64,000 bases of DNA from Asanoa ishikariensis (GTDB lineage: Bacteria; Actinomycetota; Actinomycetes; Mycobacteriales; Micromonosporaceae), in assembly GCF_900107455.1 (NCBI RefSeq), contig NZ_FNQB01000002.1, forward strand, positions 62,001 to 126,000, written 5' to 3'. Position 1 is the first letter of the stretch; the number at the start of each line of letters is the position of its first letter. The notes beneath the pieces are model-generated. The model was not told where the DNA came from, did not search any database, and was given only the letters and a program-made list of their open reading frames with translations. A program made the position numbers and the translations under genes. This document shows positions 1 through 64,000 of the stretch, in pieces.

Positions 1-1659
1 CAGCTTGTCGAAGGTGTGCGCCGGCGGGAGCAGCGTGAAGCTGTCGCCTGCGCGGTCCTTGACGCCCATCGAGCCGAACATGATCCGGTTGCCGTTCTCG
101 TCATCGAAACGGGCCGGGTTGTTGTCCAGCGGGTGCGAGTCACGGAAGACGCGCTGGGCGTACGGGTCGGCCCGGTCGAGCAGCGGGTCGTCCTTGTCGA
201 CCACCCACACCTCGGAGTCGGCGGTGCCGGCGAACACGTCGCGGCCGCTGACGGCCTGTGCGCCCGCCCGTACGCGCATCTGCATGCCCTCGTGCCGCTC
301 CCAGAACCGGTCGGCGCTGGCCAGGTCGACCGGCGGCACCGCGTCGGTGGCGGGGACCTCGACTCCGCTGGCCAGCTTGGACACCAGCGAGGCGCTGGCG
401 AGCTGGCTCAGGTTGAAGAACTCGGTGACCCGGGCGCGGACCACGATCTCGTCGCCGACGACGGGCTGGTAGCCGCCGATCAGCGTGGTGAACGTGCTGG
501 TGTAGACGAAGATGCCGTCGGAGGTCAGCGGGTCGCCGTCTTCGGTGCCGGGGCGGCTCTGCAGGAAGAACCCGTACTGCAGGGCGCCGGCCGAGGTGCG
601 GGACAGGGTCCGCTGGGTGACCACGCCGCGCACGTCGTAGAGCTGCTGGCTGTTGCCGCTGGCCGGGGCGAGGGGCGAGCGGTCGAGCTTGCCCTCCTCG
701 GCATCAGTGGTCTGGCCCTGCACCGCACCGACCGACAGCACGCCGTTGACCTGGACGGCCAGCGTGCACGTCGCGGTGGTGCCCGCGTCGTCGGTCGACG
801 TCAACTGGACCGCGTAGCTGCCGGCCGGCACCTCGGCGCTGACGGTGACCGTCGCCGTGGCGGTCGTACCCGGGCCGGTGGCCGCGGTGAACGCCGTGCG
901 GCTGATGGTGCCCGAGGCCGGTGCCGGTGTGACGTTGGTGACCGCGAGGTCGGTGATCGTGTCGTCCGCGTCAACCGCCGTGACGTCACGGGTCGCCGCC
1001 GCACCCTCGGAGGTGGTCAGCGCGCTGCCGCAGGTGAGCACGGCGGGCGCGTCGACGGGGCCGCCGCCGGTGGAGTGGCTGCCGAGACCGTCGAAGGTGT
1101 CGGTGGCGAAGCCGTCCCACTGCACCGCCGGGTCGAAGGCGTCGCTCGGGTCGGTGTCGCCCGCCTCGACCGTCGACTTGCGGCGCAACGTGTTGTCGGC
1201 CGTGCTCTCCAGCCCCGTGCCCCACTCGGTGCCCGGGTCGACTCCCACCTGGCCGAGCGAGTCGACGACCGCGGTGCCTTTGCGGAGCACGATCGCGTCG
1301 TCGCCGTTCCAGAGCCCGGAGCCGCTGGTGAGGTCCGCCTGGGCCAGGATCGCGGGGACCGAGGCCGAGTGGGCGAACACGAAGACGTCGCCGGCGGCGA
1401 CTGTGCCCGTCAGCGCGGCGTTGAAGGTGGCCGTGGTGGAGCCGTTGAAGTAGACCGACAGTTGGTAACCGGTCAGGTCGACCGGGGCGCCGGTGCCGTT
1501 GTAGAGCTCGACCGCCTTGTTGTTGGACGAGCCTTCGACGTACTCGGAAATGATCAGGTCGGTCGGTGCCGCGTAGGCCCCAGTGGACACGCCGAACAAC
1601 GTGGCGGTCGTGGTAAGGGTCGCGGCCGCCAGCAATGCGGGCGCGCGCAACGAGCGCAA
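1..1659 (-). CDS. Secreted ExeM/NucH-like endonuclease with lamin-tail domain, 3' end cut off by window edge
   Basis: This is an open frame of 553 codons running off the window, so the C-terminus is missing. The start is TTG at 1659, with GGAGG 4 nt upstream. A signal peptide (basic LRSLR, then an Ala/Leu/Thr core ending near AYA-AP) is followed by a lamin-tail domain beginning LIISEYVEGSSNNKAVELYN at about residue 35. Next come an Ig-like stretch (DAPAVLTCGSALTTSEG) and an OB-fold-like region (VRGVVTQR, YGFFLQS, DGIFVYT). This order matches extracellular nucleases of the ExeM/NucH type, which carry an endonuclease/exonuclease/phosphatase domain at the C-terminus; that domain would lie outside the window. 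An exported DNase used for phosphate or nucleotide scavenging is inferred. The catalytic domain was not seen, so the enzymatic call rests on architecture alone. Confidence 0.75.
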   Translation of the reverse strand, partial: MRSLRAPALLAAATLTTTATLFGVSTGAYAAPTDLIISEYVEGSSNNKAVELYNGTGAPVDLTGYQLSVYFNGSTTATFNAALTGTVAAGDVFVFAHSASVPAILAQADLTSGSGLWNGDDAIVLRKGTAVVDSLGQVGVDPGTEWGTGLESTADNTLRRKSTVEAGDTDPSDAFDPAVQWDGFATDTFDGLGSHSTGGGPVDAPAVLTCGSALTTSEGAAATRDVTAVDADDTITDLAVTNVTPAPASGTISRTAFTAATGPGTTATATVTVSAEVPAGSYAVQLTSTDDAGTTATCTLAVQVNGVLSVGAVQGQTTDAEEGKLDRSPLAPASGNSQQLYDVRGVVTQRTLSRTSAGALQYGFFLQSRPGTEDGDPLTSDGIFVYTSTFTTLIGGYQPVVGDEIVVRARVTEFFNLSQLASASLVSKLASGVEVPATDAVPPVDLASADRFWERHEGMQMRVRAGAQAVSGRDVFAGTADSEVWVVDKDDPLLDRADPYAQRVFRDSHPLDNNPARFDDENGNRIMFGSMGVKDRAGDSFTLLPPAHTFDKL

Positions 1660-1749
1660 GGAAGCCTCCAGGGGTGGTGGGGGCGTAACGAGGGGTTGGG
1701 CAATCAAGGGCTGTGTAACAGCCCCGTATGGCGATCCAGTGTCGGCTAG

Positions 1750-2754
1750 CTAAACGCCGTGCTCAAGGTGTCGGAGGACGTCGGCGACATCGGCGCCGTA
1801 TTCGTACCATTCACGGTCAGGCTGGAAGCCGAGCTCCGCGTTGACCTTGAGCATCGACTCGTTGGCCTGTGCGTTCCAGGTCTGCACTTCGGCCAGTTTG
1901 GGCTCGGCCGAGCGCAACTCGAAGAGCATCCGGGCTTTGATGGCGCGGTCGATGCCATAGCCACGGTGGTCCTGGGCGACGATCGTGTCGTACTGGTCGG
2001 CGCGGGTGGGGTGTTGGGCCGGGACGACGACCTCGGTCAGGCCCGCCACGTCGCCGGTCTTGTCGTGGATCGCGAGCACGATGTAGGGCTGCATGCCCCG
2101 GCGGTGCAGGCAGTCGAGGCTCGCCCGTAGTCGCTGGGGGTCGTAGGAGCTGGGTCGCAGGTCGAGGTCGCCGTCGTCGATCTCACGGAGCTCCGCCTTG
2201 GCCTTGGCGTACGCGTCGAGCAGGTCGTCGGGCGGCCCGCCCGGGCAGAACTCGATGCGGTAGCCGGCCCCGATGCCGCGGGCCATCTCGCCGAGGGCCA
2301 GCCAGTCGACGGAGTTGAGCCGGAGCACACTGCGGGTCTCGGTGTATTCACGGACGAATCCCACCGACTCGAAGAAAGTGACGGCCGGGGTGCCGCCGAC
2401 GACTTCGGCGCCGATAACGGAGAAGCCTTCGTGATACGTCTTGCGGGCGGCCTGCGCGAGCATTTCCCGGGCCAGGCCCGCACGCCGCGCCTTGGGGTGG
2501 ATCAGTAACTCGACCACGCCGATGTCGCCGAGGAGCAGCACGTTGGCGTGCCCGACGACCCGTCCTGGTGGCTCTTCGGCGAGCCAGGAAATGCGTCGCT
2601 CACCAGGCATCGTCTCCGCGAGGTATTCACGGAGGTAACTCTCTTGCCACAGTGGGTCATCCGGGAGGTCCGCCATGAGCACCGCATTCAGGCTGTCCAG
2701 CATCGAACGGAGCTCATCGGCGGAGGCGGTTTTCGGATCCCACTCGCGCACCAT
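1750..2754 (-). CDS. GNAT family N-acetyltransferase with two GNAT domains
   Basis: The protein has 334 aa. The N-terminal GNAT half shows GVVELLIHPKARRAGLAREML, the acetyl-CoA pyrophosphate-binding region of GNAT enzymes, followed by GGTPAVTFFESVGF. The second half repeats the fold (TRADQYDTIVAQDHRGYGIDRAIKARML, then NESMLKVNAELGF). Tandem-GNAT proteins of this size are common in actinomycetes and the substrate is usually unknown. GTG (2757) and ATG (2754) are adjacent in frame; ATG is preferred. It lies convergent to nothing and sits alone between two minus-strand genes, with 72 nt to the lytic transglycosylase stop. No specific acceptor can be named. Confidence 0.8.
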   Translation of the reverse strand: MVREWDPKTASADELRSMLDSLNAVLMADLPDDPLWQESYLREYLAETMPGERRISWLAEEPPGRVVGHANVLLLGDIGVVELLIHPKARRAGLAREMLAQAARKTYHEGFSVIGAEVVGGTPAVTFFESVGFVREYTETRSVLRLNSVDWLALGEMARGIGAGYRIEFCPGGPPDDLLDAYAKAKAELREIDDGDLDLRPSSYDPQRLRASLDCLHRRGMQPYIVLAIHDKTGDVAGLTEVVVPAQHPTRADQYDTIVAQDHRGYGIDRAIKARMLFELRSAEPKLAEVQTWNAQANESMLKVNAELGFQPDREWYEYGADVADVLRHLEHGV

Positions 2755-2826
2755 CACCTGTCTAGCTTGCCGCTAACAGGTCCTACGCGAAAGGCCTTAG
2801 TTCTCCAAAGTGCCGATGCGGCTACG

Positions 2827-4023
2827 CTACGTGCGACTCTTGGTGCCGTACTCGTTGGCTGTGTCGAACACGTCCTGGGCGTATCGCCGCACGTCGTTGT
2901 AGCTGAGGATGGCTCCCCACCAGTCCTGCGGGTTCTGCAGGTTCCGGTTGTTACGGCACAGATAGTTAGCCGCTGCGAGGGCTGCGTCGTTGAGGTCATG
3001 AGGGTCCTTGATGCCGTCGTTGTCCGCATCCTCACCGGCGTTGGCCCAGGTGGACGGGATGAACTGCATCGGACCGACCGCGCGGTCGTACGTCGGATCG
3101 CCGTCCATCTGGCCGTTGTCGGTGTCGGTGATGCGCTGGCGGCCGCCCTGGCCGTCCAGCGGCAGGCCGATGATGTGCGGCAGCGACTGGCCGGTTGGCG
3201 TGAGCGTGGCGCCGTTGGCGGTGCCGTGCGCCGACTCGACCTTGCCGATCGCGGCGAGCGTGGTCCAGGTGAGGTGGCAGGACGGCGTCTTCTGGCCGAC
3301 GACGAGCTCCGCGTAGCCGTAGGCCCGCACCGCGGTGGCGCTGATGCCGGTCTTCGTGGCGATCTGCTGCGCCCAGGAGTTGATGACGTCGGCCGGCTGC
3401 CCGAAACCGCCCCCGGCCGGTGGGATGCCCACGCCCTGGGTCGGGCTGTTGGTCGGGAACGAGGTCGGGAAGCCCGGATCGCTCGGCGCCTGGCCCGTGG
3501 GGAAGGCGTTGTCCGGCGCGGCGCTCCCCGACGTGTCGGCCGACGGGTTGGTGGCCGTGCTGGGGTGCGCGGCGGGAGGCGCGTTCGCCGGCAGCACCAC
3601 GGCGCCCGCGACGGCGGTCAGGGCGACCAGTGCGAACAGCAGCACGCCGGGCAGGACGAGCCGGCCGCTCGGGCGCTTGGCCCAGGCGCCGACGGCGGTG
3701 GCACCGGACCGGACCGCGGCGACACCCGGGACGCCCCGGACGACCGGACGCTCGATGCCGGGCGGCGGACGCTTCGCCGGGTCCCACTCCTTGTCGAGGT
3801 CGATGTCGACTTTGGTGGGTGGGCTCGCTGTCGTGCTCGGCTCAGCGGGCTTCGCCGCGCCGGAGGCAGGCTCTGCGGGTTCGGACTTTCCGGTCTCCGG
3901 CTCAGTCTCCGGAGCTGGCGATGGCGGCTCCGGACCGGCCGGCGTCTCGCCCGGCGGTCGCTGCTCTGGCACGGAAGCGCGAAGCTTCGCGGCACCCGTC
4001 GGTGAATCCTCCCCGGCACCCAC
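2827..4023 (-). CDS. Membrane-anchored lytic murein transglycosylase
   Basis: The protein has 398 aa. Residues 1-110 are a Pro/Glu-rich cytoplasmic tail. A single membrane segment (LVLPGVLLFALVALTAVAGA, about 124-143) is followed by a Pro/Thr/Ser-rich linker and then an SLT-type muramidase domain. Visible marks are the catalytic Glu in AIGKVESAHG, VGPMQFIPSTW, the calcium-loop-like DADNDGIKDPHDLNDA, and ILSYNDVRRYAQDV. The family cleaves the MurNAc-GlcNAc bond of peptidoglycan with anhydro-sugar formation, outside the membrane. The GTG start has no Shine-Dalgarno but lies 7 nt after TAGGCT, so the mRNA is probably leaderless. It is divergent from the small zinc-ribbon gene. Confidence 0.85.
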   Translation of the reverse strand: MGAGEDSPTGAAKLRASVPEQRPPGETPAGPEPPSPAPETEPETGKSEPAEPASGAAKPAEPSTTASPPTKVDIDLDKEWDPAKRPPPGIERPVVRGVPGVAAVRSGATAVGAWAKRPSGRLVLPGVLLFALVALTAVAGAVVLPANAPPAAHPSTATNPSADTSGSAAPDNAFPTGQAPSDPGFPTSFPTNSPTQGVGIPPAGGGFGQPADVINSWAQQIATKTGISATAVRAYGYAELVVGQKTPSCHLTWTTLAAIGKVESAHGTANGATLTPTGQSLPHIIGLPLDGQGGRQRITDTDNGQMDGDPTYDRAVGPMQFIPSTWANAGEDADNDGIKDPHDLNDAALAAANYLCRNNRNLQNPQDWWGAILSYNDVRRYAQDVFDTANEYGTKSRT

Positions 4024-4030
4024 ACGAGGG

Positions 4031-4036
4031 AGCCTA
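4031..4036 (-). promoter_or_regulatory. Leaderless -10 element of the lytic transglycosylase gene
   Basis: TAGGCT is read on the minus strand, 7 nt before the GTG start, and there is no ribosome binding site. The spacing puts the transcript start at the start codon. Confidence 0.5.
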
Positions 4037-4056
4037 CCGATCCGGGTGCGCGTTCC

Positions 4057-4078
4057 GGTACGGCGGAGGCCGTACCCT
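4057..4078 (+). promoter_or_regulatory. Hairpin and leaderless -10 element before the zinc-ribbon gene
   Basis: GGTACGGC (4057-4064) and GCCGTACC (4069-4076) form a perfect 8-bp inverted repeat around GGAG. TACCCT (4073-4078) lies 7 nt before the ATG at 4086 and overlaps the right arm. A regulator binding the dyad would cover the -10; that is inference. Confidence 0.4.
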
Positions 4079-4085
4079 GTCTGGC

Positions 4086-4304
4086 ATGCCCCGTTATGAG
4101 TTCCGCTGCCGCGCTTGCGGCAGCACCTTTGAGGTCAACCGTCCGATGGCCGAAGCGTCCGCGCCGGCACAGTGCCCGGACGGCCACGGCGACACCGTCA
4201 AGCTCCTCTCCACGGTCGCCGTCGGCGGTCGTGGCGGTGCGGCGCCCGCGCCGGCCGCGGGTGGTGGCGGCGGCGGTTGCTGCGGCGGTGCCTGCGGGTG
4301 TTGA
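4086..4304 (+). CDS. FmdB-type small zinc-ribbon protein
   Basis: The protein has 72 aa. The N-terminus MPRYEFRCRACGSTFEVNRP with a CxxC and a later CPDGHGD forms the zinc ribbon of the FmdB/CxxC_CxxC_SSSS family (putative regulatory proteins, exact role unknown). The C-terminus is a Gly/Ala stretch ending in a Cys-rich GGCCGGACGC, also usual for these proteins. It stands alone, divergent from the transglycosylase gene. No Shine-Dalgarno is seen; TACCCT at 7 nt suggests a leaderless mRNA. Confidence 0.8.
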   Translation: MPRYEFRCRACGSTFEVNRPMAEASAPAQCPDGHGDTVKLLSTVAVGGRGGAAPAPAAGGGGGGCCGGACGC

Positions 4305-4567
4305 TCCCCACTCCCTGACCCTCTGTCGATCATCCGTTGGGCCGGGAAGCTTGGCCGAGGGTGCCGCATCCACCCTTAGGACACCTCAGTTACTCAGCCG
4401 TGACACCGCGGCCGGACATCCGCGGTTAACCCCGGCGTGGCACGTTGCTCCAGGTAGGAGCGGGTTTTCGACCTTGGGCCCTGCCGGGCCAGCCGAACCT
4501 ACGATGCGCCGGCGGTCCGGAGTGCGGCAGCATGGACCCGACTTCCAGGGGGGCGGAGGTTTCAGGC
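4305..4567. other. Intergenic region before the cyclase/NB-ARC regulator
   Basis: 263 nt without a convincing gene. The frame of the downstream regulator stays open back to 4445 (ATG at 4532), but the GGAGG at 4555-4559 serves the GTG at 4568. No clear promoter or operator could be picked out. Confidence 0.4.
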
Positions 4568-7500
4568 GTGCCGGGACGAGTTCACCTTCCCAGTGGGTTG
4601 GTGACTTTCTTGTTCACCGACATCGAGGGCTCGACTCGACTTGCCCAGATGCTCGGTGCGGGTTATCGGCCGGTGCTCACCGAGCACCGGCGACTCTTGC
4701 GCGCCACCCTCGCGGCCAACCACGGTGTCGAGCTGTTCACCGAGGGCGACTCGTTCTTCATCGCGTTCGACGACGCCGCCGCGGCGCTCGACGCGTGTGT
4801 CACCGCCCAGCGGGCGTTGGCCGACCACGAGTGGCCCACCCCCGAGGCCGCGCCCAGGGTCCGGATGGGCCTGCACACGGGGCACGCGGTCCCGCTCGCC
4901 GGTGAGTACGCGAGCCCCGAGGTGCACCGGGCCGCCCGGATCGCGGCCGCCGCGCACGGCGGCCAGGTGCTGCTGTCCGCGTCGACCGCACACCACGCCG
5001 CACCATTGCCGGCCGACGCCTCGCTGATCGACCTGGGGCTGCACCGGTTGCGCGGCTTCGACGACCGCGAACGCCTCTTTCAACTCGTCGCACCGGGCCT
5101 GGCCCGCGACTTCCCGCGCCCTCGCACCGTCGACGAGACCGCGCACAACCTGCCGACCCAGGTGACCTCGTTCGTCGGCCGGCAGACCGAGCGGGCCGAG
5201 CTCTCCGCCCTGGTGCGCGACAACCGGCTCGTCACGGTCGTCGGCGCGGGTGGCGCCGGCAAGACCCGGATCGCCGTCGAGGTGGCCGGCACGCTGGTCG
5301 ACTCCTACCCGGACGGCGTGTGGTTCGTCGACATCGCCACGGTCACCGACCCCGGCCTGGTCGCCTTCGCGGTCGCCGCCGTCTTCGGCCTGCGCCCGGA
5401 GCCTGGCCGCCCGATGATCGACACCCTGGTCGACTACGCCGCGGGCCGGCGCATGCTGCTCATGCTCGACACCTGTGACGCCCAGCCGGGTGCGTCCGCC
5501 GAGGCCATCTCCCGGCTGCTCACCGGTGGCAGTGCACTGCGCGTGCTGGCCACCAGCCGGGAGCCGTTCGGGCTGCCCGGTGAGGTCGTGTGGCGAATCC
5601 CTCCGCTGTCGACGGAGCCAGGCCCGCACGGCGGGCCGAGCGATGCGATGGCGCTGCTGCTCGACCGCACCGCGGCAGCCCGTGGCGGCCGGCGCGGCGC
5701 GCTGAACGAGTCCTCCGAGCTCCACCGGGTGGTGGCCCGCCTCGACGGTTTGCCGCTGGCCATCGAGCTCGCCGCGGCCCGGCTCCGGGTGCTCTCCGCG
5801 AGCCAGCTCGCCGAGCGCCTCGACGACGTGCTCGGCACGCTCGACGCCGGCCGTGAAGACGCCGCGGAGACCCTGCCCGGCTATCCGTCGACGGAATACG
5901 CCGGCGGCCAGCAGGAAGACACCGTCGACCTCAACGCCGCGGCGATCGGCGGGGCGCGCAGCCCGCAGACCCGGGCCGCGTTGCGTTCGGCGACCCAGCG
6001 GCACGCCACCATGCAGGCCACCGTCACGTGGTCGTACCGCACGCTCGGCCCGCGCGCCGCCCGGCTGTTGCGCTGGCTGGCGGTCTTCGCCGGTCCGGTT
6101 GATCTGACCACTGTGGAGTGGTTGCTCGACGACGACCCGCTCGACCCGCTGGCCGTGCTGGTCGACAAGTCGATGATCCAGGTCGAGCCGCACGGAGCGG
6201 CGAGCACCTACCGGATCCTCGACCCGATCCGGGCGTACGCGGCCCGCCGCCTGGTCGACGCCGGTGAGGAGCAGGGCGCCCGCGACCGGCACGTCGCGTG
6301 GTGCGCGCACGCGCTGCAACGGGTGTTCCACGGTGCCGACGGCCGGCCGGTGACGCTGTCGCTGGCCGCGCTCGACCCGCTGGCCGACGAGCTGCGCGCC
6401 GCACTGCGCTGGACGGCCACGGGCGGCAGCGCGCGGATGGGTCTGCGCCTGGCCGGCGGGCTCGACCAGTGGTGGCGCGAGCGTGGGCTGGCCCGGGAGG
6501 GCCGACTCTGGCTGTTCCGCCTCTACGGCCGGATCGCCGAGACCGGTGAGCCGATCCCGGACGCCGAGCTGGCGGCGGCGTACCACATGCATTCGCAGCA
6601 CGCGGCCGCCGACGGCGAGTTCGCCGAGGAGCTGCGGTTCGCCCAGCGCGCCGAGGCCGCCGCCCAGCAGGCGGGCGACGCCGGCCTGCTGGCCCGGGTG
6701 ATCGCCGGCCGCGCCGGTCCGCTGATCGACATGGGCCGGCTCAGCGAGGCCGAGCGGGCCAGCCGCGACGTGATGGAGTGGGCCACCGACAACGGCGTCG
6801 CGAGCGAGGCGCTGGTCGCCGTGCTGAGCCTGGCCGAGCTGCTGTGGCAACGTGGCGCCCTGGACGAGGCGGCCGAGCTGCTCGGCGCGGCGCGCCCGCT
6901 CGAGGCGGCCCGGCCCGCCGAACGCGGCCGGCGCACCGTCGACATGCTGCTCGGCATGGTCGCGCTCGCCCGCGGTGACCTGGTCGCGGCGCACGACCAT
7001 CTGGTGGTCGCGCTGCGCTCCCGGATGGCGTACGGGTTCCGCAGCAGGGCCTGCGACAGCCTCAACGCCGTGGCAGTTCGGTGCGCGCACGGTGGCGACC
7101 CGAAGACCGCGGCCAAGCTGTTCGGTGCCGCGCAGGCGACCCGCACGACCCAGCGCGGCGCGGGTGGGCTGTTCGCGGCCTACTGGTCGCAGGAGCAAGA
7201 GGCCATCCGGGCGGTGCTCGGCGACGCGGCCTTCGACACGGCGTACGCGGGCGGCGCGGAGCTCACGCTCGAGCAGGCGGCCGGGATGGCGCTCGCGGTC
7301 GAGCACCCGGACCTGGCCGCCGGCTCCAGCCGGTTCGCCCCGGAGCCGGTGACCGCCGACCACCCCGCCGATCCGACTCTTCCGGTCGAGCCCCGGCCCA
7401 CCGAGCCGCTGCGTCCGGTCCAGGCCCGGCACCGGGCCGACCAGCGGCACCCCAACGAGCCGGCCCGCGACGGCGACGACAACACCACCGTGGTCATCAA

Positions 7501-7606
7501 CGAGCCGCGCCCCAACCGCGCCGCCGAGCCACAGCCACCGCATCCCCGCCGGTCCCGCACCTATCGGGGTGCGTTGATCGGCGACGCCGAGTCAGACAAG
7601 GCCTGA
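4568..7606 (+). CDS. Class III cyclase-like / NB-ARC ATPase / TPR regulator
   Basis: The protein has 1012 aa from the GTG at 4568, which has GGAGG 8 nt upstream. Residues about 10-180 are a class III nucleotide cyclase domain (FLFTDIEGSTRLAQML, EGDSFFIAF, RVRMGLHTGHA, VHRAARIAAAAHGGQVLLS). It is followed by an NB-ARC/STAND ATPase with Walker A GAGGAGKT, Walker B-like MLLMLDTCD, and LRVLATSREPFGLPGE. A helical TPR-like region fills the rest, and the last 100 residues are low-complexity. The layout matches large mycobacterial regulators such as Rv0386, but no C-terminal LuxR helix-turn-helix is visible. In the cyclase, the usual VNxAAR carries His instead of Asn, so catalysis is doubtful. Ligand and targets are unknown. 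Confidence 0.8.
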   Translation: MPGRVHLPSGLVTFLFTDIEGSTRLAQMLGAGYRPVLTEHRRLLRATLAANHGVELFTEGDSFFIAFDDAAAALDACVTAQRALADHEWPTPEAAPRVRMGLHTGHAVPLAGEYASPEVHRAARIAAAAHGGQVLLSASTAHHAAPLPADASLIDLGLHRLRGFDDRERLFQLVAPGLARDFPRPRTVDETAHNLPTQVTSFVGRQTERAELSALVRDNRLVTVVGAGGAGKTRIAVEVAGTLVDSYPDGVWFVDIATVTDPGLVAFAVAAVFGLRPEPGRPMIDTLVDYAAGRRMLLMLDTCDAQPGASAEAISRLLTGGSALRVLATSREPFGLPGEVVWRIPPLSTEPGPHGGPSDAMALLLDRTAAARGGRRGALNESSELHRVVARLDGLPLAIELAAARLRVLSASQLAERLDDVLGTLDAGREDAAETLPGYPSTEYAGGQQEDTVDLNAAAIGGARSPQTRAALRSATQRHATMQATVTWSYRTLGPRAARLLRWLAVFAGPVDLTTVEWLLDDDPLDPLAVLVDKSMIQVEPHGAASTYRILDPIRAYAARRLVDAGEEQGARDRHVAWCAHALQRVFHGADGRPVTLSLAALDPLADELRAALRWTATGGSARMGLRLAGGLDQWWRERGLAREGRLWLFRLYGRIAETGEPIPDAELAAAYHMHSQHAAADGEFAEELRFAQRAEAAAQQAGDAGLLARVIAGRAGPLIDMGRLSEAERASRDVMEWATDNGVASEALVAVLSLAELLWQRGALDEAAELLGAARPLEAARPAERGRRTVDMLLGMVALARGDLVAAHDHLVVALRSRMAYGFRSRACDSLNAVAVRCAHGGDPKTAAKLFGAAQATRTTQRGAGGLFAAYWSQEQEAIRAVLGDAAFDTAYAGGAELTLEQAAGMALAVEHPDLAAGSSRFAPEPVTADHPADPTLPVEPRPTEPLRPVQARHRADQRHPNEPARDGDDNTTVVINEPRPNRAAEPQPPHPRRSRTYRGALIGDAESDKA

Positions 7607-7614
7607 GTCGTCAC

Positions 7615-7636
7615 GGTACGCGTCGTCGCGCGTACC
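7615..7636 (+). terminator. Hairpin after the cyclase/NB-ARC gene
   Basis: GGTACGCG and CGCGTACC form a perfect 8-bp stem with a 6-nt loop, starting 8 nt after the stop. There is no U-tract, so this is a possible non-canonical terminator. Confidence 0.35.
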
Positions 7637-7719
7637 GGGAGATATCGACCGGGGCCGGTGCATTCCCGGGCGTCGGCCGTCGCGGGGCTCGTTTAAGGTG
7701 TGGGCGTGCGGGAGACGGC

Positions 7720-8745
7720 GTGATCCATTTTCCCCGGGTACGCCAGAGTCCACTGCGCGCACTCGGCGTGCGGCTGCTTGCCGCCGTCGGCCTGGTCATG
7801 GCGACAGTCGGGATCGTCTACGTCGACCGCGGCGGCTACCGAGACGTCACCGAGACGCCGCTGTCGCTGCTCGACTGTGCGTACTACGCGGTGGTGACGC
7901 TGTCGACGACCGGCTACGGCGACATCACCCCGATCAGCGAGTCGGCCCGCGTGGTCAACGTCTTCCTGATCACCCCGGCGCGCGTGCTCTTCCTGATCAT
8001 CCTGGTCGGCACGACCCTCGAAGTGTTGACCGAGCAGTACCGCACCAACCTGCGCCTGACGCGCTGGAGGAGCAAAGTGAAAGACCACGTGATCATCTGC
8101 GGGTACGGGACCAAGGGTCGCAGCGCCGTCAACGTGCTACTGGAGAACGGCCTCGACAAGCGCAAGATCGTGGTGGTCGAGACGAACCAGACCGCGCTGC
8201 GGTCGGCGATCGCCAACGGCCTGGTCGGTGTCGAAGGCTCCGCGACTCGGTCGGCGACGCTGCTGGAGGCGCACGTCAAGGACGCCAAGTCAGTGATCAT
8301 CGCCACCCACAGCGACGACGCGGCCGTGCTGGTGACGCTGACCGTGCGCCAACTCACCGCTGGCAAGGTGCGGATCATCGCCGCGGCCCGCGAGGCGGAG
8401 AACGCGCCCCTGCTGCGGCAGAGCGGTGCGCACCACGTGATCGTGTCGGCGTCCACCGCCGGCCGGCTGCTCGGCCTGTCGACCTCGGCCCCGCCGCTGA
8501 TCGAGGTGGTCGAGGACCTGCTGACCCCGGGTCAGGGCATGGCGCTGGCGATGCGCTCCGCCGAGCGCAAGGAGGTCGGCTCGGCACCACGCGACCTCGA
8601 CCCGCTGGTCATCGCGCTGGTGCGCCGGGGCAAGGTCGTCTCGCTGGCCGAGCCGGCGGGCCTCACGGTCGAGACCGGCGACATGCTGGTCTACGTCCGT
8701 GACGACCGGCCCTCAGCGATGGCCGAGGGCCGGCAGCACAGCTAA
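7720..8745 (+). CDS. Two-TM potassium channel with RCK (TrkA-N) domain
   Basis: The protein has 341 aa. The start is GTG at 7720 with GGGAG 5 nt before it. TM1 is about residues 13-32, the pore loop carries the selectivity filter TTGYGD, and TM2 is about 80-105. The C-terminal half is a cytosolic RCK domain with a Rossmann fold (VIICGYGTKG, VVVETNQ, TATHSDDAAVL-like stretch) and a TrkA-C-like end (KVVSLAEPAGLTVETGDMLV). Such channels pass K+ and are gated by nucleotide or ion binding to the RCK ring. The stop TAA at 8743-8745 directly abuts the convergent korB stop at 8746, with no terminator space between them. Confidence 0.88.
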   Translation: MIHFPRVRQSPLRALGVRLLAAVGLVMATVGIVYVDRGGYRDVTETPLSLLDCAYYAVVTLSTTGYGDITPISESARVVNVFLITPARVLFLIILVGTTLEVLTEQYRTNLRLTRWRSKVKDHVIICGYGTKGRSAVNVLLENGLDKRKIVVVETNQTALRSAIANGLVGVEGSATRSATLLEAHVKDAKSVIIATHSDDAAVLVTLTVRQLTAGKVRIIAAAREAENAPLLRQSGAHHVIVSASTAGRLLGLSTSAPPLIEVVEDLLTPGQGMALAMRSAERKEVGSAPRDLDPLVIALVRRGKVVSLAEPAGLTVETGDMLVYVRDDRPSAMAEGRQHS

Positions 8746-9780
8746 CTAGAGGATGGTCCAGGTGTCGCCGGTGGTGAGCAGCCCGGCGAGCTGGTCCTCG
8801 GGCGTACCCGTCGCCTTCGCCTTCGCGGTCTCGACCTGCGACACCACGAGCTCGTCGTAGGACGGCCGGTCCACCTTGCGGAACACCCCGATCGGCGTGT
8901 TGCGCAGGTCGAGCCCCGGCAGGCGGGACAGCGCGAACGCGTACGCCGGCTCGGAGACCGTGGCGTCGTGCACGACGATGTCGGCCGGGTCGACCGACGC
9001 CGTGTCACGCACCTCCAGGCCGAAGCCGCCCGGCGGGTGCACCACGCAGCGCTGGCCGTCGGCCCCGAAGGTGATCGGCTGGCCGTGCTCGAGCCGGATC
9101 AGGTACTCGTCGCGGGTGGCCGGGTCCTTGAGCGTCTCGAAGGCACCGTCGTTGAAGATGTTGCAGTTCTGGTAGATCTCCACGAACGCGGAGCCGTTGT
9201 GCTCGGCCGCGGCGCGCAGCACCGACTGGAGGTGCTTGCGGTCGGAGTCGAGGGTCCGCGCGACGAACGTGGCCTCGGCACCCAACGCCAGCGAGAGCGG
9301 GTTGAACGGCGAGTCAGCCGATCCGACCGGCGTCGACTTGGTGATCTTGCCGATCTCGGAGGTCGGGGAGTACTGCCCCTTGGTCAGCCCGTAGATCCGG
9401 TTGTTGAACAGCAGGATCTTCAGGTTGACGTTGCGGCGCAGCGCGTGGATCAGGTGGTTGCCACCGATCGAGAGCGCGTCGCCGTCGCCGGTGACCACCC
9501 AGACCGACAGGTCGGGGCGGCTGACCGACAGGCCGGTCGCGATCGCCGGCGCGCGGCCGTGGATCGAGTGCATCCCGTAGGTGTTCATGTAGTACGGGAA
9601 GCGCGACGAGCAGCCGATGCCGGACACGAACACGGTGCGCTCGCGCGGGATCTTCAGCTCGGGCATGAAGGACTGGACGGCCGCCAGGATCGCGTAGTCA
9701 CCGCACCCGGGACACCAGCGAACCTCCTGGTCGGACTTGAAGTCCTTCTGGGTCAGCTTCACTGCGACGGGCTCAGCCAT
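8746..9780 (-). CDS. korB: 2-oxoacid:ferredoxin oxidoreductase beta subunit
   Basis: The protein has 344 aa. It carries the thiamine-pyrophosphate-binding half of 2-oxoglutarate:ferredoxin oxidoreductase: WCPGCGDY near the N-terminus, GIGCSSRFPYY, the TPP/Mg motif GDGDALSIGGNH, and NNRIYGLTKGQYSPTS. With KorA it oxidatively decarboxylates 2-oxoglutarate to succinyl-CoA and reduces ferredoxin. The gene follows korA with an 8-nt overlap, so translation is coupled. Whether 2-oxoglutarate or another oxoacid is used cannot be read from sequence alone; the gamma-alpha fused partner favours the actinobacterial Kor type. Confidence 0.92.
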   Translation of the reverse strand: MAEPVAVKLTQKDFKSDQEVRWCPGCGDYAILAAVQSFMPELKIPRERTVFVSGIGCSSRFPYYMNTYGMHSIHGRAPAIATGLSVSRPDLSVWVVTGDGDALSIGGNHLIHALRRNVNLKILLFNNRIYGLTKGQYSPTSEIGKITKSTPVGSADSPFNPLSLALGAEATFVARTLDSDRKHLQSVLRAAAEHNGSAFVEIYQNCNIFNDGAFETLKDPATRDEYLIRLEHGQPITFGADGQRCVVHPPGGFGLEVRDTASVDPADIVVHDATVSEPAYAFALSRLPGLDLRNTPIGVFRKVDRPSYDELVVSQVETAKAKATGTPEDQLAGLLTTGDTWTIL

Positions 9781-11620
9781 TTTTCACGACTTCCTCGAGC
9801 ATGGACTCCAGCTTGGCGGCCGTGAAGGGCAGGCCGCTGACCTGGTTGTACGGGATGGCGTCGACGAGGAAGCGCGCCCGGATCACGTGGGCGAGCTGGC
9901 CCAGGTTCATCTCCGGGATGACCACGCGGTCGTAGCCCTTGAGCACCTCGCCGAGGTTGGCGGGCATCGGCGACAGGTGCCGCAGGTGGGCCTGCGCGAT
10001 CGGCAGGCCGCGCTGGCGCAGTGCGCGGCAGGCGGCGCCGATCGGGCCGTAGGTCGAGCCCCAGCCCAGCACCAGCGTGCGCGCGTCGCCGTCGGGGTCT
10101 TCCACCTCGATGTCGGGCACCGGGATGCCCTCGATCCGGGCGGCCCGGGTGCGCACCATGAAGTCGTGGTTCGCCGGGTCGTACGAGATGTCGCCCGTCT
10201 TGTCGGCCTTCTCCAGACCGCCGATCCGGTGCTCCAACCCCGGCGTGCCCGGGATCGCCCACGGCCGGGCCATCGTGACCGGGTCGCGCAGGTAAGGCAG
10301 GAACGTCTTGCCGTCTTCGCCGTTGGGCTCGGTCGCGAACTCGACCCGCAGGTCGGGCAGCGAGTCGACCTCGGGCAGCAGCCACGGCTCGGAGCCGTTC
10401 GCCACGTAGTTGTCGGACAGCAGGATCACCGGCGTGCGGTACGTCAGCGCGATCCTGGCCGCCTCGAGCGCGGCGAAGAAGCAGTCGGACGGCGACCGTG
10501 GCGCGACGACGGCGACCGGCGCCTCGCCGTGCCGGCCGAACAGCGCCATGTTGAGGTCGGCCTGCTCGGTCTTGGTCGGCAGACCGGTCGACGGGCCGGC
10601 CCGCTGCACGTCGATGATCACCAGCGGCAGCTCCAGCGCGACCGCCAGGGAGATCGTCTCGCCCTTGAGCGCGACGCCCGGGCCGGACGTGGTGGTGATG
10701 CCGAGGCTGCCACCGTACGAGGCGCCGAGCGCGGCACCGATCGCGGCGATCTCGTCTTCGGCCTGCATCGTGGTGACGCCGAACCGCTTGTGCTTGCTCA
10801 GCTCGTGCAGGATGTCGGACGCCGGGGTGATCGGGTACGCACCGAGGAAGACCGGCAGGCCCGAGCGCACGCCGGCGGCCACGAGGCCCAGCGACAGCGC
10901 CTGGTTGCCGGTGATGTTGCGGTAGGTCCCCGGGCTCATCTTCGCCGGCTTGACCTCGTAGCGGACGCCGAAGTCCTCGGTCGTCTCGCCGAAGTTCCAC
11001 CCGGCCTTGAACGCCGCGATGTTGGCCGCGACCAACTCCGGGCGAGCGGCGAACTTGCGCTCCAGGAAACGGAGCGTCGAGTCGTAGGGCCGCGAGTACA
11101 TCCAGGAGAGCAGGCCGAGAGCGAACATGTTCTTCGCGCGCTCGGCGTCCTTCTTCGAGACGTCGTGGTCGGCGAGGGCGCCGATCGTCATCGCGGTCAG
11201 CGCGACCGGGTGCAACGAGTAGCCGTCGAGCGAACCGTCTTCGAGCGGGTTCGCCGCATAACCCACCTTGGTGAGGTTGCGCTTGGTGAACTCGTCGGTG
11301 TTGACGATGATGTCGGCGCCGCGCGGCAGGTCACCCACGTTGGCTTTGAGCGCTGCCGGGTTCATCGCGACCAGCACGTTGGGGGCGTCACCCGGCGTGA
11401 GGATGTCGGTGTCGGCGAAATGCACCTGGAAGCTGGAGACCCCTGGCAGGGTGCCGGCGGGCGCCCGGATCTCCGCGGGGAAGTTGGGTAGCGTCGAGAT
11501 GTCGTTGCCGAGCTGGGCGGTCTCCGACGTGAATCGATCGCCGGTGAGCTGCATGCCGTCGCCGGAGTCGCCAGCGAAGCGGATGACCACGCGATCCAGT
11601 TGACGGACCTGTTTGGCCAC
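9773..11620 (-). CDS. korA: 2-oxoacid:ferredoxin oxidoreductase, fused gamma-alpha subunit
   Basis: The protein has 615 aa from the GTG at 11620, which has GGAGG about 9 nt upstream; an in-frame ATG at 11686 lacks a ribosome site. The N-terminal gamma domain (RVVIRFAGDSGDGMQLTGDRF) is followed by the alpha (pyrimidine-binding) domain from about residue 210 (GNQALSLGLVAAGVRSG, AYPITPASDILHEL, GSLGITTTSGPG). The C-terminal domain ends with GEVLKGYDRVVIPEMNLGQLA. The gamma-alpha fusion is normal for actinobacterial KorA. It forms a heterotetramer with the downstream KorB and feeds electrons to ferredoxin. The 190-nt upstream gap should hold the operon promoter; no clear motif was found. Confidence 0.92.
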   Translation of the reverse strand: MAKQVRQLDRVVIRFAGDSGDGMQLTGDRFTSETAQLGNDISTLPNFPAEIRAPAGTLPGVSSFQVHFADTDILTPGDAPNVLVAMNPAALKANVGDLPRGADIIVNTDEFTKRNLTKVGYAANPLEDGSLDGYSLHPVALTAMTIGALADHDVSKKDAERAKNMFALGLLSWMYSRPYDSTLRFLERKFAARPELVAANIAAFKAGWNFGETTEDFGVRYEVKPAKMSPGTYRNITGNQALSLGLVAAGVRSGLPVFLGAYPITPASDILHELSKHKRFGVTTMQAEDEIAAIGAALGASYGGSLGITTTSGPGVALKGETISLAVALELPLVIIDVQRAGPSTGLPTKTEQADLNMALFGRHGEAPVAVVAPRSPSDCFFAALEAARIALTYRTPVILLSDNYVANGSEPWLLPEVDSLPDLRVEFATEPNGEDGKTFLPYLRDPVTMARPWAIPGTPGLEHRIGGLEKADKTGDISYDPANHDFMVRTRAARIEGIPVPDIEVEDPDGDARTLVLGWGSTYGPIGAACRALRQRGLPIAQAHLRHLSPMPANLGEVLKGYDRVVIPEMNLGQLAHVIRARFLVDAIPYNQVSGLPFTAAKLESMLEEVVKNG

Positions 11621-11814
11621 GAGAAGCTGACCTCCTTGCCGGACGGCGGCGGCGGGGTCGCGCGTCGTTGGGCCGTCCCGCTCCATGTTGTGTCTTGGAA
11701 AAGCGTACGTCCCGGGAACAGCCTTTCCACGTACCGGGTCCCGCCCGGTGAGACGACCTTCTCACGTCGGGGTCAGGGTTGCCTTACTTGTGAGCGAAAG
11801 CACTGCTCACGGGC

Positions 11815-13224
11815 CTAGTCACGAGTCGCCGCATCGAAGGCCGCGGTGGTGTCGTCTTCTATACGGCGACGCAGCGACGTCGTGGCGAGGGTGATGGCCA
11901 GGACCACCAGGAGTACCGAGACGATCACCAGAGCGAGCGCGGTCTTCTGTACGCCGGTCAGACCGTCGGTGCTCTCGGACACCTTCGCGAAGCCGCCGAT
12001 CACGCCCTGGGAGGCCGTCGGGCCGGCCGCGCCCCCCGGGCTGGCCGCCGGCGTGGCGGTGGCCGCGGCGGCGGTGATCCGGAAGCTCATCTGCACCTGC
12101 TTGGTGCGGCCGCCCGAGGTCAGCATGCCGAACACCGCGCCCGACAGCGGCGCCAGGCGCTGTGCCTCGGCCGTCGCGCGCAGCGGCACCGTGGTGGTGA
12201 CCGTTTCGTCGGCGCGCAGCCGGCCCACGTCGCATCGGAAGCGCTCGCCGTTGGACGCGCAGCCGGCGGGCTGGCCGTCGACCGTCACTCCCTCGGGCAG
12301 CAGCACCTCGACGGCACCCGTCGACGCGTCGTCGCCGGTGTTGGTCAGCTTGACCTGGAGGTTGGCCGGGCCGGTCGGGGAGTCGAAGTTGACCTCGCCG
12401 GCGGCGAGCCCGATCCCGGCGACCGGCGGGCCGGGCGGGAAGAGCACCGCGAAACCCTGGTTGTCGACGATCGAGCCGAGGTCCGGCCGGGAGACCGCGG
12501 CCGCAGTGACGTCGACCGAGCCACCCAGCGGCATCTGCTGCCAGGCGTTGCCCGCCACCCGGACGCGGATCGAGGTCTCGAAGCGATGGCCTGGCCCGGC
12601 GACCCAGGATCCGCACACGTACGAGCGCCCGCCGGACAGCGCGCAGCCCGCCGTGCCGGCGTCGGTCACCCCGGCCGGCAGGGTGTAGCGCATCGTCATC
12701 CGCTCGACGATCGAGCCGGTGTTGGTGACCACCACCCGCAGGGTGGCCGGGCTGCTGGACCGCGACCAGTAGGACCAACCCAGGCTGACGTCGCCGGTCC
12801 AGACCGTGGCGCCTAGCTGCGGCTGGCCGGGCAGCACCGGGCCGGGCTGTTCGGGCGGGGCACCCGTCGGGTGGTCCTCCCTGGCCGACGGCCTGGTGGT
12901 CGGTCGCCGCGTCGTCGGGTCGGTGGACGGCTGCTCCGTCGGCTGCTCGGAGGCGGTCGGCGAGCTGGTCGGCTCCGGCGACGTCGGATCGTCGCTCGGC
13001 ACCGGGTTGGTCGGCGGGGAGTCGGGCTCGGTCGCGCTGGTCTCGGGGTCGCCCGGGTTGCCGCCGGTGTCGTCGCCAGGGTCGAGGGCAGCCGTTACGC
13101 CGACCGGGCTGGCCGCGCCGGCTCCCATCGACGGGACCGTCACGATGAGAGCCATCATCCCGGCCGCGATCAGGCCGGCAACGGACGCGCGGAGCAGGGC
13201 GTACGCGCGCTGGCTGCTCGCCAT
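11815..13224 (-). CDS. Cell-surface protein with Pro/Thr linker, DUF11-like repeats and C-terminal membrane anchor
   Basis: The protein has 469 aa. The ATG has GGAGG 4 nt upstream. A signal peptide (about 1-38, ending GAGAASP) is followed by about 100 residues rich in Pro, Thr, Ser and Glu (DPTSPEPTSSPTASEQPTEQ). Two beta-sandwich domains of the DUF11/CARDB kind follow (LRVVVTNTGSIVERMTMRY; LQVKLTNTGDDASTGAVEVLL), each with a Cys pair. Near the C-terminus lie a membrane helix (ALALVIVSVLLVVLAITLA) and a short basic tail. Function is unknown; an envelope-spanning or wall-exposed structural protein is inferred. It is divergent from nuoA across 157 nt. Confidence 0.7.
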   Translation of the reverse strand: MASSQRAYALLRASVAGLIAAGMMALIVTVPSMGAGAASPVGVTAALDPGDDTGGNPGDPETSATEPDSPPTNPVPSDDPTSPEPTSSPTASEQPTEQPSTDPTTRRPTTRPSAREDHPTGAPPEQPGPVLPGQPQLGATVWTGDVSLGWSYWSRSSSPATLRVVVTNTGSIVERMTMRYTLPAGVTDAGTAGCALSGGRSYVCGSWVAGPGHRFETSIRVRVAGNAWQQMPLGGSVDVTAAAVSRPDLGSIVDNQGFAVLFPPGPPVAGIGLAAGEVNFDSPTGPANLQVKLTNTGDDASTGAVEVLLPEGVTVDGQPAGCASNGERFRCDVGRLRADETVTTTVPLRATAEAQRLAPLSGAVFGMLTSGGRTKQVQMSFRITAAAATATPAASPGGAAGPTASQGVIGGFAKVSESTDGLTGVQKTALALVIVSVLLVVLAITLATTSLRRRIEDDTTAAFDAATRD

Positions 13225-13368
13225 GGTTCCTCCGACCGTTGCTGGGGTGCCTCATTATTCGGCGATACTTGCCACCGGACACCCGTTCCGTCGGAAACAA
13301 AACCGTAACTCCCGCCCTTTGCCGGCTGACCCGAGATCATCGGCCGACTCGAATCGCCCGAACGGCGG

Positions 13369-13374
13369 TAGAGT
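13369..13374 (+). promoter_or_regulatory. Leaderless -10 element of nuoA
   Basis: TAGAGT lies 7 nt before the ATG at 13382, and no Shine-Dalgarno is present. Confidence 0.45.
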
Positions 13375-13381
13375 CCCGGCC

Positions 13382-13759
13382 ATGACGGGTTACCTCGGGT
13401 CGTACGCGACGCTGGGGCTCCTCCTGTTGGCGAGCGTGCTGATCTTTGTCGGGGCGTTCAGCGCCAACCGGCTGCTCAGTCCGGCCAATCCGGCCGAGCC
13501 CGTGGGCAAGCGCCTGACCTATGAGAGCGGCGTCGACCCGGTCGGTGGCGACTGGGCACAAATGCAGATCCGCTATTACGTGTACGCGTACCTTTACGTG
13601 CTTTTCGCGGTCGAGGCCGTTTTTCTCTTTCCGTGGGCGGTGGTCTTCGACCGCCCCGGCTTCGGTGCGACGACCGTGGTGGAAATGGCCATCTTCGTGG
13701 CCGTCCTGGCGCTCGGCATCCTCTACGCCTGGCGCAAGAAGATTCTCAACTGGACTTAG
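13382..13759 (+). CDS. nuoA: NADH-quinone oxidoreductase subunit A, orphan copy
   Basis: The protein has 125 aa with three membrane segments. It carries the NuoA signature around the second helix (KRLTYESGVDPVG, then QIRYYVYAYLYVLFAVEAVFLFPW) and ends GILYAWRKKILNW. NuoA is a small membrane subunit of complex I at the junction with the peripheral arm. It is normally the first gene of nuoA-N, yet here it is followed 8 nt later by the convergent folP2-type gene and no other nuo gene is nearby. It may be a second, stand-alone copy. korAB, which makes reduced ferredoxin, is 1.8 kb away; a functional link is speculation. Confidence 0.88.
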   Translation: MTGYLGSYATLGLLLLASVLIFVGAFSANRLLSPANPAEPVGKRLTYESGVDPVGGDWAQMQIRYYVYAYLYVLFAVEAVFLFPWAVVFDRPGFGATTVVEMAIFVAVLALGILYAWRKKILNWT

Positions 13760-13767
13760 GGCGCGTC

Positions 13768-14637
13768 CTAGGCGAGGCCTCGGCGGGAGACCGCCGGCGG
13801 GCGGTCGCCGCGGATCGACGCCACGGTGTCGAGCACGCGGCGGGTCTCACGGACCTGGTGTGCCCGGAACATCCGGGCGCCGAGCCAGGCGGAGACGGCG
13901 GTCGCCGCGAGGGTGCCCTCCAGTCGCTCCTCGACGGGCAGGTCGAGCGTCTCGCCGATGAAGTCCTTGTTGGACAGTGCGACCAGCACCGGCCAGCCGG
14001 TGGCCACCAGGTCGCCCAGCCGCCGGGTGAGCTCCAGCGAGTGCCGGGTGTTCTTGCCGAAGTCGTGCGCGGGGTCGATGACGATGCCGTCGGCGCGTAC
14101 GCCCAGGGCCTGCGCCCGCCGCGCCAACGCGGTGACCGTGTCGACGGCATCGGTGACGACGTCGGTGAACGCGGCCCGGTGCGGGCGGGTACGCGGTCGC
14201 AGGCCGCCCGCATGGGTGCAGACCAGCCCCGCACCGGTCGCGGCGGCGACCTCGGCCAGTCGTGGGTCCGCGCCGGCCCAGGTGTCGTTGATCAGGTCCG
14301 CGCCGGCCGCGACCGCCTCGGTGGCGACCTCGGCGCGCCAGGTATCGATCGAGATGACCGTGTCCGGGAAGGCCGCGCGCACCGTGGCCACGGTGGCGAC
14401 CGTGCGGGCGATCTCCTCGGCCGGGTCGACGTGGTCGCCCGGGCCGGCCTTCACGCCGCCGATGTCGATGACGTCGGCGCCGTCCCGGACCGCCGCCTCG
14501 ACCGCACGCAGGGCGGCGTCAGCGGCATATGTGGCTCCCCGGTCGAAGAACGAGTCGGGTGTCCGGTTCACGATCGCCATGACCACGAGGTCCGTCGGGC
14601 CGAACGTACGCGGACCCAGCCGCAACTCGCCCGACAT
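13768..14637 (-). CDS. folP2: FolP2-type dihydropteroate synthase homologue
   Basis: The protein has 289 aa from the ATG at 14637, preceded by AGGAGGA. It is a TIM-barrel pterin-binding protein with VMAIVNRTPDSFFDRGATYA at the N-terminus, DVIDIGGVKAGPG, ISIDTWRAEVA, LINDTWAG, and a late ARMFRAHQVRETRR. NRTPDSFxDRG, in place of NVTPDSFSDGG, is typical of the actinobacterial FolP2 group; mycobacterial FolP2 proteins are reported not to replace FolP1 in folate synthesis. The neighbours (DivIVA-like gene, tag, DUF3117) match the Rv1207 setting. gpgS (Rv1208), usually next door, is absent. The true activity is uncertain. Confidence 0.82.
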   Translation of the reverse strand: MSGELRLGPRTFGPTDLVVMAIVNRTPDSFFDRGATYAADAALRAVEAAVRDGADVIDIGGVKAGPGDHVDPAEEIARTVATVATVRAAFPDTVISIDTWRAEVATEAVAAGADLINDTWAGADPRLAEVAAATGAGLVCTHAGGLRPRTRPHRAAFTDVVTDAVDTVTALARRAQALGVRADGIVIDPAHDFGKNTRHSLELTRRLGDLVATGWPVLVALSNKDFIGETLDLPVEERLEGTLAATAVSAWLGARMFRAHQVRETRRVLDTVASIRGDRPPAVSRRGLA

Positions 14638-14746
14638 ATCGATTCCTCCTGCCGCCGTCGTACCACTGGCTTGATCCTTGCCCGCGAAGGTGGACGACGG
14701 GGTGGCGGGGTCGACCCTCTCGGCGCGACATGCCACGATCGGGCGT

Positions 14747-15769
14747 ATGGGTCAGCTACTCCTTATTGTGGTCGTCGCGGTCACCGTCGCGGCGGTCGTG
14801 TTCGGCGTGACCGTGCTGGTCAGCGGTCGCGACCCGGGCCTGTCGCCCGCCGAGCCCGACGGTCGGGCATTACCGCTGCCCACCACCCGGCCACTGCTGG
14901 AGGCCGACCTCGGCGACGTGCGCTTCGACCTGGCCACCCGGGGCTACCGGATGGCCCAGGTCGACCAGGCGCTGCGCCGCGCCGCCTACGACATCGGCTA
15001 CAAGGACGAGCTGATCGGCGTCCTGGAGGCCGAGGTCAACGCCCTCCGCGAGGGTCGGGTGCTGGACGCCGACGCGCTGCGCCGGGCTCGCGAGGCTGCC
15101 CAGGCCCCGCCGCCGCCGGCACCCGCGGCGACCGAACCCGGCAAGCCGGGGTGGACCGAGTTCACCCGCCCGGCTGACTCTGACGAAATCGCCGACGAGC
15201 CCACGGCGGCTGTTCCGGCCGAAACGGCGGTGGCCGAGCCGGCCCCGACCGAGTCCGTGGACGCCCCGTCGGCGCCCGTTCCCGCTGCCTCCGACGCCGC
15301 TGACCCGGCCGCCGAGGTGGCACCTGACCAGGCCGAGCCCGCCGCCGCCGAGCAGGACCCGAAGCCGGCTCAGGCCGCGGCCACCGCAGTCGTCTCGGAG
15401 CCGGAGCCGGCCGCACCGGCCGAGTCGGCCGGGCCGACCGTCGTGTCCGCGCCGGCCGCAACCGATTCGACGGCGGCGATCGAGCCGGCCGCGGCAGCGC
15501 AGTCCAGCGGGTCCGAGCAGGCCAGCGGGGTCGAGCCGGCCAGCGCGACCGAGCCGGCCGCACCGGCCAAGGCGCGCGCCCCGCGGAAGACCCCCGCGAC
15601 CCGCACCTCGCGCCCGACCAAGCGGGCCGCCGCCGCGGCGGCGGAGCCGAACGAGGCCGAATCCCCGGGTGTTTCGCCGGAAGGCGCGCCAATCAGGAAA
15701 TCGGCCATCGAGTCGGAAACCTCGGAAGTCGCGGCTCCGACGGAAGACGCCGAATCGGCCCGCCGATGA
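14747..15769 (+). CDS. DivIVA-domain membrane protein with long Ala/Pro-rich tail
   Basis: The protein has 340 aa. An N-terminal membrane helix (LLLIVVVAVTVAAVVFGVTVLV) is followed by a DivIVA-like segment (DLGDVRFDLATRGYRMAQVDQALRRAAYDI, then a short coiled coil ending EVNALREG). This combination corresponds to the small Rv1209-type protein found beside folP2 in mycobacteria. From about residue 115 the protein is low-complexity Ala/Pro/Glu/Ser, with a basic patch near residue 285 (KARAPRKTPATRTSRPTKRA). The tail is not seen in the mycobacterial protein. A polar or septal role is suggested by the DivIVA motif only. The stop overlaps the next start (ATGA). Confidence 0.7.
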   Translation: MGQLLLIVVVAVTVAAVVFGVTVLVSGRDPGLSPAEPDGRALPLPTTRPLLEADLGDVRFDLATRGYRMAQVDQALRRAAYDIGYKDELIGVLEAEVNALREGRVLDADALRRAREAAQAPPPPAPAATEPGKPGWTEFTRPADSDEIADEPTAAVPAETAVAEPAPTESVDAPSAPVPAASDAADPAAEVAPDQAEPAAAEQDPKPAQAAATAVVSEPEPAAPAESAGPTVVSAPAATDSTAAIEPAAAAQSSGSEQASGVEPASATEPAAPAKARAPRKTPATRTSRPTKRAAAAAAEPNEAESPGVSPEGAPIRKSAIESETSEVAAPTEDAESARR

Positions 15770-16251
15770 GGGAGGAAGACCTGCGGGACGCCGCCCAGCC
15801 GGGTGCCGGCGAGGTCACCGCGACGGTCATCATCCGCGCGCCCGCCAAGCAGGTGTACGAGGCGTTCACCGCCTGGCGCCGGCAGGGCGAGTGGATCCCG
15901 TTCACCACCGTTCGGGTGATCTCCGGCGACGGCGGTGAGGGCTCCGTGATCGAGGCGGTCACCGCGCTCGGTCCGGCCGTCCTCCGGGACGAGTTCCGGG
16001 TGGCGCGGCTGGACCCGCCCTACGAGGTGCGGGTCATCCACCAGGGCCGGCTGCTGCGCGGCCCCGGCGTGCTGCGCTGCACCCCGATGGGCCAGGACCG
16101 CACCCAGGTCGTCTGGCACGAGTGGTTCCACCTGCCCGGCGGCGCCGCGGGCCGGGTCGCCTGGCCGGTGCTGTGGCCGGGTTCGAAGTTCAGCCTGACC
16201 CAGGCCCTCAAGCGCTTCGCGCGCCTGGTCGAGGCCGGCCGGCTGCCCTGA
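15766..16251 (+). CDS. SRPBCC (START/polyketide-cyclase-like) domain protein
   Basis: The protein has 161 aa. The SRPBCC helix-grip pattern starts at EVTATVIIRAPAKQVYEAFTAW and ends with a long C-terminal helix (WPGSKFSLTQALKRFARLVE). Such proteins bind hydrophobic ligands, but no ligand can be named. The ATG lies inside the stop region of the DivIVA-like gene (4-nt overlap), so the two are translationally coupled. The tag gene follows after 32 nt with its own promoter. Confidence 0.72.
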   Translation: MREEDLRDAAQPGAGEVTATVIIRAPAKQVYEAFTAWRRQGEWIPFTTVRVISGDGGEGSVIEAVTALGPAVLRDEFRVARLDPPYEVRVIHQGRLLRGPGVLRCTPMGQDRTQVVWHEWFHLPGGAAGRVAWPVLWPGSKFSLTQALKRFARLVEAGRLP

Positions 16252-16271
16252 GGACTGTCGTACCCGGCTCA

Positions 16272-16277
16272 TAGGCT
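16272..16277 (+). promoter_or_regulatory. Leaderless -10 element of tag
   Basis: TAGGCT lies 6 nt before the GTG start at 16284, and there is no Shine-Dalgarno. It is the same hexamer as at mgtE/phzF and two other genes of this window. Confidence 0.5.
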
Positions 16278-16283
16278 CGGCTC

Positions 16284-16853
16284 GTGACAGACCTCGTGAT
16301 CGGCGCCGACGGCAAGGCGCGCTGCCCGTGGGGCAGCAGCACCGACTACCTCGCCTACCACGACACCGAGTGGGGGCAGCCGCTGCACGGCGACGACCAT
16401 CTCTTCGAGCGGATGACGCTGGAGGCGTTCCAGTCCGGCCTGTCCTGGCTGACCATCCTGCGCAAGCGGGAGAACTTCCGGGCCGCGTTCGACCACTTCA
16501 AGATCAAAAAGATTGCCGCGTACGACGCCGGTGACGTCGCCCGCTTGATGGCCGACGTCGGGATCGTCCGCAACCGGCAGAAGGTCGACGCCGCGATCGC
16601 CAACGCCCGCGCCGCGCTCGAGCTCAGCGGTGGTCTGAGCAAGCTGCTGTGGTCCTACGCGCCGCCGCCACGGCCACACCGCCCGCGCGGGTCCGCGCAG
16701 GTCCCGGCCATCACGCCCGAGTCGACCGCGATGGCCAAAGACCTCAAGAAGCGCGGGTTCCGGTTCGTCGGCCCCACGACCGCCTACGCGCTGATGCAGG
16801 CGACCGGCATGGTCGACGACCACCTGGCCGGCTGCCACGTGCCGCCGCACTGA
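16284..16853 (+). CDS. tag: DNA-3-methyladenine glycosylase I
   Basis: The protein has 189 aa. The TAG-family pattern is clear: CPWG, YHDTEWGQPLHGDDHLFERM, the helix-hairpin segment FQSGLSWLTILRKRENFR, and GFRFVGPTTAYALMQATGMVDDHLAGC. The zinc-binding residues (Cys14, His30-region and the terminal HLAGCHVPPH) are present. It excises 3-methyladenine from alkylated DNA. Mycobacterial Rv1210 occupies the same position between the Rv1209-like gene and DUF3117. Length is normal. Confidence 0.93.
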   Translation: MTDLVIGADGKARCPWGSSTDYLAYHDTEWGQPLHGDDHLFERMTLEAFQSGLSWLTILRKRENFRAAFDHFKIKKIAAYDAGDVARLMADVGIVRNRQKVDAAIANARAALELSGGLSKLLWSYAPPPRPHRPRGSAQVPAITPESTAMAKDLKKRGFRFVGPTTAYALMQATGMVDDHLAGCHVPPH

Positions 16854-16884
16854 CCTGGAGCGGCCCTGTGATGGGATGGTCGGC

Positions 16885-17457
16885 ATGGCACAGTGGGCGG
16901 TCGTCATCCCCGAGGCGAGGTTGGCAAGTGAGCGGCTCTTCCACCACGAGACGCTCGAGCTGTCCGACGGCGGCGACGTTCCGGGCCCGGTCGAGGGTGA
17001 CCAGGTGCTGATCGTCGCCGAGGAACCGGCGCCGCGGGTGGTGGCCCTCGGCCGGATCACGGCCGCGGCCGGCCGGGCCGACGACGACCCGGACAACGCC
17101 GACGTCGCGCCGGGCGGCCCGGTGGTGGTCACCTACACGCGCCGCTTCTTCGACGAGCCGACCGATGCCGCCGAGCTGACCCTGGCCGGCCCGCTCACGT
17201 CGGTCGACGCGCCGACCTTCGCGGCCCTGTCGGCCCGGGTCACGCCCGCCGTCGACAACCGCACCTGGCTGGTCAGCCTCGACCTGCCGATCGAGGCACC
17301 CAACCCGGCCGAGGCGGTCCGGCTCTTCTGGACCTACGTCATGGAGCTGGGCCCGCGCGAGCTGCCCACCTACGTGTCCCCGTCCGACGACGAGCTGGCC
17401 ATGCAGGCCTTCGTCCTGGGCGAAGAAGCCAACCAGGACCCGGAAGAAGAGGACTAG
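16885..17457 (+). CDS. Conserved hypothetical protein, possible PUA/EVE-like fold
   Basis: The protein has 190 aa from the ATG at 16885; an in-frame ATG at 16876 is possible. The first third (MAQWAVVIPEARLASERLF, then GDQVLIVAE and RVVALGRITAAAG, then VVVTYTRRFF) reads like a small beta-barrel of the EVE/PUA type, but no signature residues confirm this. The C-terminus is acidic (NQDPEEED). It sits between tag and the convergent enoyl-CoA hydratase, and its TAG stop at 17455-17457 touches the opposing stop. I do not recognise a function. Confidence 0.6.
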   Translation: MAQWAVVIPEARLASERLFHHETLELSDGGDVPGPVEGDQVLIVAEEPAPRVVALGRITAAAGRADDDPDNADVAPGGPVVVTYTRRFFDEPTDAAELTLAGPLTSVDAPTFAALSARVTPAVDNRTWLVSLDLPIEAPNPAEAVRLFWTYVMELGPRELPTYVSPSDDELAMQAFVLGEEANQDPEEED

Positions 17458-18249
17458 CTAGCGGCCTTCGAAGGTGGGCTTCTGCTTGTTGACGAAGGCG
17501 GCCGTGGCGTTGCGGTGGTCGGCGGTGGCGCCGCTGATCGATTGGGCCTGTGCCTCGGCGGACAGCGCGTCCTGGAGCGTGCCGGCGTCGCCGACGGAGA
17601 GCTCGCGCTTGATCGCCGCGTAGGCCACCGTGGGTCCCGCGGCCAGCCGGGCGGCCAGCTCCTGAGCAGCCGGCAGCACCTCGGCGTCGGTGTCGACCAC
17701 GCGGGTCAGCAGGCCCAGCCGGTGCGCGTCGTCGGCCTTGACCTGCTCGGCCAGCATCAGCATCTCGATCGCCTTGGCGTGCCCGACGAGCCGGGGCAGC
17801 GACCAGGACAGGCCGGTGTCGGCGGCCAGGCCGACGTTGGCGAACGCCATCAGGAACGACGTGCTCGGGCCGCCGATGCGGAAGTCGGCCAGCAGCGCCA
17901 GGCCGGCGCCCGCTCCGGCCGCCATGCCGCCGACGGCGGCGATCACCGGCTTGGGCATGCTGCCCAGCTTGGACGCGATCGGGTTGTAGTGCCGGCGGAC
18001 CGTGTCGAGCGAGTCGGTGGTGCCGGACTCCAACACGCCGACGTGCTCGCGGAGATCCTGGCCGGTGCAGAACGCCCGGCCGGCACCGGCCAGCACCACG
18101 GCGCGGCAGGAGCGGTCGGTCTCCAGCGCCGCGAGGGCGTCGCGGAGCGCCTCCTTGAGCGGCACGTCGAGCGCGTTCATCGCCTCGGGCCGGTTGAGGG
18201 TCAGCGTCACCACGGCGTCGGTGCGGTCGACCAGCAGCACGTCACTCAC
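17458..18249 (-). CDS. Enoyl-CoA hydratase/isomerase, PaaG-like
   Basis: The protein has 263 aa of the crotonase fold: LTLNRPEAMNALDVPLKEAL, AVVLAGAGRAFCTGQDLREH and the oxyanion region KPVIAAVGGMAAGAGAGLALLADFRI. The sequence AFCTGQDL, with DTGLSWSLPRLVG in the active-site loop, resembles PaaG/PaaB isomerases of phenylacetate breakdown more than short-chain hydratases. It follows the PaaX-like regulator gene by 3 nt, which strengthens an aromatic acyl-CoA role. The other paa genes are not in the window. The exact substrate is inferred. Confidence 0.8.
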   Translation of the reverse strand: MSDVLLVDRTDAVVTLTLNRPEAMNALDVPLKEALRDALAALETDRSCRAVVLAGAGRAFCTGQDLREHVGVLESGTTDSLDTVRRHYNPIASKLGSMPKPVIAAVGGMAAGAGAGLALLADFRIGGPSTSFLMAFANVGLAADTGLSWSLPRLVGHAKAIEMLMLAEQVKADDAHRLGLLTRVVDTDAEVLPAAQELAARLAAGPTVAYAAIKRELSVGDAGTLQDALSAEAQAQSISGATADHRNATAAFVNKQKPTFEGR

Positions 18250-18252
18250 GTG

Positions 18253-19071
18253 TCAGGAACCTTTCGATCGGGCGGCCCGCAGGCCCGCTTCGAGACAGCT
18301 TTCCACGTAGCGGTCGGCGGCCGGGCGCAGCCGCGTGGCGTGCCGGTCGAAGAACGCGGCGGCGTTGGTGCCGGCCCAGCGCTCCGGCAGCAGCGCGGGC
18401 GGAAGCTGCGGGTCGCGGAACAGGAACGTGCGCCAGGCGTGCACGAGCCGGAACCGGGCCGCGTACGCGAGCTCGTCCTCGCTGCGCGGCGTCACGTGCG
18501 TCAGCAGCGGGCGCTGTTCGGCGACGAAGGCCTCGTACGCGTTGCCGATCTCGGACAGGTCCCAGGCCCGGCGGACGACCGCCATCGCACCGGACGTGCC
18601 GGCGGCGTGTGTCGCGGTGAACCGTTCGTAGCCGATGCCGGTCTCGACGAGCATGGCGTCGACGTCGACGCCGGGCCGGGTGGCGACCCAGGTGCGCTCG
18701 TCGAGCATGCCGTAACCGAGGTAGCTGAGGTTCGCGCCGAGGCGTTGGCGTTCGCGACGCGCCGCCGGAGCCTCCAGGACGATCAGGTCGAAGCGCCCGT
18801 CCCAGCCCGGCCGGTTGGTGCGGTAGATCCGGGCGGCGGCCTCGTCGAGTCGGCGGGCCGCCTTCGACGTGATCAGATAGCCCGGTCCGGCGGCCAGTCG
18901 CAGGGGGTGCAGCCAGCCTTGTCGCACCATGCGGGACACGGCTGTCCGAACTGCGGGCGGTGCGATGCCGAGGGGTGCGAGCAGGCGAACCAACGCCGCC
19001 ACGGGAGCCCTGCCGCCGCGCGGGCGCAGGTAGTCACCGTAGAGGTCGAAGAGTGCCGACCGTGCCTGCAT
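18253..19071 (-). CDS. PaaX family transcriptional regulator
   Basis: The protein has 272 aa. The N-terminal winged helix (LFDLYGDYLRPRGGRAPVAA, APPAVRTAVSRMVRQGWL) and the C-terminal PaaX domain (FDLIVLEAP, RTWVATRPGV, RPLLTHVTPRSEDELAYAARF, RTFLFRDPQLPPALLPERWAG) are complete. PaaX proteins repress phenylacetate genes and are released by phenylacetyl-CoA. The gene is the first of a two-gene operon with the enoyl-CoA hydratase. A 9-bp inverted repeat straddles its probable promoter (19082-19120), so autoregulation is likely. Confidence 0.88.
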   Translation of the reverse strand: MQARSALFDLYGDYLRPRGGRAPVAALVRLLAPLGIAPPAVRTAVSRMVRQGWLHPLRLAAGPGYLITSKAARRLDEAAARIYRTNRPGWDGRFDLIVLEAPAARRERQRLGANLSYLGYGMLDERTWVATRPGVDVDAMLVETGIGYERFTATHAAGTSGAMAVVRRAWDLSEIGNAYEAFVAEQRPLLTHVTPRSEDELAYAARFRLVHAWRTFLFRDPQLPPALLPERWAGTNAAAFFDRHATRLRPAADRYVESCLEAGLRAARSKGS

Positions 19072-19081
19072 GACCGCACAT

Positions 19082-19120
19082 TGTGACAGCCACTTTCAAG
19101 ATAAGCTAGATGCTGTCACA
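19082..19120 (-). promoter_or_regulatory. PaaX-type operator and promoter
   Basis: TGTGACAGC (19082-19090) and GCTGTCACA (19112-19120) are perfect 9-bp inverted arms, 30 bp apart centre to centre. Between them, on the minus strand, TATCTT (19103-19098) fits a -10, with TTGATG overlapping the distal arm as a -35. The proximal arm would cover the transcript start of the paaX-like gene. Confidence 0.6.
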
Positions 19121-19289
19121 TCAATACCGGCTCGGTTTGGGCCCAGCGGTGGTTATCAGGGAAAATCATTGGTCGGCGCCCTGCGAGGCGCCCTCGGGTA
19201 ATACGGTGCCACGGGCCGTAGCGTGGTGCCGCCGGTACGAAGAGGCTGTGGGATAACCCACCACCCTGGCGAGTCTGAGGGGAGACAAC

Positions 19290-19457
19290 ATGGCGGCGAT
19301 GAAGCCGCGGACGGGCGATGGTCCGCTGGAGGTCACCAAGGAGGGCCGGGGCATCGTGATGCGGGTTCCGCTGGAAGGCGGAGGGCGGCTCGTCGTTGAG
19401 ATGACCCCTGACGAGGCCAACGCGCTCGGTGACGCACTGAAGACCGCTGCCGGCTGA
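19290..19457 (+). CDS. DUF3117 small conserved protein (Rv1211-like)
   Basis: The protein has 55 aa. The sequence MAAMKPRTGDGPLEVTKEGR continues into IVMRVPLEGGGRLVVEMTPDEA, almost identical to the highly conserved actinobacterial DUF3117 protein (Rv1211 in M. tuberculosis). Function is unknown; the extreme conservation suggests an essential contact. GGGGAG lies 6 nt upstream of the ATG. A strong hairpin terminator follows 12 nt after the stop, so the gene is its own transcription unit, transcribed divergently from the paaX-like operon. Confidence 0.9.
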   Translation: MAAMKPRTGDGPLEVTKEGRGIVMRVPLEGGGRLVVEMTPDEANALGDALKTAAG

Positions 19458-19468
19458 CGTCCGAACGC

Positions 19469-19502
19469 GCCCGCCGGCATGCCCCCCGGGCTGCCGGCGG
19501 GC
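19469..19502 (+). terminator. Strong hairpin terminator after DUF3117 gene
   Basis: An 11-bp perfect stem, GCCCGCCGGCA and TGCCGGCGGGC, has a 12-nt loop and is followed by CTCCTTTG. The T-run is short but typical for high-GC terminators. Confidence 0.7.
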
Positions 19503-19558
19503 CTCCTTTGTCCGAGGACAGCCCGCGCAGGACAGCTCAGCACAACCCGGAGGCCGGC

Positions 19559-20977
19559 GTGCCCACATTCCGTTTTATCGACCCCGCCGACGTAGACGCC
19601 GACACGCTCGTCGTGCCCACCCGGGCCGGGGTGCCGCTGCCTGACGGACTGCCGGCCGACGTGGTCGCGCTGGCCGTCGACCACAGCGGCAAGGGCGGGG
19701 TCGTCGAGGTGCTGCCCCGGCCGACCCAACGCCCGTCGAAGGTCCTGCTGGTCGGCGTGGGCGACGGCGGGGCCAGCGGGTGGCGCGCCGCCGGTGCCGG
19801 GCTCGCCCGGTCCACGGCCCGCACGAGCACCGTCACGGTCGTCCTGCCGGCGGGCGACGACACCGATCTCCGCGCGTTCGCCGAAGGCGTCCTGCTCGGT
19901 TCCTACCGCTTCCGGCTCGGCGCGCCGCGCCCCGACGCGCCGCCGGCGCTCGACGAGGTGCTGCTGGCCGGCACGCCCGACGAGGCCGCGCTGGCCACCG
20001 CCCGGGCGACCGCCGAGGCCACGATGCTGGCCCGCGACCTGACCAACATGCCGTCCGACGAGAAGACGCCGGAGTGGTTCGCCGAGCAGGTCAGCGCTGC
20101 CGCGGCGGCGTACGACGGCCTGACCATCTCCGTTCGTGAGCCGGAGCAGCTCGCGGCCGAGGGCTTCGGCGGCATCCTGGCCGTCGGCGGCGGGTCGTCG
20201 CGTGGACCCCGCCTGGTCGAGCTGACCTGGTCGCCGGCGCAGGCGACCCAACACGTCGTGCTGGTCGGCAAGGGCATCACGTTCGACACCGGCGGCATCT
20301 CGATCAAGCCGCGCGACGCGATGAAGCTCATGCGCAAAGACATGGGCGGCGCGGCGGCCGTCGTGGCCGCGACGATCGCCGCCGCGGCGCTGCGCCTCCC
20401 CGTTCGGGTGACGGCGCTCGCCCCGCTCGCCGAAAACTTGGTCAGCGGCTCGGCCTTCCGGCCCGGTGACGTGATCCGGCATTACGGCGGGCGCACCAGC
20501 GAGAGCAACAACAGCGACGCCGAGGGCCGGCTGGTGCTGGCCGACGCGCTCGCCTACGCGGTCGACCGGCTCGACCCCGATCTGATCGTCGACCTGGCCA
20601 CGCTGACCGGGGCCAATGCGGTCGCGCTCGGCAAGCGCACCGCGGCCCTCTACAGCGACAACGACGGGCTGGCCAAGTCGTTCGCCGAGGCCGCCACCGA
20701 CGCCGGTGAGCAGGTCTGGCGGATGCCGCTGACGACCGACTACCGCGACTTCCTCAGCAGCGAGCTAGCCGACCTGAGCAGCATCGCCTCGGAGGGCGGG
20801 GCCGGCTCGGTGATGGCCGCGCTCTATCTCGCCGAGTTCGCCGGGCCGCTGCGTGATCGATGGGTGCACATCGACATGTCGGCGCCGTCGTGGATCGAGT
20901 CCGACAGTTCCGAACTGTCCAAGGGCGCGACCGGCTGGGGCGTACGCACCCTTCTCCGCTGGCTGGCGAGCCTCTAA
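19559..20977 (+). CDS. pepA: Leucyl aminopeptidase (M17)
   Basis: The protein has 472 aa from the GTG at 19559, with GGAGG 5 nt before it; an upstream in-frame TTG at 19508 is less likely. The C-terminal catalytic domain shows all M17 metal ligands: VGKGITFDTGGISIKP (Lys and Asp), MRKDMGGAAAV (Asp) and NNSDAEGRLVLADAL (Asp, Glu, Arg), with Ser replacing the common Thr in the signature. The enzyme is a cytosolic hexameric metallo-aminopeptidase acting on N-terminal Leu and other residues. The stop TAA abuts the opposing O-methyltransferase stop. Confidence 0.92.
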   Translation: MPTFRFIDPADVDADTLVVPTRAGVPLPDGLPADVVALAVDHSGKGGVVEVLPRPTQRPSKVLLVGVGDGGASGWRAAGAGLARSTARTSTVTVVLPAGDDTDLRAFAEGVLLGSYRFRLGAPRPDAPPALDEVLLAGTPDEAALATARATAEATMLARDLTNMPSDEKTPEWFAEQVSAAAAAYDGLTISVREPEQLAAEGFGGILAVGGGSSRGPRLVELTWSPAQATQHVVLVGKGITFDTGGISIKPRDAMKLMRKDMGGAAAVVAATIAAAALRLPVRVTALAPLAENLVSGSAFRPGDVIRHYGGRTSESNNSDAEGRLVLADALAYAVDRLDPDLIVDLATLTGANAVALGKRTAALYSDNDGLAKSFAEAATDAGEQVWRMPLTTDYRDFLSSELADLSSIASEGGAGSVMAALYLAEFAGPLRDRWVHIDMSAPSWIESDSSELSKGATGWGVRTLLRWLASL

Positions 20978-21619
20978 TTAGCGGCGGACCGCGGTGAGCA
21001 GGCCGGCACCGGTGGGCAGCAGCGCCGGGACCCAGTCGTCGGAGTCGCGTAGGTCCTTGACGACCTCGCGGATCAGCACCGTCTCCGGGTCACGGGCGGC
21101 CGGGTCACCGATCCGGCCGCCGGCCAGGGCGTTGTTGACGGCGAGCACGCCGCCGACGCGCAGCAGCCGGCGGGCGGCGGCGACGCAGGCCGCGTACTCG
21201 GTCGGGTCAGCGTCGACGAACACCAGGTCGTATCCGCCGTCGGTGAGCCGGGGCAGCACGTCCAGGGCACGCCCGGTGATGATCCGCGTACGCGACGGCG
21301 CGAAGCCGGCCTCCTGGAAGATCCGCCGGGCCACCCGCTGGTGCTCGTTCTCGACGTCGATCGTGGTCAGCACGCCGTCACGGCGCATGCCCCGGAGCAG
21401 CCAGACGCCGCTCACCCCGGTGCCGGTGCCGATCTCGACGAGTGACCGGGCGTTTCCCGCGGCGGCCAGCAGACGCAACGCCGCGCCGGCGCCTGGTGTC
21501 ACGCATTCCAGCCCGACCTCGTCGGCGAGCCGGCGCGCGGTCTGGAGCACCAGGTCCTCAGGCGGGTACGCGTCGGCGAACTGCAGCGCCTGCGCGCAGG
21601 CCTGGCCGGCGGTGCCCAT
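20978..21619 (-). CDS. O-methyltransferase (Rv1220c-like)
   Basis: The protein has 213 aa from the ATG at 21619, which has GGAGG 7 nt upstream; the longer open frame upstream is spurious. It is a class I SAM methyltransferase of the catechol-OMT type: LVEIGTGTGVSGVWLLRGM (SAM motif I), LTTIDVENEHQRVARRIF, YDLVFVDADPTEYAAC, and GGVLAVNNALAGGRI. Mycobacterial Rv1220c is the counterpart and also lies beside htrA. The substrate is unknown. In mycobacteria sigE and rseA lie between this gene and htrA; here only 170 nt separate them. Confidence 0.85.
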   Translation of the reverse strand: MGTAGQACAQALQFADAYPPEDLVLQTARRLADEVGLECVTPGAGAALRLLAAAGNARSLVEIGTGTGVSGVWLLRGMRRDGVLTTIDVENEHQRVARRIFQEAGFAPSRTRIITGRALDVLPRLTDGGYDLVFVDADPTEYAACVAAARRLLRVGGVLAVNNALAGGRIGDPAARDPETVLIREVVKDLRDSDDWVPALLPTGAGLLTAVRR

Positions 21620-21789
21620 GGGTGAACCTCCGTGCGAGGGGGAGCGGGGGGACCGGGTATGAGCGTAGAGCGCACCGTCGGTGTTGGATGGACGGGCGGT
21701 GCCCGGAGGCCGTTCGGCAACTGCTGAATGCTCTTCAGGTATCCATGTAATCCTTGAGTCGGGGTAGTGGGCGGCGACCGGGAGGCGAC

Positions 21790-23139
21790 GTGACCGACGG
21801 CTGGAACGGCTATCAGCCTGGCCGGCCTGCGGGCCAACAGGCCCCGGGCCCGTTGCCGTCCAGCCCCGCACCGTCGTACCCCGTGTCGCCCGGTCCGATG
21901 CCGTCGCCGTACGCCGCGCCCCCCGGCTCCGTGCCGGCCAGCCCGTGGTGGTCCGACGCGTTGGGAGATCCCTGGCGCGACCCGCACGCGCCGGCCGCGG
22001 TCGTGCTCCCGCCCGGCCCGACCGGTGCCGCGGAGCCCGAGCGCGTGGTCGACCCGAACGCGCCGCGCCCGCCCGGCAACCGCTCGGTGCTGGTCGTCGC
22101 CGTGGTCTCCGCCCTGCTCGCCGGCCTGCTCGGCGGCTCACTCGGCTACGCGTTCGCCGCCCGCAACGGCGTCGGCGGGGGCACCGCACTCGGCGGCAAC
22201 GGCGCGACGCCACCGGCCGCGGCCAACCGCCCCCCGGACTCGCTGGCCGGCGTCGCCGCGCGGCTGCTGCCCAGCGTGGTCACCGTCCGGGTGGCGTCGA
22301 GCGAAGGGTCCAGCCTCGGTTCGGGCTTCGTGGTGTCGGCCGACGGTTACGTCATCACCAACGACCACGTGGTCGAGGGTGGCGGCACGAAGACGTACAC
22401 GGCGGTCTTCAGCGACGGCAGCGTCGCCTCGGCCAAGCTGGTCGGCCAGGACCCGGAGTCCGACATCGCGGTGATCAAGTTGGCCCGCGAGGGCCTGACG
22501 CCCATCGAGTTCGGCGACTCCGACACCATCGCGGTCGGCGACCCGGTGCTGGCCATCGGTTCGCCGCTGGCGCTGGCCAACACGGTCACCTCCGGCATCG
22601 TCAGCGCGGTCGACCGCACGATCCAGGCGGGCGACCCGGGCGGGCCGGTCCGCTACTACGCGGCCATCCAGACCGACGCCGCCGTCAACCAGGGCAACTC
22701 GGGCGGCCCGCTGGTCGACGGCGGTGGCCGGGTGATCGGCGTCAACGCGGTGATCAAGTCGGTGTCCGCCGACGACCAGACCGCCGGCAACATCGGCCTG
22801 GCCTTCGCCATCCCGATCAACCAGGCGAAACGGGTCGCGCAGGACATCATCGACACCGGCAAGGCCCGCCGCACGGTGATCGGCGCCAAGGTGACCAATG
22901 GGCGCACCACCGGCACCGGCGTCCGCCTCGACACGGTCGAGCCGGGCGGCCCGGCCGAGTCGGCCGGCCTGCGCGCCGGCGACATCGTGACCAGGATCGA
23001 CCGCCACCCGCTGGAGGAGTCGACCGACCTGATCGCGCTGGTCCGCAAGTACGCGCCGGGCGCGGTGGTCACGGTCGAGTACCGGCGTGGGACGGAGACG
23101 CAGACCGCCTCGGTGACTTTGGCCGCAGACGCCCAGTAG
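21790..23139 (+). CDS. htrA: HtrA-type membrane serine protease with PDZ domain
   Basis: The protein has 449 aa from the GTG at 21790, with GGGAGG 4-5 nt upstream. Residues 1-95 are a Pro/Gly-rich cytoplasmic segment, followed by one membrane helix (VLVVAVVSALLAGLLGGSLG). The trypsin-like domain carries the triad His (VITNDHVVEGG), Asp (DPESDIAVIKL) and Ser (QGNSGGPLVDGG). The C-terminal PDZ domain starts at GTGVRLDTVEPGGPAESAGL. HtrA proteases act on misfolded or regulatory proteins outside the membrane. In related genomes sigE-rseA precedes it; here it directly follows the divergent methyltransferase gene. tatB follows in the same direction. Confidence 0.92.
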   Translation: MTDGWNGYQPGRPAGQQAPGPLPSSPAPSYPVSPGPMPSPYAAPPGSVPASPWWSDALGDPWRDPHAPAAVVLPPGPTGAAEPERVVDPNAPRPPGNRSVLVVAVVSALLAGLLGGSLGYAFAARNGVGGGTALGGNGATPPAAANRPPDSLAGVAARLLPSVVTVRVASSEGSSLGSGFVVSADGYVITNDHVVEGGGTKTYTAVFSDGSVASAKLVGQDPESDIAVIKLAREGLTPIEFGDSDTIAVGDPVLAIGSPLALANTVTSGIVSAVDRTIQAGDPGGPVRYYAAIQTDAAVNQGNSGGPLVDGGGRVIGVNAVIKSVSADDQTAGNIGLAFAIPINQAKRVAQDIIDTGKARRTVIGAKVTNGRTTGTGVRLDTVEPGGPAESAGLRAGDIVTRIDRHPLEESTDLIALVRKYAPGAVVTVEYRRGTETQTASVTLAADAQ

Positions 23140-23208
23140 CTTCGGCCGTTCCCTTCCCGCTCGGCCCGCGCGTATGGTTGCGCCGGGGATCGCACGAGGG
23201 AGGCCCGG

Positions 23209-23619
23209 TTGTTCGAGAACCTGAACTGGTGGGAGATCGGCCTGCTCGTGCTGGTCGCCCTGCTGATCTTCGGCGACAAGCTGCCGAACGTGATCACCGA
23301 CGGCCTGCGCATGGTCCGCAACCTGCGCAAGATGGCCACCAACGCGACCGGTGACCTGAGCCGTGAGCTCGGCACCGACATCCAGCTCGAAGACCTGCAC
23401 CCGAAGGCGTTCATCCGCAAGCACCTGATGAGCGAGGAAGAGCAGGAGTCGCTGCGCAAGCCGCTGCAGAAGATGTTCGACGACGCGAAGTCGGACCTCA
23501 GCGGCGTGCACCAGGATCTCAAGGACGTCGCGAAGGCGGCCGACATCAAGAGCCCGGCGACGGGCGCGGCCAGCGCACCAGCGCCGCCGGCCCGTCGCTC
23601 GTTCGACGACTACACGTAA
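23209..23619 (+). CDS. tatB: Twin-arginine translocase subunit TatB
   Basis: The protein has 136 aa from a TTG start with GGGAGG 8 nt upstream. It has the short hydrophobic helix, hinge and amphipathic helix of TatB: NWWEIGLLVLVALLIFGDKL followed by PNVITDGLRMVRNLRKM. The long charged C-terminus (ELGTDIQLEDLHPKAFIRKHL) is typical for actinobacterial TatB. It works with TatA and TatC to export folded proteins. Its position after htrA is conserved in actinobacteria. Confidence 0.9.
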   Translation: MFENLNWWEIGLLVLVALLIFGDKLPNVITDGLRMVRNLRKMATNATGDLSRELGTDIQLEDLHPKAFIRKHLMSEEEQESLRKPLQKMFDDAKSDLSGVHQDLKDVAKAADIKSPATGAASAPAPPARRSFDDYT

Positions 23620-23623
23620 ACCG

Positions 23624-24769
23624 CTAGCGCCCGGCGGGGCGCAGGCCCAGGGGCTTGCCGATCAGCGACTCGCGGCGCACCGCCAGCCGGTCTGCCACCG
23701 CCGAGATGGCCTGGGCGGCCGGGGCGTCCGGCTCGGAGAGCACGATCGGCAGGCCGGCGTCGCCGGCCTCGCGGACCCGGGTGTCCAGCGGGATCTGGCC
23801 CAGCAGCGGCACCTCGGCGCCCAGCGTGCGGCTCAGCTTGTCGGCGACCACCTGGCCGCCGCCGGAGCCGAAGATCTCCATCCGCTCGCCGGTCGGCAGC
23901 TCGAGCCACGACATGTTCTCCACGACGCCGATCAGGCGCTGGTGGGTCTGCAGTGAGATCGCTCCGGCGCGCTCGGCGACCTCGGCCGCGGCCGTCTGCG
24001 GCGTGGTGACCACCAGGATCTCCGCGTTGGGCAGGAGCTGGGCCAGCGAGATCGCCACGTCGCCGGTGCCCGGCGGCAGGTCGAGCAGCAGCACGTCGAG
24101 GTCGCCCCAGTAGACGTCGGCGAGGAACTGCTGGAGCGCCCGATGCAGCATCGGGCCGCGCCAGACGACCGCCGCGTTCTCGGCGGTGAACATGCCGATC
24201 GAGATCACCTTCACGCCATGCGCCTCGGGCGGCATGATCATGTCTTCCACCCGGGTGGGGCGGCCGGTGGCGCCGAGCATCCGCGGCACCGAGTGGCCGT
24301 AGATGTCGGCGTCGACCACGCCGACGGACAGGCCGCGGGCGGCCAGCGCGGCGGCCAGGTTGACGGTGACGCTCGACTTGCCGACGCCGCCCTTGCCGCT
24401 GGCGATCGCGTACACCCGGGTGCGGGAACCCGGCTCGGCGAACGGGATCACCGGCTCGGCGCCGCCACCGCCGCGCAGACGGGTCTGCAGCTCCTGGCGC
24501 TGGTCCTTGCTCATGACGCCGAAGTCGACCAGCACGCCGCTGACGCCGGGCACGGCACTCACGGCACTGGTGATGTCGTTGTTCAACTTGTCGCGCAAGG
24601 GGCAACCGGCGACGGTCAGCAGCAGGTCGACGCGCACTAGCCCGTCTTCGTCGATCGTGAACGACTTGACCATGCCCAGATCGGTGATCGGGCGGTGAAT
24701 CTCTGGGTCGTCGACGGTGGCGAGGGCGGCCTGGATGGCTTCCTCACGAGACGTGGCAGGCGCAGACAT
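23624..24769 (-). CDS. mrp: Mrp/ApbC-type P-loop Fe-S cluster carrier
   Basis: The protein has 381 aa. The N-terminal MIP18 (DUF59) domain (ALATVDDPEIHRPITDLGMV, CPLRDKLNNDI) is followed by the Mrp ATPase: deviant Walker A SGKGGVGKSSVTVNLA, GVVDADIYGHSVPRMLG, and LDVLLLDLPPGTGDVAISLAQ. Mrp/NBP35 proteins carry Fe-S clusters to target enzymes; the metal-binding CxxC of NBP35 is not obvious here. The mycobacterial counterpart is Rv1229c. The stop lies 4 nt from the convergent tatB stop. The start appears leaderless (TACAGT at 6 nt). Confidence 0.9.
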   Translation of the reverse strand: MSAPATSREEAIQAALATVDDPEIHRPITDLGMVKSFTIDEDGLVRVDLLLTVAGCPLRDKLNNDITSAVSAVPGVSGVLVDFGVMSKDQRQELQTRLRGGGGAEPVIPFAEPGSRTRVYAIASGKGGVGKSSVTVNLAAALAARGLSVGVVDADIYGHSVPRMLGATGRPTRVEDMIMPPEAHGVKVISIGMFTAENAAVVWRGPMLHRALQQFLADVYWGDLDVLLLDLPPGTGDVAISLAQLLPNAEILVVTTPQTAAAEVAERAGAISLQTHQRLIGVVENMSWLELPTGERMEIFGSGGGQVVADKLSRTLGAEVPLLGQIPLDTRVREAGDAGLPIVLSEPDAPAAQAISAVADRLAVRRESLIGKPLGLRPAGR

Positions 24770-24775
24770 GCTGCA

Positions 24776-24781
24776 ACTGTA
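24776..24781 (-). promoter_or_regulatory. Leaderless -10 element of mrp
   Basis: TACAGT is read on the minus strand, 6 nt before the ATG at 24769, with no Shine-Dalgarno. Confidence 0.45.
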
Positions 24782-24790
24782 TGCCGGACG

Positions 24791-25336
24791 TCAGGCGTCG
24801 GTGTCCGCGTGGTCGTCCGGTTCGGCCAGGCTTTGCTTCGACTTGCGCTTGCGCCGTCGCTGGATCTCGTCGAGGTCCTCCGCGAGCCGGCCGAGTTCCG
24901 AGCGGAGGAAGTCGCGGGTCGCCAGCTCGCCGATCGCGAGCCGCAACGACGCGATCTCGCGTGTCAGGTATTCGGTGTCGGCCTTCTGCGCCGCCGCCCG
25001 CCGCCGGTCCTCCTCCAACGAGACGCGGTCCCGGTCGGCCTGCCGGTTCTGCGCGAGCAGTATCAGCGGCGCGGCGTACGACGCCTGCAACGAGAGGATC
25101 AGGGTCAGGAACGTGAAGGTGTACGGGTCGAAGCGCCAGCCCGACGGTGCCAATGTGTTCCAGCCCACCCAGAGCAGGATCACGATGCTCATGTAGACGA
25201 GGAACTTCGCCGTGCCGAGCGCCCGGGCGATCGCCTCCGACCAGCGACCGAAGGATTCCGGGTCGAACCGGGGCAGTTTCAGCCGGTGCGGCTCACGCGG
25301 CTGGTCGAGCCGTGCGGGTGGGCGTGGCTCAGCCAT
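24791..25336 (-). CDS. DUF1003 two-TM membrane protein
   Basis: The protein has 181 aa. Two membrane segments (FLVYMSIVILLWVGWNTLA and FLTLILSLQASYAAPLILLA) have the DUF1003 hallmark YTFTFLTLILSLQASYAAPLI between and within them. A charged coiled coil (about 110-165) and a Lys/Arg-rich end follow. Function is unknown; it is the counterpart of Rv1231c. Its start overlaps the stop of the upstream MgtE-N/CBS gene by 8 nt, so the two are translated together. Confidence 0.85.
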   Translation of the reverse strand: MAEPRPPARLDQPREPHRLKLPRFDPESFGRWSEAIARALGTAKFLVYMSIVILLWVGWNTLAPSGWRFDPYTFTFLTLILSLQASYAAPLILLAQNRQADRDRVSLEEDRRRAAAQKADTEYLTREIASLRLAIGELATRDFLRSELGRLAEDLDEIQRRRKRKSKQSLAEPDDHADTDA

Positions 25337-26645
25337 CGTCGCTGCCGTCTCGACCCCTGGGCGGCACGACGTGCGGTGGGATCGGCAGGGGCGCGCCGAC
25401 CAGGTCGTCGGCGACGTCTCGGTCGCGCCAGTCCGGCGGCAGCGAGTGGTCGAGCACGTCGTCGACGGTCACGGCACCGACCAGCCGGTTGTTGGAGTCG
25501 ACGACCGGCATCGCGACCAGGTCGTACATGGCCATCCGGCGGGTGACCTCGATCAGCGGGGTCTCCGGGCGCAGCGGGTTGATGCCGCTGTCGACCACGC
25601 CGCCGATGATCTCCGAAGGGGGCTCCCGGAGCAGCTTCTGGAAGTGCACCATGCCCAGGTATCGGCCGGTGGGCGTGGCCATCGGCGCCCGCGCGACGAA
25701 GACCTGCGCCGCCACCGCGGGCGGCAGTTGCGGCTCGCGGATCCGGGCCAGCGCGTCGGCGACCGTGGCGTCCGGGGTGAGGATCACCGGCTCCGAGGTC
25801 ATCACGCTGCCGGCCGTGCCGGCCGAGTACTTGAGTAGCTGCCGCACCGGCTCGGCCTCGTCGGGTTCCATCAGGTCCAGCAGCGCCTGCCGCTCCGGAC
25901 CGGGCAGTTCGCCGAGCAGGTCGGCCGCGTCGTCGGCGTCCATCTCCTCGAGGATGTCCGCCGCGCGCTCCTGGTCGAGCACGGCCAGGATCTCCACCTG
26001 GTCGTGCTCGGGAAGCTCGCTGAGCACGTCGGCCAGCCGCTCGTCGTCGAGGGCGGCGGCGACCTCGTTGCGCCGGGTGTCCGACATCTCCTGGAGCGCG
26101 TTGGCCACGTCGGCCGGGCGCATCTGTTCCAGCACGGCGAGCAGCCCCGCGGTGCCCTGGGTGTCGGTCAGGCCGATCAGCCCGCGCACGCGGTCCCATT
26201 CGAGCTCGACCAGTTGCCCGCGCCGGGTGAGCCGGCGGCTCGGCTGGCGGACCGCGACCCGGGCCAGCGACCACTCGTCGGTGCGGCTGGCCTCCATCGC
26301 CAGGTCGACCACCACGCCCGGGGTCTCCTCGGGCAGGATCGTCACCCGGCGGTCCAGCAGGTCTTCGAGGACCAGCAGCTCGTTGGGGCGCTTCTCGAAG
26401 CGGCGCAGGTTGAGCGTGCCGGTGCTGAGCACGACCGCGTCCGCGTCGATCGAGATGAACCGGCCCATCGGCAGGAAGATCCGGCGCCGGACCGTCATCT
26501 CCGCGACCAGGCCGACGACCTGGGGTGGCCGGTTGGTGGTGCGCAGGCGGGCGACGGCGTCACGGATCCGACCGACCTGGTCCCCGTTGGGGTCGTAGAC
26601 CGGCAGGCCCGCGAGCCTGGCGATATAAACCCGCGCCGTCGTCAC
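25329..26645 (-). CDS. MgtE N-terminal/CBS domain protein (Rv1232c-like)
   Basis: The protein has 438 aa. An N-terminal PRC-barrel-like part (VYIARLAGLPVYDPNGDQVG) is followed by the MgtE intracellular N domain (LEQMRPADVANALQEMSDTR, EEMDADDAADLLGELP) and a CBS pair (AGSVMTSEPVILTPDATVADAL; YDLVAMPVVDSNNRLVGAVTVDDV). The membrane channel part of MgtE is absent, so it is a sensor-like protein and not a transporter. It probably works with the DUF1003 membrane protein encoded by the overlapping gene. The GTG start sits 6 nt from TAGGCT, indicating a leaderless mRNA. Confidence 0.85.
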   Translation of the reverse strand: MTTARVYIARLAGLPVYDPNGDQVGRIRDAVARLRTTNRPPQVVGLVAEMTVRRRIFLPMGRFISIDADAVVLSTGTLNLRRFEKRPNELLVLEDLLDRRVTILPEETPGVVVDLAMEASRTDEWSLARVAVRQPSRRLTRRGQLVELEWDRVRGLIGLTDTQGTAGLLAVLEQMRPADVANALQEMSDTRRNEVAAALDDERLADVLSELPEHDQVEILAVLDQERAADILEEMDADDAADLLGELPGPERQALLDLMEPDEAEPVRQLLKYSAGTAGSVMTSEPVILTPDATVADALARIREPQLPPAVAAQVFVARAPMATPTGRYLGMVHFQKLLREPPSEIIGGVVDSGINPLRPETPLIEVTRRMAMYDLVAMPVVDSNNRLVGAVTVDDVLDHSLPPDWRDRDVADDLVGAPLPIPPHVVPPRGRDGSDDG

Positions 26646-26650
26646 TACGT

Positions 26651-26670
26651 CAGCCTAATTCCCTAGGCTG
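26651..26670. promoter_or_regulatory. Symmetric divergent leaderless promoters of mgtE-N/CBS and phzF-like genes
   Basis: CAGCCTA (26651-26657) and TAGGCTG (26664-26670) are perfect inverted arms around ATTCCC. TAGGCT on the plus strand lies 7 nt before the ATG at 26677; TAGGCT on the minus strand lies 6 nt before the GTG at 26645. Each arm is thus a -10 for one gene. Confidence 0.55.
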
Positions 26671-26676
26671 TCTCGC

Positions 26677-27552
26677 ATGTCTAGCGTGGCGTACGAGATC
26701 GTCGACGTCTTCACCGACCGGCCGTTCACCGGCAACCCCCTGGCAGTCGTGTTCGGCGCCGAGGAGCTGGCTGGCAGCCAGATGCAGGAACTGGCCCGCG
26801 AGTTCAATCTGTCCGAGACGGTGTTCGTGCTGCCGCCGACGCCTGGCGCGGCGGCCACCTACCGGGCGCGCATCTTCACCCCCAACAGCGAGCTTCCGTT
26901 CGCGGGACATCCGAGCGTCGGGGCCGCGGTGACCGCCAGCGCGCGCGGGATGTTCGCCGCGGGTGCGGTCGTCCAGGAATGCGGGGCGGGTCTGCTGCCG
27001 GTCGTGGTCTCCGGGTCGACCGCCACGCTGACCGGTGGCACCGCCACGATCGGCGAGCCGCTCGATCCCGCTCCGCTGCTGGCTGCCGTCGGCCTGACCG
27101 CGGACGACCTGGACCCGGCCGGCCCACCCCGGATCGCCGGCTGTGGTCTGGAGTTCCCCTATCTGCCGGTACGCGCCGACGCGGTGACCCGGGCCCGGCT
27201 CGACACCGGTGCGGCGGACGGCGTCGCGGCGCACAGCATCGACGTCTTCTCCTGGGACCCGCAGAGCCGCACCGCGCACGTGCGGGTCTTCGTGCCCGGG
27301 CTGTCCGTGCCAGAGGACCCCGCGACCGGCTCGGCCGCGCTCGGCCTCGGGGTCTGGCTCGTCACCAGCGGCCTGCTCCCGGCCGACGGCGAGAGCGGCT
27401 ACGTGGTGCACCAGGGCCTGGAGCTGCACCGCCCGTCGGTTCTGGAGTGCGTCGTCACCGCGGCCGTCGGCGTGGTGACCAAGGCCCAGGTGACGGGCAG
27501 CGTGGTGCCGATCGCCCGCGGCGAGATGGCCGTGCCGCCGTTCGTCGGATAA
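26677..27552 (+). CDS. PhzF family isomerase/epimerase
   Basis: The protein has 291 aa of the diaminopimelate-epimerase-like fold. PhzF marks are YEIVDVFTDRPFTGNPLAVV, the catalytic Glu in EFNLSETVFVLPP, LPFAGHPSVGAAV, and the second-half VPEDPATGSAALGLG. Outside phenazine clusters such proteins are of unknown substrate. No phenazine genes are near. It is divergent from the mgtE-N/CBS gene and has a leaderless-type start. Confidence 0.85.
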   Translation: MSSVAYEIVDVFTDRPFTGNPLAVVFGAEELAGSQMQELAREFNLSETVFVLPPTPGAAATYRARIFTPNSELPFAGHPSVGAAVTASARGMFAAGAVVQECGAGLLPVVVSGSTATLTGGTATIGEPLDPAPLLAAVGLTADDLDPAGPPRIAGCGLEFPYLPVRADAVTRARLDTGAADGVAAHSIDVFSWDPQSRTAHVRVFVPGLSVPEDPATGSAALGLGVWLVTSGLLPADGESGYVVHQGLELHRPSVLECVVTAAVGVVTKAQVTGSVVPIARGEMAVPPFVG

Positions 27553-27561
27553 GCCGACTGG

Positions 27562-27587
27562 CGGTATATACCGATAGTCGGTAGCAT
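27562..27587 (+). promoter_or_regulatory. PadR operator overlapping a leaderless promoter
   Basis: Two overlapping perfect dyads are present: CGGTATATACCG (27562-27573) and TACCGA-TAG-TCGGTA (27569-27583). TAGCAT (27582-27587) lies 6 nt before the ATG of the padR gene. Binding by the PadR protein would block its own promoter. Confidence 0.6.
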
Positions 27588-27593
27588 CGACGC

Positions 27594-27929
27594 ATGGCCA
27601 TGCAGGAGCCGACCTTCTTCATCCTGACCGCGTTAGCCGAGCAGCCGTTGCACGGCTACGGGGTGATCCGCGCCGTGACCGAGCTGTCCGGCGGGCGGAT
27701 CACCCTGCGCGCGGGCACGCTCTATGCCGCCCTCGACCGACTGACCGAGGAAGGGCTGCTGGTCGTCGACCGTGAGGAGGCCGTCGACGGGCGGCTGCGG
27801 CGTTACTACCGGCTGACCGACGACGGCGGCACCGCCCTGTCGGCCGAGGTCGACCGGATGCGCGCCAACGCGGCGATGGCCGCCGCCCGGCTCCGCAACA
27901 TCCGGCTCGCGTTCGGCCCGACGTCGTGA
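27594..27929 (+). CDS. PadR family transcriptional regulator
   Basis: The protein has 111 aa and is a short PadR with only the winged helix and one C-terminal helix: TFFILTALAEQPLHGYGVIR, the recognition part GTLYAALDRLTEEGLL, and RRYYRLTDDGG. Small PadRs often govern a membrane protein or drug pump encoded next to them; here a multi-TM protein gene overlaps by 4 nt (GTGA). The operator at 27562-27583 suggests autorepression of the pair. The inducing signal is unknown. Confidence 0.88.
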   Translation: MAMQEPTFFILTALAEQPLHGYGVIRAVTELSGGRITLRAGTLYAALDRLTEEGLLVVDREEAVDGRLRRYYRLTDDGGTALSAEVDRMRANAAMAAARLRNIRLAFGPTS

Positions 27930-29230
27930 GCCGACTCGAGCGCGGTTACCGGCGGCTGCTGCTGGCCTATCCACGCGCCTACCGGCGGGCCCGCGGCGAC
28001 GAGATCGTCACGACCCTGTTGGAGGGTGCCCCGCCGGACCGGGTCCGGCCCCCGGCCGGTGACGCGTGGGATCTGATCCGCGGCGGCCTGCGCCAGCGGT
28101 TCGCGCCGCCCCATGGGCGCGGCTACGCCGTGGTCGCTCTGGTGTGCGCGGCCGCCGTGGCCTACCTCGCCCTTGGCGGGGCGATTCGGCTCACCACCGC
28201 GTCCGAGTCCAGCAAGGACACGCTCTTCATCGCGGGCGCGACTCTGTTGCCGCCCGAGGCGCCCGTGTACGGCGACCAGGAGCGGATGTTGACGACCTTC
28301 GGGGGTCCGACACTGATCGATCTCAGTTACGCGCAGCGACCGCGATCCCTCGACGACCTTGCCGTTGAGGCCCGGGCCCGGGCGATCGCCGACGGCTGGC
28401 TGGCGGGCCCGATCGAGGCGCGCCGGTTCACGCTCGAACGCGACGGACAGCAGCGGGTCGTGACGGTCACCGACGCACTCCCGGCCGAACCCACGGCCGG
28501 CGTGTCCGTCCACTCGCGATATCCCTGGCCAGCCCCACTCCTGCCCGTAGGCATCGCCGCCGTCGTCCTCGGCGGGTTGGCAGGATGGCTGGCCGGGGCG
28601 TGGACGCTACGGCGGTTCCGGTCCCGCACGCCGGCGGGCCAGCTCCTGATCGCGCTGACCGGCGCGCCGGGCCTGCTGCTCGTCGGCGCGGTGGCGGTCA
28701 GCACCGCGGCCGAACTGGACGTGTCCGGCCTGACGGTCTTCACCGGCACGCTCCCGGAAGGGATGGGCCTCGCCGCCCTGGTGCTGACGCCGCTGCTGGC
28801 GGCGAGCCTGCCGGCCGACGACCCGGCGGCCGCGCCGCGCCCGCCCACCGACCTGGTGCGAGTCGGCATCCGCGTCGTCACGGCGGCCCACCTCGCGTTC
28901 GCCGCCGCGATCGCGACGGTGCTGGTCACCTTCACGGTGCGCATGCTGGCCACCGGAGCCGACCGCGTCGCCATGCTGAGCGGCGCGCACGATCCCAAAG
29001 ACCTGCTGCCGCTCCCCGTGTACGCGGCGGTGATGGTGCTCTTCTACATCGGCATCGTGCTCTCGCCGCTGCTCCTGCTCGTCTCGATGCCGTTGCTGGG
29101 AGTCGGTCGAGGCCGGGTCAGCCCGGTCGCCTGGCGGGTCCTGCTGGCCGCCGCGATCTCCGCCGTAGTCCTCCCGGCGTTGCTGTTCACCCCGTACGGC
29201 GGCGATGCGTCCGTCTGGTTCATGGACTAG
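27926..29230 (+). CDS. Multi-TM membrane protein co-transcribed with padR
   Basis: The protein has 434 aa. The N-terminal cytosolic segment (SRLERGYRRLLLAYPRAYRRARGDE) resembles the permease-prefix segment often found in PadR-linked membrane proteins. There is one membrane helix near residue 75, an extracellular stretch of about 90 residues, and then about five helices (GIAAVVLGGLAGWLAGAW, LLIALTGAPGLLLVGAVAV, and others). No transporter signature is visible. It is coupled to padR and is probably its regulatory target. The stop shares CTAG with the opposing hypothetical gene. Confidence 0.65.
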   Translation: MSRLERGYRRLLLAYPRAYRRARGDEIVTTLLEGAPPDRVRPPAGDAWDLIRGGLRQRFAPPHGRGYAVVALVCAAAVAYLALGGAIRLTTASESSKDTLFIAGATLLPPEAPVYGDQERMLTTFGGPTLIDLSYAQRPRSLDDLAVEARARAIADGWLAGPIEARRFTLERDGQQRVVTVTDALPAEPTAGVSVHSRYPWPAPLLPVGIAAVVLGGLAGWLAGAWTLRRFRSRTPAGQLLIALTGAPGLLLVGAVAVSTAAELDVSGLTVFTGTLPEGMGLAALVLTPLLAASLPADDPAAAPRPPTDLVRVGIRVVTAAHLAFAAAIATVLVTFTVRMLATGADRVAMLSGAHDPKDLLPLPVYAAVMVLFYIGIVLSPLLLLVSMPLLGVGRGRVSPVAWRVLLAAAISAVVLPALLFTPYGGDASVWFMD

Positions 29231-29727
29231 CCGCGGTTGCGCCGCACCTTGTGCAGGCGGAACGGCTTGCGGGTCGGCCGGGCCGCCGGGGTCTCGCGCG
29301 GCGGCTCGGCGAGGCTGCCGTCGGGCAGGTCGGGCCGCGTCACCACGGGCCCGTCCTCGGCCGGGCTCAGGCGGCTCAGCGTGCAGTCCATCGCCCAGCG
29401 CTCGACCAGCCTGTCGGTCGGGACGGGCGCGTTGAGCCGCTTGCCACCGACCTGGGGCGCGACCGTGTTCCACTCGTCGTCGCCTGGCTGCACCCGGCGC
29501 ACGTCGGCGGTCCAGGTGACGATCCGGCCGCCGTGGTCGCCGCGCAGCGTCACCTCGGCCGTGCCGGCGCCGGCCAGCCCGGCCAGTTGCTGCTCGCCGA
29601 TGCCGGTGACGACGTAGAGCGCGCCGTCGACCGGGACGCACCAGAGCCCGCGCGCCGGACCGCCGTCGACGGACACCCAGGCAATGGCCGCTTTCTTGAT
29701 CGCCTCTTCCACCACGGCGTCGCTCAT
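29227..29727 (-). CDS. Conserved hypothetical protein, possible split-barrel fold
   Basis: The protein has 166 aa. The stretch ARGLWCVPVDGALYVVTGIG, then TAEVTLRGDHGGRIVTWTADV, looks like a pyridoxamine-phosphate-oxidase-like split barrel, but no FMN-binding residues can be asserted. The C-terminus is basic (RPTRKPFRLHKVRRNRG). The start overlaps the stop of the HAD-family gene by 4 nt (ATGA), so it is the second gene of that operon. Function is unknown. Confidence 0.6.
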   Translation of the reverse strand: MSDAVVEEAIKKAAIAWVSVDGGPARGLWCVPVDGALYVVTGIGEQQLAGLAGAGTAEVTLRGDHGGRIVTWTADVRRVQPGDDEWNTVAPQVGGKRLNAPVPTDRLVERWAMDCTLSRLSPAEDGPVVTRPDLPDGSLAEPPRETPAARPTRKPFRLHKVRRNRG

Positions 29728-30446
29728 GCCCTCATCCTGCCCGGCAGTGCGGCGGGTGCGCCACGGTCCACCTCGTCGAGTACGTCGACGAGGCCGGTCA
29801 CCGAGCGTCCGCACCAGCCGACGTCGGCCGCGAACACCAGGTGGTCGGCGAGGTCGGGGGCGGCCAGGCGGACGGCGGTCATGCCGACCTCGGCGGCACC
29901 GGTCAGCTCGTGGCTGCCGCCGTCGCCGACGTAGAGGCACTCGGCCGGGGCCACGCCGAGCCGCTGGCAGGCCGCCAGGTAGATGCTCGGGTCGGGCTTG
30001 CAGACCCCCTCCTCGACGGAGAACACGGCAATGTCCAGCAGCGGCGCCACCGCGAGGCCCGGCAGCAGGGCCGGCAGTTCGTGGGTGCAGTCGCTGATCA
30101 GCGCCGTCCGCAGCCCGCGCAGGCGCAGTGCCCAGAGCACGGGCACGGCCTCGTCGCGTAGCTCCGTGTCGCGGCAGAGCGCCCGGAAGCGGCAGTCGAG
30201 CGCGGCCCGGACCGCGTCGTCGGACGGGTCGGCTCCGGCGCGGGTGGCGATCCAGCGCAGGTTGTCCTCCGCCGAGCCGAGCTCGCCGCTGGCCCGGCGG
30301 TAGTAGGTGGCATCGAGCAGCGAGACCATGACCCGGGCATCGCATCCCAGGATGCGGGCGATCTCGAGGTGCTCGGGGCCGCGATGGACGGAGCGGGTGA
30401 GAGTGCCGAAGAAGTCGAACACGACTGCGCGTAATGCGGGCAACAT
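29724..30446 (-). CDS. HAD-superfamily hydrolase
   Basis: The protein has 240 aa from the ATG at 30446. GGAGG is only 3 nt away, so the TTG at 30443 (6 nt) may be the true start; an ATG at 30461 is also in frame. HAD motifs are complete: motif I VVFDFFGTLT (the usual second Asp position is Thr-flanked, DxFGT), motif II LISDCT, motif III Lys in EGVCKPDP, and motif IV YVGDGGSHELTGAAEVGM. It is a small-molecule phosphatase with unknown substrate. Confidence 0.8.
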   Translation of the reverse strand: MLPALRAVVFDFFGTLTRSVHRGPEHLEIARILGCDARVMVSLLDATYYRRASGELGSAEDNLRWIATRAGADPSDDAVRAALDCRFRALCRDTELRDEAVPVLWALRLRGLRTALISDCTHELPALLPGLAVAPLLDIAVFSVEEGVCKPDPSIYLAACQRLGVAPAECLYVGDGGSHELTGAAEVGMTAVRLAAPDLADHLVFAADVGWCGRSVTGLVDVLDEVDRGAPAALPGRMRA

Positions 30447-30584
30447 CAGCCTCCACGGCATGACCTGGGGGCAGTAGCTGGCACGACCGGGCGAGCCTAT
30501 CGACGGCGACCGCCGCGCCCTATCGGCCGATCGACTGAGAGTAGTCGGATAGCCGCAGTAAGTGATTTGTGAGGATGGTTCACT

Positions 30585-31514
30585 GTGCCCCGCCCCGCGC
30601 TCGACCCGGCCGCGTCCATGGCGCTCGTCGTCGCCGTCCTCGCCGTGTCCACCTCGGGTCCGCTGATCGCGTTCGCCACGGCGGCGCCGGCCATGGCCAT
30701 CGCGTTCTGGCGCAACGCGCTGGCGGTCGGCGTGCTCGGCCCGATCTCGCTGTTCGCCCGCCGCGCCGAGTACGCCAACCTGGCCCGCCGCGAAGCCGCG
30801 TTCTGCGCGCTGGCCGGCGTCGCCCTCGCGGCGCACTTCGCGGCCTGGATGCCGAGCATCCGGTTCACCACGGTGGCGGCGTCGACGGCCCTGGTCGCCA
30901 CCCAGCCGGTCTGGCAGGGGCTGATCTCGGTCGCCCAGGGCCGCCGGCTCCGCACCGTGACCTGGGCCGGCATCGGTGTCGCGGTGCTCGGTGCGGTGCT
31001 GGCCACCGGCGCCGACTTCGGCGTCTCGTCCCGCGCGGTGCTCGGCGACCTGTTGGCCGTACTCGGCGCGGTGATGGCGGCGGCGTACACCGCGTTCGGC
31101 GAGCGGGCCCGGGTCACGTTGAGCACGACGACGTACACGACGATCTGCTATTCGGTCTGTGCCGTGCTCCTGCTGGTCGTCTGCCTCGCGTCGGGTCAGT
31201 CGCTCGGCGGCTACCCGAGCACGACCTGGCTGGCCATCCTGGGCCTGGTCGCCGGCGCCCAGTTGCTCGGGCACACGATGTTCAACTACGCGCTGCGCCG
31301 GGTCTCGGCCACGACGATCAGCGTGCTGATCCTGTTGGAGGTGCCGGGCGCGGGGCTGATCGCCTGGCTCTGGCTCGACCAGGTGCCGCCGGCCGCGTCG
31401 CTGGCCGGGCTCGCGCTCCTGATGGTCGGCGTCCTGATCGTGGTGCTGGGTGGTGCCCACGCGGGCCGCCGCGAGCGCGAGCGGGCCCGCCTTCAGGTCG
31501 AGACCGCGGCCTAG
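30585..31514 (+). CDS. EamA/DMT family transporter
   Basis: The protein has 309 aa with ten membrane segments in two EamA repeats: repeat 1 to about residue 150 (MAIAFWRNALAVGVLGPISL, TTVAASTALVATQPVWQGLI) and repeat 2 to the end (HTMFNYALRRVSATTISVLILLEVPGAGL in part). The family exports metabolites or amino acids; the substrate is not predictable. The GTG start has no strong Shine-Dalgarno. The stop TAG at 31512-31514 overlaps the opposing SDR stop through CTAG. Confidence 0.85.
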   Translation: MPRPALDPAASMALVVAVLAVSTSGPLIAFATAAPAMAIAFWRNALAVGVLGPISLFARRAEYANLARREAAFCALAGVALAAHFAAWMPSIRFTTVAASTALVATQPVWQGLISVAQGRRLRTVTWAGIGVAVLGAVLATGADFGVSSRAVLGDLLAVLGAVMAAAYTAFGERARVTLSTTTYTTICYSVCAVLLLVVCLASGQSLGGYPSTTWLAILGLVAGAQLLGHTMFNYALRRVSATTISVLILLEVPGAGLIAWLWLDQVPPAASLAGLALLMVGVLIVVLGGAHAGRRERERARLQVETAA

Positions 31515-32326
31515 CTGATCGCCTGCTCGCTGGCCTTCCAGAGCGCGCCGGCCAGGGCCGGGTCGGTGGCCTTGCGGCCGACGCGGCGCGGTTTCTTGTC
31601 GACGTAGTAGGCGCCGTTGACCAGCCGCGCCGGGTCGGCCGTGGCCAGGAAGACCAGCGTCTCCGCGCCCTTCTCGGGGCTGCGCAGCAGCGGACCGTGC
31701 TTCATGCCCCAGGCGACCAGCCGGTTGTCGTTGTAGAACCGGGTGCGCACGGCGCCCGGGTGGAACGAGAAGGCCAGCATCCCGGGCCACTGCCGGGCCG
31801 CCTCACCGGCGAACAGGATGTTGGCCTGCTTGCTGGTGCCGTACGCGCGGAACGGGATGTAGCGCTCCAGCGGCCGGTTGAGGTCGTGCGGGTCGAGGTT
31901 GCCCCAGCGGTGCGCGCCGGAGGCGGTCACCACCATCCGCCCGATCCGGTCGTGCAGCAGCACCGTGAGCAGGAAGCCGGCCAGGTGGTTGGCCTGGATG
32001 GTCAGCTCGTGACCGTCCACGGTGGTCGCCGGGTGCAGCACGATCGCGCCCGCGTTGTTGGCGAGCACGTCGATCCGGTCGTACGCCGAACGCAACTGTC
32101 CGGCCAGCTCCCGCACGTCGTCGAGCGCGGCGAAATCGGCGCGGAACGACGCGGGCAGCGTGCCGGTGGCGTCGCGCACCTCGGCGGCGGCCGCGGCCAG
32201 CCGGGCCGGGTCGCGACCGACGAGAACGACCTGGTCACCGCGGCCGGCCAGGGCGACGGCGGCGGACAGCCCGATGCCGGAGCTGGCGCCGGTGATGACA
32301 ACGACTCGCCCGGTGACTTCTTCCAC
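31511..32326 (-). CDS. Short-chain dehydrogenase/reductase, retinol-dehydrogenase-like
   Basis: The protein has 271 aa. The NAD(P) motif VVVITGASSGIG, VLANNAGA, the catalytic Ser in VVTASGAHRW and YGTSK (Tyr and Lys) are all present. The pattern TIQANHLAGFLLTVLL and HPGAVRTRF is typical for the RDH11/WWOX-like SDR group. The substrate is unknown. It is divergent from the CoA-lyase gene. Confidence 0.85.
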   Translation of the reverse strand: MEEVTGRVVVITGASSGIGLSAAVALAGRGDQVVLVGRDPARLAAAAAEVRDATGTLPASFRADFAALDDVRELAGQLRSAYDRIDVLANNAGAIVLHPATTVDGHELTIQANHLAGFLLTVLLHDRIGRMVVTASGAHRWGNLDPHDLNRPLERYIPFRAYGTSKQANILFAGEAARQWPGMLAFSFHPGAVRTRFYNDNRLVAWGMKHGPLLRSPEKGAETLVFLATADPARLVNGAYYVDKKPRRVGRKATDPALAGALWKASEQAIS

Positions 32327-32367
32327 AGCTTGGTTCTCCTCGGTCTTCGCGCGAGGTTACCGTCTGG

Positions 32368-32396
32368 TTGAGCCTGTGCTGAGCTAACAATAACGA
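32368..32396 (+). promoter_or_regulatory. Candidate promoter of the CoA-lyase gene
   Basis: TTGAGC (32368-32373) and TAACGA (32391-32396) are separated by 17 nt. GGAG at 32403-32406 then precedes the ATG at 32413. Confidence 0.35.
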
Positions 32397-32412
32397 TCGT
32401 GAGGAGCCGTCG

Positions 32413-33369
32413 ATGGTTGCTGCGGGTCGCCCACGCCGGTCCTGTTTGGCCGTACCCGGATCCAGCCTGAAGATGCTCGACAAGGCCCGCGGTCTTCCGG
32501 CTGATCAGGTCTTCCTGGATCTCGAGGACGCGGTCGCCCCACTGGCCAAGCCGGAGGCGCGTAAGAACATCGTCGCGGCGCTCAACGAGGGCGACTGGGG
32601 CACCAAGACCCGGGTCGTCCGCGTCAACGACCTGACCACCGAGTGGACCTACCGCGACGTGGTCGAGGTGGTCGAGGGCGCCGGTTCCAACCTGGACTGC
32701 GTGATGCTGCCCAAGGTGCAGTCCGCGGCGCACATCGAGTGGCTCGACCTCACGCTCACGCAGATCGAGAAGGCGGTCGGCCTGCCGGTCGGCCGGATCG
32801 GCATCGAGGCCCAGATCGAGAACGCGGCCGGCCTGGTCAACGTGGACGCGATCGCGGCGGCCTCGCCCCGGGTCGAGACGATCATCTTCGGCCCGGCCGA
32901 CTTCATGGCGTCGATCAACATGCGGTCGCTGGTGGTCGGCGGGCTGATCCCCGACTACCCCGGCGACCCGTACCACTACATCCTGATGCGCCTGCTGATG
33001 GCCGCGCGGATGCACGACAAGCAGGCGATCGACGGCCCGTTCCTGCAGATCCGCGACGTCGACGCGTTCCGCGCGGTGGCCAAGCGCTCCGCCGCGCTCG
33101 GCTTCGACGGCAAATGGGTGCTGCACCCGGGGCAGATCGACGCGGCCAACGAGATCTATGCCCCGGCGCAGGACGACTACGACCGGGCGGAGCTCATCCT
33201 CGACGCGTACGAGCACGCGACGTCGGAAGCCGGCGGCAAGCTCGGCGCGGTGATGCTCGGCGACGAGATGATCGACGAGGCGTCGCGCAAGATGGCGCTC
33301 GTCATCGCGGCCAAGGGGCGGGCCGCCGGGCTGACCCGCACCTCGCGGTTCACGCCGCCGGAGGGCTGA
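32413..33369 (+). CDS. HpcH/HpaI (citrate-lyase beta)-type CoA ester lyase, malyl-CoA lyase-like
   Basis: The protein has 318 aa. It shows RRSCLAVPGSSLKMLDKARG, VFLDLEDAV (metal-binding Glu/Asp), VVRVNDLTT, CVMLPKVQS, IGIEAQIENAAGLVNV, IIFGPADFMASI and GKWVLHPGQIDAANE. The long C-terminal part and LHPGQ fit the (3S)-malyl-CoA / beta-methylmalyl-CoA lyase group, which splits malyl-CoA to acetyl-CoA and glyoxylate and beta-methylmalyl-CoA to propionyl-CoA and glyoxylate. An acyl-CoA dehydrogenase lies 2 kb downstream and a MaoC dehydratase at 53 kb, in keeping with an ethylmalonyl-CoA role. Substrate choice is inferred. Confidence 0.8.
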   Translation: MVAAGRPRRSCLAVPGSSLKMLDKARGLPADQVFLDLEDAVAPLAKPEARKNIVAALNEGDWGTKTRVVRVNDLTTEWTYRDVVEVVEGAGSNLDCVMLPKVQSAAHIEWLDLTLTQIEKAVGLPVGRIGIEAQIENAAGLVNVDAIAAASPRVETIIFGPADFMASINMRSLVVGGLIPDYPGDPYHYILMRLLMAARMHDKQAIDGPFLQIRDVDAFRAVAKRSAALGFDGKWVLHPGQIDAANEIYAPAQDDYDRAELILDAYEHATSEAGGKLGAVMLGDEMIDEASRKMALVIAAKGRAAGLTRTSRFTPPEG

Positions 33370-33979
33370 ACAAGGCGCCCATCAGCGCGTACGGGTCGTC
33401 GAACATGCCCTCGTTCGCACCGATGATGAGCATGACGACGACGAACACGAGATAGCCCAGGATCAGCGCGGTCAGGATCCAGCCGACGATGATGCCCGCG
33501 AGCGCCATGCCGTCGCCACTCTCGCCGCGCTCGCGGATCTGCTTGCGCGCGACGTGGCCGAGGATCGCACCGACCGGCGCCGAGATGCAGGTGGCCAGGC
33601 CGGCGAGGGCGCAGACCAGGGCCGCGATCGCGAGGCCGTTGGTCTTCTGCGCGACGGGGTAGCCGTAACCCGGGTAGGCGCTGACCGGAGCGGCGTACTC
33701 GCCGCCGGGGTAGCCCGTCGGATAGCCGGGCGCGGGCGGGTAACCGGGAGTCGCGGCATAGCCGGGCGCCGCCGGGTAGCCGGGCGGCACGGGTTGGCCC
33801 GGCGCGGCGTAGCCCGGTGCCGCGGGATAGCCCGGCGTCGCGGGGTAGGCCGGTGCGGCCGGGTAGGGCTGGGTGGCCGGGTAGCTTTCGGCCGCCGGGT
33901 AGGCCGGCTGGCTCGGCACCGTCGGGTCCGCCAGGGGCGCGGTCGGGTCGAAGGGTGCGTTCGGGTTCTGGTCGGTCAT
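33350..33979 (-). CDS. DUF4190 membrane protein with long Pro/Gly/Tyr repeat
   Basis: The protein has 209 aa from the ATG at 33979, with GGAGA 6 nt upstream. Residues 25-107 are tandem PAAPGY/PATPGY-like units. They are followed by a DUF4190 domain with two membrane helices (LAIAALVCALAGLATCISAP, LAGIIVGWILTALILGYLV) and the conserved inter-helix motif GHVARKQIRERGESGDGMALAGI. Pro-Tyr-rich tails often bind partners at the division site or pole, but nothing proves that here. The 3' end overlaps the lyase gene by 20 nt, convergent. A paralogue lies at 34902-35387. Confidence 0.75.
   Translation of the reverse strand: MTDQNPNAPFDPTAPLADPTVPSQPAYPAAESYPATQPYPAAPAYPATPGYPAAPGYAAPGQPVPPGYPAAPGYAATPGYPPAPGYPTGYPGGEYAAPVSAYPGYGYPVAQKTNGLAIAALVCALAGLATCISAPVGAILGHVARKQIRERGESGDGMALAGIIVGWILTALILGYLVFVVVMLIIGANEGMFDDPYALMGALFSPPAA
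33659..33907 (-). repeat. Imperfect tandem repeat coding for PAAPGY-like units
   Basis: About twelve 15-21-nt units read PATPGY, PAAPGY, PPAPGY and variants. The repeat is in-frame, so copy-number changes would alter tail length without frameshift. Confidence 0.6.
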
Positions 33980-34110
33980 CGCGCTCTCCGAGGTCGGGCC
34001 AGGCGGGGCGACCGTAGGGTATCGGCCGAGCGCATTCTCCGGCGGCCCGTGTGCTGCCCCGACAGGGGGTGTCGTTGCCGGTGTTGCGCGGACCGGGCAG
34101 GATCTCACGC

Positions 34111-34905
34111 ATGGGAATCGACACGCAGGCCGACGACGGGCTCACCACCGTTCGCCTCGACGGCCGGGTCGCTCTGGTCACGGGGGCCGGCAGTCCCGAC
34201 GGCATCGGCTACGCGACCGCTCGGCGGCTGCGCCAGCTCGGCGCGCGGGTGGCCATCGTGTCGACCACCCGACGCATCCACGAGCGCGCGACCGAGCTCG
34301 GCGCCATCGGCTTCGTCGCCGACCTGACCGACGAGGCCGAGGTCGGTGCGCTCGCCGACGCGGTCGCTGAGCAGCTCGGCGACGTCGAGGTGCTGGTCAA
34401 CAACGCCGGCCTGGCGAGCCGGGCCAGTCCCGAGGTGCTCCGCCCGGTCGGCCAGCTCACGTTCGACGAGTGGCGGTCCGAGATCGATCGCAACCTCAGC
34501 ACCGCGTTCCTGTGCAGCCGGGCGTTCATCGCCGGCATGGCCGAACGCGGCTGGGGCCGCATCGTCAACCTCTCGGCCACCGCAGGACCGGTCAACGCAC
34601 TGCCGACCGAGGCCGCGTACGCGGCGGCCAAGGCCGGTGTGGTCGGCCTGACCCGGGCGCTGGCCATGGAGATGGTGGCCGACGGGGTGACCGTCAACGC
34701 GGTCGCGCCGGGCACCATCTACACCGCCGCGTCCACGGTCACCGAGATCAAGCAGGGCCTGGGCACACCGATCGGACGACCGGGCACGCCCGACGAGGTG
34801 GCGGCCGCGATCGCGTTCCTCTGCTCGCCGGCCGCGTCCTACATCACCGGCCAGATGCTGGTGGTCGACGGCGGCAACAGCGTCCGCGAGGCCCAGTTCC
34901 GCTAG
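34111..34905 (+). CDS. Short-chain dehydrogenase/reductase (FabG-like)
   Basis: The protein has 264 aa from the ATG at 34111. It has [20 protein letters not shown] (cofactor loop with an inserted PD), [12 protein letters not shown], the catalytic Ser in [16 protein letters not shown] (Tyr and Lys), [12 protein letters not shown], and a terminal [14 protein letters not shown]. The fold is classical SDR; the substrate is unknown. It shares CTAG as overlapping stop with the opposing DUF4190 gene. Confidence 0.85.
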
Positions 34906-35387
34906 TACCCGGTGTCGGTGACGCTGGTGGTGTTCGAGCTCAGCATCCCGAGCCCGATGACGCCGCAGCAGCCGAGCACGTAGAGGCCGGTCAGCACGTA
35001 GCCGATGATCAGGCCGGCGGTGGCGAGACCCGCGCCGTCCTCGCCGGAGGTGCGTAGCTGCTTCTTGGCGATGTGGCCGAGCACGATGCCCGCCGGCGGG
35101 ATCAGGATGCCGAGCACCAGCGCCAGGATCGCCATGACACTGGTCCGGCGCTGTTGCGGGTAGCCGCCGGCGTAGGCCTGCTGCGGGTAGCCGGCGGGGT
35201 AGCCGGGCTGCACGGCCGGCGGGTACTGGCCGTACGGGTCGGGCGCGGGCTGCCCCGAGATCGGCGGGCCGTAGGACGGCGGACCGGACTGCGGCGGGCC
35301 GTAGGACGGCGGTGCGGACTGCTGCGGGTCGTACGGCTGACCGGGCTGGTAGGGGTCGGGCTGGTTCGGCGGCGGGGGGTAACTCAT
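34902..35387 (-). CDS. DUF4190 membrane protein, paralogue of 33350-33979
   Basis: The protein has 161 aa. The N-terminal 80 residues are rich in Pro, Tyr, Gln and Gly ([14 protein letters not shown]). A DUF4190 domain with two helices follows ([40 protein letters not shown]) and carries [23 protein letters not shown], the same inter-helix motif as the upstream paralogue. Function is unknown. The start is leaderless-type (TAGCGT, 6 nt). Confidence 0.75.
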
Positions 35388-35393
35388 GCCGGC

Positions 35394-35399
35394 ACGCTA
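35394..35399 (-). promoter_or_regulatory. Leaderless -10 element of the second DUF4190 gene
   Basis: TAGCGT is read on the minus strand, 6 nt before the ATG at 35387, with no Shine-Dalgarno. Confidence 0.45.
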
Positions 35400-35450
35400 C
35401 TAAACGCTTTCCCGCCCCGCCCACCGTCATGACAAGGGAAGATGTGGGTC

Positions 35451-36647
35451 ATGGCGCGCCTGGCCCAGACACCGGACCTCACCGACGTGCAGACGTCGAT
35501 CATCGAGACGGTGCGGGAGTTCGTCGATAAAGAGATCATTCCGCACGCGCAACGGCTCGAGCATGCCGACGAGTACCCGGCCGACATCGTCGACGGCATG
35601 CGCGAGATGGGCCTCTTCGGACTGACCATCGACGAGGAGCACGGCGGCCTGGGTGAGTCGCTGCTCACGTACGCGCTGGTGGTCGAAGAGCTTTCCCGGG
35701 GTTGGATGTCGATCTCCGGGATCGTCAACACCCACTTCATCGTCGCGTACCTGATCGCCCACCACGGCTCGGACGAGCAACGCGCCACCCTGCTGCCCAG
35801 GATGGCGACCGGCGAGGTGCGGGGCGCGTTCTCGATGTCGGAGCCCGGCTGTGGGTCCGACGTGGCCGCGATCCGGTCGACCGCGCGCCGCGACGGCGAC
35901 GCTTACGTGCTCGACGGCCAGAAGATGTGGCTGACCAACGGCGCCTACTCGTCGGTGGTGGCCACTTTGGTCAAAACCGAGATCGGCGCCGAGAGCGTGT
36001 ACGGCAACATGTCGTGCTTCCTGCTGGAGAAGGAGCCCGGGTTCGGCGAGACCGCGCCGGGGCTGACCATCCCCGGGAAGATCGCGAAGATGGGCTACAA
36101 GGGCGTCGAGACCACGGAGATGATCCTCGACGGCGTCGCGGTGCCGGAGTCGACCGTGCTCGGCGGCCCCGACCAGCTCGGCCGAGGCTTCTACCAGATG
36201 ATGGACGGCATCGAGGTCGGCCGGGTCAACGTGGCCGCGCGCGCGTGCGGCATCTCGATCAGGGCATTCGAGCTGGCCATCGCGTACGCGCAGCAGCGGC
36301 ACACGTTCGGCGAGCCGCTCGCGGGGCACCAGGCGATCGCGTTCAAGCTCGCCGAGATGGCCACGAAGATCGAGGCGGCGCACGCGCTGATGGTCAACGC
36401 CGCCCGGCTCAAGGACGCCGGCGCCCGCAACGATGTCGAGGCCGGGATGGCCAAGCTGCTCGCCTCCGAATACTGCGCGCAGGTGGTGCAGGAGGCGTTC
36501 CGGATCCACGGCGGCTACGGCTACTCCGCCGAGTACGAGATCGAGCGGCTGATGCGCGAGGCGCCGTTCCTGCTCATCGGCGAGGGCACCTCGGAGATCC
36601 AAAAAACGATCATCTCCCGGGGTCTACTCAAGGAGTACCGCCTCTAA
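35451..36647 (+). CDS. Acyl-CoA dehydrogenase
   Basis: The protein has 398 aa from the ATG at 35451; an in-frame ATG at 35442 is possible. All acyl-CoA dehydrogenase blocks are present: FGLTIDEEHGGLG, GAFSMSEPGCGSDVAAI, MWLTNGAYSS, QQRHTFGEPLAGHQAI, and the C-terminal HGGYGYSAEYEIERLMRE with LLIGEGTSEIQ, whose Glu is the usual catalytic base. FAD-dependent alpha,beta-oxidation of an acyl-CoA is certain in kind; the chain or branch is not. With the malyl-CoA-lyase-like gene nearby, methylsuccinyl-CoA is a candidate. The MFS gene follows 9 nt later. Confidence 0.88.
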   Translation: MARLAQTPDLTDVQTSIIETVREFVDKEIIPHAQRLEHADEYPADIVDGMREMGLFGLTIDEEHGGLGESLLTYALVVEELSRGWMSISGIVNTHFIVAYLIAHHGSDEQRATLLPRMATGEVRGAFSMSEPGCGSDVAAIRSTARRDGDAYVLDGQKMWLTNGAYSSVVATLVKTEIGAESVYGNMSCFLLEKEPGFGETAPGLTIPGKIAKMGYKGVETTEMILDGVAVPESTVLGGPDQLGRGFYQMMDGIEVGRVNVAARACGISIRAFELAIAYAQQRHTFGEPLAGHQAIAFKLAEMATKIEAAHALMVNAARLKDAGARNDVEAGMAKLLASEYCAQVVQEAFRIHGGYGYSAEYEIERLMREAPFLLIGEGTSEIQKTIISRGLLKEYRL

Positions 36648-36650
36648 CCT
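36645..36650 (+). promoter_or_regulatory. Leaderless -10 element of the MFS gene inside the upstream stop
   Basis: TAACCT begins with the TAA stop of the acyl-CoA dehydrogenase gene and lies 6 nt before the GTG at 36657. The MFS gene may therefore have its own transcript. Confidence 0.4.
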
Positions 36651-36656
36651 GAGGCC

Positions 36657-37889
36657 GTGTCACTACGCAAGGACCGGAACTTCCTGCTGTTCTGGGTCCT
36701 CCAGACCGTGTCGGTCGCCGGTGACTCGCTGACCACCCTCGCGGTGCCCGTGCTGGTTCTCGCGCTCACCGGTTCGATCGTCCAGATGGGCTTGGTCACC
36801 GGCGCGATCGGCGCCGCCTGGCTGGTCTCCGGCGTGCTGGCCGGCTCGATCGTGGACCGCCTCGACCGCCGCACCGTGATGATCGCCTGCGACGTGGCCC
36901 GGGCCGTGCTCTACGGCCTGGTCCCGCTGGTCTGGCTGTTCGAGCCGCACGTCTGGGTGCTCTACGTCGCGATGCCGCTCGGTGCCGCTGCGGGGATGCT
37001 CTACCAGGTCGGCTACATCACCGCGGTGCCGGCGCTGGTCCGCAAGGACCAGATCACCCAGGCGAACGGCCTGCTCTCGGCGTCCTTCGCGGTAGCGGGC
37101 ATCACCGGCCCGGCGATCGCCGGCGTGCTGTTCGCGGTGCTCGACCCGGCGTGGGTGATCGGGATCGACGCCGTCAGCTTCGGCCTGTCGGCGATCGCGA
37201 TGTCGTTCGTGCGGCTGCGGCCCAGGGAGCGGGAGGCCGAGCGCGAGTCGCCGATCCGCGGCTTCGTCACCGGCGTGCGGTTCCTCTGGGGACACCCCGT
37301 GCTGCGCACGATCACGCTGCTGCTGTGCGGGGTCATCTTCCTCACGTACGCGATGGACGACCTGATCATCTATCGCCTGCGGGAAGACCTGGGTCAGGGC
37401 ACCGGCGCGGTCGGCGTGGTCTTCGCGATCGCCGCGGCGGGCACGGTCGTGGCCGGGTCGGTGGTCGCCGTGCTGCGCCGCCGGCTCGGCTTCGGTGCCT
37501 GCTGGATCGGCGCGTACGCCCTGACCGCGGTCGCCCTGGCCGGCGCCGGCAGCGCCACGGTGGTGCCGGTGCTGGCCGGCCTGGTCGCGGTGATCCTGTT
37601 CTGCCAGGGCGTGGCCGGCACCTGCTCGATGTCGCTGCGCCAGGAGATCACCCCGGACCACCTGCTCGGCCGGGTCACCTCGGCGTTCTGGACCATCCAC
37701 TACCTGCCGGGCCCGCTCGGCGCACCGCTGGTCACCTTCGCCGCGGCGCGGGCCGGCGTACCCACGGTGATGTTGGTGCTCGGTCTCGGCCTGGGTGTCA
37801 TCGCCTTGATCGCCGCGTTCTCGCCCCTGCGGACGAGGGCGCCCGAGCGACTCGCCCTAGACCGACCGGCGCATGGTGAAGCTCTCTAG
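36657..37889 (+). CDS. MFS transporter
   Basis: The protein has 410 aa with about twelve membrane segments. The early loop reads GSIVDRLDRRTVMIACDVAR, the A-motif of major-facilitator exporters, after LTTLAVPVLVLALTGSIVQM. A long central loop (RLRPREREAERESPIRGFVTGV) is of the MFS_3 (enterobactin/EntS-like) kind. The substrate is unknown. The 3' end overlaps the convergent GNAT gene by 33 nt. Confidence 0.85.
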   Translation: MSLRKDRNFLLFWVLQTVSVAGDSLTTLAVPVLVLALTGSIVQMGLVTGAIGAAWLVSGVLAGSIVDRLDRRTVMIACDVARAVLYGLVPLVWLFEPHVWVLYVAMPLGAAAGMLYQVGYITAVPALVRKDQITQANGLLSASFAVAGITGPAIAGVLFAVLDPAWVIGIDAVSFGLSAIAMSFVRLRPREREAERESPIRGFVTGVRFLWGHPVLRTITLLLCGVIFLTYAMDDLIIYRLREDLGQGTGAVGVVFAIAAAGTVVAGSVVAVLRRRLGFGACWIGAYALTAVALAGAGSATVVPVLAGLVAVILFCQGVAGTCSMSLRQEITPDHLLGRVTSAFWTIHYLPGPLGAPLVTFAAARAGVPTVMLVLGLGLGVIALIAAFSPLRTRAPERLALDRPAHGEAL

Positions 37890-38735
37890 CCGCGTCGCGT
37901 AGCCGAGGTGCTCGTTGAGCCGGCGCATGTCGGCGTTGCCCCGCTGGGTCCAGGTGTAGACCTCGGTGATCCCGGTGGCGGCGGCATGCGCGAGCGCGAT
38001 CCGTTTGAGATAGGCGGCCACGCCCCGGCCGCGCCAGTCGCGGCGGACCACGGTCAGCGCGTTCTCCGCGCGGTGCGGGTTGTCGTGGTCGGCGATCAGG
38101 CCGGCCAGTGCGACCGGCTCCCCGCCTTCGACGGCGAGGAACATCGCCGCGGGATCGCCGATCCAGCTCGTCCGCCACTCGTCGATGGACGCGTGCATCG
38201 GCGCGATCAACGCCATGTCCTCGAACGCCTGCGCGCCGAGCACCTCGTAGGCGGTGTCCCACAGGTCCGGCCGCTGCGCGACGGTGACCACCTCGACGTC
38301 GCCGCGCTGTGCGGGAGACGGCTCGGCGCCGATGGCGCGTACCTGCTCGACCTGGCGGTCGACCTCGGTGAAACCGTGCCGCTCGGCGAACGCCCGCGAG
38401 CCGACGTCGTCGGTGTGCGCGAGCACGTGCCCGACGCCCAGCGTGACGGCGTGCGCCCAGAGATGGGACAGCACCCGGGTGCCGACACCCTGCCGGCGGA
38501 ACTCTGGCAGCACCCGCGGCGTCACCACCGCGGCGCCCGTGATGCTGGAGTGGTCGGCCGATCCGCTGCCGACGAGCTTGCCGTCGTCTTCGACCAACAG
38601 CACCAGCGAGTCCCGGGTCAGCGACGCGCGCATCTCAGCGACCGAGGGCGCCCGCTCGTAGGGGATGACGGCCATCCGCACCTGGCGCACGAGGCCGAAG
38701 TCGTCGTCGGTCCCGGCCCGTCGCACCGTCAGCAT
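37857..38735 (-). CDS. GNAT family N-acetyltransferase, two-domain
   Basis: The protein has 292 aa. The N-terminal GNAT has VVTPRVLPEFRRQGVGTRVLSHL (acetyl-CoA loop) and AFAERHGFTEV; the C-terminal one has VVRRDWRGRGVAAYLKRIAL and RRLNEHLGYATR. The substrate is unknown. The start is leaderless-type with TAACGT 6 nt upstream. The first domain keeps the RxxGxG/A loop, and so does the second, so both could be active. Confidence 0.82.
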   Translation of the reverse strand: MLTVRRAGTDDDFGLVRQVRMAVIPYERAPSVAEMRASLTRDSLVLLVEDDGKLVGSGSADHSSITGAAVVTPRVLPEFRRQGVGTRVLSHLWAHAVTLGVGHVLAHTDDVGSRAFAERHGFTEVDRQVEQVRAIGAEPSPAQRGDVEVVTVAQRPDLWDTAYEVLGAQAFEDMALIAPMHASIDEWRTSWIGDPAAMFLAVEGGEPVALAGLIADHDNPHRAENALTVVRRDWRGRGVAAYLKRIALAHAAATGITEVYTWTQRGNADMRRLNEHLGYATRLESFTMRRSV

Positions 38736-38741
38736 GGTCGG

Positions 38742-38747
38742 ACGTTA
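38742..38747 (-). promoter_or_regulatory. Leaderless -10 element of the two-domain GNAT gene
   Basis: TAACGT is read on the minus strand, 6 nt before the ATG at 38735. Confidence 0.4.
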
Positions 38748-38785
38748 GCTCCCCGCCCGGCCCCTCGCGACCGTATTTGGCCTTG

Positions 38786-39190
38786 CTAGATCCGGGTCAG
38801 TGCGCCGACCGCGCGCTCGACCGCGATGCAGCGGTCCTCGACGTAGTCGAGGCCGGCCTGGGTGGCGAGCTCGCGCGCCTCGGGGGAGACGATGTCGAGC
38901 TGGAGCCAGACCGCCGGTGCGCCCGCCGCGATCGCGTCGCGCACCACGTCGGGTGCGTCGGCGGCCGGGCGGAAGACGTTGACCAGGTCGACCGGGAACG
39001 GGATCTCGGCCACCGAGCGATAGACCTGCTCGCCGAACAGCTCGTCGACGAACGGGTTGACGGGGATGATCCGCCAGCCGTGGCGCTGCATCTGGAGGGG
39101 GACGGAGTGCGCGGCCTTACCGGGGTCGCGCGAGGCGCCGACCACCGCGATGACTTTGGCGTCGGCGAGGAGTTGCTGAGCATCACGCAC
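38786..39190 (-). CDS. CoA-binding domain protein (YccU-like)
   Basis: The protein has 134 aa. It is a single Rossmann CoA-binding domain: KVIAVVGASRDPGKAAHSVP, GWRIIPVNPFVDELFGEQVY, DLVNVFRPAADAPDVV, AVWLQLDIVSPEAR, and the late Cys in YVEDRCIAVE. Such stand-alone proteins resemble the N-domain of succinyl-CoA synthetase alpha; their role is unknown. The start is leaderless-type and its -10 overlaps the end of the upstream membrane protein gene. Confidence 0.85.
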   Translation of the reverse strand: MRDAQQLLADAKVIAVVGASRDPGKAAHSVPLQMQRHGWRIIPVNPFVDELFGEQVYRSVAEIPFPVDLVNVFRPAADAPDVVRDAIAAGAPAVWLQLDIVSPEARELATQAGLDYVEDRCIAVERAVGALTRI

Positions 39191-39197
39191 GTGACCG

Positions 39198-39203
39198 ACT
39201 CTA
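39198..39203 (-). promoter_or_regulatory. Leaderless -10 element of the CoA-binding protein gene
   Basis: TAGAGT is read on the minus strand, 7 nt before the GTG at 39190. It reaches into the stop of the neighbouring gene at 39201. Confidence 0.4.
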
Positions 39204-40004
39204 TCTCCGGTGCGCGGCGGTCGACCGCTCGCTCTGCGGTGCCTCGGCCTGCCGGATCACGCTCACGGTCGGGCCGGCGGGCAACGCGGGCGGTGCGCCA
39301 CCGTCGCGGAGCCGCCGGGACAGCCGCTCGAGCTCGGCCGGGCGGCCGATCGACTCGCGGTGCTCGGGATGGGCGACGTAGTAGCGGATCGCGTCGGCCA
39401 GGAACCACGGATGGATGTCGAGCACGTCGATCGGCACGTCCAGGCGCTGCCGGCGCTCGCTCGGCGGCCGCACCAGGTAGCCCGAGCCGATCAACAGCTC
39501 CAGCCGCTGCGTACGCACCTGCGGCGCCCACGGCGTGCCCGGCCGGATCGCCGCCCACGGCACGTCGACGCGGTGCAGCCGGCCCGGGATCCGCAGCCCT
39601 TCGGCGCGCAGCTCGACCGTGTTCGGCACGAGCAGCGAGCGGACCAGCAGTGCCGCCGCGAGCAGACCGAGCAGCAGCGAGACGATCCCGTCGAACGCGC
39701 CTCCGCCGTCCGCGAACCGGTCGATCGCCAGCGCTGCCTGCGAGGTCAACACCAGCACCAGCGCGGCGGTCTCGATGGTGCGGCGGCGGTTGGTCGGCGC
39801 CACGAACGTGTCGGCCTGGACCTCGAAGCTGGCCGGCCCGGCGGGACGCCAGCCGATCAGCGCGACCAGCGCGCCGACCCCGATCAGAGTCGGGCCGAGG
39901 TGCAGCACGAAGTCGAGCAGCAGCACGGGGATGTCGAAGGCGATCGCGGCGGCACCCCACACCGCTCCCAGGGCCGCGGCGCCGAGCAGCCATCGCTGGT
40001 GCAT
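39201..40004 (-). CDS. Membrane protein with PH-like domain
   Basis: The protein has 267 aa. Two hydrophobic pairs are present (WLLGAAALGAVWGAAAIAF and LIGVGALVALIGW; AALVLVLTSQAALAI and IVSLLLGLLAAALLVRSLL). They are followed by a soluble beta-rich part (VELRAEGLRIPGRLHRVDVPWAAI, HPWFLADAIRYYVAHPEHR) that reads like a bacterial PH domain of short membrane proteins. The C-terminus is Ser/Ala/Arg-rich. Function is unknown. The start has TAGGCT 6 nt upstream. Confidence 0.65.
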   Translation of the reverse strand: MHQRWLLGAAALGAVWGAAAIAFDIPVLLLDFVLHLGPTLIGVGALVALIGWRPAGPASFEVQADTFVAPTNRRRTIETAALVLVLTSQAALAIDRFADGGGAFDGIVSLLLGLLAAALLVRSLLVPNTVELRAEGLRIPGRLHRVDVPWAAIRPGTPWAPQVRTQRLELLIGSGYLVRPPSERRQRLDVPIDVLDIHPWFLADAIRYYVAHPEHRESIGRPAELERLSRRLRDGGAPPALPAGPTVSVIRQAEAPQSERSTAAHRR

Positions 40005-40010
40005 GGCCGG

Positions 40011-40016
40011 AGCCTA
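40011..40016 (-). promoter_or_regulatory. Leaderless -10 element of the PH-like membrane protein gene
   Basis: TAGGCT is read on the minus strand, 6 nt before the ATG at 40004. Confidence 0.45.
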
Positions 40017-40034
40017 CCGGGGGATCGGTAGCCG

Positions 40035-40490
40035 TCAGTCGTCGTGTCCCTTCCGGACCGGTTGACCGGCCCGGCATTCGAGCTTGATCTCGGACTGAAC
40101 TCCGGAGCCCTCGAACTTGGCCTCCGCCTCGTCGTCGGGGCCTTCGTCGAGGTCACGAAGGGCGAAACCCTGCGCCGCCGACCACGTTTCGATCTTGACG
40201 AGCCCGTTCTCGCAGCGGGCCACCACCGTGCCGCCCTCGATCTGGAACGTCTTGGGTCGGGCGTCACTCGTCGGTGTGGTGGCGGAGCCGGTGCTGTGGC
40301 TCGGTGCGGTCCTGGCCGGCGTGGCGCTACGCGCCGCCAGGTCACGGGCCACCTCGTTTTGGCTGCGCACGCCGCCGGGCGTGCTCGTGAGGCTGTCGCC
40401 GACCAGCCGGATCGCGCCGATGCCGGCCAGGGTGGCGACGACAACGGCGGCGAGCCATCCGAGTACGGCGAGACTCCGGCGGGACATCAC
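40035..40490 (-). CDS. Membrane-anchored hypothetical secreted protein
   Basis: The protein has about 150 aa from GTG 40490 or ATG 40487. The N-terminal helix (LAVLGWLAAVVVATLAGIGAI) is followed by a Ser/Thr/Pro linker and a small domain with two Cys residues (GGTVVARCENGLVKIETWSA and SEIKLECRAGQPVRKG). The domain is found widely as an uncharacterised exported protein in actinomycetes. It is divergent from the two-component regulator and shares the intergenic operator region, so it may be co-regulated; that is inference. Confidence 0.65.
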   Translation of the reverse strand: MMSRRSLAVLGWLAAVVVATLAGIGAIRLVGDSLTSTPGGVRSQNEVARDLAARSATPARTAPSHSTGSATTPTSDARPKTFQIEGGTVVARCENGLVKIETWSAAQGFALRDLDEGPDDEAEAKFEGSGVQSEIKLECRAGQPVRKGHDD

Positions 40491-40510
40491 TCGACTATGC
40501 CCGGTCGCGC

Positions 40511-40551
40511 GCTAAGAACGGCACCGCGGGACGCTAAGAGCGGGTTAAGAG
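40511..40551 (+). promoter_or_regulatory. OmpR-type operator: three half-sites phased at 11 bp
   Basis: GCTAAGA occurs at 40511, GCTAAGA at 40533 and GTTAAGA at 40544, with start distances of 22 and 11 bp. The last two form GCTAAGAGCGGGTTAAGA, which recurs with 15 of 18 matches upstream of the PepSY gene (42526-42543, opposite strand). Confidence 0.6.
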
Positions 40552-40581
40552 GACCGGCCGGCCGGGCACCGGAGGGATACG

Positions 40582-41283
40582 GTGCGAGCTGTGCCGCGTC
40601 TGCTGCTCATCGAGGACGATCCGGCGATCCGTGCGCCCCTGCTGCGGGCGTTGCGGGAGCGGGGGCACGCCGTCGCGGCCGCGACCACCGCGATGGACGG
40701 TCTGCGGGCGGCCCTCGACGACCGCCCGGACCTGGTGGTGCTGGACCTGGGCCTGCCCGATGTCGACGGCGCCGAACTGCTGCGGATGCTGCGCGCGGTG
40801 AGCCGGGTACCGGTGATCGTCGCGACGGCCCGGGACGCCGACGCCGAGATCGTCCGGGTGCTCGACGCGGGCGCCGACGACTACCTGGTCAAGCCGTTCA
40901 CCGCCGCCCAGCTCGACGCCCGGGTGCGGGCGGTGCTGCGCCGCGGTGGGTCGCCCGCCGCGGCCGACGCCACCATCGTCGTCGGCGGCCTGGAGATCGA
41001 CCCGAGATCACATGGGGTACGCCTCGACGGCGAGCCGGTCGACCTCACGCCCCGGGAGTTCGACCTGCTGCACCACCTGGCCGGCCGGCGGGGCGAGGTG
41101 GTCACCAAGCGGGAGCTGATGACCGAGGTCTGGCAGATTCCGTACGGCGGGGCCGACAAGACCGTCGACGTCCACCTGTCCTGGCTGCGCCGCAAGCTGG
41201 GCGAGACCGCCGCGGCGCCGCGCTACCTGCACACCGTCCGCGGCGTCGGGGTGCGGCTGTCGGCGCCGGGCGACTCGTTGTGA
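40582..41283 (+). CDS. OmpR-family response regulator
   Basis: The protein has 233 aa from a GTG with GGAGGG 5 nt upstream. The receiver domain has the acidic pocket LLLIEDDPA, phospho-acceptor Asp in LVVLDLGLPDVDG, TARDADAE and Lys in DDYLVKPF. The winged-helix Trans_reg_C domain follows (VDLTPREFDLLHHLAGRRGEVV, DVHLSWLRRKLGE, YLHTVRGVGVRL). The cognate kinase gene overlaps by 4 nt. Direct repeats in front of the gene point to autoregulation. No phosphate, metal or antibiotic signature reveals the signal. Confidence 0.92.
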   Translation: MRAVPRLLLIEDDPAIRAPLLRALRERGHAVAAATTAMDGLRAALDDRPDLVVLDLGLPDVDGAELLRMLRAVSRVPVIVATARDADAEIVRVLDAGADDYLVKPFTAAQLDARVRAVLRRGGSPAAADATIVVGGLEIDPRSHGVRLDGEPVDLTPREFDLLHHLAGRRGEVVTKRELMTEVWQIPYGGADKTVDVHLSWLRRKLGETAAAPRYLHTVRGVGVRLSAPGDSL

Positions 41284-42542
41284 GGCGCCGGCTGACTCTG
41301 CTGGTCGCGGCGACCACTTCGCTGGTCCTGATCGCCTTCCTGGTCCCGCTGGCGCTGCTGTTGCGCGGCGTGGCCGAGGACCGGGCCACCGGCCGGGCGA
41401 CCGCTGACCTGCAGGGCATCGTGCCGGTGGTCGGCACGGCCGACCGGGCCGCGATCGAGCTGACCGTCGACCGGCTGACCGCTTCCGGCCGACGGGTCAC
41501 GGTGTTCCTCGCGGACGGCGGGGCACCAATCGGCGACCCGGTCCCGCGCACGCCGGCCGTCGACCTCGCCGCGACCGGCACGAGCCTGACCGCGGCGCTC
41601 GACGGCGGGCGGGAGATCGTGATCGGCGTCGGCCGCACCGATGGGACGGCGGTGATCCGCACGGTCGTACCCCAGGCTGATCTTCATGCCGGTGTGCGCC
41701 GGGCCTGGCTCGTGCTGGCGGCGTTGGGCCTGCTGCTGGTCGTGCTCGGGCTGCTCGTCGCCGACCGGCTGGCGCGCAGCCTCGTGCGGCCGATCGACGA
41801 CCTGTCGCAGGTGTCGCACCGGTTGGCCCGCGCGGAGCTCGGCGCCCGCGCGGTCGTGCCGGCCGGCCCGCCGGAGCTGCGGGAGGTGGCCGGGGCGCTC
41901 AACCATCTGGCCGAGCGGATCCAGGTGCTGCTGCGCGAGGAGCGGGAGCAGGTGGCGGACCTCTCGCACCGGTTGCGCACGCCGTTGACCGCGTTGCGGT
42001 TGGAAGTGGAGTCGGTGCGCGACGCCGACGAGAGGACCCGGGTGGCGGCCGGGGTCGACGCGCTTGAGCGGGCGGTGACCGGGTTGATCCGCCAGGCGCG
42101 GTGGCGCAGCGGCCCCTCCGGCTCGGGTTCCTGCGATGCGGTCGAGGTCGTGCGGGACCGGGTGGAGTTCTGGTCCGTGTTGGCAGAGGACACCGGGCGG
42201 GCTCTTCGGTTGTCGCTGGTCGGCGGGCCGGTCCTGGTCGGGGTGGCCGCCGACGAGCTCGCGGCGGCGCTCGACGCGCTGCTCGGCAACGTGTTCGCCC
42301 ATACACCGGACGGGACGCCGTTCGCGGTGTCGCTGTCGGCGGACCGCGTGCTCGTGGTGTCCGACGAGGGCCCGGGGCTGGCGGGCGTGGCGGTTTCGCG
42401 GGGCGTGAGCGCCGGGGGTGGGACCGGCCTCGGCCTGGACATCGCTAGGCGGGCGGCGGGCGGCGCTCTGGACATTTCCGATAATCCGGGTGGTGGCGCG
42501 GTGGTTGCCCTGCGGCTGGCGGCGGCCTTAACCCGGCCTTAG
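41280..42542 (+). CDS. Sensor histidine kinase
   Basis: The protein has 420 aa from the GTG at 41280, inside the regulator stop. TM1 (LTLLVAATTSLVLIAFLVPL) and TM2 (AWLVLAALGLLLVVLGLLVA) enclose a small extracellular domain of about 95 residues, followed by HAMP (RSLVRPIDDLSQVSHRLA). The kinase has H-box His in DLSHRLRTPLTALR, N-box ALLGNVFAHTPDGTPF, and G boxes VSDEGPGLA and GGGTGLGLDIAR. The last codons overlap the operator of the PepSY gene. It autophosphorylates and phosphorylates the partner regulator. The stimulus is unknown. Confidence 0.92.
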   Translation: MRRRLTLLVAATTSLVLIAFLVPLALLLRGVAEDRATGRATADLQGIVPVVGTADRAAIELTVDRLTASGRRVTVFLADGGAPIGDPVPRTPAVDLAATGTSLTAALDGGREIVIGVGRTDGTAVIRTVVPQADLHAGVRRAWLVLAALGLLLVVLGLLVADRLARSLVRPIDDLSQVSHRLARAELGARAVVPAGPPELREVAGALNHLAERIQVLLREEREQVADLSHRLRTPLTALRLEVESVRDADERTRVAAGVDALERAVTGLIRQARWRSGPSGSGSCDAVEVVRDRVEFWSVLAEDTGRALRLSLVGGPVLVGVAADELAAALDALLGNVFAHTPDGTPFAVSLSADRVLVVSDEGPGLAGVAVSRGVSAGGGTGLGLDIARRAAGGALDISDNPGGGAVVALRLAAALTRP

Positions 42543-42543
42543 C
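42526..42543 (-). promoter_or_regulatory. Second copy of the two-component operator, upstream of the PepSY gene
   Basis: GCTAAGGCCGGGTTAAGG on the minus strand matches 15 of 18 positions of the copy at 40533-40550. It overlaps the stop of the kinase gene and lies 72 nt before the PepSY start. Confidence 0.55.
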
Positions 42544-42614
42544 GATCGCGCAGCGCGCCGCTATCCACGCTTGACCGAACCTCGTCCGTATCACCCCGAT
42601 ACGGAGGTCACGAC

Positions 42615-43106
42615 ATGAAGCGCACACCGGTGATCGTCACCCTGGCCGGCATGGCGGCGCTCGCCGTCACCGGAACGGCGCTGGCAGCCACGGCGGACGA
42701 CGGTGCCAGCCCGGTCGCCGGCCTCGGCGCGGCGCCGACCGCTCCGCCCGAGGTTTCCGGCGGCCCCACGCCCGACGACTCGGCCACCAGCACGGCGCCG
42801 CCGCTCTCCGGCGACGTCGGCGCGGACGAGGCGCGCCGGATCGCGCTGGCCAAGGTCGGCGGCGGCACGGTCAACGAGATCGAGTCGGAGTTCGAGCACG
42901 GCTTCGTGACCTGGAAGGTGGAGATCGTCCGGGCCGGCGTCGAACACGACATCTACGTCGACCGGTCCACCGGCGACATCGTGAAGCTAGACAGCGATCA
43001 CGACCGGGTTGCCGGCGGCCGCGACGACAGCCCGACACACGACGCGAACGACGACAAGGGCGGCGACCGGGACCGCGACGACCATGGCGGGCACGGCCGG
43101 GGCTGA
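42615..43106 (+). CDS. Secreted PepSY-domain protein
   Basis: The protein has 163 aa. The ATG has GGAGG 6-7 nt upstream. A signal peptide (MKRTPVIVTLAGMAALAVTG, cleaved near ALA-ATA) is followed by a Pro/Thr-rich spacer and one PepSY domain (VGADEARRIALAKVGGGTVN, then VTWKVEIVRAGVEHDIYVDR and STGDIVKLDSD). The tail is Asp/His/Gly-rich (DRDRDDHGGHGRG) and could bind metal. PepSY proteins downstream of two-component systems are common in actinomycetes and are often the main target. The shared operator supports that. Confidence 0.85.
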   Translation: MKRTPVIVTLAGMAALAVTGTALAATADDGASPVAGLGAAPTAPPEVSGGPTPDDSATSTAPPLSGDVGADEARRIALAKVGGGTVNEIESEFEHGFVTWKVEIVRAGVEHDIYVDRSTGDIVKLDSDHDRVAGGRDDSPTHDANDDKGGDRDRDDHGGHGRG

Positions 43107-43151
43107 TCCTTTCCTCAACCTTCTCGCCACCCCTGGCCGCTGTGGTCGGGG

Positions 43152-44093
43152 GTGGCGGCCGTGTTCCAGACTGGCCTGGTGACCTTGCTCCTGGGCCGCA
43201 GCGACGTCGCCGCTGCCGTCGACATCGGCGCGGTGCTGGACCTGCTGGCCGCCGGTTTCCGCACTCCGGTCGCGGAGCCCGCGCCGCTGCGGATCCGCAC
43301 CGACCTGCCCGGCCCCGGCACGGCGACCTGCCTGATGCCCGGCCTGCTGCCGGACGTGCCGGCGTACACGGTGAAGGTCAACGCCAAGTTCCCCGCCGCC
43401 GTGCCGGCCCTGCGCGGGGTGGTTTGCCTGCACTCCCTCGCCGACGGCGAACTGCTCGCCCTGCTGGACTCGGCCAGCGTGACGGCGTGGCGCACGGGTC
43501 TGGCGGCGGCGCTGGCGACCCACACGCTGGCCGACCCGGAAGCGCACACGCTGGGCTTCGTCGGCGCCGGCGCGCAGGCCGCGACCACCCTGGCGGGCCT
43601 ACGCCACCTGCGCCGGTGGTCCCGCGTCGTGGCGACCGACCTCGACCCGGCCCGCGCGGCGGCCCTGCCGGCGGAGGTCGTCTCGTCGCCGGCATCGGTC
43701 GCCGCCGCGGCCGACGTGGTGGTGCTGGCCACCTGGTCGCGCGAGCCGCTGCTCGGGCGGGCGGACGTCCGCGCTGGCCAACACCTGACCTCGCTGGGCG
43801 CGGACGAGCCGGGCAAGCGCGAGCTGGCCGCGGACCTGCTGGCGGCGAGCCGGCTGATCGTCGACGACGTGGACCTCGCACTGTCCGGCGGCGCACTGGG
43901 GAGCGCCGGCCTGACCGCCGACGCGTGCGCGGGCACGCTGGGTGCGGTGCTGCGCGGAGAGCTACCGGCCGTCGCGCCGCAGTCGGTCTACAGCCCGGTG
44001 GGCCTGCCCTGGCAGGACCTCGCGCTGTGCTGGGCGGTCTACCAACAGGCTGTCGGCGCAGGCGCGGGCACCCGCGTCGACCTGCTCGGCTGA
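43152..44093 (+). CDS. Ornithine cyclodeaminase / mu-crystallin family protein
   Basis: The protein has 313 aa; the GTG at 43179 is an alternative start closer to the family norm. It shows TVKVNAKFP, LLALLDSASVTAWRTGLAAALA (Arg of the substrate site), the NAD Rossmann motif LGFVGAGAQAATTLAG, VVVLATWSREPLL and HLTSLGADEPGKREL. The fold serves ornithine cyclodeaminases, ketimine reductases and related enzymes. The exact reaction is not predictable. Its C-terminal end runs into the next gene with a 6-nt gap. Confidence 0.82.
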   Translation: MAAVFQTGLVTLLLGRSDVAAAVDIGAVLDLLAAGFRTPVAEPAPLRIRTDLPGPGTATCLMPGLLPDVPAYTVKVNAKFPAAVPALRGVVCLHSLADGELLALLDSASVTAWRTGLAAALATHTLADPEAHTLGFVGAGAQAATTLAGLRHLRRWSRVVATDLDPARAAALPAEVVSSPASVAAAADVVVLATWSREPLLGRADVRAGQHLTSLGADEPGKRELAADLLAASRLIVDDVDLALSGGALGSAGLTADACAGTLGAVLRGELPAVAPQSVYSPVGLPWQDLALCWAVYQQAVGAGAGTRVDLLG

Positions 44094-44099
44094 GATGCT

Positions 44100-44687
44100 G
44101 TGCCGATGCCCGAGACCGAGTTGACCGAGCTGGTGCGGTCCAGCCCGTGGCTGATGACGGTGTTGACCGCGGTGCGCGCGTCGAACCTGCCGGACGCCTG
44201 GACCGGCGCGGGCGTACTGCGCAACCTGGTGTGGGACGAGCGCTTCGGCACCGGCTTCGACCCGACCCGGGTCCGTGACGTCGACGTGGCGTTCTTCGAC
44301 CCGACGGACCTGACCCGCGATCGCGACCGTTCGGCCACGTCGTCGCTCGCCGCGCTCTTGCCCGACGTGCCGTGGGAGGCGACCAACCAGGCCGCGGTGC
44401 ACACCTGGTACCCGGCCCACTTCGGCGGCGGACCCATCCCGCCGCTCGGCAGCGCCGCGGAAGCCATCGCCACCTGGCCGGAAACGGCGACCTCGGTAGC
44501 GGTCCGCCTCGACCAAGCCGGGCAGTTGGAGGTGTGCGCCCCGCACGGCCTGACCGACCTGATGGCCGGCGTCTGGCGTCGCAACCCTCGGCAGATCACT
44601 GTGGAACGCTCCCGCCAACGCCTGACCCGCCACGCCCCGACCACCCGATGGCCAGGCGTCCGCGTGATCGCCCCGGAGGAGTCGTAG
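44100..44687 (+). CDS. Nucleotidyltransferase family protein (COG3575-like)
   Basis: The protein has 195 aa from GTG 44100 or ATG 44106. The fold is seen in WTGAGVLRNLVWDERFGTG, RVRDVDVAFFDPTDLTRD (catalytic Asp pair) and WEATNQAAVHTWYPAHFG, all usual in the DUF925/COG3575 nucleotidyltransferase-like group. No substrate is known. It overlaps the following gene by 1 nt (TAGTG) and is probably co-transcribed with the ornithine-cyclodeaminase-like gene. Confidence 0.75.
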   Translation: MPMPETELTELVRSSPWLMTVLTAVRASNLPDAWTGAGVLRNLVWDERFGTGFDPTRVRDVDVAFFDPTDLTRDRDRSATSSLAALLPDVPWEATNQAAVHTWYPAHFGGGPIPPLGSAAEAIATWPETATSVAVRLDQAGQLEVCAPHGLTDLMAGVWRRNPRQITVERSRQRLTRHAPTTRWPGVRVIAPEES

Positions 44688-45148
44688 TGGCCTACGTGCT
44701 GGAGGCGGTTATCGGCGGCGCAGAGGTCCTGCGTCTGGTCGCCGAAGCTCAACCGCTCGCCGTCGTGGCGCCGCTGCCGAATGGCATGGCTCTGGTGCCG
44801 ATGACCGACGAGCTCTTCGCCGCGTACGGCGCCCGCCAGGTGCTGGGCTTCGAGAAGTTGCCTGCCGACTTCGAACCGGTGCTGGCGACCTGCTCGTCGA
44901 CCGCGCCGGTGGCCTACGTCGAGGCGGAGTTCTTCGGTGGTGAGGGCACCCAACGGGCCGCCCTGTGGCAAGGCGGCGCGCTGTCCGGCGACCCCGTGTC
45001 CGTCGACGAGGACGAACCGTTTGGACCAGCCGGCAGCCCCATCTCGCAAACACTGCGCCGACTCGGTGTCGACCGGGGAGACCGCCACGACGAGTTCGAG
45101 GCCCTCGACCTCGGCCGTCACTGCTCCACCAACGCCTGGCTGCGGTAA
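44687..45148 (+). CDS. Conserved hypothetical protein
   Basis: The protein has 153 aa. The start is GTG at 44687 with GGAGGA 6 nt upstream. It reads AYVLEAVIGGAEVLRLVAEA, ALVPMTDELFAAYG, VAYVEAEFFGGEGTQRAALW and SQTLRRLGVDRGDRHDEFEA. This pattern is seen in uncharacterised actinobacterial proteins. No motif gives a function. It ends in a convergent arrangement with the RecB-like nuclease gene, with 155 nt between. Confidence 0.6.
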   Translation: MAYVLEAVIGGAEVLRLVAEAQPLAVVAPLPNGMALVPMTDELFAAYGARQVLGFEKLPADFEPVLATCSSTAPVAYVEAEFFGGEGTQRAALWQGGALSGDPVSVDEDEPFGPAGSPISQTLRRLGVDRGDRHDEFEALDLGRHCSTNAWLR

Positions 45149-45303
45149 CCCCCGGCGTGCCGCGATCACGCCGCAAGGGGCCCAGCGCGCCTAGCCCGCG
45201 CCGCGATCGACAGGACGCGCGTCAGTTGCCTCGCGGCCCGTTGGCCCCGCAGGGGGCGAACACCGGCCCCGCGACGCCGGGCTCAGCCCGATGGCGGCAA
45301 CCG
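45149..45303. terminator. Hairpin-rich convergent intergenic region
   Basis: 155 nt between convergent stops. GCCCC (45244-45248) can pair with GGGGC (45253-45257), or that GGGGC can pair with GCCCC (45266-45270): two mutually exclusive short hairpins without a U-tract. No gene is seen. Confidence 0.35.
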
Positions 45304-46200
45304 TCATGAGCCCCCCGTCGTCAAGGTGCGGTCGATGCCGGCCCACTGTTCCTTGCCCGGCACCTCGGCGCCGACCGGGCAGGAACGTTTGAAGTCGCAC
45401 CAGGCGCACATCGGGCCTGGGGTCGTCGGGAACGCCTCGTCGGGGTCGGTGCCCGCCGCGATCGCCTTTTCGGCGTCGATGATGTCGCGGGCCGTGTCTT
45501 CGGCGCGGGAGACCTGGCGGGCGATGGACGCCTCGGTGTGGTCGTGCGCCGCGACCGTGCCCGTCGGTAGGTGGTGCAGCTCGACCCGCCGGCATGGCCG
45601 CCGGAAGACCCGCTCGGCCGCGTAGGCGTAGAGCGCCAGCGCCTGGGACCCTCGTGCGTCGTCGGCGTCGAGGCCCGTGCGGCCGGTCTTGTAGTCGACG
45701 ATGACCACCTCGTCGCCGCGGGCGTCGATGCGGTCGGCTCGGCCGTTGAAGGCGAGCACCGCCGTCTTGACCGCGACCACGCGCTCGACGCCCAGCGGCT
45801 CGGCGTCGGGGTCGAGGCTCTCGACGTAGCCGTCGAGCCAGTCGAGGGCCCGCCGGTAGACGGCGCGCTCCTGGTCGTCGTCGCGGTAGCCCTCGCGGAC
45901 CCAGGTGCCCTTGAGCAGGCCGGGTAGTGCCTCACGAGTGCGCCGCTCAGGCGGCAGCGCGAACCAGTTGCGCAGCGCGGTGTGCACGCTCGCGCCCAGC
46001 GAGTTGTGTGCCCACGGCGGACCCTTGGGCGGCGCCGGGCGGTCGACGTAGGAGTAGCGGTAGCGGCGCGGACAGTCGGTGTAGGCGCCGAGCTTGCTCG
46101 GCGTGCACACGAACAGGCGCTCCGGCATGCCGGCGAAGCCGAGCTGCTCGGAGCGCGGTGCCGGGGCCCGGCCGGTGGGGGAGGAGGTTGGCCTGCGCAC
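45304..46200 (-). CDS. RecB-family PD-(D/E)XK nuclease with Fe-S cysteines
   Basis: The protein has 298 aa. The start at 46200 has GGGAGG upstream. It carries SKLGAYTDCPRRYRYSYVDR (first Cys), FNGRADRIDARGDEVVIVDYKTG (catalytic Asp, Asp and Lys of PD-(D/E)XK) and a terminal MCAWCDFKRSCPVG with three Cys. Four Cys arranged this way form the 4Fe-4S clamp of AddB/Cas4-like nucleases (PDDEXK_1). A stand-alone protein of this size is usual in actinomycetes. A DNA-repair nuclease role is inferred. Confidence 0.85.
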   Translation of the reverse strand: MRRPTSSPTGRAPAPRSEQLGFAGMPERLFVCTPSKLGAYTDCPRRYRYSYVDRPAPPKGPPWAHNSLGASVHTALRNWFALPPERRTREALPGLLKGTWVREGYRDDDQERAVYRRALDWLDGYVESLDPDAEPLGVERVVAVKTAVLAFNGRADRIDARGDEVVIVDYKTGRTGLDADDARGSQALALYAYAAERVFRRPCRRVELHHLPTGTVAAHDHTEASIARQVSRAEDTARDIIDAEKAIAAGTDPDEAFPTTPGPMCAWCDFKRSCPVGAEVPGKEQWAGIDRTLTTGGS

Positions 46201-46239
46201 GGGAGAATCCTCCCATCCGGGTACGACAACCCCGGACGG

Positions 46240-46857
46240 TCACCCTCCCCCAGCCCGGTACGAGTCGACGAAGGCGAAGACCGCGTCCGCGATCAACTGG
46301 ACGGCGATCGCGGCCAGCAGGAGACCGGCAATGCGGGTGAGCACCTCGATGCCGCCGGGGCGAAGGACCTTGACCACGACACCGCAGTAACGCAGTACGA
46401 GCCAGACCACCAGCATCGCGGCGATGATGCCTGAGTAGACCGCCACGTAGTCCGACGCGCCGTCGGCCCGCTGGACGAACAGCATTGTCGCGACGATCGC
46501 GCCCGGGCCGGCCAGCAGCGGCGTGCCCAGTGGCACCAGCGCGATGTTCGACGTCGAGTGGTCGGTCGGGCCGTCCGTCTTCCCGGTCAGCAGCTCCAAC
46601 GCGATCATGATGAGCAGCAGGCCGCCGGCGCCCTGCAGGGCCGGCAGGTCGACGTGCAGGTATTCGAGGATGTTCTGGCCGGCCACCGCGAACAGGATGA
46701 TCACGCCGAGCGCCAGGCACACCGCCTGCCAGGCGGCGCGGTGCCGGTCGCGCGGTGCCATCGTGCCGGTCATCGCGACGAAGATCGGCACCATTCCCGG
46801 CGGATCCATGATCACCAGGAGTGTGACGACGACCTCGCCGAATACCTTCAGATCCAC
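46240..46857 (-). CDS. MarC family integral membrane protein
   Basis: The protein has 205 aa with six membrane segments: VTLLVIMDPPGMVPIFVAMTG at the start (the MarC family hallmark with DPPG), GVIILFAVAGQNILEYLHV, LVPLGTPLLAGPGAIVATML (the second repeat) and VWLVLRYCG. Function is unresolved in the family. The GTG start is 6 nt after TAACGT. It is monocistronic. Confidence 0.88.
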   Translation of the reverse strand: MDLKVFGEVVVTLLVIMDPPGMVPIFVAMTGTMAPRDRHRAAWQAVCLALGVIILFAVAGQNILEYLHVDLPALQGAGGLLLIMIALELLTGKTDGPTDHSTSNIALVPLGTPLLAGPGAIVATMLFVQRADGASDYVAVYSGIIAAMLVVWLVLRYCGVVVKVLRPGGIEVLTRIAGLLLAAIAVQLIADAVFAFVDSYRAGGG

Positions 46858-46863
46858 GCGGAC

Positions 46864-46869
46864 ACGTTA
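46864..46869 (-). promoter_or_regulatory. Leaderless -10 element of the MarC gene
   Basis: TAACGT is read on the minus strand, 6 nt before the GTG at 46857. Confidence 0.4.
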
Positions 46870-46886
46870 GGCGAAGGGCGTTCGCG

Positions 46887-47744
46887 TCAGCCAAGCACGG
46901 GTGTCTTTCCTGATGAGGCGGCCACGAGACGCTCAAAAACAGCAGGCGCCGTGGTCTCGGCCCCAAGCCCGACCACCTTGTGCGTGCCGTGAAAATCGGA
47001 CGATCCGGTCACGGCGAGCCCGAGAGACGACGCCAGCGCCTGCACATGCGAACGTTCCGAAGGCGAGTGGTCCGTATGGTCCGCCTCCAACCCGAAAAGC
47101 CCGGCGGCCGAAAGCGACACGATCAGGTCGTCCGAGACGATCCGACCGCGCCGCGTCGCCCGAGGATGCGCGAAGACCGTGACCCCGCCGGCCGCCCGGA
47201 CGAGCCGCACCGCTTCGAAGACGTCGATCTCCTCCTTGGGTACGCGATAACGCTGCCCCAGCCACTCCGGCGCGAACGCGGCGGCGGTCGAGGAGACCAG
47301 CCCGGCCCGGATCAGCGCCTGCGCGATGTGCGGGCGACCGACCGAGCCGCCGTCGGCGAAGCGCAGCACCTCGTCCCAGGTCACGTCATAGCCGTCGGCC
47401 CGCAGCAGCGAGATGATCCGCTCGGCCCGCACCTCGCGCGACGCCCGCACCCGGGTCAGCGCCGCCACGAGGTCGGGGTGCGTCGGGTCGAACAGGTACG
47501 CCAGCAGGTGCAGGGAGATCGGCTGTCGAGCCCCGTACCACCGGCAGGAAAGCTCGGCGCCACGCACGAGTGCCAGGCCGGGCGGTCGCGCGTCCGCCGC
47601 GGCGGCCCAGCCGGCGGTCGTGTCGTGGTCGGTGATCGCGACCACGTCGAGCCCGGCGGTGGCCGCCGCCGACATCAGCTCGGTCGGGGTCAGCGTCCCG
47701 TCGCTCGCGGTCGAGTGCGCGTGCAGGTCAATGCGGCTGTCCAT
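46887..47744 (-). CDS. PHP-domain phosphoesterase
   Basis: The protein has 285 aa from the ATG at 47744. PHP metal motifs are present: IDLHAHSTASDGTLTP, VVAITDHDTTAGW, RGAELSC, VTVFAHPRAT and GSSDFHGTHK. Proteins like this hydrolyse 3',5'-nucleoside bisphosphates or the nucleotides of short RNA ends. The upstream open frame is not part of the gene. It ends 30 nt from the MarC start region. Confidence 0.87.
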   Translation of the reverse strand: MDSRIDLHAHSTASDGTLTPTELMSAAATAGLDVVAITDHDTTAGWAAAADARPPGLALVRGAELSCRWYGARQPISLHLLAYLFDPTHPDLVAALTRVRASREVRAERIISLLRADGYDVTWDEVLRFADGGSVGRPHIAQALIRAGLVSSTAAAFAPEWLGQRYRVPKEEIDVFEAVRLVRAAGGVTVFAHPRATRRGRIVSDDLIVSLSAAGLFGLEADHTDHSPSERSHVQALASSLGLAVTGSSDFHGTHKVVGLGAETTAPAVFERLVAASSGKTPVLG

Positions 47745-47764
47745 CGCCGCAGACGCTACCGGGG

Positions 47765-48937
47765 TCAGTGGTCGGTCGAGCCCAGGCGGGGCACCAGGCC
47801 CCAGCTGCTGCCGGCCGCGGCGGGCACCTCGAGCAGCTTGCGCGTGCCGTCGGTCTGGCAACGGACCACCCCGTCGTCGTACGACGCGACGACCGTGCGG
47901 TTGTCGATCCAGATCGGCGCGCGTACGCCGGCCGCCGCGCACACCTTCACCGTCGGAGTGCCGATCAGGGCGTTGTCGACGTTGAGCAGGCGCAACTGGT
48001 CACCAGCCGGCTCGGCCAGCCAGCCACCGTCGGGGGAGAGGTTGTTCGTGATGCCCTCGCCGGGCGACTCGAATCCGCAGAGCTCGGTCATGGTTACCGA
48101 CATGCCCGGACTGCCGGGGCGCAGCGAGGCCAGGCAGAGCTGCTTCTCGCCGGCCGTCCAGGCCAACCCGACGGCGGCGTCGCTGCGGGTGCCGAGGACG
48201 CCGGACACGGCCGGGTTCCAGGCGGGGTCGGCCCAACCTGACTGGTTGACGACGCTCACGAACTCGTAGCCCCGGCCGCTGGACACCTTGCCCGTGGCCA
48301 GCACCCGGTCGCCGAGCAGGGCGGTCGGCGCGGTGTCGGCCGGCACGTTGACGACGCCGAGGCGTGTGGTGCCCTCGCGGGTCAGGTCGGCCATGGTCAA
48401 CTGGTTGTCGGTCACGACGGCGATGCGCTGACCGTCGTCGCCGACAGTCCAGCGGCTGCCCTCCGGAGCGATCTCCACCGACCGCCCGTCGACGGGCTGG
48501 AGGTAGACGCCTCCGCTCGCGTTGCCGTAGAGCCAGCCGGCCGGCACCCGGTAGACGCTTTCGACGTCGCCGTGGGCGCCCAGGTCGAGGCGGCGGCCGT
48601 CGGTGGTCCACAGCAGGTCGCCGATCCGCAGGTCGAGGCCGAGACTGGCGACGTCGTGCGGGTTGATCGACGCCGTCACCAGAGGCTCGGGCAGCGCGGT
48701 GGGGTCGGCCGAGAGGACCGAGGGGTCATAGCCGGTGCGCGTCGTACGCAGCAGTTGCCAGCCGAGCGCGCCACCGAGCAGCAGCGCGAACGCCAGGACC
48801 GCCGCGAGCGAGGTGCCCACGCGGCGCCACCGCCGGCCGCGACCGGTGCGGCGGATGATCTGGTCGGCGCGGTCGGTGCCGGCCGGCGTCAGCTCGACCC
48901 GGTCCTGGAAGGCTTCGCGCAATCTTTCTTCGAGCAT
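47765..48937 (-). CDS. Membrane-anchored beta-propeller-like protein, partner of the SigE-family sigma factor
   Basis: The protein has 390 aa. Residues 1-40 are cytosolic (LEERLREAFQDRVELTPAGT, basic RRTGRGRRWRRV), followed by one membrane helix (SLAAVLAFALLLGGALGWQL) and about 320 extracellular residues in repeated beta-strands (GDLLWTTDGRRLDLG, GWLYGNASGGVYLQP). Two pairs of Cys lie in the last third. The gene overlaps the sigma-factor gene (TGATG), so it may act as an anti-sigma or sensor, although no zinc-binding anti-sigma motif is present. Function is inferred from context. Confidence 0.65.
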   Translation of the reverse strand: MLEERLREAFQDRVELTPAGTDRADQIIRRTGRGRRWRRVGTSLAAVLAFALLLGGALGWQLLRTTRTGYDPSVLSADPTALPEPLVTASINPHDVASLGLDLRIGDLLWTTDGRRLDLGAHGDVESVYRVPAGWLYGNASGGVYLQPVDGRSVEIAPEGSRWTVGDDGQRIAVVTDNQLTMADLTREGTTRLGVVNVPADTAPTALLGDRVLATGKVSSGRGYEFVSVVNQSGWADPAWNPAVSGVLGTRSDAAVGLAWTAGEKQLCLASLRPGSPGMSVTMTELCGFESPGEGITNNLSPDGGWLAEPAGDQLRLLNVDNALIGTPTVKVCAAAGVRAPIWIDNRTVVASYDDGVVRCQTDGTRKLLEVPAAAGSSWGLVPRLGSTDH

Positions 48938-49578
48938 CAGCGCCCCTCAACTCCTCCCGCCGGCGCGGGAATGCGGGGGGCGGGGGCACGCACCGGGCGC
49001 GGTGGCGCCGGTGCCTGCCGGGGGATCGGGGGCGGCCCGGACTGGGCCGCGGCCAGCTCGTCGACCCGGGCCTGCTCCGCGGCGCGTTCGGCACCGAGCC
49101 GGCCGCGCAGGGTGCTCAGGGCCCGGGACGTCTGGCTCTTCACCGTGCCGGTGGAGATGTCGAGGATGGCGGCGGTCTGCGCCTCGGACATGTCCTCGTA
49201 GAAGCGCAGCACCAGCACCGCTCGCTGGCGGGCGGGCAGCGCCTGCACGTGCCGCCACAGCGCGTCCCGTTCGAGCTGTTCGTCGACCCGGTCGGCTACG
49301 GCCCGCTCGGGCAGCACCTCGGTCGGGCGTTCGCCGTGCCAACGCCGGCGCCACCAACTGATCGACGTGTTGACCAGGACCCGGCGGGCGTACGGCTCGA
49401 CGGCTTCGATCTCACCGAGGCGCCGCCAGGCCAGATAGATCTTGGTGAGGGCCGTCTGCAGCAGGTCCTCGGCGGTGGCCCAGTCACCGGTCAGCAGGTA
49501 GGCGGTGCGCAACAGGGCCGGCGAACGGGCGGCGACGAACTCCCGGAAGTCGTCTTCGACCGACTGCCTGTCCGTCAC
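48937..49578 (-). CDS. SigE-family ECF sigma factor
   Basis: The protein has 213 aa. Region 2 is DDFREFVAARSPALLRTAYLLTGDWATAEDLLQTALTKIY in two parts, and region 4 is LPARQRAVLVLRFYEDMSEA with TAAILDISTGTVKSQTSRAL. The FREFVAARSPALLRTAYLLTGD opening is typical of the Streptomyces-type SigE family. The C-terminal 50 residues are Pro/Ala-rich and extra to the sigma fold. GGGAGG lies 8-9 nt upstream of the start. The downstream membrane protein gene overlaps by 1 nt. Confidence 0.9.
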   Translation of the reverse strand: MTDRQSVEDDFREFVAARSPALLRTAYLLTGDWATAEDLLQTALTKIYLAWRRLGEIEAVEPYARRVLVNTSISWWRRRWHGERPTEVLPERAVADRVDEQLERDALWRHVQALPARQRAVLVLRFYEDMSEAQTAAILDISTGTVKSQTSRALSTLRGRLGAERAAEQARVDELAAAQSGPPPIPRQAPAPPRPVRAPAPRIPAPAGGVEGR

Positions 49579-49685
49579 CGGACGCCCTCCCTCGGGTACG
49601 CGTGGGTGCAGACTTACACACGCGCATGGGTGGGGTCTACGGGGCGAACGGTCGCCGAGTAACGACTAATCGGCAACCGTCGTTA

Positions 49686-49847
49686 GGCCCTGTTTCGTAT
49701 CTGAGGCCGGGCTGCGGCGGGCCCAGGTGTCGTCTGGCCGCACGGCACCTTCACCCGGATACAACACCGGTATCCGGGCAAAGCCGCCGCACACCCAGAC
49801 GACACCTGGACTCCGCCTCGCCTCGACCCCAGATACGAAACAGGGCC
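49686..49847. mobile_element. Palindromic MITE-like element A
   Basis: 162 nt with perfect 18-bp terminal inverted repeats (GGCCCTGTTTCGTATCTG at 49686; its complement at 49830-49847), TA on both sides (49684-49685 and 49848-49849), and a second perfect 15-bp inverted pair (49723-49737 and 49795-49809). A central hairpin CCCGGATAC-AACACCG-GTATCCGGG lies at 49754-49778. No open frame is present. The core GATACAACACCGGTATCCG is identical to element B (59306-59469). A TA target duplication is known for IS630/Tc1-like and some IS5-family elements. Confidence 0.7.
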
Positions 49848-50707
49848 TATGCGCCGTCGTCGGCGCGGGCCTCGTCGGAGTCCTTGCCGAGCCGGGCTTC
49901 GACCGCCTGCGGCTCGTACATCTCCTCGACGACGCGGAGGTAGAGCTCGTTGGGGTTCGGCAGGTGCTTGATCTCGCGCAGTGCCTGCTCCTGGCCCGCG
50001 GACTCGAGCACGAACGTGCCGTAGTTGAGCGCGCGGCCCAATGGCGACTGTTCGTATTTCATGTCGGTCACCCGCAGCAGCGGCATCATCGCGACCCGGC
50101 GGGTGATGATCCCGCTGACCACCATGACCCGCTTGTTGGTCAGGATGAACCGGTCGAAATACCAGTCGCCGACCTTCCAGGCGACCCACCCGAAAATCGC
50201 CACCCAGACCAGGATGGCGGCGGTGGTCATGCCGGCGGCCTCCTGCCGGAACAGGAAGCCCGACAGGTAACCGAGCACGAAGGTGGCCACGATGATCACC
50301 AAGAGCGGCGTGCTCAGGTGGATCCAGTGCCGCTTCCACTCGCCCCGGTAGCGCTCCGTCGGGAAGAGGTAGCGCGAGACCAGCGGGGTCGGCTCGTCTT
50401 CGAGCGGGAGCACCCGGCGCGGGCCCAGCGGCAGGCCGGACGCGTCGACCTGGAGCCCGGCCAACTCCTCTTCGGAGATCTCGGTCGCGGTGTAGCCGCC
50501 GGCCGTGCGCTGCCGGGCCGTGGTCTCACCGTGCGCGTAGTCGGCCGAGTCGCCGAACCCAGCGCCCTGGGCGTAGCCCGCGCTGGGTGAGTAGGCGGGG
50601 CCGTCGCTGTAGCCCGGGCCCTCGTCGACCGGGGGCACGTCATCGCGCGCCCAACGGTCGCGATCGGACTCGTCAGGGTCTGGAGAAGGTGCGGACGGTC
50701 GGCCCAT
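49847..50707 (-). CDS. PH-domain (bPH2) membrane protein
   Basis: The protein has 286 aa. Residues 1-75 are low-complexity (Asp/Tyr/Gly-rich). A linker leads to two membrane helices (LLVIIVATFVLGYLSGFLF, AAILVWVAIFGWVAW), then the PH-like domain of YdbS/DUF304 proteins (WYFDRFILTNKRVMVVSGII, RRVAMMPLLRVTDMKYEQS). The stop TAG is formed by the TA bordering element A plus its first G, so the native stop may lie at the insertion site. Function is unknown; related proteins are envelope components. Confidence 0.75.
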   Translation of the reverse strand: MGRPSAPSPDPDESDRDRWARDDVPPVDEGPGYSDGPAYSPSAGYAQGAGFGDSADYAHGETTARQRTAGGYTATEISEEELAGLQVDASGLPLGPRRVLPLEDEPTPLVSRYLFPTERYRGEWKRHWIHLSTPLLVIIVATFVLGYLSGFLFRQEAAGMTTAAILVWVAIFGWVAWKVGDWYFDRFILTNKRVMVVSGIITRRVAMMPLLRVTDMKYEQSPLGRALNYGTFVLESAGQEQALREIKHLPNPNELYLRVVEEMYEPQAVEARLGKDSDEARADDGA

Positions 50708-50722
50708 AGGTGACTGTGGCGC

Positions 50723-50881
50723 CTAGGCGACGAGGCTCGTGAAGAAGTCGCCGAAGCCTTCCGCGACATCCATGATGCCGCCACCGATGTTCTTGAAGAC
50801 ATCGGCCGACTCGTTAGGTCGGAACGCAATGAAGAAAACGAGGAAGGCGATTCCACCCCAAGTGAGGATCTTCTTGAGCAT
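50723..50881 (-). CDS. Small one-TM membrane protein
   Basis: The protein has 52 aa from the ATG at 50881, with GAGGGGG upstream; a longer open frame to 51061 has no support. It reads MLKKILTWGGIAFLVFFIAF, then RPNESADVFKNIGGGIMDVA and a Phe-rich end. One membrane helix is followed by an amphipathic segment. Similar 50-residue proteins are widespread in Micromonosporaceae. Function is unknown. Confidence 0.75.
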   Translation of the reverse strand: MLKKILTWGGIAFLVFFIAFRPNESADVFKNIGGGIMDVAEGFGDFFTSLVA

Positions 50882-51000
50882 TGCGGCCCAACCCCCTCTG
50901 TCGCGGCGCCGGCAACTTGCCGCGGCAGGACTCAGCGTATCAGTCGTTGCGCTCAGGTTGAATGAACTGCGCACAATCCGCACAAGCGGGAACGCCCCGC

Positions 51001-51690
51001 TCAGGCGAGCCCATGCAGGTACGGAGAAGGAGCACCGTACACGAGTTCCGGGGGCAACCATTCACAAAGATCGTGCAACATCACGTCTTCTGCGAGAACG
51101 TACCCGGCGTGTGCTGGCCAAGCTATGGCATAAAGCCACATTCCGCGCGCCTCACCGACGTACGCGCTGCGATCCTCGGCCGTGGAGATCGACCACAGTG
51201 GAGTCGGATGTCCGTCCACTTTGATCTTGGCATGCGCGCCGGTCGCCTGGCCCGGCCCGGGGTCCGCCGAGACCGAGGTGAGGTCGCGGACCAGGTGGGC
51301 GCCGGGATCGCTGCCGCGTACGCCGGCGAACCGGTTGCCCAGCCCCACTCCCGGCTCCTCGGCGACGATCACCAGGTCGGCGGGGCCGCCGCCGAACGGC
51401 GCGGGTCCGCTGCACGCCAGCGCCGCCGCGCGTACACCTGAATGGTCGTCACCCGCCCAGGCGACCCCGGTCACGGTCCAGTCGAGCAGCAGGGGCCAGG
51501 TGCACCAGAGCGGCACCGACGAGCGCCCGGTGGTGATCGAGTTGACCACGCTCTTCACGATCTCGGCGTTGTTGTGGTCGGCGATGTGCAACGGAGGGAC
51601 GTCTCCGCACCCGTCACACCGCCAGTCGCGCATCAGGTCCGGTGGCCGCACCGCACCACCGCACCTCGGGCAACTCACCGACATGCCCAC
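51001..51690 (-). CDS. DUF6758-like zinc-ribbon protein
   Basis: The protein has 229 aa from GTG 51690 or ATG 51684. The N-terminal zinc ribbon is CPRCGGAVRPPDLMRDWRCD with a second CxxC pair (CDGCGD), followed by an alpha/beta domain (LDWTVTGVAWAGDDHSGVRA, DLVIVAEEPGVGLGNRFAGV, KVDGHPTPLWSIST). It is conserved in actinomycetes with no known role. The last 60 residues are conserved (YVGEARGMWLYAIAWPA). Confidence 0.72.
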   Translation of the reverse strand: MGMSVSCPRCGGAVRPPDLMRDWRCDGCGDVPPLHIADHNNAEIVKSVVNSITTGRSSVPLWCTWPLLLDWTVTGVAWAGDDHSGVRAAALACSGPAPFGGGPADLVIVAEEPGVGLGNRFAGVRGSDPGAHLVRDLTSVSADPGPGQATGAHAKIKVDGHPTPLWSISTAEDRSAYVGEARGMWLYAIAWPAHAGYVLAEDVMLHDLCEWLPPELVYGAPSPYLHGLA

Positions 51691-51751
51691 GTCCGTTACG
51701 TTCCTCGCGGTGCGGGTGGCGAGTCAAGCATTCCGGCTGTTTCGGTCAGCC

Positions 51752-52372
51752 TTACGAGGGCGGTGGCTCCCCGTACGTCCGGATCCAGGCGTGCATGGCG
51801 ATGCCACTGGCCACGCCCGCGTTGATGGACCGGGTGGAGCCGTACTGGGCGATCGAGAAGAGCTGGTCGCAGGCGCCACGGGCGGTCTCGGAAAGGCCCG
51901 GACCCTCCTGGCCGAAGAGCAGCACGCACCGGCGCGGCACGATCACCGTCTCCAGCGGGCGCGAACCGGGCAGGTTGTCGATCCCGATCACGGGCAGGTC
52001 CGCCGCGTGCGCCCAGGCCACGAACTCCTCGATCGTCGGATGGTGGCGGACGTGCTGATACCGATCGGTCACCATCGCGCCCCGCCGGTTCCACCGCCGG
52101 TTGCCGACCACGTGCACCTCGGCGGCCAGGAACGCGTTGGCGTTGCGCACCACGGTGCCGATGTTGAAGTCGTGTTGCCAGTTCTCGATGGCCACGTGGA
52201 AGTCGTGCCGACGCAGATCAAGGTCGGCCACCACCGCCTCGTGCCGCCAGTAGCGGTAGCGGTCGACGACGTTGCGCCGGTCGCCGGCTTCCAACAGCTC
52301 CGGGTCGAATTTCGGATCGGCCGGCCACGGACCCGGCCACGGCCCGACCCCGACCTCACCCTCCGCTTCCAC
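51752..52372 (-). CDS. TrmH/SpoU family RNA 2'-O-methyltransferase
   Basis: The protein has 206 aa. SPOUT motifs are complete: motif 1 NIGTVVRNANAFLAAEVHVV, motif 2 VLLFGQEGPGLS, motif 3 GSTRSINAGVASGIAMHAW. The N-terminal extension is short. The target RNA (tRNA or rRNA) cannot be told. The start is leaderless-type (TAATCT, 6 nt). Confidence 0.88.
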   Translation of the reverse strand: MEAEGEVGVGPWPGPWPADPKFDPELLEAGDRRNVVDRYRYWRHEAVVADLDLRRHDFHVAIENWQHDFNIGTVVRNANAFLAAEVHVVGNRRWNRRGAMVTDRYQHVRHHPTIEEFVAWAHAADLPVIGIDNLPGSRPLETVIVPRRCVLLFGQEGPGLSETARGACDQLFSIAQYGSTRSINAGVASGIAMHAWIRTYGEPPPS

Positions 52373-52378
52373 ATCGGC

Positions 52379-52384
52379 AGATTA
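52379..52384 (-). promoter_or_regulatory. Leaderless -10 element of the TrmH-family gene
   Basis: TAATCT is read on the minus strand, 6 nt before the GTG at 52372. Confidence 0.45.
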
Positions 52385-52422
52385 GAGGGGTACGCACGAC
52401 GGGGCGGAAGCCGGCCCGATGA

Positions 52423-52923
52423 TCAGACCATGCCCAGGGCGTGCCCGAGGTCGGCCAAGAACCTGCGGTCACCCGGGCCGAGCTGACCGACGGCCGGCCC
52501 GCGACCCCCGGTGCAGACGCGGGCGGCGATCGACTGGACCCACTGCCGGTAGGCGGCGGAGTCAGCGGGATCGGCACGATCGCCGAGGACGCGGACGGCG
52601 TCCCGGCACTCGTCGAGCAGGTCACGGGCGGGGCGGCTGGGGACGCTCGGCAACCGTTCGGCGTAGACGGCGGCGACCACCGCGCGGACCAGGTCGCTGT
52701 CGAAGGCGCGGCCGGCTGCCATCGCGTCCAGGCCCGCCAGCCCCTCACGAACCGACCGTCCCGGGCGACCGGTGTGGGTGGCCGCGACGATCACCCGCCC
52801 GGGCAGCCGCACCAGCAGCTCCCATTCCTGTGCGGTGAACACGTCGATCGCGACGTTGGGGAACGGCAGTGCTGACTTCAACTGGTACGAAAGCGGATCG
52901 CCGGGCGCGGGCTGGCTTGGCAT
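52423..52923 (-). CDS. Conserved hypothetical protein
   Basis: The protein has 166 aa with GGGAGG upstream of the ATG. It reads LPFPNVAIDVFTAQEWELLV, VIVAATHTGRPGRSVREGLA, LLDECRDAVRVLGDRADPAD and YRQWVQSIAARVCTGG. The all-helical pattern with a His-rich start of helix 2 does not match a family I can name. It lies upstream of the TrmH gene by 50 nt and might share its transcript. Confidence 0.6.
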   Translation of the reverse strand: MPSQPAPGDPLSYQLKSALPFPNVAIDVFTAQEWELLVRLPGRVIVAATHTGRPGRSVREGLAGLDAMAAGRAFDSDLVRAVVAAVYAERLPSVPSRPARDLLDECRDAVRVLGDRADPADSAAYRQWVQSIAARVCTGGRGPAVGQLGPGDRRFLADLGHALGMV

Positions 52924-52979
52924 AACGACCTCCCAAGGTCAGCATATGCCGCATTTGGCCCAGCGCGACCAGCCAGTTT

Positions 52980-53495
52980 CTAGGGGGTGATGGGCTCGGG
53001 AAAGCTCGGCCGCTCCGGGTCCCGTCCGTCGACACTCGTCGCGTGCTCCCGCTTGGGCACCATCACCTTGCGGCGGAAGACGCAGACCATCGTGCCGTCC
53101 TGGTTGTAGCCGCGGGTCTCCACCGCGACGACTCCGCGGTCGGGCTTCGACCCGGACTCCCGCTTGTCGAGCACCGTCGTCTCGCCGTAGATGGTGTCGC
53201 CGTGGAAGGTCGGCGCGACGTGCCGCAGCGACTCGACCTCGAGGTTGGCGATCGCCTTGCCGCTGACGTCGGCCACCGACATGCCGAGCAGCAGCGAGTA
53301 GATGTAGTTGCCGACCACCACGTTGCGACCGAACTCCGTGGACGTCTGGGCGTAGTGGGCGTCCAGGTGGAGCGGATGGTGGTTCATCGTCAGCAGGCAG
53401 AAGAGGTGGTCGTCGGCCTCGGTGACGGTCTTGCCGGGCCAGTGCCGGTAGACGTCGCCGACCTCGAACTCTTCGAAATAGCGCCCGAACCGCAT
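52980..53495 (-). CDS. MaoC-family dehydratase, mesaconyl-CoA hydratase-like
   Basis: The protein has 171 aa. The hotdog-fold hydratase 2 pattern is YFEEFEVGDVYRHWPGKTVT, EADDHLFCLLTMNHHPLHLD (Asp and His of the active site), GRNVVVGNYIYSLLLGMSV and APTFHGDTIYGETTVLDKRE. LTMNHHPLHLDAHYAQ is seen in MaoC proteins of ethylmalonyl-CoA clusters and in other actinobacterial dehydratases. The substrate assignment is inference. The start is leaderless-type (TAAAGT, 6 nt). Confidence 0.82.
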   Translation of the reverse strand: MRFGRYFEEFEVGDVYRHWPGKTVTEADDHLFCLLTMNHHPLHLDAHYAQTSTEFGRNVVVGNYIYSLLLGMSVADVSGKAIANLEVESLRHVAPTFHGDTIYGETTVLDKRESGSKPDRGVVAVETRGYNQDGTMVCVFRRKVMVPKREHATSVDGRDPERPSFPEPITP

Positions 53496-53896
53496 GCCCG
53501 CACTTTAACGGCGGCAGGCCCCAGCGTTGGCAGGCTCAAAAAATGGTGCGGACGCAATGAGCGGCGGGGCCCTCCCCGGCACCCGCCGCCCACGCTTGTC
53601 CCTACGATTTTGCCGGACCAACCGGTACCAGAAAACCCTTCGGGAAGTGACGGGGGTCACCCGTTATGGTTCTGCAACATTACGTATCGTAAGAGTGATC
53701 GACTTTCGGACCGTTCGTCACCCGTGTCGTTTTCCCTTGCCCCGACAGTGATCGAGGGATAGCGGCAGCACGATGGACCTCACGGTATGGAATCGCTCCC
53801 ATCACCGTACGCGATGCTGATCTTGAATGGTTCCAGAGTGGCCAAAGTGACCGCCGCCACCTTGCCCGACCCTGGCCGGGTTCGGAGGGGAATGGC
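53496..53896. promoter_or_regulatory. Regulatory intergenic region between MaoC and trxA leader
   Basis: About 400 nt without a convincing gene. It holds the minus-strand -10 TAAAGT (53507-53502) for maoC, a Crp-type site GTGA-N6-TCAC (53647-53660) and a perfect dyad TTACG-TAT-CGTAA (53680-53692). The trxA promoter should lie here but could not be fixed. Confidence 0.5.
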
Positions 53897-53965
53897 ATGG
53901 GGCGCTGCGTCGTTATGAACCACGGATGCCTCAGGTGGGGCACGCACCAGCACCGATCGGAGTGA
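53897..53965 (+). CDS. Cys/His-containing 22-aa leader peptide before trxA
   Basis: The frame has 23 codons, ATG to TGA: MGRCVVMNHGCLRWGTHQHR, then SE. GGAGGGG is 6 nt upstream of the ATG, an ideal ribosome site. Third-position GC is high. The stop lies 3 nt before the trxA start, and the trxA ribosome site (GGAG) sits in the last codons of this frame. Such coupling fits a regulatory leader whose Cys or His codons could sense supply or redox state. It is a prediction only. Confidence 0.5.
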   Translation: MGRCVVMNHGCLRWGTHQHRSE

Positions 53966-53968
53966 TCA

Positions 53969-54340
53969 ATGGCGACCGTTGAGCTGACCACGGAGAACTT
54001 TGACAAGGTCACCGGCGGTGACGGCATCGTTCTTGTCGACTTCTGGGCGAGTTGGTGTGGGCCGTGTCTGCGGTTCGCGCCGGTCTACGACAAGCAGAGC
54101 GACAAGCACGAGGACATCGTCTTCGGCAAGGTCGACACGGAGGCCCAGGTCGAGCTGGCCGCCCGCTACGACATTCGCTCGATCCCGACCCTAATGGCGC
54201 TTCGCGACGGCGTCATCGTCTTCTCGCAGCCGGGCGCGCTGCCCGAGTCCGCGGTCGAGTCACTGATCTCCCAGGTCCGCGAACTGGACATGGAAGACGT
54301 ACGCAAGCAGCTCGCGGAGCACGCCTCCCACGAGCACTGA
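53969..54340 (+). CDS. trxA: Thioredoxin
   Basis: The protein has 123 aa. The thioredoxin fold has the catalytic WASWCGPCLRFAPVY and the cis-Pro loop YDIRSIPTLMAL. It reduces protein disulfides with thioredoxin reductase, which is not in the window. The C-terminal tail (VRELDMEDVRKQLAEHASHE) is longer than in E. coli TrxA. GGAG lies 6 nt upstream, overlapping the stop of the leader peptide, so translation is likely coupled. A strong hairpin follows the gene. Confidence 0.92.
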   Translation: MATVELTTENFDKVTGGDGIVLVDFWASWCGPCLRFAPVYDKQSDKHEDIVFGKVDTEAQVELAARYDIRSIPTLMALRDGVIVFSQPGALPESAVESLISQVRELDMEDVRKQLAEHASHEH

Positions 54341-54353
54341 GCCAACTTTCGAC

Positions 54354-54384
54354 CAGGGCGTCCCGCTTCGCGCGGGGCGCCCTG
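54354..54384 (+). terminator. Hairpin terminator of trxA
   Basis: CAGGGCG...CGCCCTG with inner CCCGC...GCGGG gives 12 paired bases, one mismatch and loop TTCGC. A weak T-run follows. Confidence 0.55.
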
Positions 54385-54418
54385 TTCGCGTCTGTGAGCA
54401 GGGTGCTTGCAATCTTGC

Positions 54419-54434
54419 TCGTACACGTGTTCGA
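54419..54434 (+). promoter_or_regulatory. LexA-type SOS box before the radical SAM gene
   Basis: TCGTACACGTGTTCGA matches the actinobacterial consensus TCGAAC-N4-GTTCGA with one mismatch. It ends 8 nt before the ATG and overlaps a possible -10 TCGAAT (6 nt before the ATG). Confidence 0.65.
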
Positions 54435-54442
54435 ATCAGGCA

Positions 54443-56380
54443 ATGCGTTGGGACAACCTGTCGGCTCTCCCCGCCTCGGTCGTCCCTGACCGGGCGGCGC
54501 CCGCGACACCACCCCTGCCGCTGGCGCTGCCCGGCGCAGTAGCCCGCACCTTCGACACCCCCGGCTTCGCCGGCATGACGTTCTACGAGGTACGCGCAAA
54601 GTCGATCATCAATCGGGTGCCCGGCAACTCGCGGATGGGCTTCGACTGGACGATCAACCCGTACCGGGGCTGCAGCCACGCCTGCACCTACTGCCTTGAC
54701 GGCGACACCCGCATCCTGATGGCCGACGGCCGCACCCGCGCGCTGCGCGACCTCAAGGTCGGCGACCGCATCTACGGCACGGTCCGCAGCGGCAGCTACC
54801 GGCGCTACGTGATCACCGATGTGCTCGCACACTGGCGCACGACCAAGCCGGGCTACCGGGTCACCCTGGCCGACGGCACCGAGCTCGTGGCCAGCGGCGA
54901 CCACCGCTTCCTCACCGAACGCGGGTGGAAGCACGTGACCGGCTCGATGGGCGGCGCCGACCAGCGCCCGCACCTGACCAGCGGCAACAAGCTGATGGGA
55001 GTCGGCCAGTTCGCCGCGCCGCCGGCCGACACGACCGACTACCGGGCCGGCTACCTGTGCGGCATGAGCCGCGGCGACCTCAGCGTCACCGACCGCGAGC
55101 CGCTCGACCGCACCCGCCGCTACCTCGCCGAGGCGCCGCCGTCGGTGGCCCGGCTGGCGGCCGAGGGTCGCATGGTCTTCCCGGCGTCCATCAGCGACGA
55201 CTGGCGCAAGGGCTTCCTGGCCGGCGTCTTCGACGCGCAGGGCTCGCACGATGGCACCGCGTTGCGGATCGGCAGCATCGACCGCGAGACGATCGACCAG
55301 GTCGCGGCGGCGCTGCGGGCGCTCGATTTCGACTTCGCGGTCCGCCGCACCGGCGGCGCCAAGGGTTGGTACGTGCGGATCGTCGGCGGCCTGGCCGCGC
55401 GGCTGCGCTTCCTGCACACCACCGACCCGGCGGCCACGGGCAAGCGCTCGATCGAGGGCCTGGCCCTCAAGTCCAACGTCCCGCTGGACGTGGTCAAGGT
55501 CGAGCCACTCGGCGTCGACCTGCCGCTCTACGACATCACCACGGGCACCGGCGACTTCATCGCCAACGGCGTGGTCAGCCACAACTGCTTCGCCCGCAAC
55601 ACACACACCTACCTCGACCTGGACCCGGGCCACGACTTCGACAGCAAGATCATCGTCAAGGTGAACGCCGGCGACCTGGTCCGCAAGGAACTCTCGGCCC
55701 GCCGCTGGCAGGGCGAACACATCGCGATGGGCACGAACGTCGACGTCTACCAGCGGGCCGAGGGCCGCTACCGGCTGATGCCCCAGATCCTGTCGGCACT
55801 GCGCGACTTCGCCAACCCGTTCTCGATCCTGACCAAAGGCACCCTGATCCTCCGCGACCTCGAGTTATTGAGGCAGGCCGCTTCCGTGACCTCGGTAGGC
55901 CTGTCGTTCTCGATCGGCTTCGTCGACGAGGAGCTGTGGCGGCGGGTCGAGCCAGGCACCCCGAGCCCGCAGCGCCGCCTGGACGCGGTGCGCCGGTTGA
56001 CGGACGCGGGCTTCCGGGTCGGGGTCCTGGTCGCCCCGATCCTGCCGGGCCTGACCGACAACGAGGAGTCCATCGACCGCACGGTGGCATCGGTGGCCGC
56101 GGCCGGGGCGGCCGGGGTAACCGGCATCTCGCTCCACCTGAGGCCCGGCACCCGCGAGTGGTACGCGAAGTGGCTGGGCCGCGAGTTCCCGGACCTGGTG
56201 CCGCGCTACCGGGAGCTCTATCGGGCGGGGTCCTACGTGCCGAAGGACTACCAACGCGAGATAACGGCGCGGGTACGCCAGGCCGCCCGCCGCCACGGCC
56301 TAGACCGCCAGGAGAGCTTCGAGTCGCGCCAACTCCCCGACTCCACACCGCCGGAGCCGGAGCAGCTCACCCTGCTTTGA
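54443..56380 (+). CDS. Intein-containing Rv2578c-family radical SAM protein
   Basis: The precursor has 645 aa from the ATG at 54443. The extein (347 aa after splicing) is a radical SAM protein: MGFDWTINPYRGCSHACTY + CFARNTHTYLDLDPG gives the CxxxCxxC cluster motif. The barrel continues with FDSKIIVKVNAGDLVRKELS, NPFSILTKGTLILRDLELL and GLTDNEESIDRTV. Related proteins are sometimes called spore-photoproduct-lyase-like; the mycobacterial Rv2578c is associated with DNA damage regulation. An intein of 298 aa interrupts the motif before the third Cys, so the enzyme cannot bind its cluster before splicing. The 3' end is duplicated at 57185-57330. Confidence 0.9.
   Translation: MRWDNLSALPASVVPDRAAPATPPLPLALPGAVARTFDTPGFAGMTFYEVRAKSIINRVPGNSRMGFDWTINPYRGCSHACTYCLDGDTRILMADGRTRALRDLKVGDRIYGTVRSGSYRRYVITDVLAHWRTTKPGYRVTLADGTELVASGDHRFLTERGWKHVTGSMGGADQRPHLTSGNKLMGVGQFAAPPADTTDYRAGYLCGMSRGDLSVTDREPLDRTRRYLAEAPPSVARLAAEGRMVFPASISDDWRKGFLAGVFDAQGSHDGTALRIGSIDRETIDQVAAALRALDFDFAVRRTGGAKGWYVRIVGGLAARLRFLHTTDPAATGKRSIEGLALKSNVPLDVVKVEPLGVDLPLYDITTGTGDFIANGVVSHNCFARNTHTYLDLDPGHDFDSKIIVKVNAGDLVRKELSARRWQGEHIAMGTNVDVYQRAEGRYRLMPQILSALRDFANPFSILTKGTLILRDLELLRQAASVTSVGLSFSIGFVDEELWRRVEPGTPSPQRRLDAVRRLTDAGFRVGVLVAPILPGLTDNEESIDRTVASVAAAGAAGVTGISLHLRPGTREWYAKWLGREFPDLVPRYRELYRAGSYVPKDYQREITARVRQAARRHGLDRQESFESRQLPDSTPPEPEQLTLL
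54692..55585 (+). mobile_element. Intein with degenerate LAGLIDADG endonuclease
   Basis: The intein covers residues 84-381 of the precursor. Block A begins with Cys1: CLDGDTRILMADGRTRALRD. Block B is near ELVASGDHRFLTERGW (His). The DOD endonuclease has GYLCGMSRGD and GFLAGVFDAQGS; the first LAGLIDADG motif is decayed (MSRGD). The C-terminal blocks read VDLPLYDITTGTGDFIANGV and VVSHN|C with His-Asn and +1 Cys. The +1 Cys is the third Fe-S ligand of the host. Confidence 0.9.
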
Positions 56381-56382
56381 CG
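56238..56382 (+). repeat. Direct repeat copy 1: functional 3' end of the radical SAM gene
   Basis: 145 nt encode the C-terminal DYQREITARVRQAARRHGLD and what follows, including the TGA. Copy 2 at 57185-57330 differs by eight substitutions and one extra base. The two copies bracket the toxin-antitoxin pair. Confidence 0.85.
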
Positions 56383-56383
56383 G

Positions 56384-56719
56384 TCAGGCGGCGTCGGCGA
56401 CGTGCGATGGCAACAGATGAACCGCCCCGCCCGCGACGCCGATGGCGAACGCCAGCCCGGTCGCCCTGGTCAGTTTGGCGAGTGTGTCGAGCGTCGGTTG
56501 GATCTCGGCGTTCTCTAGTCGGGCGACGGCGGGCTGCTTGAGGCCGACCCGCTCGGCCAGATCGCGCTGGCTCAGGTCGTTGTCGGTGCGGTACCGCACA
56601 ACCTGAACAGCGATTTCCCGGGCGATGGCGAGCCGGTCCCACGCCTCGCGGAACTCGGGATCCTTCCGACGGCGCTCCGCCACGATCTGGTCGGAGGTCT
56701 TGAGATCAGTGAGTTTCAT
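56384..56719 (-). CDS. XRE-family antitoxin of a RelE/HigB-type pair
   Basis: The protein has 111 aa from the ATG at 56719 (GTG 56728 is also possible). The helix-turn-helix is YRTDNDLSQRDLAERVGLKQ with PAVARLENAEIQPTLDTLAK. The N-terminal half (KTSDQIVAERRRKDPEFREA) is typical of HigA-type antitoxins encoded after their toxin. It neutralises the toxin and, with it, represses the operon. The stop lies 1-3 nt from the radical SAM stop (convergent). Confidence 0.85.
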   Translation of the reverse strand: MKLTDLKTSDQIVAERRRKDPEFREAWDRLAIAREIAVQVVRYRTDNDLSQRDLAERVGLKQPAVARLENAEIQPTLDTLAKLTRATGLAFAIGVAGGAVHLLPSHVADAA

Positions 56720-56768
56720 CGGGCACACACCTCACGTCGTGGCGGCCGGCAGTCGCTGGGCCGGCGGT

Positions 56769-57104
56769 TCAAGAGTCTTCAATCGTCGCGAGCCGCTTGA
56801 CGGCGGCGTCCACGGCCTGATCAAAACCGCGTTTGTCCTTCGCGGCCTCAGGCCCGATCGATCCGACGACGCTATGCGCGTCGTAGTCGCGGTAGAACGC
56901 CCGCCATGGACTAGCTCCGCGGCGCGGGCGCAGTTCTCTGAGCGGCTCGTCGGTGCCCCGCACATCGCTGCGATGGGGATGGGGCAATGCCCGGCCCATG
57001 GCCTTGAGCTTGTCGATGGCGAGCAGCATCGAGCGTTCCTCTTTCGCGGGCAACCGCAACAGCTCATCCTCGGCGTCGGGATGCACATAGACGGTCCAGC
57101 CCAT
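56769..57104 (-). CDS. RelE/HigB-type toxin
   Basis: The protein has 111 aa from the ATG at 57104; the longer open frame upstream is not needed. It reads TVYVHPDAEDELLRLPAKEE, LPHPHRSDVRGTDEPLRELR and a conserved AFYRDYDAHSVVG with downstream Lys (DKRGFDQAVDAAVKRLA). It is a phage-derived Gp49/HigB-like RNA-cleaving toxin fold. The toxin gene precedes the antitoxin, as in higBA systems. The start is leaderless-type (TATCGT, 7 nt) within the operator palindrome. Confidence 0.85.
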   Translation of the reverse strand: MGWTVYVHPDAEDELLRLPAKEERSMLLAIDKLKAMGRALPHPHRSDVRGTDEPLRELRPRRGASPWRAFYRDYDAHSVVGSIGPEAAKDKRGFDQAVDAAVKRLATIEDS

Positions 57105-57110
57105 GAGGTA

Positions 57111-57134
57111 GACGATAACATCGTTGTTATCGTC
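57111..57134 (-). promoter_or_regulatory. Operator of the toxin-antitoxin pair
   Basis: GACGATAACA (57111-57120) and TGTTATCGTC (57125-57134) are perfect 10-bp arms around TCGT. The minus-strand -10 TATCGT (57117-57112) lies in the promoter-proximal arm, 7 nt before the toxin ATG. Confidence 0.7.
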
Positions 57135-57184
57135 GTGCGACCGAAAAAGGCCCAGCCTCACCGAGACTTGGCCTTGCCGAAACC

Positions 57185-57330
57185 TGCCGCAGGACTACCC
57201 GACGCGAGATCACCGCACGGGTACGCCAGGCCGCCCGCCGCCACGGCCTGGACCGCCAGGAGAGCTTCGAGCCGCGCCAACTCCCCGACTCCACACCGCC
57301 GGAGCCGGAGCAGCTCACCCTGCTCTGACT
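57185..57330 (+). repeat. Direct repeat copy 2: duplicated radical SAM 3' end (pseudogene)
   Basis: 146 nt, about 94 percent identical to 56238-56382. One extra base near its start puts it out of frame, and nothing upstream can express it. It marks the far border of the toxin-antitoxin insertion. Confidence 0.85.
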
Positions 57331-57372
57331 GTTCGGTGTTCGGTAATGACCGGACACCGAACGCGGTACCCT
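57331..57372 (+). promoter_or_regulatory. Operator and leaderless promoter of the AbiE-like pair
   Basis: GTTCGGTGTTCGG (57331-57343) and CCGGACACCGAAC (57350-57362) form a dyad with 12 of 13 matches around TAATGA. TACCCT (57367-57372) lies 7 nt before the ATG at 57380. Confidence 0.55.
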
Positions 57373-57379
57373 GAGCGCC

Positions 57380-58414
57380 ATGCGTGCAGGCCCTGGGTTG
57401 AACGGCGTCGAGGAGCTTCGGGACGCCGCACTGGCGGTGGGCTTGGTGGTCGAGGATCCGGCACCCGATTCCGGCGCTGACCTGATCCTGGTCAACACGG
57501 CCGGCGGCCGGACCCCGGTGCAGATCAAGCGGGTGTCACTCGCCGCGGAGGCCGACTTGGAAAAGCGGCTGGACAAATGGGAAGGCCGAGATGCGGGCAT
57601 CCGGGTGCTCGTTGCCGACCGGATCACCGAGCAGGCGCGGCAGATCCTTCGGACCGCCGGCTGGGGTTGGCTGGACCTTCGCGGCCACCTTCACCTCGCA
57701 GCCGAGGGCCTGTTCGTCGACGCGAATGTGCCCAGGCTAGGACCGTTGTCGGACCAGTCACCGCCGCTCGCCGGCCGGGTGAGTGAAGAAGTGGCGGCGC
57801 TCATGCTGCTGCAGCCCGGTGAACCGTCAGCTGTTCGCGAGATCGCGCGAACTCTTGGTCGCTCAGCGAGCACGGTCTCGAAGGCGATTTCCGACCTGCG
57901 CACCGCCGGCCTGGTCGACGTGCACCGTAGGCCCGTTGTTCCCGACCTGTTCTGGCAACTCGCCGACCGCTGGAAGCCGATGCGTGCGGACCTAGGCCGG
58001 GTGCCCTTGGTAGGAACGGCCGGTCCGGTCAATGACGCGCTCCGGCTGGGGCGCGACGACGTCGCGACGACGACTGGCTGGGCGCTCACAGACAGCGTCG
58101 CGGCTGCGGCGTATGGCGCGCCCATCGGCATCAGGGCGGATCACCCGCCGGACTTCTACGTGCCCGACCAGATCATTCTGCGCAGGGCCTTGCAGTTGCT
58201 GGGTGCGGCGCCGAACCACGAATCGCGTGCCGCGACGATTCGGGTAGCTCCCTTTCCCTTGGTCTGCGGCCGCCGCGTCGAATGGCCGGGCGAGACCTGG
58301 CCGCTCGCGCGGCCCTTGTTCGTCGCGCTGGACCTGGCGAGCGATCCGGGACGCGGGCGCGAGGTCCTGGCGGGCTGGACCCCGCCGGCGGAAGCAGGTC
58401 CCCGTGTCTGGTAG
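57380..58414 (+). CDS. AbiEi-like antitoxin/regulator with unusual N-terminal domain
   Basis: The protein has 344 aa. The C-terminal part from about residue 125 holds a winged helix (GEPSAVREIARTLGRSASTV, SKAISDLRTAGLVDVHRRP) and an AbiEi-like effector region (GWALTDSVAAAAYGAPIGIR). The first 110 residues contain DSGADLILVNTAGGRTPVQI with Lys50, an Asp-(13)-Gln-x-Lys pattern reminiscent of PD-(D/E)XK folds; no known AbiEi N-domain reads so plainly like this. AbiEi proteins are the autoregulatory antitoxins of type IV systems. The partner gene overlaps by 11 nt. Confidence 0.7.
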   Translation: MRAGPGLNGVEELRDAALAVGLVVEDPAPDSGADLILVNTAGGRTPVQIKRVSLAAEADLEKRLDKWEGRDAGIRVLVADRITEQARQILRTAGWGWLDLRGHLHLAAEGLFVDANVPRLGPLSDQSPPLAGRVSEEVAALMLLQPGEPSAVREIARTLGRSASTVSKAISDLRTAGLVDVHRRPVVPDLFWQLADRWKPMRADLGRVPLVGTAGPVNDALRLGRDDVATTTGWALTDSVAAAAYGAPIGIRADHPPDFYVPDQIILRRALQLLGAAPNHESRAATIRVAPFPLVCGRRVEWPGETWPLARPLFVALDLASDPGRGREVLAGWTPPAEAGPRVW

Positions 58415-59177
58415 CGACGCCCGGCCGGTCGTCGATCTGGCCGGCACGTCGATGTCGGCACTCGCCCTCGCCATACCGGCTGTCGCGGAACGCACCGGCC
58501 GCGACGTCACCGTCGTGGGTGGGCTCGCCGTAGTCTGCCGGCTGAGTCGGCCGTATCGAGCGACCACCGACCTGGACACCGTGCACCGGCGGCGCGACGA
58601 CGAGCCCGCACAGCTCGAGCTGCTGCTGGCCAGTGGTGCGTCGCGCAGCGGTCCGGCCGGAGTCCTGGTGCCGACCGCGGTCGGGCAGGTCCAGGTGGAC
58701 ATTCTGGAGGTAACGGACGCCGACCTCGCTCGGCTGCCGGAAGACCCCACCGATCGTCTGCACGTGCTGTCGCACGCGTGGGCAGCGGCCAGCGCCACGC
58801 TGGTGACGATCCGTGCGGTCGGCGTTCCTGACCTGGCAGTGGGCGTTGCGGAACCAGGACCGCTCGTCGCCATGAAGCTTCAGCCAGTGATGAACCGCGG
58901 CCGAGCGAAGGAGGCCACGGACCTTCTCGACATCATCCGGCTCTGTCTCGACCCGGTTGCCGGGCCGACGGTGCTCACTCAGTTGGCGAACAGCGAGCCG
59001 CAGCTTCGGGAGGATGCCGGTCGCCATGCCGGTCGATGGTTCGACCATCAGGCGGGGAGATCATTGCGGGTCGTACGCGCCGTGCCAGAAGGGCAGGGAA
59101 TCGAGTTGGACGACCTGCACCTCGTGGGTGAGTTGCTGCACAGCGTGTTGCCTGTTGGTGGAGCTGAGGGGATTTGA
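58404..59177 (+). CDS. AbiEii-like nucleotidyltransferase toxin
   Basis: The protein has 257 aa from a GTG overlapping the AbiEi-like stop. The nucleotidyltransferase motif is VTVVGGLAVVCRLSRPYRAT with TDLDTVHRR (Gly39-Gly40, Asp56, Asp58), and the downstream MKLQPVMNRGRAKEATDLLD carries the conserved Lys residues of DUF1814/AbiEii. AbiEii toxins (MenT family) modify tRNA 3' ends. The last six codons and the stop are formed by the 3' half of the tRNA-Ala gene on the other strand, so the original C-terminus may have been replaced. Confidence 0.8.
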   Translation: MSGSDARPVVDLAGTSMSALALAIPAVAERTGRDVTVVGGLAVVCRLSRPYRATTDLDTVHRRRDDEPAQLELLLASGASRSGPAGVLVPTAVGQVQVDILEVTDADLARLPEDPTDRLHVLSHAWAAASATLVTIRAVGVPDLAVGVAEPGPLVAMKLQPVMNRGRAKEATDLLDIIRLCLDPVAGPTVLTQLANSEPQLREDAGRHAGRWFDHQAGRSLRVVRAVPEGQGIELDDLHLVGELLHSVLPVGGAEGI

Positions 59178-59232
59178 ACCCCTGACCCCCTCGATGCGAA
59201 CGAGGTGCGCTACCGGTCTGCGCCACAGCCCC
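59156..59232 (-). tRNA. tRNA-Ala (CGC)
   Basis: The acceptor pairs GGGGCTG with CAGCTCC and includes the G3-U70 identity pair. The anticodon loop TTCGCAT gives CGC, the T arm is GGGGTTCAAATCCCC, and CCA is encoded (59158-59156). The neighbouring AbiEii-like frame reads 22 nt into its 3' end on the other strand. Confidence 0.93.
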
Positions 59233-59305
59233 GCCGCCAAACTTGCGTCTGGCGAACCGGCGATAAGGCTAACAGGTTGGCCCTCCGGACAGCGAACCAG
59301 GGTTA

Positions 59306-59469
59306 GGGGGTGTCTCGTGGATCAGGGCGGCACTCCGCCGGGCCCAGACGACGACCGACCGCACGCGAAGAGCGGCCAGATACAACACCGGTATCCGACC
59401 ACTCTCCGCGCACGCCCGGACGCCGCCTGGACCTCGCCGCAGCACCACCCTGATCCACGAGACACCCCC
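59306..59469. mobile_element. Palindromic MITE-like element B
   Basis: 164 nt with perfect 22-bp terminal inverted repeats (59306-59327 and 59448-59469; left begins GGGGGTGTCTCGTGG), TA borders at 59304-59305 and 59470-59471, and the core GATACAACACCGGTATCCG at 59379-59397, identical to element A. The end motif GGnnnTGTyTCGT is shared with A although the terminal arms otherwise differ. No open frame is present. Confidence 0.7.
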
Positions 59470-60263
59470 TAAGCCGTGTTGCTGCGCCGCGCCTCGTAAG
59501 GGCGGCCTCGCAACCCGCCCGCCCTGCGGTAGGAGACCGAGCCTGTCGCGGCCGGGGGTAGGTCGGCCGGGCGGTCCAGGCCCATGGCGGCTCGGCGGAC
59601 GGCCTCGCGCTGGGCGGCCAGCCGCCGCTGCTGCTCCCGGCGGAGCTCCGCCCGCCGGGCCTGCTCGGCCCGGACCTCGGCCTGGCGGGCGGCCAGCCAC
59701 GCCGCCCGGCGGGCCTGGTGCCGGCGGCGGGCCCGGTCGGCCAGTGCCCGGCTGCGCAGGTGAGCGAGATAGATGAAGAGCAGGGTGCCGGTCACCGCGA
59801 CGCCGACCCAGAAGCCCGGGCCGACCAGGAAGACGCCGACGAGCTCGACCAGGTTGAGCAGGATCAGGGCGGCCAGGACCCGGCGGCGGCGGTAGATCGC
59901 GGTCGCGTGCCGGCGGGCGGCCGGGCGCTGGCGGCGGGACGGGCGCGCCATGACGCCCGGCGGCACCGCGCGTAGGCGGGGCGAACGACGGCCGGCCGGC
60001 GGCGCGGAGACTGGTGGCGCCGAGACCGGGGGAGCAAAGACCGGCACTTCTGGGCGCAGCGGAGGGACCACCGCGCGGCTGCCGCGGATCGGGCGGCGGC
60101 CGGGCACGGTGCGACGCCGGCGGCGGCGGGACAACACGCGCGCCGTCGACAGTGCCCTCTCCGCGACCAATCGCTCGGTGGCGTCGTACCGGCGCACGAG
60201 GGCCGGTGCCAGAGCGAGCAGCCCGGCGGCGGCGAGGACAGCGAGGAGCACCGAGGTCGGCAC
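59469..60263 (-). CDS. glpR: GlpR, membrane receptor of the gephyrin-like protein Glp
   Basis: The protein has 264 aa from the GTG at 60263, with GGGAGG 7 nt upstream. The N-terminal helix (TSVLLAVLAAAGLLALAPAL), a basic Arg-rich linker, two adjacent helices (VLAALILLNLVELVGVFLVG, FWVGVAVTGTLLFIYLAHL) and a long coiled, Arg/Ala-rich tail (AERALSTA earlier; ARQAEVRAEQARRAELRREQ) fit actinobacterial GlpR. In corynebacteria GlpR recruits the gephyrin-like Glp to the septum. Here glp lies two genes away. The stop TAG is at the border of element B. Confidence 0.78.
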   Translation of the reverse strand: MPTSVLLAVLAAAGLLALAPALVRRYDATERLVAERALSTARVLSRRRRRRTVPGRRPIRGSRAVVPPLRPEVPVFAPPVSAPPVSAPPAGRRSPRLRAVPPGVMARPSRRQRPAARRHATAIYRRRRVLAALILLNLVELVGVFLVGPGFWVGVAVTGTLLFIYLAHLRSRALADRARRRHQARRAAWLAARQAEVRAEQARRAELRREQQRRLAAQREAVRRAAMGLDRPADLPPAATGSVSYRRAGGLRGRPYEARRSNTA

Positions 60264-60391
60264 CCTCACCCCTCCCGTCAAGATACGGTGACAACCCGAT
60301 CATGCGGATTGATGAGGTTGCCGTACATTCGTAATTTGAGGTTACGGCCGGCCACCGAACAATGTGGCGCAACGCGCCGACTTGCTCAAGA

Positions 60392-61024
60392 TCAGGATGT
60401 GGCGGTGCGTACGCGGTGCCAGCGGGCCAGCAGGCCGCCTTCGGCCACGACCTCCTCGCTGGTCATCGCGTATCCGATGTGGTCGCGCCAGGCGCCGTCG
60501 ATGTGCATGTAGCGCGGGTGGTACGCCTCTTCGCGGAAACCTAGCTTCTCGACCACCCGCCGGGACGGCTTGTTCTCCGGCCGGATGTTGACTTCGATGC
60601 GGTGCAGGCCGCCGTAGCGGAAGGCGTGGTCGACGACCAACGCCAGCGCTGTGGGGATCACCGCGCGGCCGGCGATCCGGCCGTCGACCCAGTAGCCCAC
60701 ATAGGCCGAGCAGAACGCCCGGCGTACGACGTTGCCAAGATTGATGTGCCCGACGAAGCGATCCTCGAGGCACACCGCGAACGGCATGCTCTCACCGCGC
60801 CGGGCCGACTTGCGCTGGTCGCGGTGCACGAACCGGTACGCCGCGATCGAGTTGAGCTCGTTCCAGTCGCCGGGCGCCGACGGCTCCCACGGAGCCAGCC
60901 ACGCCCGGTTCGCTCGGCGTACCTCCGACCAGGCCGCCGCGTCCGAGCGGCGGTAGGGGCGCAGCAGGACCGGCCCGTCACGTAGGACGGCGGGCCAGCC
61001 CGGAGCGGCGCCGAGTGGGATCAC
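60392..61024 (-). CDS. RimJ-like GNAT N-acetyltransferase
   Basis: The protein has 210 aa from a GTG that overlaps the glp stop (GTGA). The pattern is GPVLLRPYRRSDAAAWSEVR, FAVCLEDRFVGHINLGNVVR, AYVGYWVDGRIAGRAVIPTA and RIEVNIRPENKPSRRVVEKLGFREE, as in protein N-terminal alanine acetyltransferases. It is the same gene order (glpR, GNAT, glp, galU) as in other actinobacteria. Confidence 0.85.
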   Translation of the reverse strand: MIPLGAAPGWPAVLRDGPVLLRPYRRSDAAAWSEVRRANRAWLAPWEPSAPGDWNELNSIAAYRFVHRDQRKSARRGESMPFAVCLEDRFVGHINLGNVVRRAFCSAYVGYWVDGRIAGRAVIPTALALVVDHAFRYGGLHRIEVNIRPENKPSRRVVEKLGFREEAYHPRYMHIDGAWRDHIGYAMTSEEVVAEGGLLARWHRVRTATS

Positions 61025-62295
61025 TTGCGTCTGTCCAGCAGCAGAACATCCACTGTGGAGCCGGCGGCCGCGGCGGTGACCCGCTCGCCGAGCACCACGA
61101 GGCCGTTGGCCTCCATCAGGCCGGACAGGGTGTACGGGCCGCCGTGCAGCGGCTGCACCGTGTAGCCGCCACCGCGGCGCTCGGCGACGTGGGCCGGGCG
61201 GAACTCGCGCAGGCCGGCCGGCGACGTGACCGTGTCGAGCAGGTGCGCCCGCACGCTCGGGCGGAAGACCGGCTCGGCGCCGGCCAGGAGCTGGATCGCG
61301 GGGCGGGCCAGCACCTCGAAACCGATCAGGGCGGCGCCGGGGTCACCAGGCAGGCAGACCACGGGCACCTCCTCCGCACCGACGGTGCCGAATCCGAGCG
61401 TGGTGCCAGGGTAGAGGGCCACCTCGGTGAATGCCACGGGTCCCGTGCGCCCGCCGTCGCGGCGGGACAGGATGCGGCGCACCATGTCGCCCGGGCCGGT
61501 GCCGGTGCCGCCGGTGGTCAGGATCAGGTCGGCCCGCAGCGTCTGGTCCTCCAGCAGCGCGCGCAGCCCCTCAGGGTCGTCGTCGCAGATGCCGACCCGG
61601 TAGGCCAGCGCGCCCACCTCGGCCGCCGCCGCGGTCAGGGCGTGCGAGTTGGCGTCGACCACCTGGCCCGGCTGGCTGCCTCGGCCGACCTCGACCAGCT
61701 CGTCGCCGGTGGCGATGATGACCACGCGCGGGCTGGACCGGACCACCACGTGTCCGATGCCGGTGGCGGCGAAGGCCGCGACGAGCGCCGGCGTGATCGT
61801 GGAGCCCGCCCGACCCAGGGTCGAGCCGGCGGCCAGCTCGTCGCCGGCGCGGCGCAGGCCGGAGCCGCGCTTCGGCGGCTGGAAGATCTCGACCGCGGCC
61901 ATGCCCTGGTCGGTCCAACTGATCGGGACGACCACGTCGGCACCGCCGGGCAGCGGGGCACCGGCGGCGACCGAGAAGCACGTGCCAGGGGTCAGCCGCA
62001 CCGGGCGCCAGCTCGACGCGGACAGGTCGCCGATCACGTTGAGCCGCACCGAGGTGCCGCGGCCCGCGGTGGCGACGTCTTCCCAGCGCGCGGCGTACCC
62101 GTCGATCGAGGCGAGGTCGAAGGCCGGGAACGGATGCGGTGCCACGACGTCCTGCGCCAACACGTTGCCGTACGCCTGGGTGAGCTCGAGGTCGAGCGGT
62201 GGTAGTGCGCGCAGCCTCCGCAGCGCGCTGCCGAGATAGTCGGCCAACGGTGTCAGTTCTCTGGCGGCTACCTCCGCGTCGGCTGTCTGCGTCAT
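61021..62295 (-). CDS. glp: Glp, gephyrin-like molybdotransferase (MoeA family)
   Basis: The protein has 424 aa. MoeA domains are in order: DYLGSALRRLRALPPLDLEL, PFPAFDLASIDGYAARWEDV, the MoaB-like domain with VVIIATGDELVEVGRGSQPG, ILTTGGTGTGPGDMVRRI and VVCLPGDPGAALIGFEVLAR. The family inserts molybdenum into molybdopterin; actinobacterial Glp has become a division-scaffold protein. The neighbour glpR supports the Glp reading. It overlaps galU by 4 nt. Confidence 0.85.
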   Translation of the reverse strand: MTQTADAEVAARELTPLADYLGSALRRLRALPPLDLELTQAYGNVLAQDVVAPHPFPAFDLASIDGYAARWEDVATAGRGTSVRLNVIGDLSASSWRPVRLTPGTCFSVAAGAPLPGGADVVVPISWTDQGMAAVEIFQPPKRGSGLRRAGDELAAGSTLGRAGSTITPALVAAFAATGIGHVVVRSSPRVVIIATGDELVEVGRGSQPGQVVDANSHALTAAAAEVGALAYRVGICDDDPEGLRALLEDQTLRADLILTTGGTGTGPGDMVRRILSRRDGGRTGPVAFTEVALYPGTTLGFGTVGAEEVPVVCLPGDPGAALIGFEVLARPAIQLLAGAEPVFRPSVRAHLLDTVTSPAGLREFRPAHVAERRGGGYTVQPLHGGPYTLSGLMEANGLVVLGERVTAAAAGSTVDVLLLDRRK

Positions 62296-63248
62296 GAGCC
62301 GACCCCTCCCGCTCGCACGAACTCTTCGAGCCAGGAACGGAACGCCGGGCCCAGGTCTTCACGCTGACATGCGATCTGCACTACGGCCTGCAAATAACCC
62401 AGTGGCATTCCCGTGTCGTACCGGGTGCCGCGGTAGACGATGCCGTGGACCGGCGTGCCCTCGTCGAGCAGCGTCTGCATCGCGTCGGTGAGCTGGATCT
62501 CGCCGCCGCTGCCCGGCTTGGTGTGCTTGATGGTCTCGAAAATCTTGCCAGGCAGGACATAGCGGCCGAGTACGGCGAGGTTGCTCGGTGCGTCCTCCGG
62601 CGAAGGCTTCTCGACGAGGCCGGTCACCTTCACCACCTCGGCGCCGGGCACCAGGTCCGGCTCGGCCGGCGCGACCGAGGCGATGCCGTAGCGCTTGACC
62701 TCTTCGCGCGGCACCTCCAGGAACGCCAGCACGATCCCGCCGGTGCGCGCCTGGAGGTCGAGCATCGCCGGCAGCAACGGCTCGTCCTCGTCGACGAACT
62801 CGTCGCCGAGCAGCACCGCGAACGCGTCGTCGCCGACGTGCGAGTCGGCCATGCCGACCGCGTGCCCGAGCCCGAGCGGCTCGCCCTGCCGGCAGGTGTA
62901 GATCTCGGCCAGCTCGGCCGGTCGACGGACGGCCGCGAGGCGTTCGAGGTCGCCCTTCTCCTCGAGCCGGCTCTCCAGATAGGGCTGGCGGTCGAAGTGG
63001 TCGACCATCGAGGTCTTGCCGCGGCCGGTCACCAACAGGATGTCGGTGATGCCGGCGGCCGCCGCCTCTTCGACGATGTACTGAAGGACGGGCCGGTCGA
63101 CGACCGGCAGCAGCTCCTTGGGTACGGCCTTGGTCGCGGGCAGGAAGCGGGTGGCGAGACCGGCGGCCGGGATGACCGCCTTGACCGCGCGCCGGCGCGG
63201 CTCGCTAGACGGGGATGGCGGTCGTGGGGTCGCTGGCTCGTCCGACAT
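62292..63248 (-). CDS. galU: UTP-glucose-1-phosphate uridylyltransferase
   Basis: The protein has 318 aa. It carries KAVIPAAGLATRFLPATKAV (nucleotide-binding loop), PKELLPVVDRPVLQYIVEEA, DAFAVLLGDEFVDEDEPLLP, VKVTGLVEKPSPEDAPSNLA and GGEIQLTDAMQTLLDE. It makes UDP-glucose for cell wall and trehalose synthesis. It is the first gene of the galU-glp-GNAT operon with 4-nt overlaps. The start is leaderless-type (TAGTCT, 6 nt). Confidence 0.93.
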   Translation of the reverse strand: MSDEPATPRPPSPSSEPRRRAVKAVIPAAGLATRFLPATKAVPKELLPVVDRPVLQYIVEEAAAAGITDILLVTGRGKTSMVDHFDRQPYLESRLEEKGDLERLAAVRRPAELAEIYTCRQGEPLGLGHAVGMADSHVGDDAFAVLLGDEFVDEDEPLLPAMLDLQARTGGIVLAFLEVPREEVKRYGIASVAPAEPDLVPGAEVVKVTGLVEKPSPEDAPSNLAVLGRYVLPGKIFETIKHTKPGSGGEIQLTDAMQTLLDEGTPVHGIVYRGTRYDTGMPLGYLQAVVQIACQREDLGPAFRSWLEEFVRAGGVGS

Positions 63249-63254
63249 TCCGCG

Positions 63255-63260
63255 AGACTA
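63255..63260 (-). promoter_or_regulatory. Leaderless -10 element of galU
   Basis: TAGTCT is read on the minus strand, 6 nt before the ATG at 63248. It overlaps the end of the GGDEF gene. Confidence 0.45.
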
Positions 63261-64000
63261 TCCGCCCCTCGTCTGTCGCGGTGGCTGCGTCCCGCGTGAC
63301 GCGCCGCCAGCAGGTCGGATCGGTTGTCCGCCCCCGGCCCGGGGCAGGTTGTCGTCGGGTGGCACGGCACCCGCGGCGACCGGTATCTCGGCCACCACCG
63401 CCGGCGCACCAGCGGCGGTGCGGAAGTCGTCGCGGCCGGCCGCCTTGGCCGCGTACAGCGCGCCGTCGGCCGCGTTCAGCACCGCCTGCGCGGTGGCGGC
63501 GTGAGCCGGGAACACCGCGATTCCAATGGAGACGGTCACGTCGATCCCGGTGGTGCCCTCGATGTCGAATGTGTCGTCGCGCACGGCGGCGCCGATTCGG
63601 CGCGCCACGATGGCCGCACCGTCGGCGTCGGTCTCCGGCAGCAGCACCACGAACTCCTCGCCGCCCTGGCGGAACGCCAGGTCGACCTCGCGCACGACGC
63701 CGCGGATCCGGTGTGCGAACTCGACCAGCACCGCGTCGCCCGCGGTGTGGCCGTAGGTGTCGTTGACCTCCTTGAACCGGTCGAGGTCGAGGGCGAGCAC
63801 GGCCAGCATCCGCCCGAACCGGCTGGCCCGCTCCACCTCGCGGCGGATCGACTCGCGCAGGTAGCGGTAGTTCCAGAGCCCGGTGAGCGGGTCGGTCAAC
63901 GAGAGCCGCTGTGCCTCCTGGTGCACGCGGACGTTGTCGACGGCGACCGCGGCCTGGCCGGCGAACGTGCGCAGGGTGATCAGGTCGGCGTCGTCGAACT
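63258..64000 (-). CDS. GAF-GGDEF diguanylate cyclase, 5' end cut off by window edge
   Basis: About 247 codons are inside the window; the N-terminus lies beyond 64000. The last part of a GAF domain (FDDADLITLRTFAGQAAVAV) is followed by a complete GGDEF domain: LSLTDPLTGLWNYRYLRESI, DLDRFKEVNDTYGHTAGDAV, the active site QGGEEFVVLLPE, and VSIGIAVFP. The inhibitory I-site RxxD (REVD) sits five residues before GGEEF, so product feedback is likely. It makes c-di-GMP. The tail (PRAGGGQPIRPAGGASRGTQ) is low-complexity. Confidence 0.88.
   Translation of the reverse strand, partial: FDDADLITLRTFAGQAAVAVDNVRVHQEAQRLSLTDPLTGLWNYRYLRESIRREVERASRFGRMLAVLALDLDRFKEVNDTYGHTAGDAVLVEFAHRIRGVVREVDLAFRQGGEEFVVLLPETDADGAAIVARRIGAAVRDDTFDIEGTTGIDVTVSIGIAVFPAHAATAQAVLNAADGALYAAKAAGRDDFRTAAGAPAVVAEIPVAAGAVPPDDNLPRAGGGQPIRPAGGASRGTQPPRQTRGG

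Follow-up and report, generated by a model that had tools for sequence, protein, structure and literature searches.

The locus examined here lies in a window of 64,000 nucleotides from Asanoa ishikariensis (contig NZ_FNQB01000002.1, positions 62,001 to 126,000), to which window coordinates refer throughout. Two genes on the minus strand, one encoding a SigE-family sigma factor (48937-49578) and one encoding a PH-domain protein (PF03703; 49847-50707), flank a palindrome referred to below as element A, with the start of the sigma factor gene on one side and the stop of the PH-domain gene adjoining the other. Element A consists of 162 nt (49686-49847) between TA borders at 49684-49685 and 49848-49849, and so occupies 49684-49849 with both TAs included. 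Its ends (49684-49703 and 49830-49849) form perfect 20-nt inverted repeats, or 18 nt without the TAs: by inverted-repeat comparison, the left terminal repeat GGCCCTGTTTCGTATCTG (49686-49703, plus strand) is matched perfectly by the right (49830-49847, minus strand). Further in, the 15-bp arms of an inner stem (49723-49737, plus, and 49795-49809, minus) pair perfectly, as do the 9 bp of a central hairpin (CCCGGATAC at 49754-49762 and GTATCCGGG at 49770-49778). The apical stem and loop make up a 19-nt core, CGGATACCGGTGTTGTATC (49758-49776, minus strand), the most conserved stretch of the family described below. The original prediction, made from the letters of the window, had described exactly this set of nested perfect repeats (18-bp terminal, 15-bp inner and 9-bp central) with TA on both sides, and the coordinates confirm it in full. 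The palindrome is genuine and well outside chance expectation, with a DNA fold of -66.4 kcal/mol as compared with -29.4 ± 3.0 for shuffled sequences (z = -12.2; none of 200 shuffles folded as well).

The PH-domain gene ends in a TAG stop codon whose first two bases are the right-hand TA and whose third is the adjoining base of element A, as had been predicted. According to the flank alignment, a stop is also present at this place in five relatives that lack the element (TAG in three, TAA in one and TGA in one). The further claim that the element holds no reading frame stands insofar as no listed ORF is confined within it, but mechanical ORFs of 113, 218 and 287 aa span it. A second element, B (59304-59471; TA + 164 nt + TA, with ends GGGGGTGTCTCGTGGATCAGGG), has the same core as A but different ends, and its well-folding strand is the window's minus strand (L016), as it is for A. 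The 19-nt core common to the two is GATACAACACCGGTATCCG, bearing out the prediction that they share it. About 70 nt separate element B from the end of a tRNA gene (59159-59232, minus; Rfam RF00005, 64.2 bits).

Related genomes indicate that both elements are insertions. In aligned flanks, element A is absent from all five other Asanoa genomes, with a lone TA at the empty site in four and CA in the fifth (G004), while element B is missing from four of the five, all with a lone TA. The original prediction had proposed looking for such single-TA empty sites, reasoning that copies found at the same loci everywhere would point to a fixed element rather than a mobile one; since empty sites exist for both A and B, this is not the pattern found. 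That the palindrome is a fixed structural or termination element would suit a very stable hairpin near gene ends, but as a sole reading it is ruled out by the empty sites, and with the patchy copy number and insertion-sequence ends described below it is barely credible. At the site orthologous to that of element B, the fifth genome (G001; L221, C1 at about 2984210) carries a shortened element of about 75-90 nt with the same end type, which is either an ancient common insertion, lost precisely from the other genomes, or one of two insertions at one TA. Given its short length, perfect 18-nt terminal repeats, lack of a confined ORF, TA duplication and empty sites, element A is almost certainly a copy of a MITE, belonging to a family of Micromonosporaceae 162-166 nt in length. 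The predicted reading as a TA-targeting MITE is thus supported by the empty sites; what it missed is that a single hairpin, maintained on one strand, takes up the whole length, and that copies in Asanoa are oriented along replication.

A search of the same genome and its relatives with the 19-nt core, also proposed in the original prediction, revealed many copies, patchily distributed among soil actinobacteria of the family Micromonosporaceae; the copy numbers given here are lower bounds. The A. ishikariensis genome (9.09 Mb, 11 contigs) has 20 exact or one-mismatch cores, and the six Asanoa genomes have 20, 13, 22, 12, 8 and 23, compared with none for a reversed control pattern. Across the order, the exact core occurs in 27 of 397 genomes, all within Micromonosporaceae, at up to 33 per genome and often at zero within the same genus. 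A scan of named genomes places it in at least Micromonospora, Asanoa, Longispora, Rugosimonospora, Plantactinospora, Virgisporangium, Paractinoplanes, Catenuloplanes and Winogradskya. Six core matches in other groups (L080, L100, L112, L123, L132, L137) come without the element and are regarded as chance, and the plasmid and phage records searched gave no match. Element extraction, which passed over six cores near a locus end, gave 158 elements; 14 duplicates and 8 elements with a core-strand fold weaker than -85 kcal/mol were removed, leaving 136, which still include two chance core matches from Glycomyces, L112 and L132. The favoured target site is CTAG, seen in 28 of the 59 elements with TA at both ends. 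CTAA outnumbers TTAG (10 vs 2, p = 0.04), and C at -1 (47/61) is more frequent than G at +1 (34/61, p = 0.02), a target asymmetry that is suggestive only.

Nineteen full-length copies from A. ishikariensis were aligned, and in this alignment the core region (columns 75-92) is nearly invariant. Shortened copies of 60 and 117 nt are also present in this genome (L014, G000:C4:651883-651942; L023, G000:C7:104263-104322; L005, G000:C2:1920937-1921053), and the spacing of end matches shows such copies of 60-117 nt, with ends kept and hairpin tip lost, in all six genomes of the genus. At L013 (G000:C5:248417-249088), A-type halves lie about 560 nt apart with other sequence between them, as in a decayed or interrupted copy, while at L048 (G003:C21:108164-108329) the model score puts the core in one direction and the remainder of the element in the other, as would follow from an inversion of the hairpin tip. 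Several contigs of G004 (C1, C10, C68, C118, C128, C142 and C172; L298-L303) end inside element copies, as a hairpin or repeat that blocks assembly would lead one to expect.

For a possible transposase partner, IS5-family elements of 922-1027 bp were collected from the genus by PF13340 (DUF4096) searches and inverted-repeat finding; a PF13359 search led nowhere. One of these insertion sequences, L170 (930 bp, two ORFs, PF13340 and PF01609, NF033580 IS5 family), has ends that equal both ends of the family member L155 at 20 of 20 bases, and that match the A. ishikariensis copy L008, and others, at 19 of 20. Likewise, the end type AGAGACTGTCGGG... of Micromonosporaceae KJ-029 (G210) has 15 of 16 bases in common with a 1026-bp PF13340 element from that genome. 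For the exact ends of A or B, no oppositely facing pair at insertion-sequence distance was present among the matches listed for the genus, and PF13340 had no match in Micromonospora genome G156, which has 11 exact cores. The full-length transposase with the same ends envisaged in the original prediction was therefore found for some family members, in the form of L170, but not for A's exact ends among the matches listed. The link to IS5 is thus demonstrated for some end types and inferred for A. Judged by sequence comparison, the family has terminal repeats like those of IS5-family insertion sequences of the NF033580 type, but its interior does not derive from them: when 7 insertion sequences were compared with the 136 elements by BLAST, the sequence shared in the 40 best matches listed is 20-31 nt long, lies at the ends and stops near the terminal repeat. 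An origin by internal deletion from an IS5 element was rejected on this ground.

The minus strand of element A folds over nearly its full length, and the two strands differ in how well they fold. With RNA parameters, the minus strand of element A folds at -149.6 kcal/mol and the plus strand at -117.1, with 9 and 0 G.U pairs, respectively. In the 19 A. ishikariensis copies, fold energies lie between -117.5 and -177.9 kcal/mol for the core-sense strand, which has 8-14 G.U pairs, and between -95.2 and -144.1 for the other strand, which has 0-4. The core-sense strand is the better fold in 132 of the 136 elements, a comparison that carries mild selection because of the eight weak core-strand folds dropped. 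DNA and RNA parameter sets favour the same strand, so fold energies cannot separate RNA from DNA. The consensus of the 19 copies has 69 pairs, 40 of them with double compensatory changes; 98.0% of 1308 cells in the alignment are paired, and 191 cells carry double changes. None of 500 shuffles reached any of five measures of this hairpin, and slid controls were far off.

The mismatches likewise point to one strand. When the arms were aligned with all mismatches treated alike, the inner arms of 55 Asanoa elements, read on the core-sense strand, contained 509 G.T/G.U mismatches as against 21 A.C. The corresponding ratios were 33:6 in Longispora (6 elements) and 121:20 in other genera (17 elements), with a weaker strand signature of 240:132 in Micromonospora (56 elements). 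The outer 20 bp in Asanoa are nearly pure Watson-Crick, with 22 G.T and 4 A.C in 1049 cells. On a tree of 62 elements (those of the 136 at least 75% identical to an A. ishikariensis copy), changes from Watson-Crick to G.U outnumbered those to A.C by 34:5 on inner internal branches, 38:17 at inner tips and 19:1 at outer tips. In unpaired columns, the corresponding directions numbered 28 (C>T plus A>G) and 37 (T>C plus G>A), and the contrast between stem and unpaired columns was strong over all branches and regions (Fisher p 1.3e-6). A rougher and less reliable alignment and tree of all 136 elements gave a smaller skew (159:49 inner and 55:32 outer). Transversions were suppressed in the inner stem (34:7 vs 28:61, p = 5e-8).

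An excess of G.T could in principle come from a strand-specific mutation bias, such as deamination of an exposed strand, that accumulates in elements that happen to be co-oriented, as the replication orientation described below would permit. The unpaired columns lean in the opposite direction, however, and the suppressed transversions in the stem also speak against it. Strand-specific deamination is refuted for the whole stem unless the unpaired columns were misassigned, and we consider this explanation very improbable. Selection on the one-strand fold, on the other hand, is highly probable. The ends show another pattern. At the tips of the tree, symmetric double changes exceeded single-arm changes in the outer 20 bp (55:29), unlike in the inner stem (24:81; p = 4e-9), which indicates that the ends turn over in concert, either by exchange of transposase ends or by template switching. 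Template switching during replication (quasi-palindrome correction) copies one arm to the other, would give compensatory changes without selection, and has been proposed to fix the hairpin stems of RNAs (PMC8794818). It yields Watson-Crick pairs rather than the long-lived one-strand G.T of the inner arms and leaves the replication orientation unexplained, and the outer double changes may instead represent swaps between transposase end types. As the general account of the family it is improbable, but it may well operate beside the main explanation, acting on the ends.

The copies also have a preferred direction on the chromosome. The dnaA gene was located in all 13 genomes considered, and GC skew, although weak and noisy, was roughly in step with it, weakly supporting the placement of origin and terminus. 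In Asanoa genome G005 (7.96 Mb, dnaA at 2.07 Mb), copies are on the plus strand left of dnaA and on the minus strand right of it. Among the matches listed, 23 of 25 run along replication if the terminus is placed at the arithmetic antipode of dnaA (6.06 Mb); the exceptions lie at 6.075 and 6.117 Mb, and all 25 would conform with a terminus between 6.12 and 6.37 Mb. Replication is also followed, among the matches listed, by 12 of 15 copies in G001 (dnaA at 2.44 Mb), where two of the three exceptions lie within 1 kb of each other, and by 9 of 11 on contig C2 of A. ishikariensis. Together, 44-46 of 51 copies in the three genomes follow replication (p = 2.3e-9 for 46/51), or 44 of 49 when the two copies near the antipode are left out (p = 7.6e-9). 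Of the eight multi-copy contigs without dnaA (C3 and C4 of A. ishikariensis; C15, C28, C29 and C31 of G002; C10 and C21 of G003), seven have copies in one orientation by best model score among the matches listed. The insertion sites in G001 and G005 are independent, since the flanks of the 40 copies there show no relationship beyond two weak matches (64-67%) and a single pair of copies that lie next to each other. Deletion derivatives are oriented as full copies in four of five cases, one of which is also counted among the 51. It is thus very probable that copies in Asanoa are oriented by replication. Micromonospora shows no overall replication orientation among the matches listed (4/10 in G237 and 2/2 in G379; 6/12).

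Two simpler sources of this orientation were rejected. It is not inherited from the IS5 transposase itself, as IS5 transposase matches in G005, used as a control, are co-directional with the fork in only 8 of 13 cases. Nor is it set by host genes: with respect to neighbouring genes, 46 copies are sense and 38 antisense of 112 classified (21 and 20 in Asanoa; 22:25 in G005 and 14:14 in G001), although these counts rest on home-made coding scores whose details do not agree. A crude coding score places 16 of 25 copies in G005 (L368-L392) and 3 of 15 in G001 between convergent genes.

These gene counts bear on the possibility that the hairpin works as RNA. The family would then be an ordinary IS5-dependent MITE, read through by host transcription, whose core-sense RNA folds and makes insertions tolerable through termination, RNase III processing or mRNA stability, roles that others have suggested for NEMIS and ERIC. 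G.U pairs are a classic mark of RNA, and the position of 16 of the 25 G005 copies between convergent genes would fit. According to Delihas (2007), the transcripts of bacterial MITEs take the shape of long stem loops, and ERIC, in one of its orientations, acts on mRNA. This explains the G.U pairs but not the orientation, which is biased with respect to replication and unbiased with respect to genes. No Rfam 15 family reached its gathering cut-off except for the tRNA in the window, and the best match below threshold was VA RNA at 30.2 bits (cut-off 62). We regard an RNA role as unlikely, though by no means negligible.

The reading we favour, with a probability of about 0.5, is that the elements are MITEs in which the hairpin functions at the replication fork, in the form of single-stranded DNA. 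The replication orientation in Asanoa is left unexplained if the family is taken as an ordinary MITE with two near-identical ends. Because the terminal repeats are nearly identical, a transposase cannot tell the ends apart, and the orientation must be sensed through the interior. The geometry of the strands suggests that the folding strand in Asanoa would be the leading-strand template, identical to the nascent lagging strand, and that the lagging-strand template would carry the A.C version, which folds worse. The elements would be moved in trans by IS5-type transposases, for which the outer 20 bp, nearly free of G.T, may serve as a double-stranded site at the base of the hairpin, and the hairpin would act while the folding strand is single-stranded at the fork. 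In one version of this model the folded strand would enter new sites at the fork; in another, a copy would be excised or deleted, and so lost, if its folding strand lay on the lagging-strand template. The common orientation of four of the five deletion derivatives leaves the loss version unsupported and mildly favours entry.

Several observations weigh against the single-stranded DNA reading. In Micromonospora the strand signature is weaker and the copies are not oriented by replication, and the less reliable alignment of 136 elements shows a smaller skew. RNA folding would give the same G.U signature. The position of the folding strand, on the leading-strand template, is the reverse of what the IS200/IS605 rule predicts. 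Finally, no insertion sequence with A or B ends was present among the matches listed, and G156, despite its 11 exact cores, lacks a PF13340 match. A more specific proposal is that a DDE (IS5-type) transposase moves or sorts these elements in the form of a folded single strand. In that case the hairpin base would form one double-stranded transposase site, a single cleavage would free the whole element, and the fork would supply the single strand and fix its orientation. We consider this version improbable.

We found no report of the element in the open-access literature searched, nor of the combination of IS5-type ends, one-strand hairpin and replication orientation. MITEs of this kind are known; the novelty lies in a single hairpin that takes up the entire element, is maintained on one strand and, in Asanoa, is oriented by replication. 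Since near-identical ends rule out ordinary end recognition, the replication orientation and the one-strand fold point to a stage at which this DDE-type MITE is single-stranded. Within the family, many natural variants join the same conserved hairpin core to different IS5-type ends, so that how MITEs change transposase becomes testable. If the hairpin instead works as RNA, this would be a large uncatalogued family of mobile structured RNAs.

In comparison with known systems, the family is closest at its ends to IS5 (NF033580 / PF13340) insertion sequences and their MITEs, with which it shares terminal repeats (at 20/20 and 19/20 bases with L170), the TA/CTAG target and ends of about 20 bp. Unlike the insertion sequences, its members are 162-166 nt long, lack a transposase and have an unrelated interior, with many end types on one conserved core. 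In size (100-200 bp), TA ends and transcripts that would form long stem loops, it resembles the bacterial MITEs ERIC, RUP and Correia/NEMIS as presented in the part of Delihas (2007) available to us, but the ends and hosts are different, and neither the one-strand G.T/G.U signature nor the replication orientation appears in that part of the description. REPINs with their RAYT transposases are also non-autonomous hairpin units with compensatory changes and proposed single-stranded DNA intermediates (Bertels and Rainey, 2011; PMC3116915); they are pairs of short conserved 16-mers served by tyrosine transposases, in contrast to the TA duplication and IS5-type terminal repeats seen here. One strand of integron attC sites folds and works while the other does not. 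The one-strand fold is common to these sites and to the present family, which differs from them in its TA target and terminal repeats. Elements of the IS200/IS605 group (IS608, ISDra2) share a strand-specific structure and orientation along replication, according to a review that also cites a study of clamp-linked orientation of bacterial insertion sequences (PMC5371812). Elements of that group make no target duplication and use an HUH (tyrosine) transposase. The present family does not fit among them in view of the TA on both sides, the IS5-type ends and the position of the folding strand: the active strand of IS200/IS605 elements is described in the review as lying on the lagging-strand template, whereas the folding strand here lies on the leading-strand template, in an element with the ends of a DDE insertion sequence.
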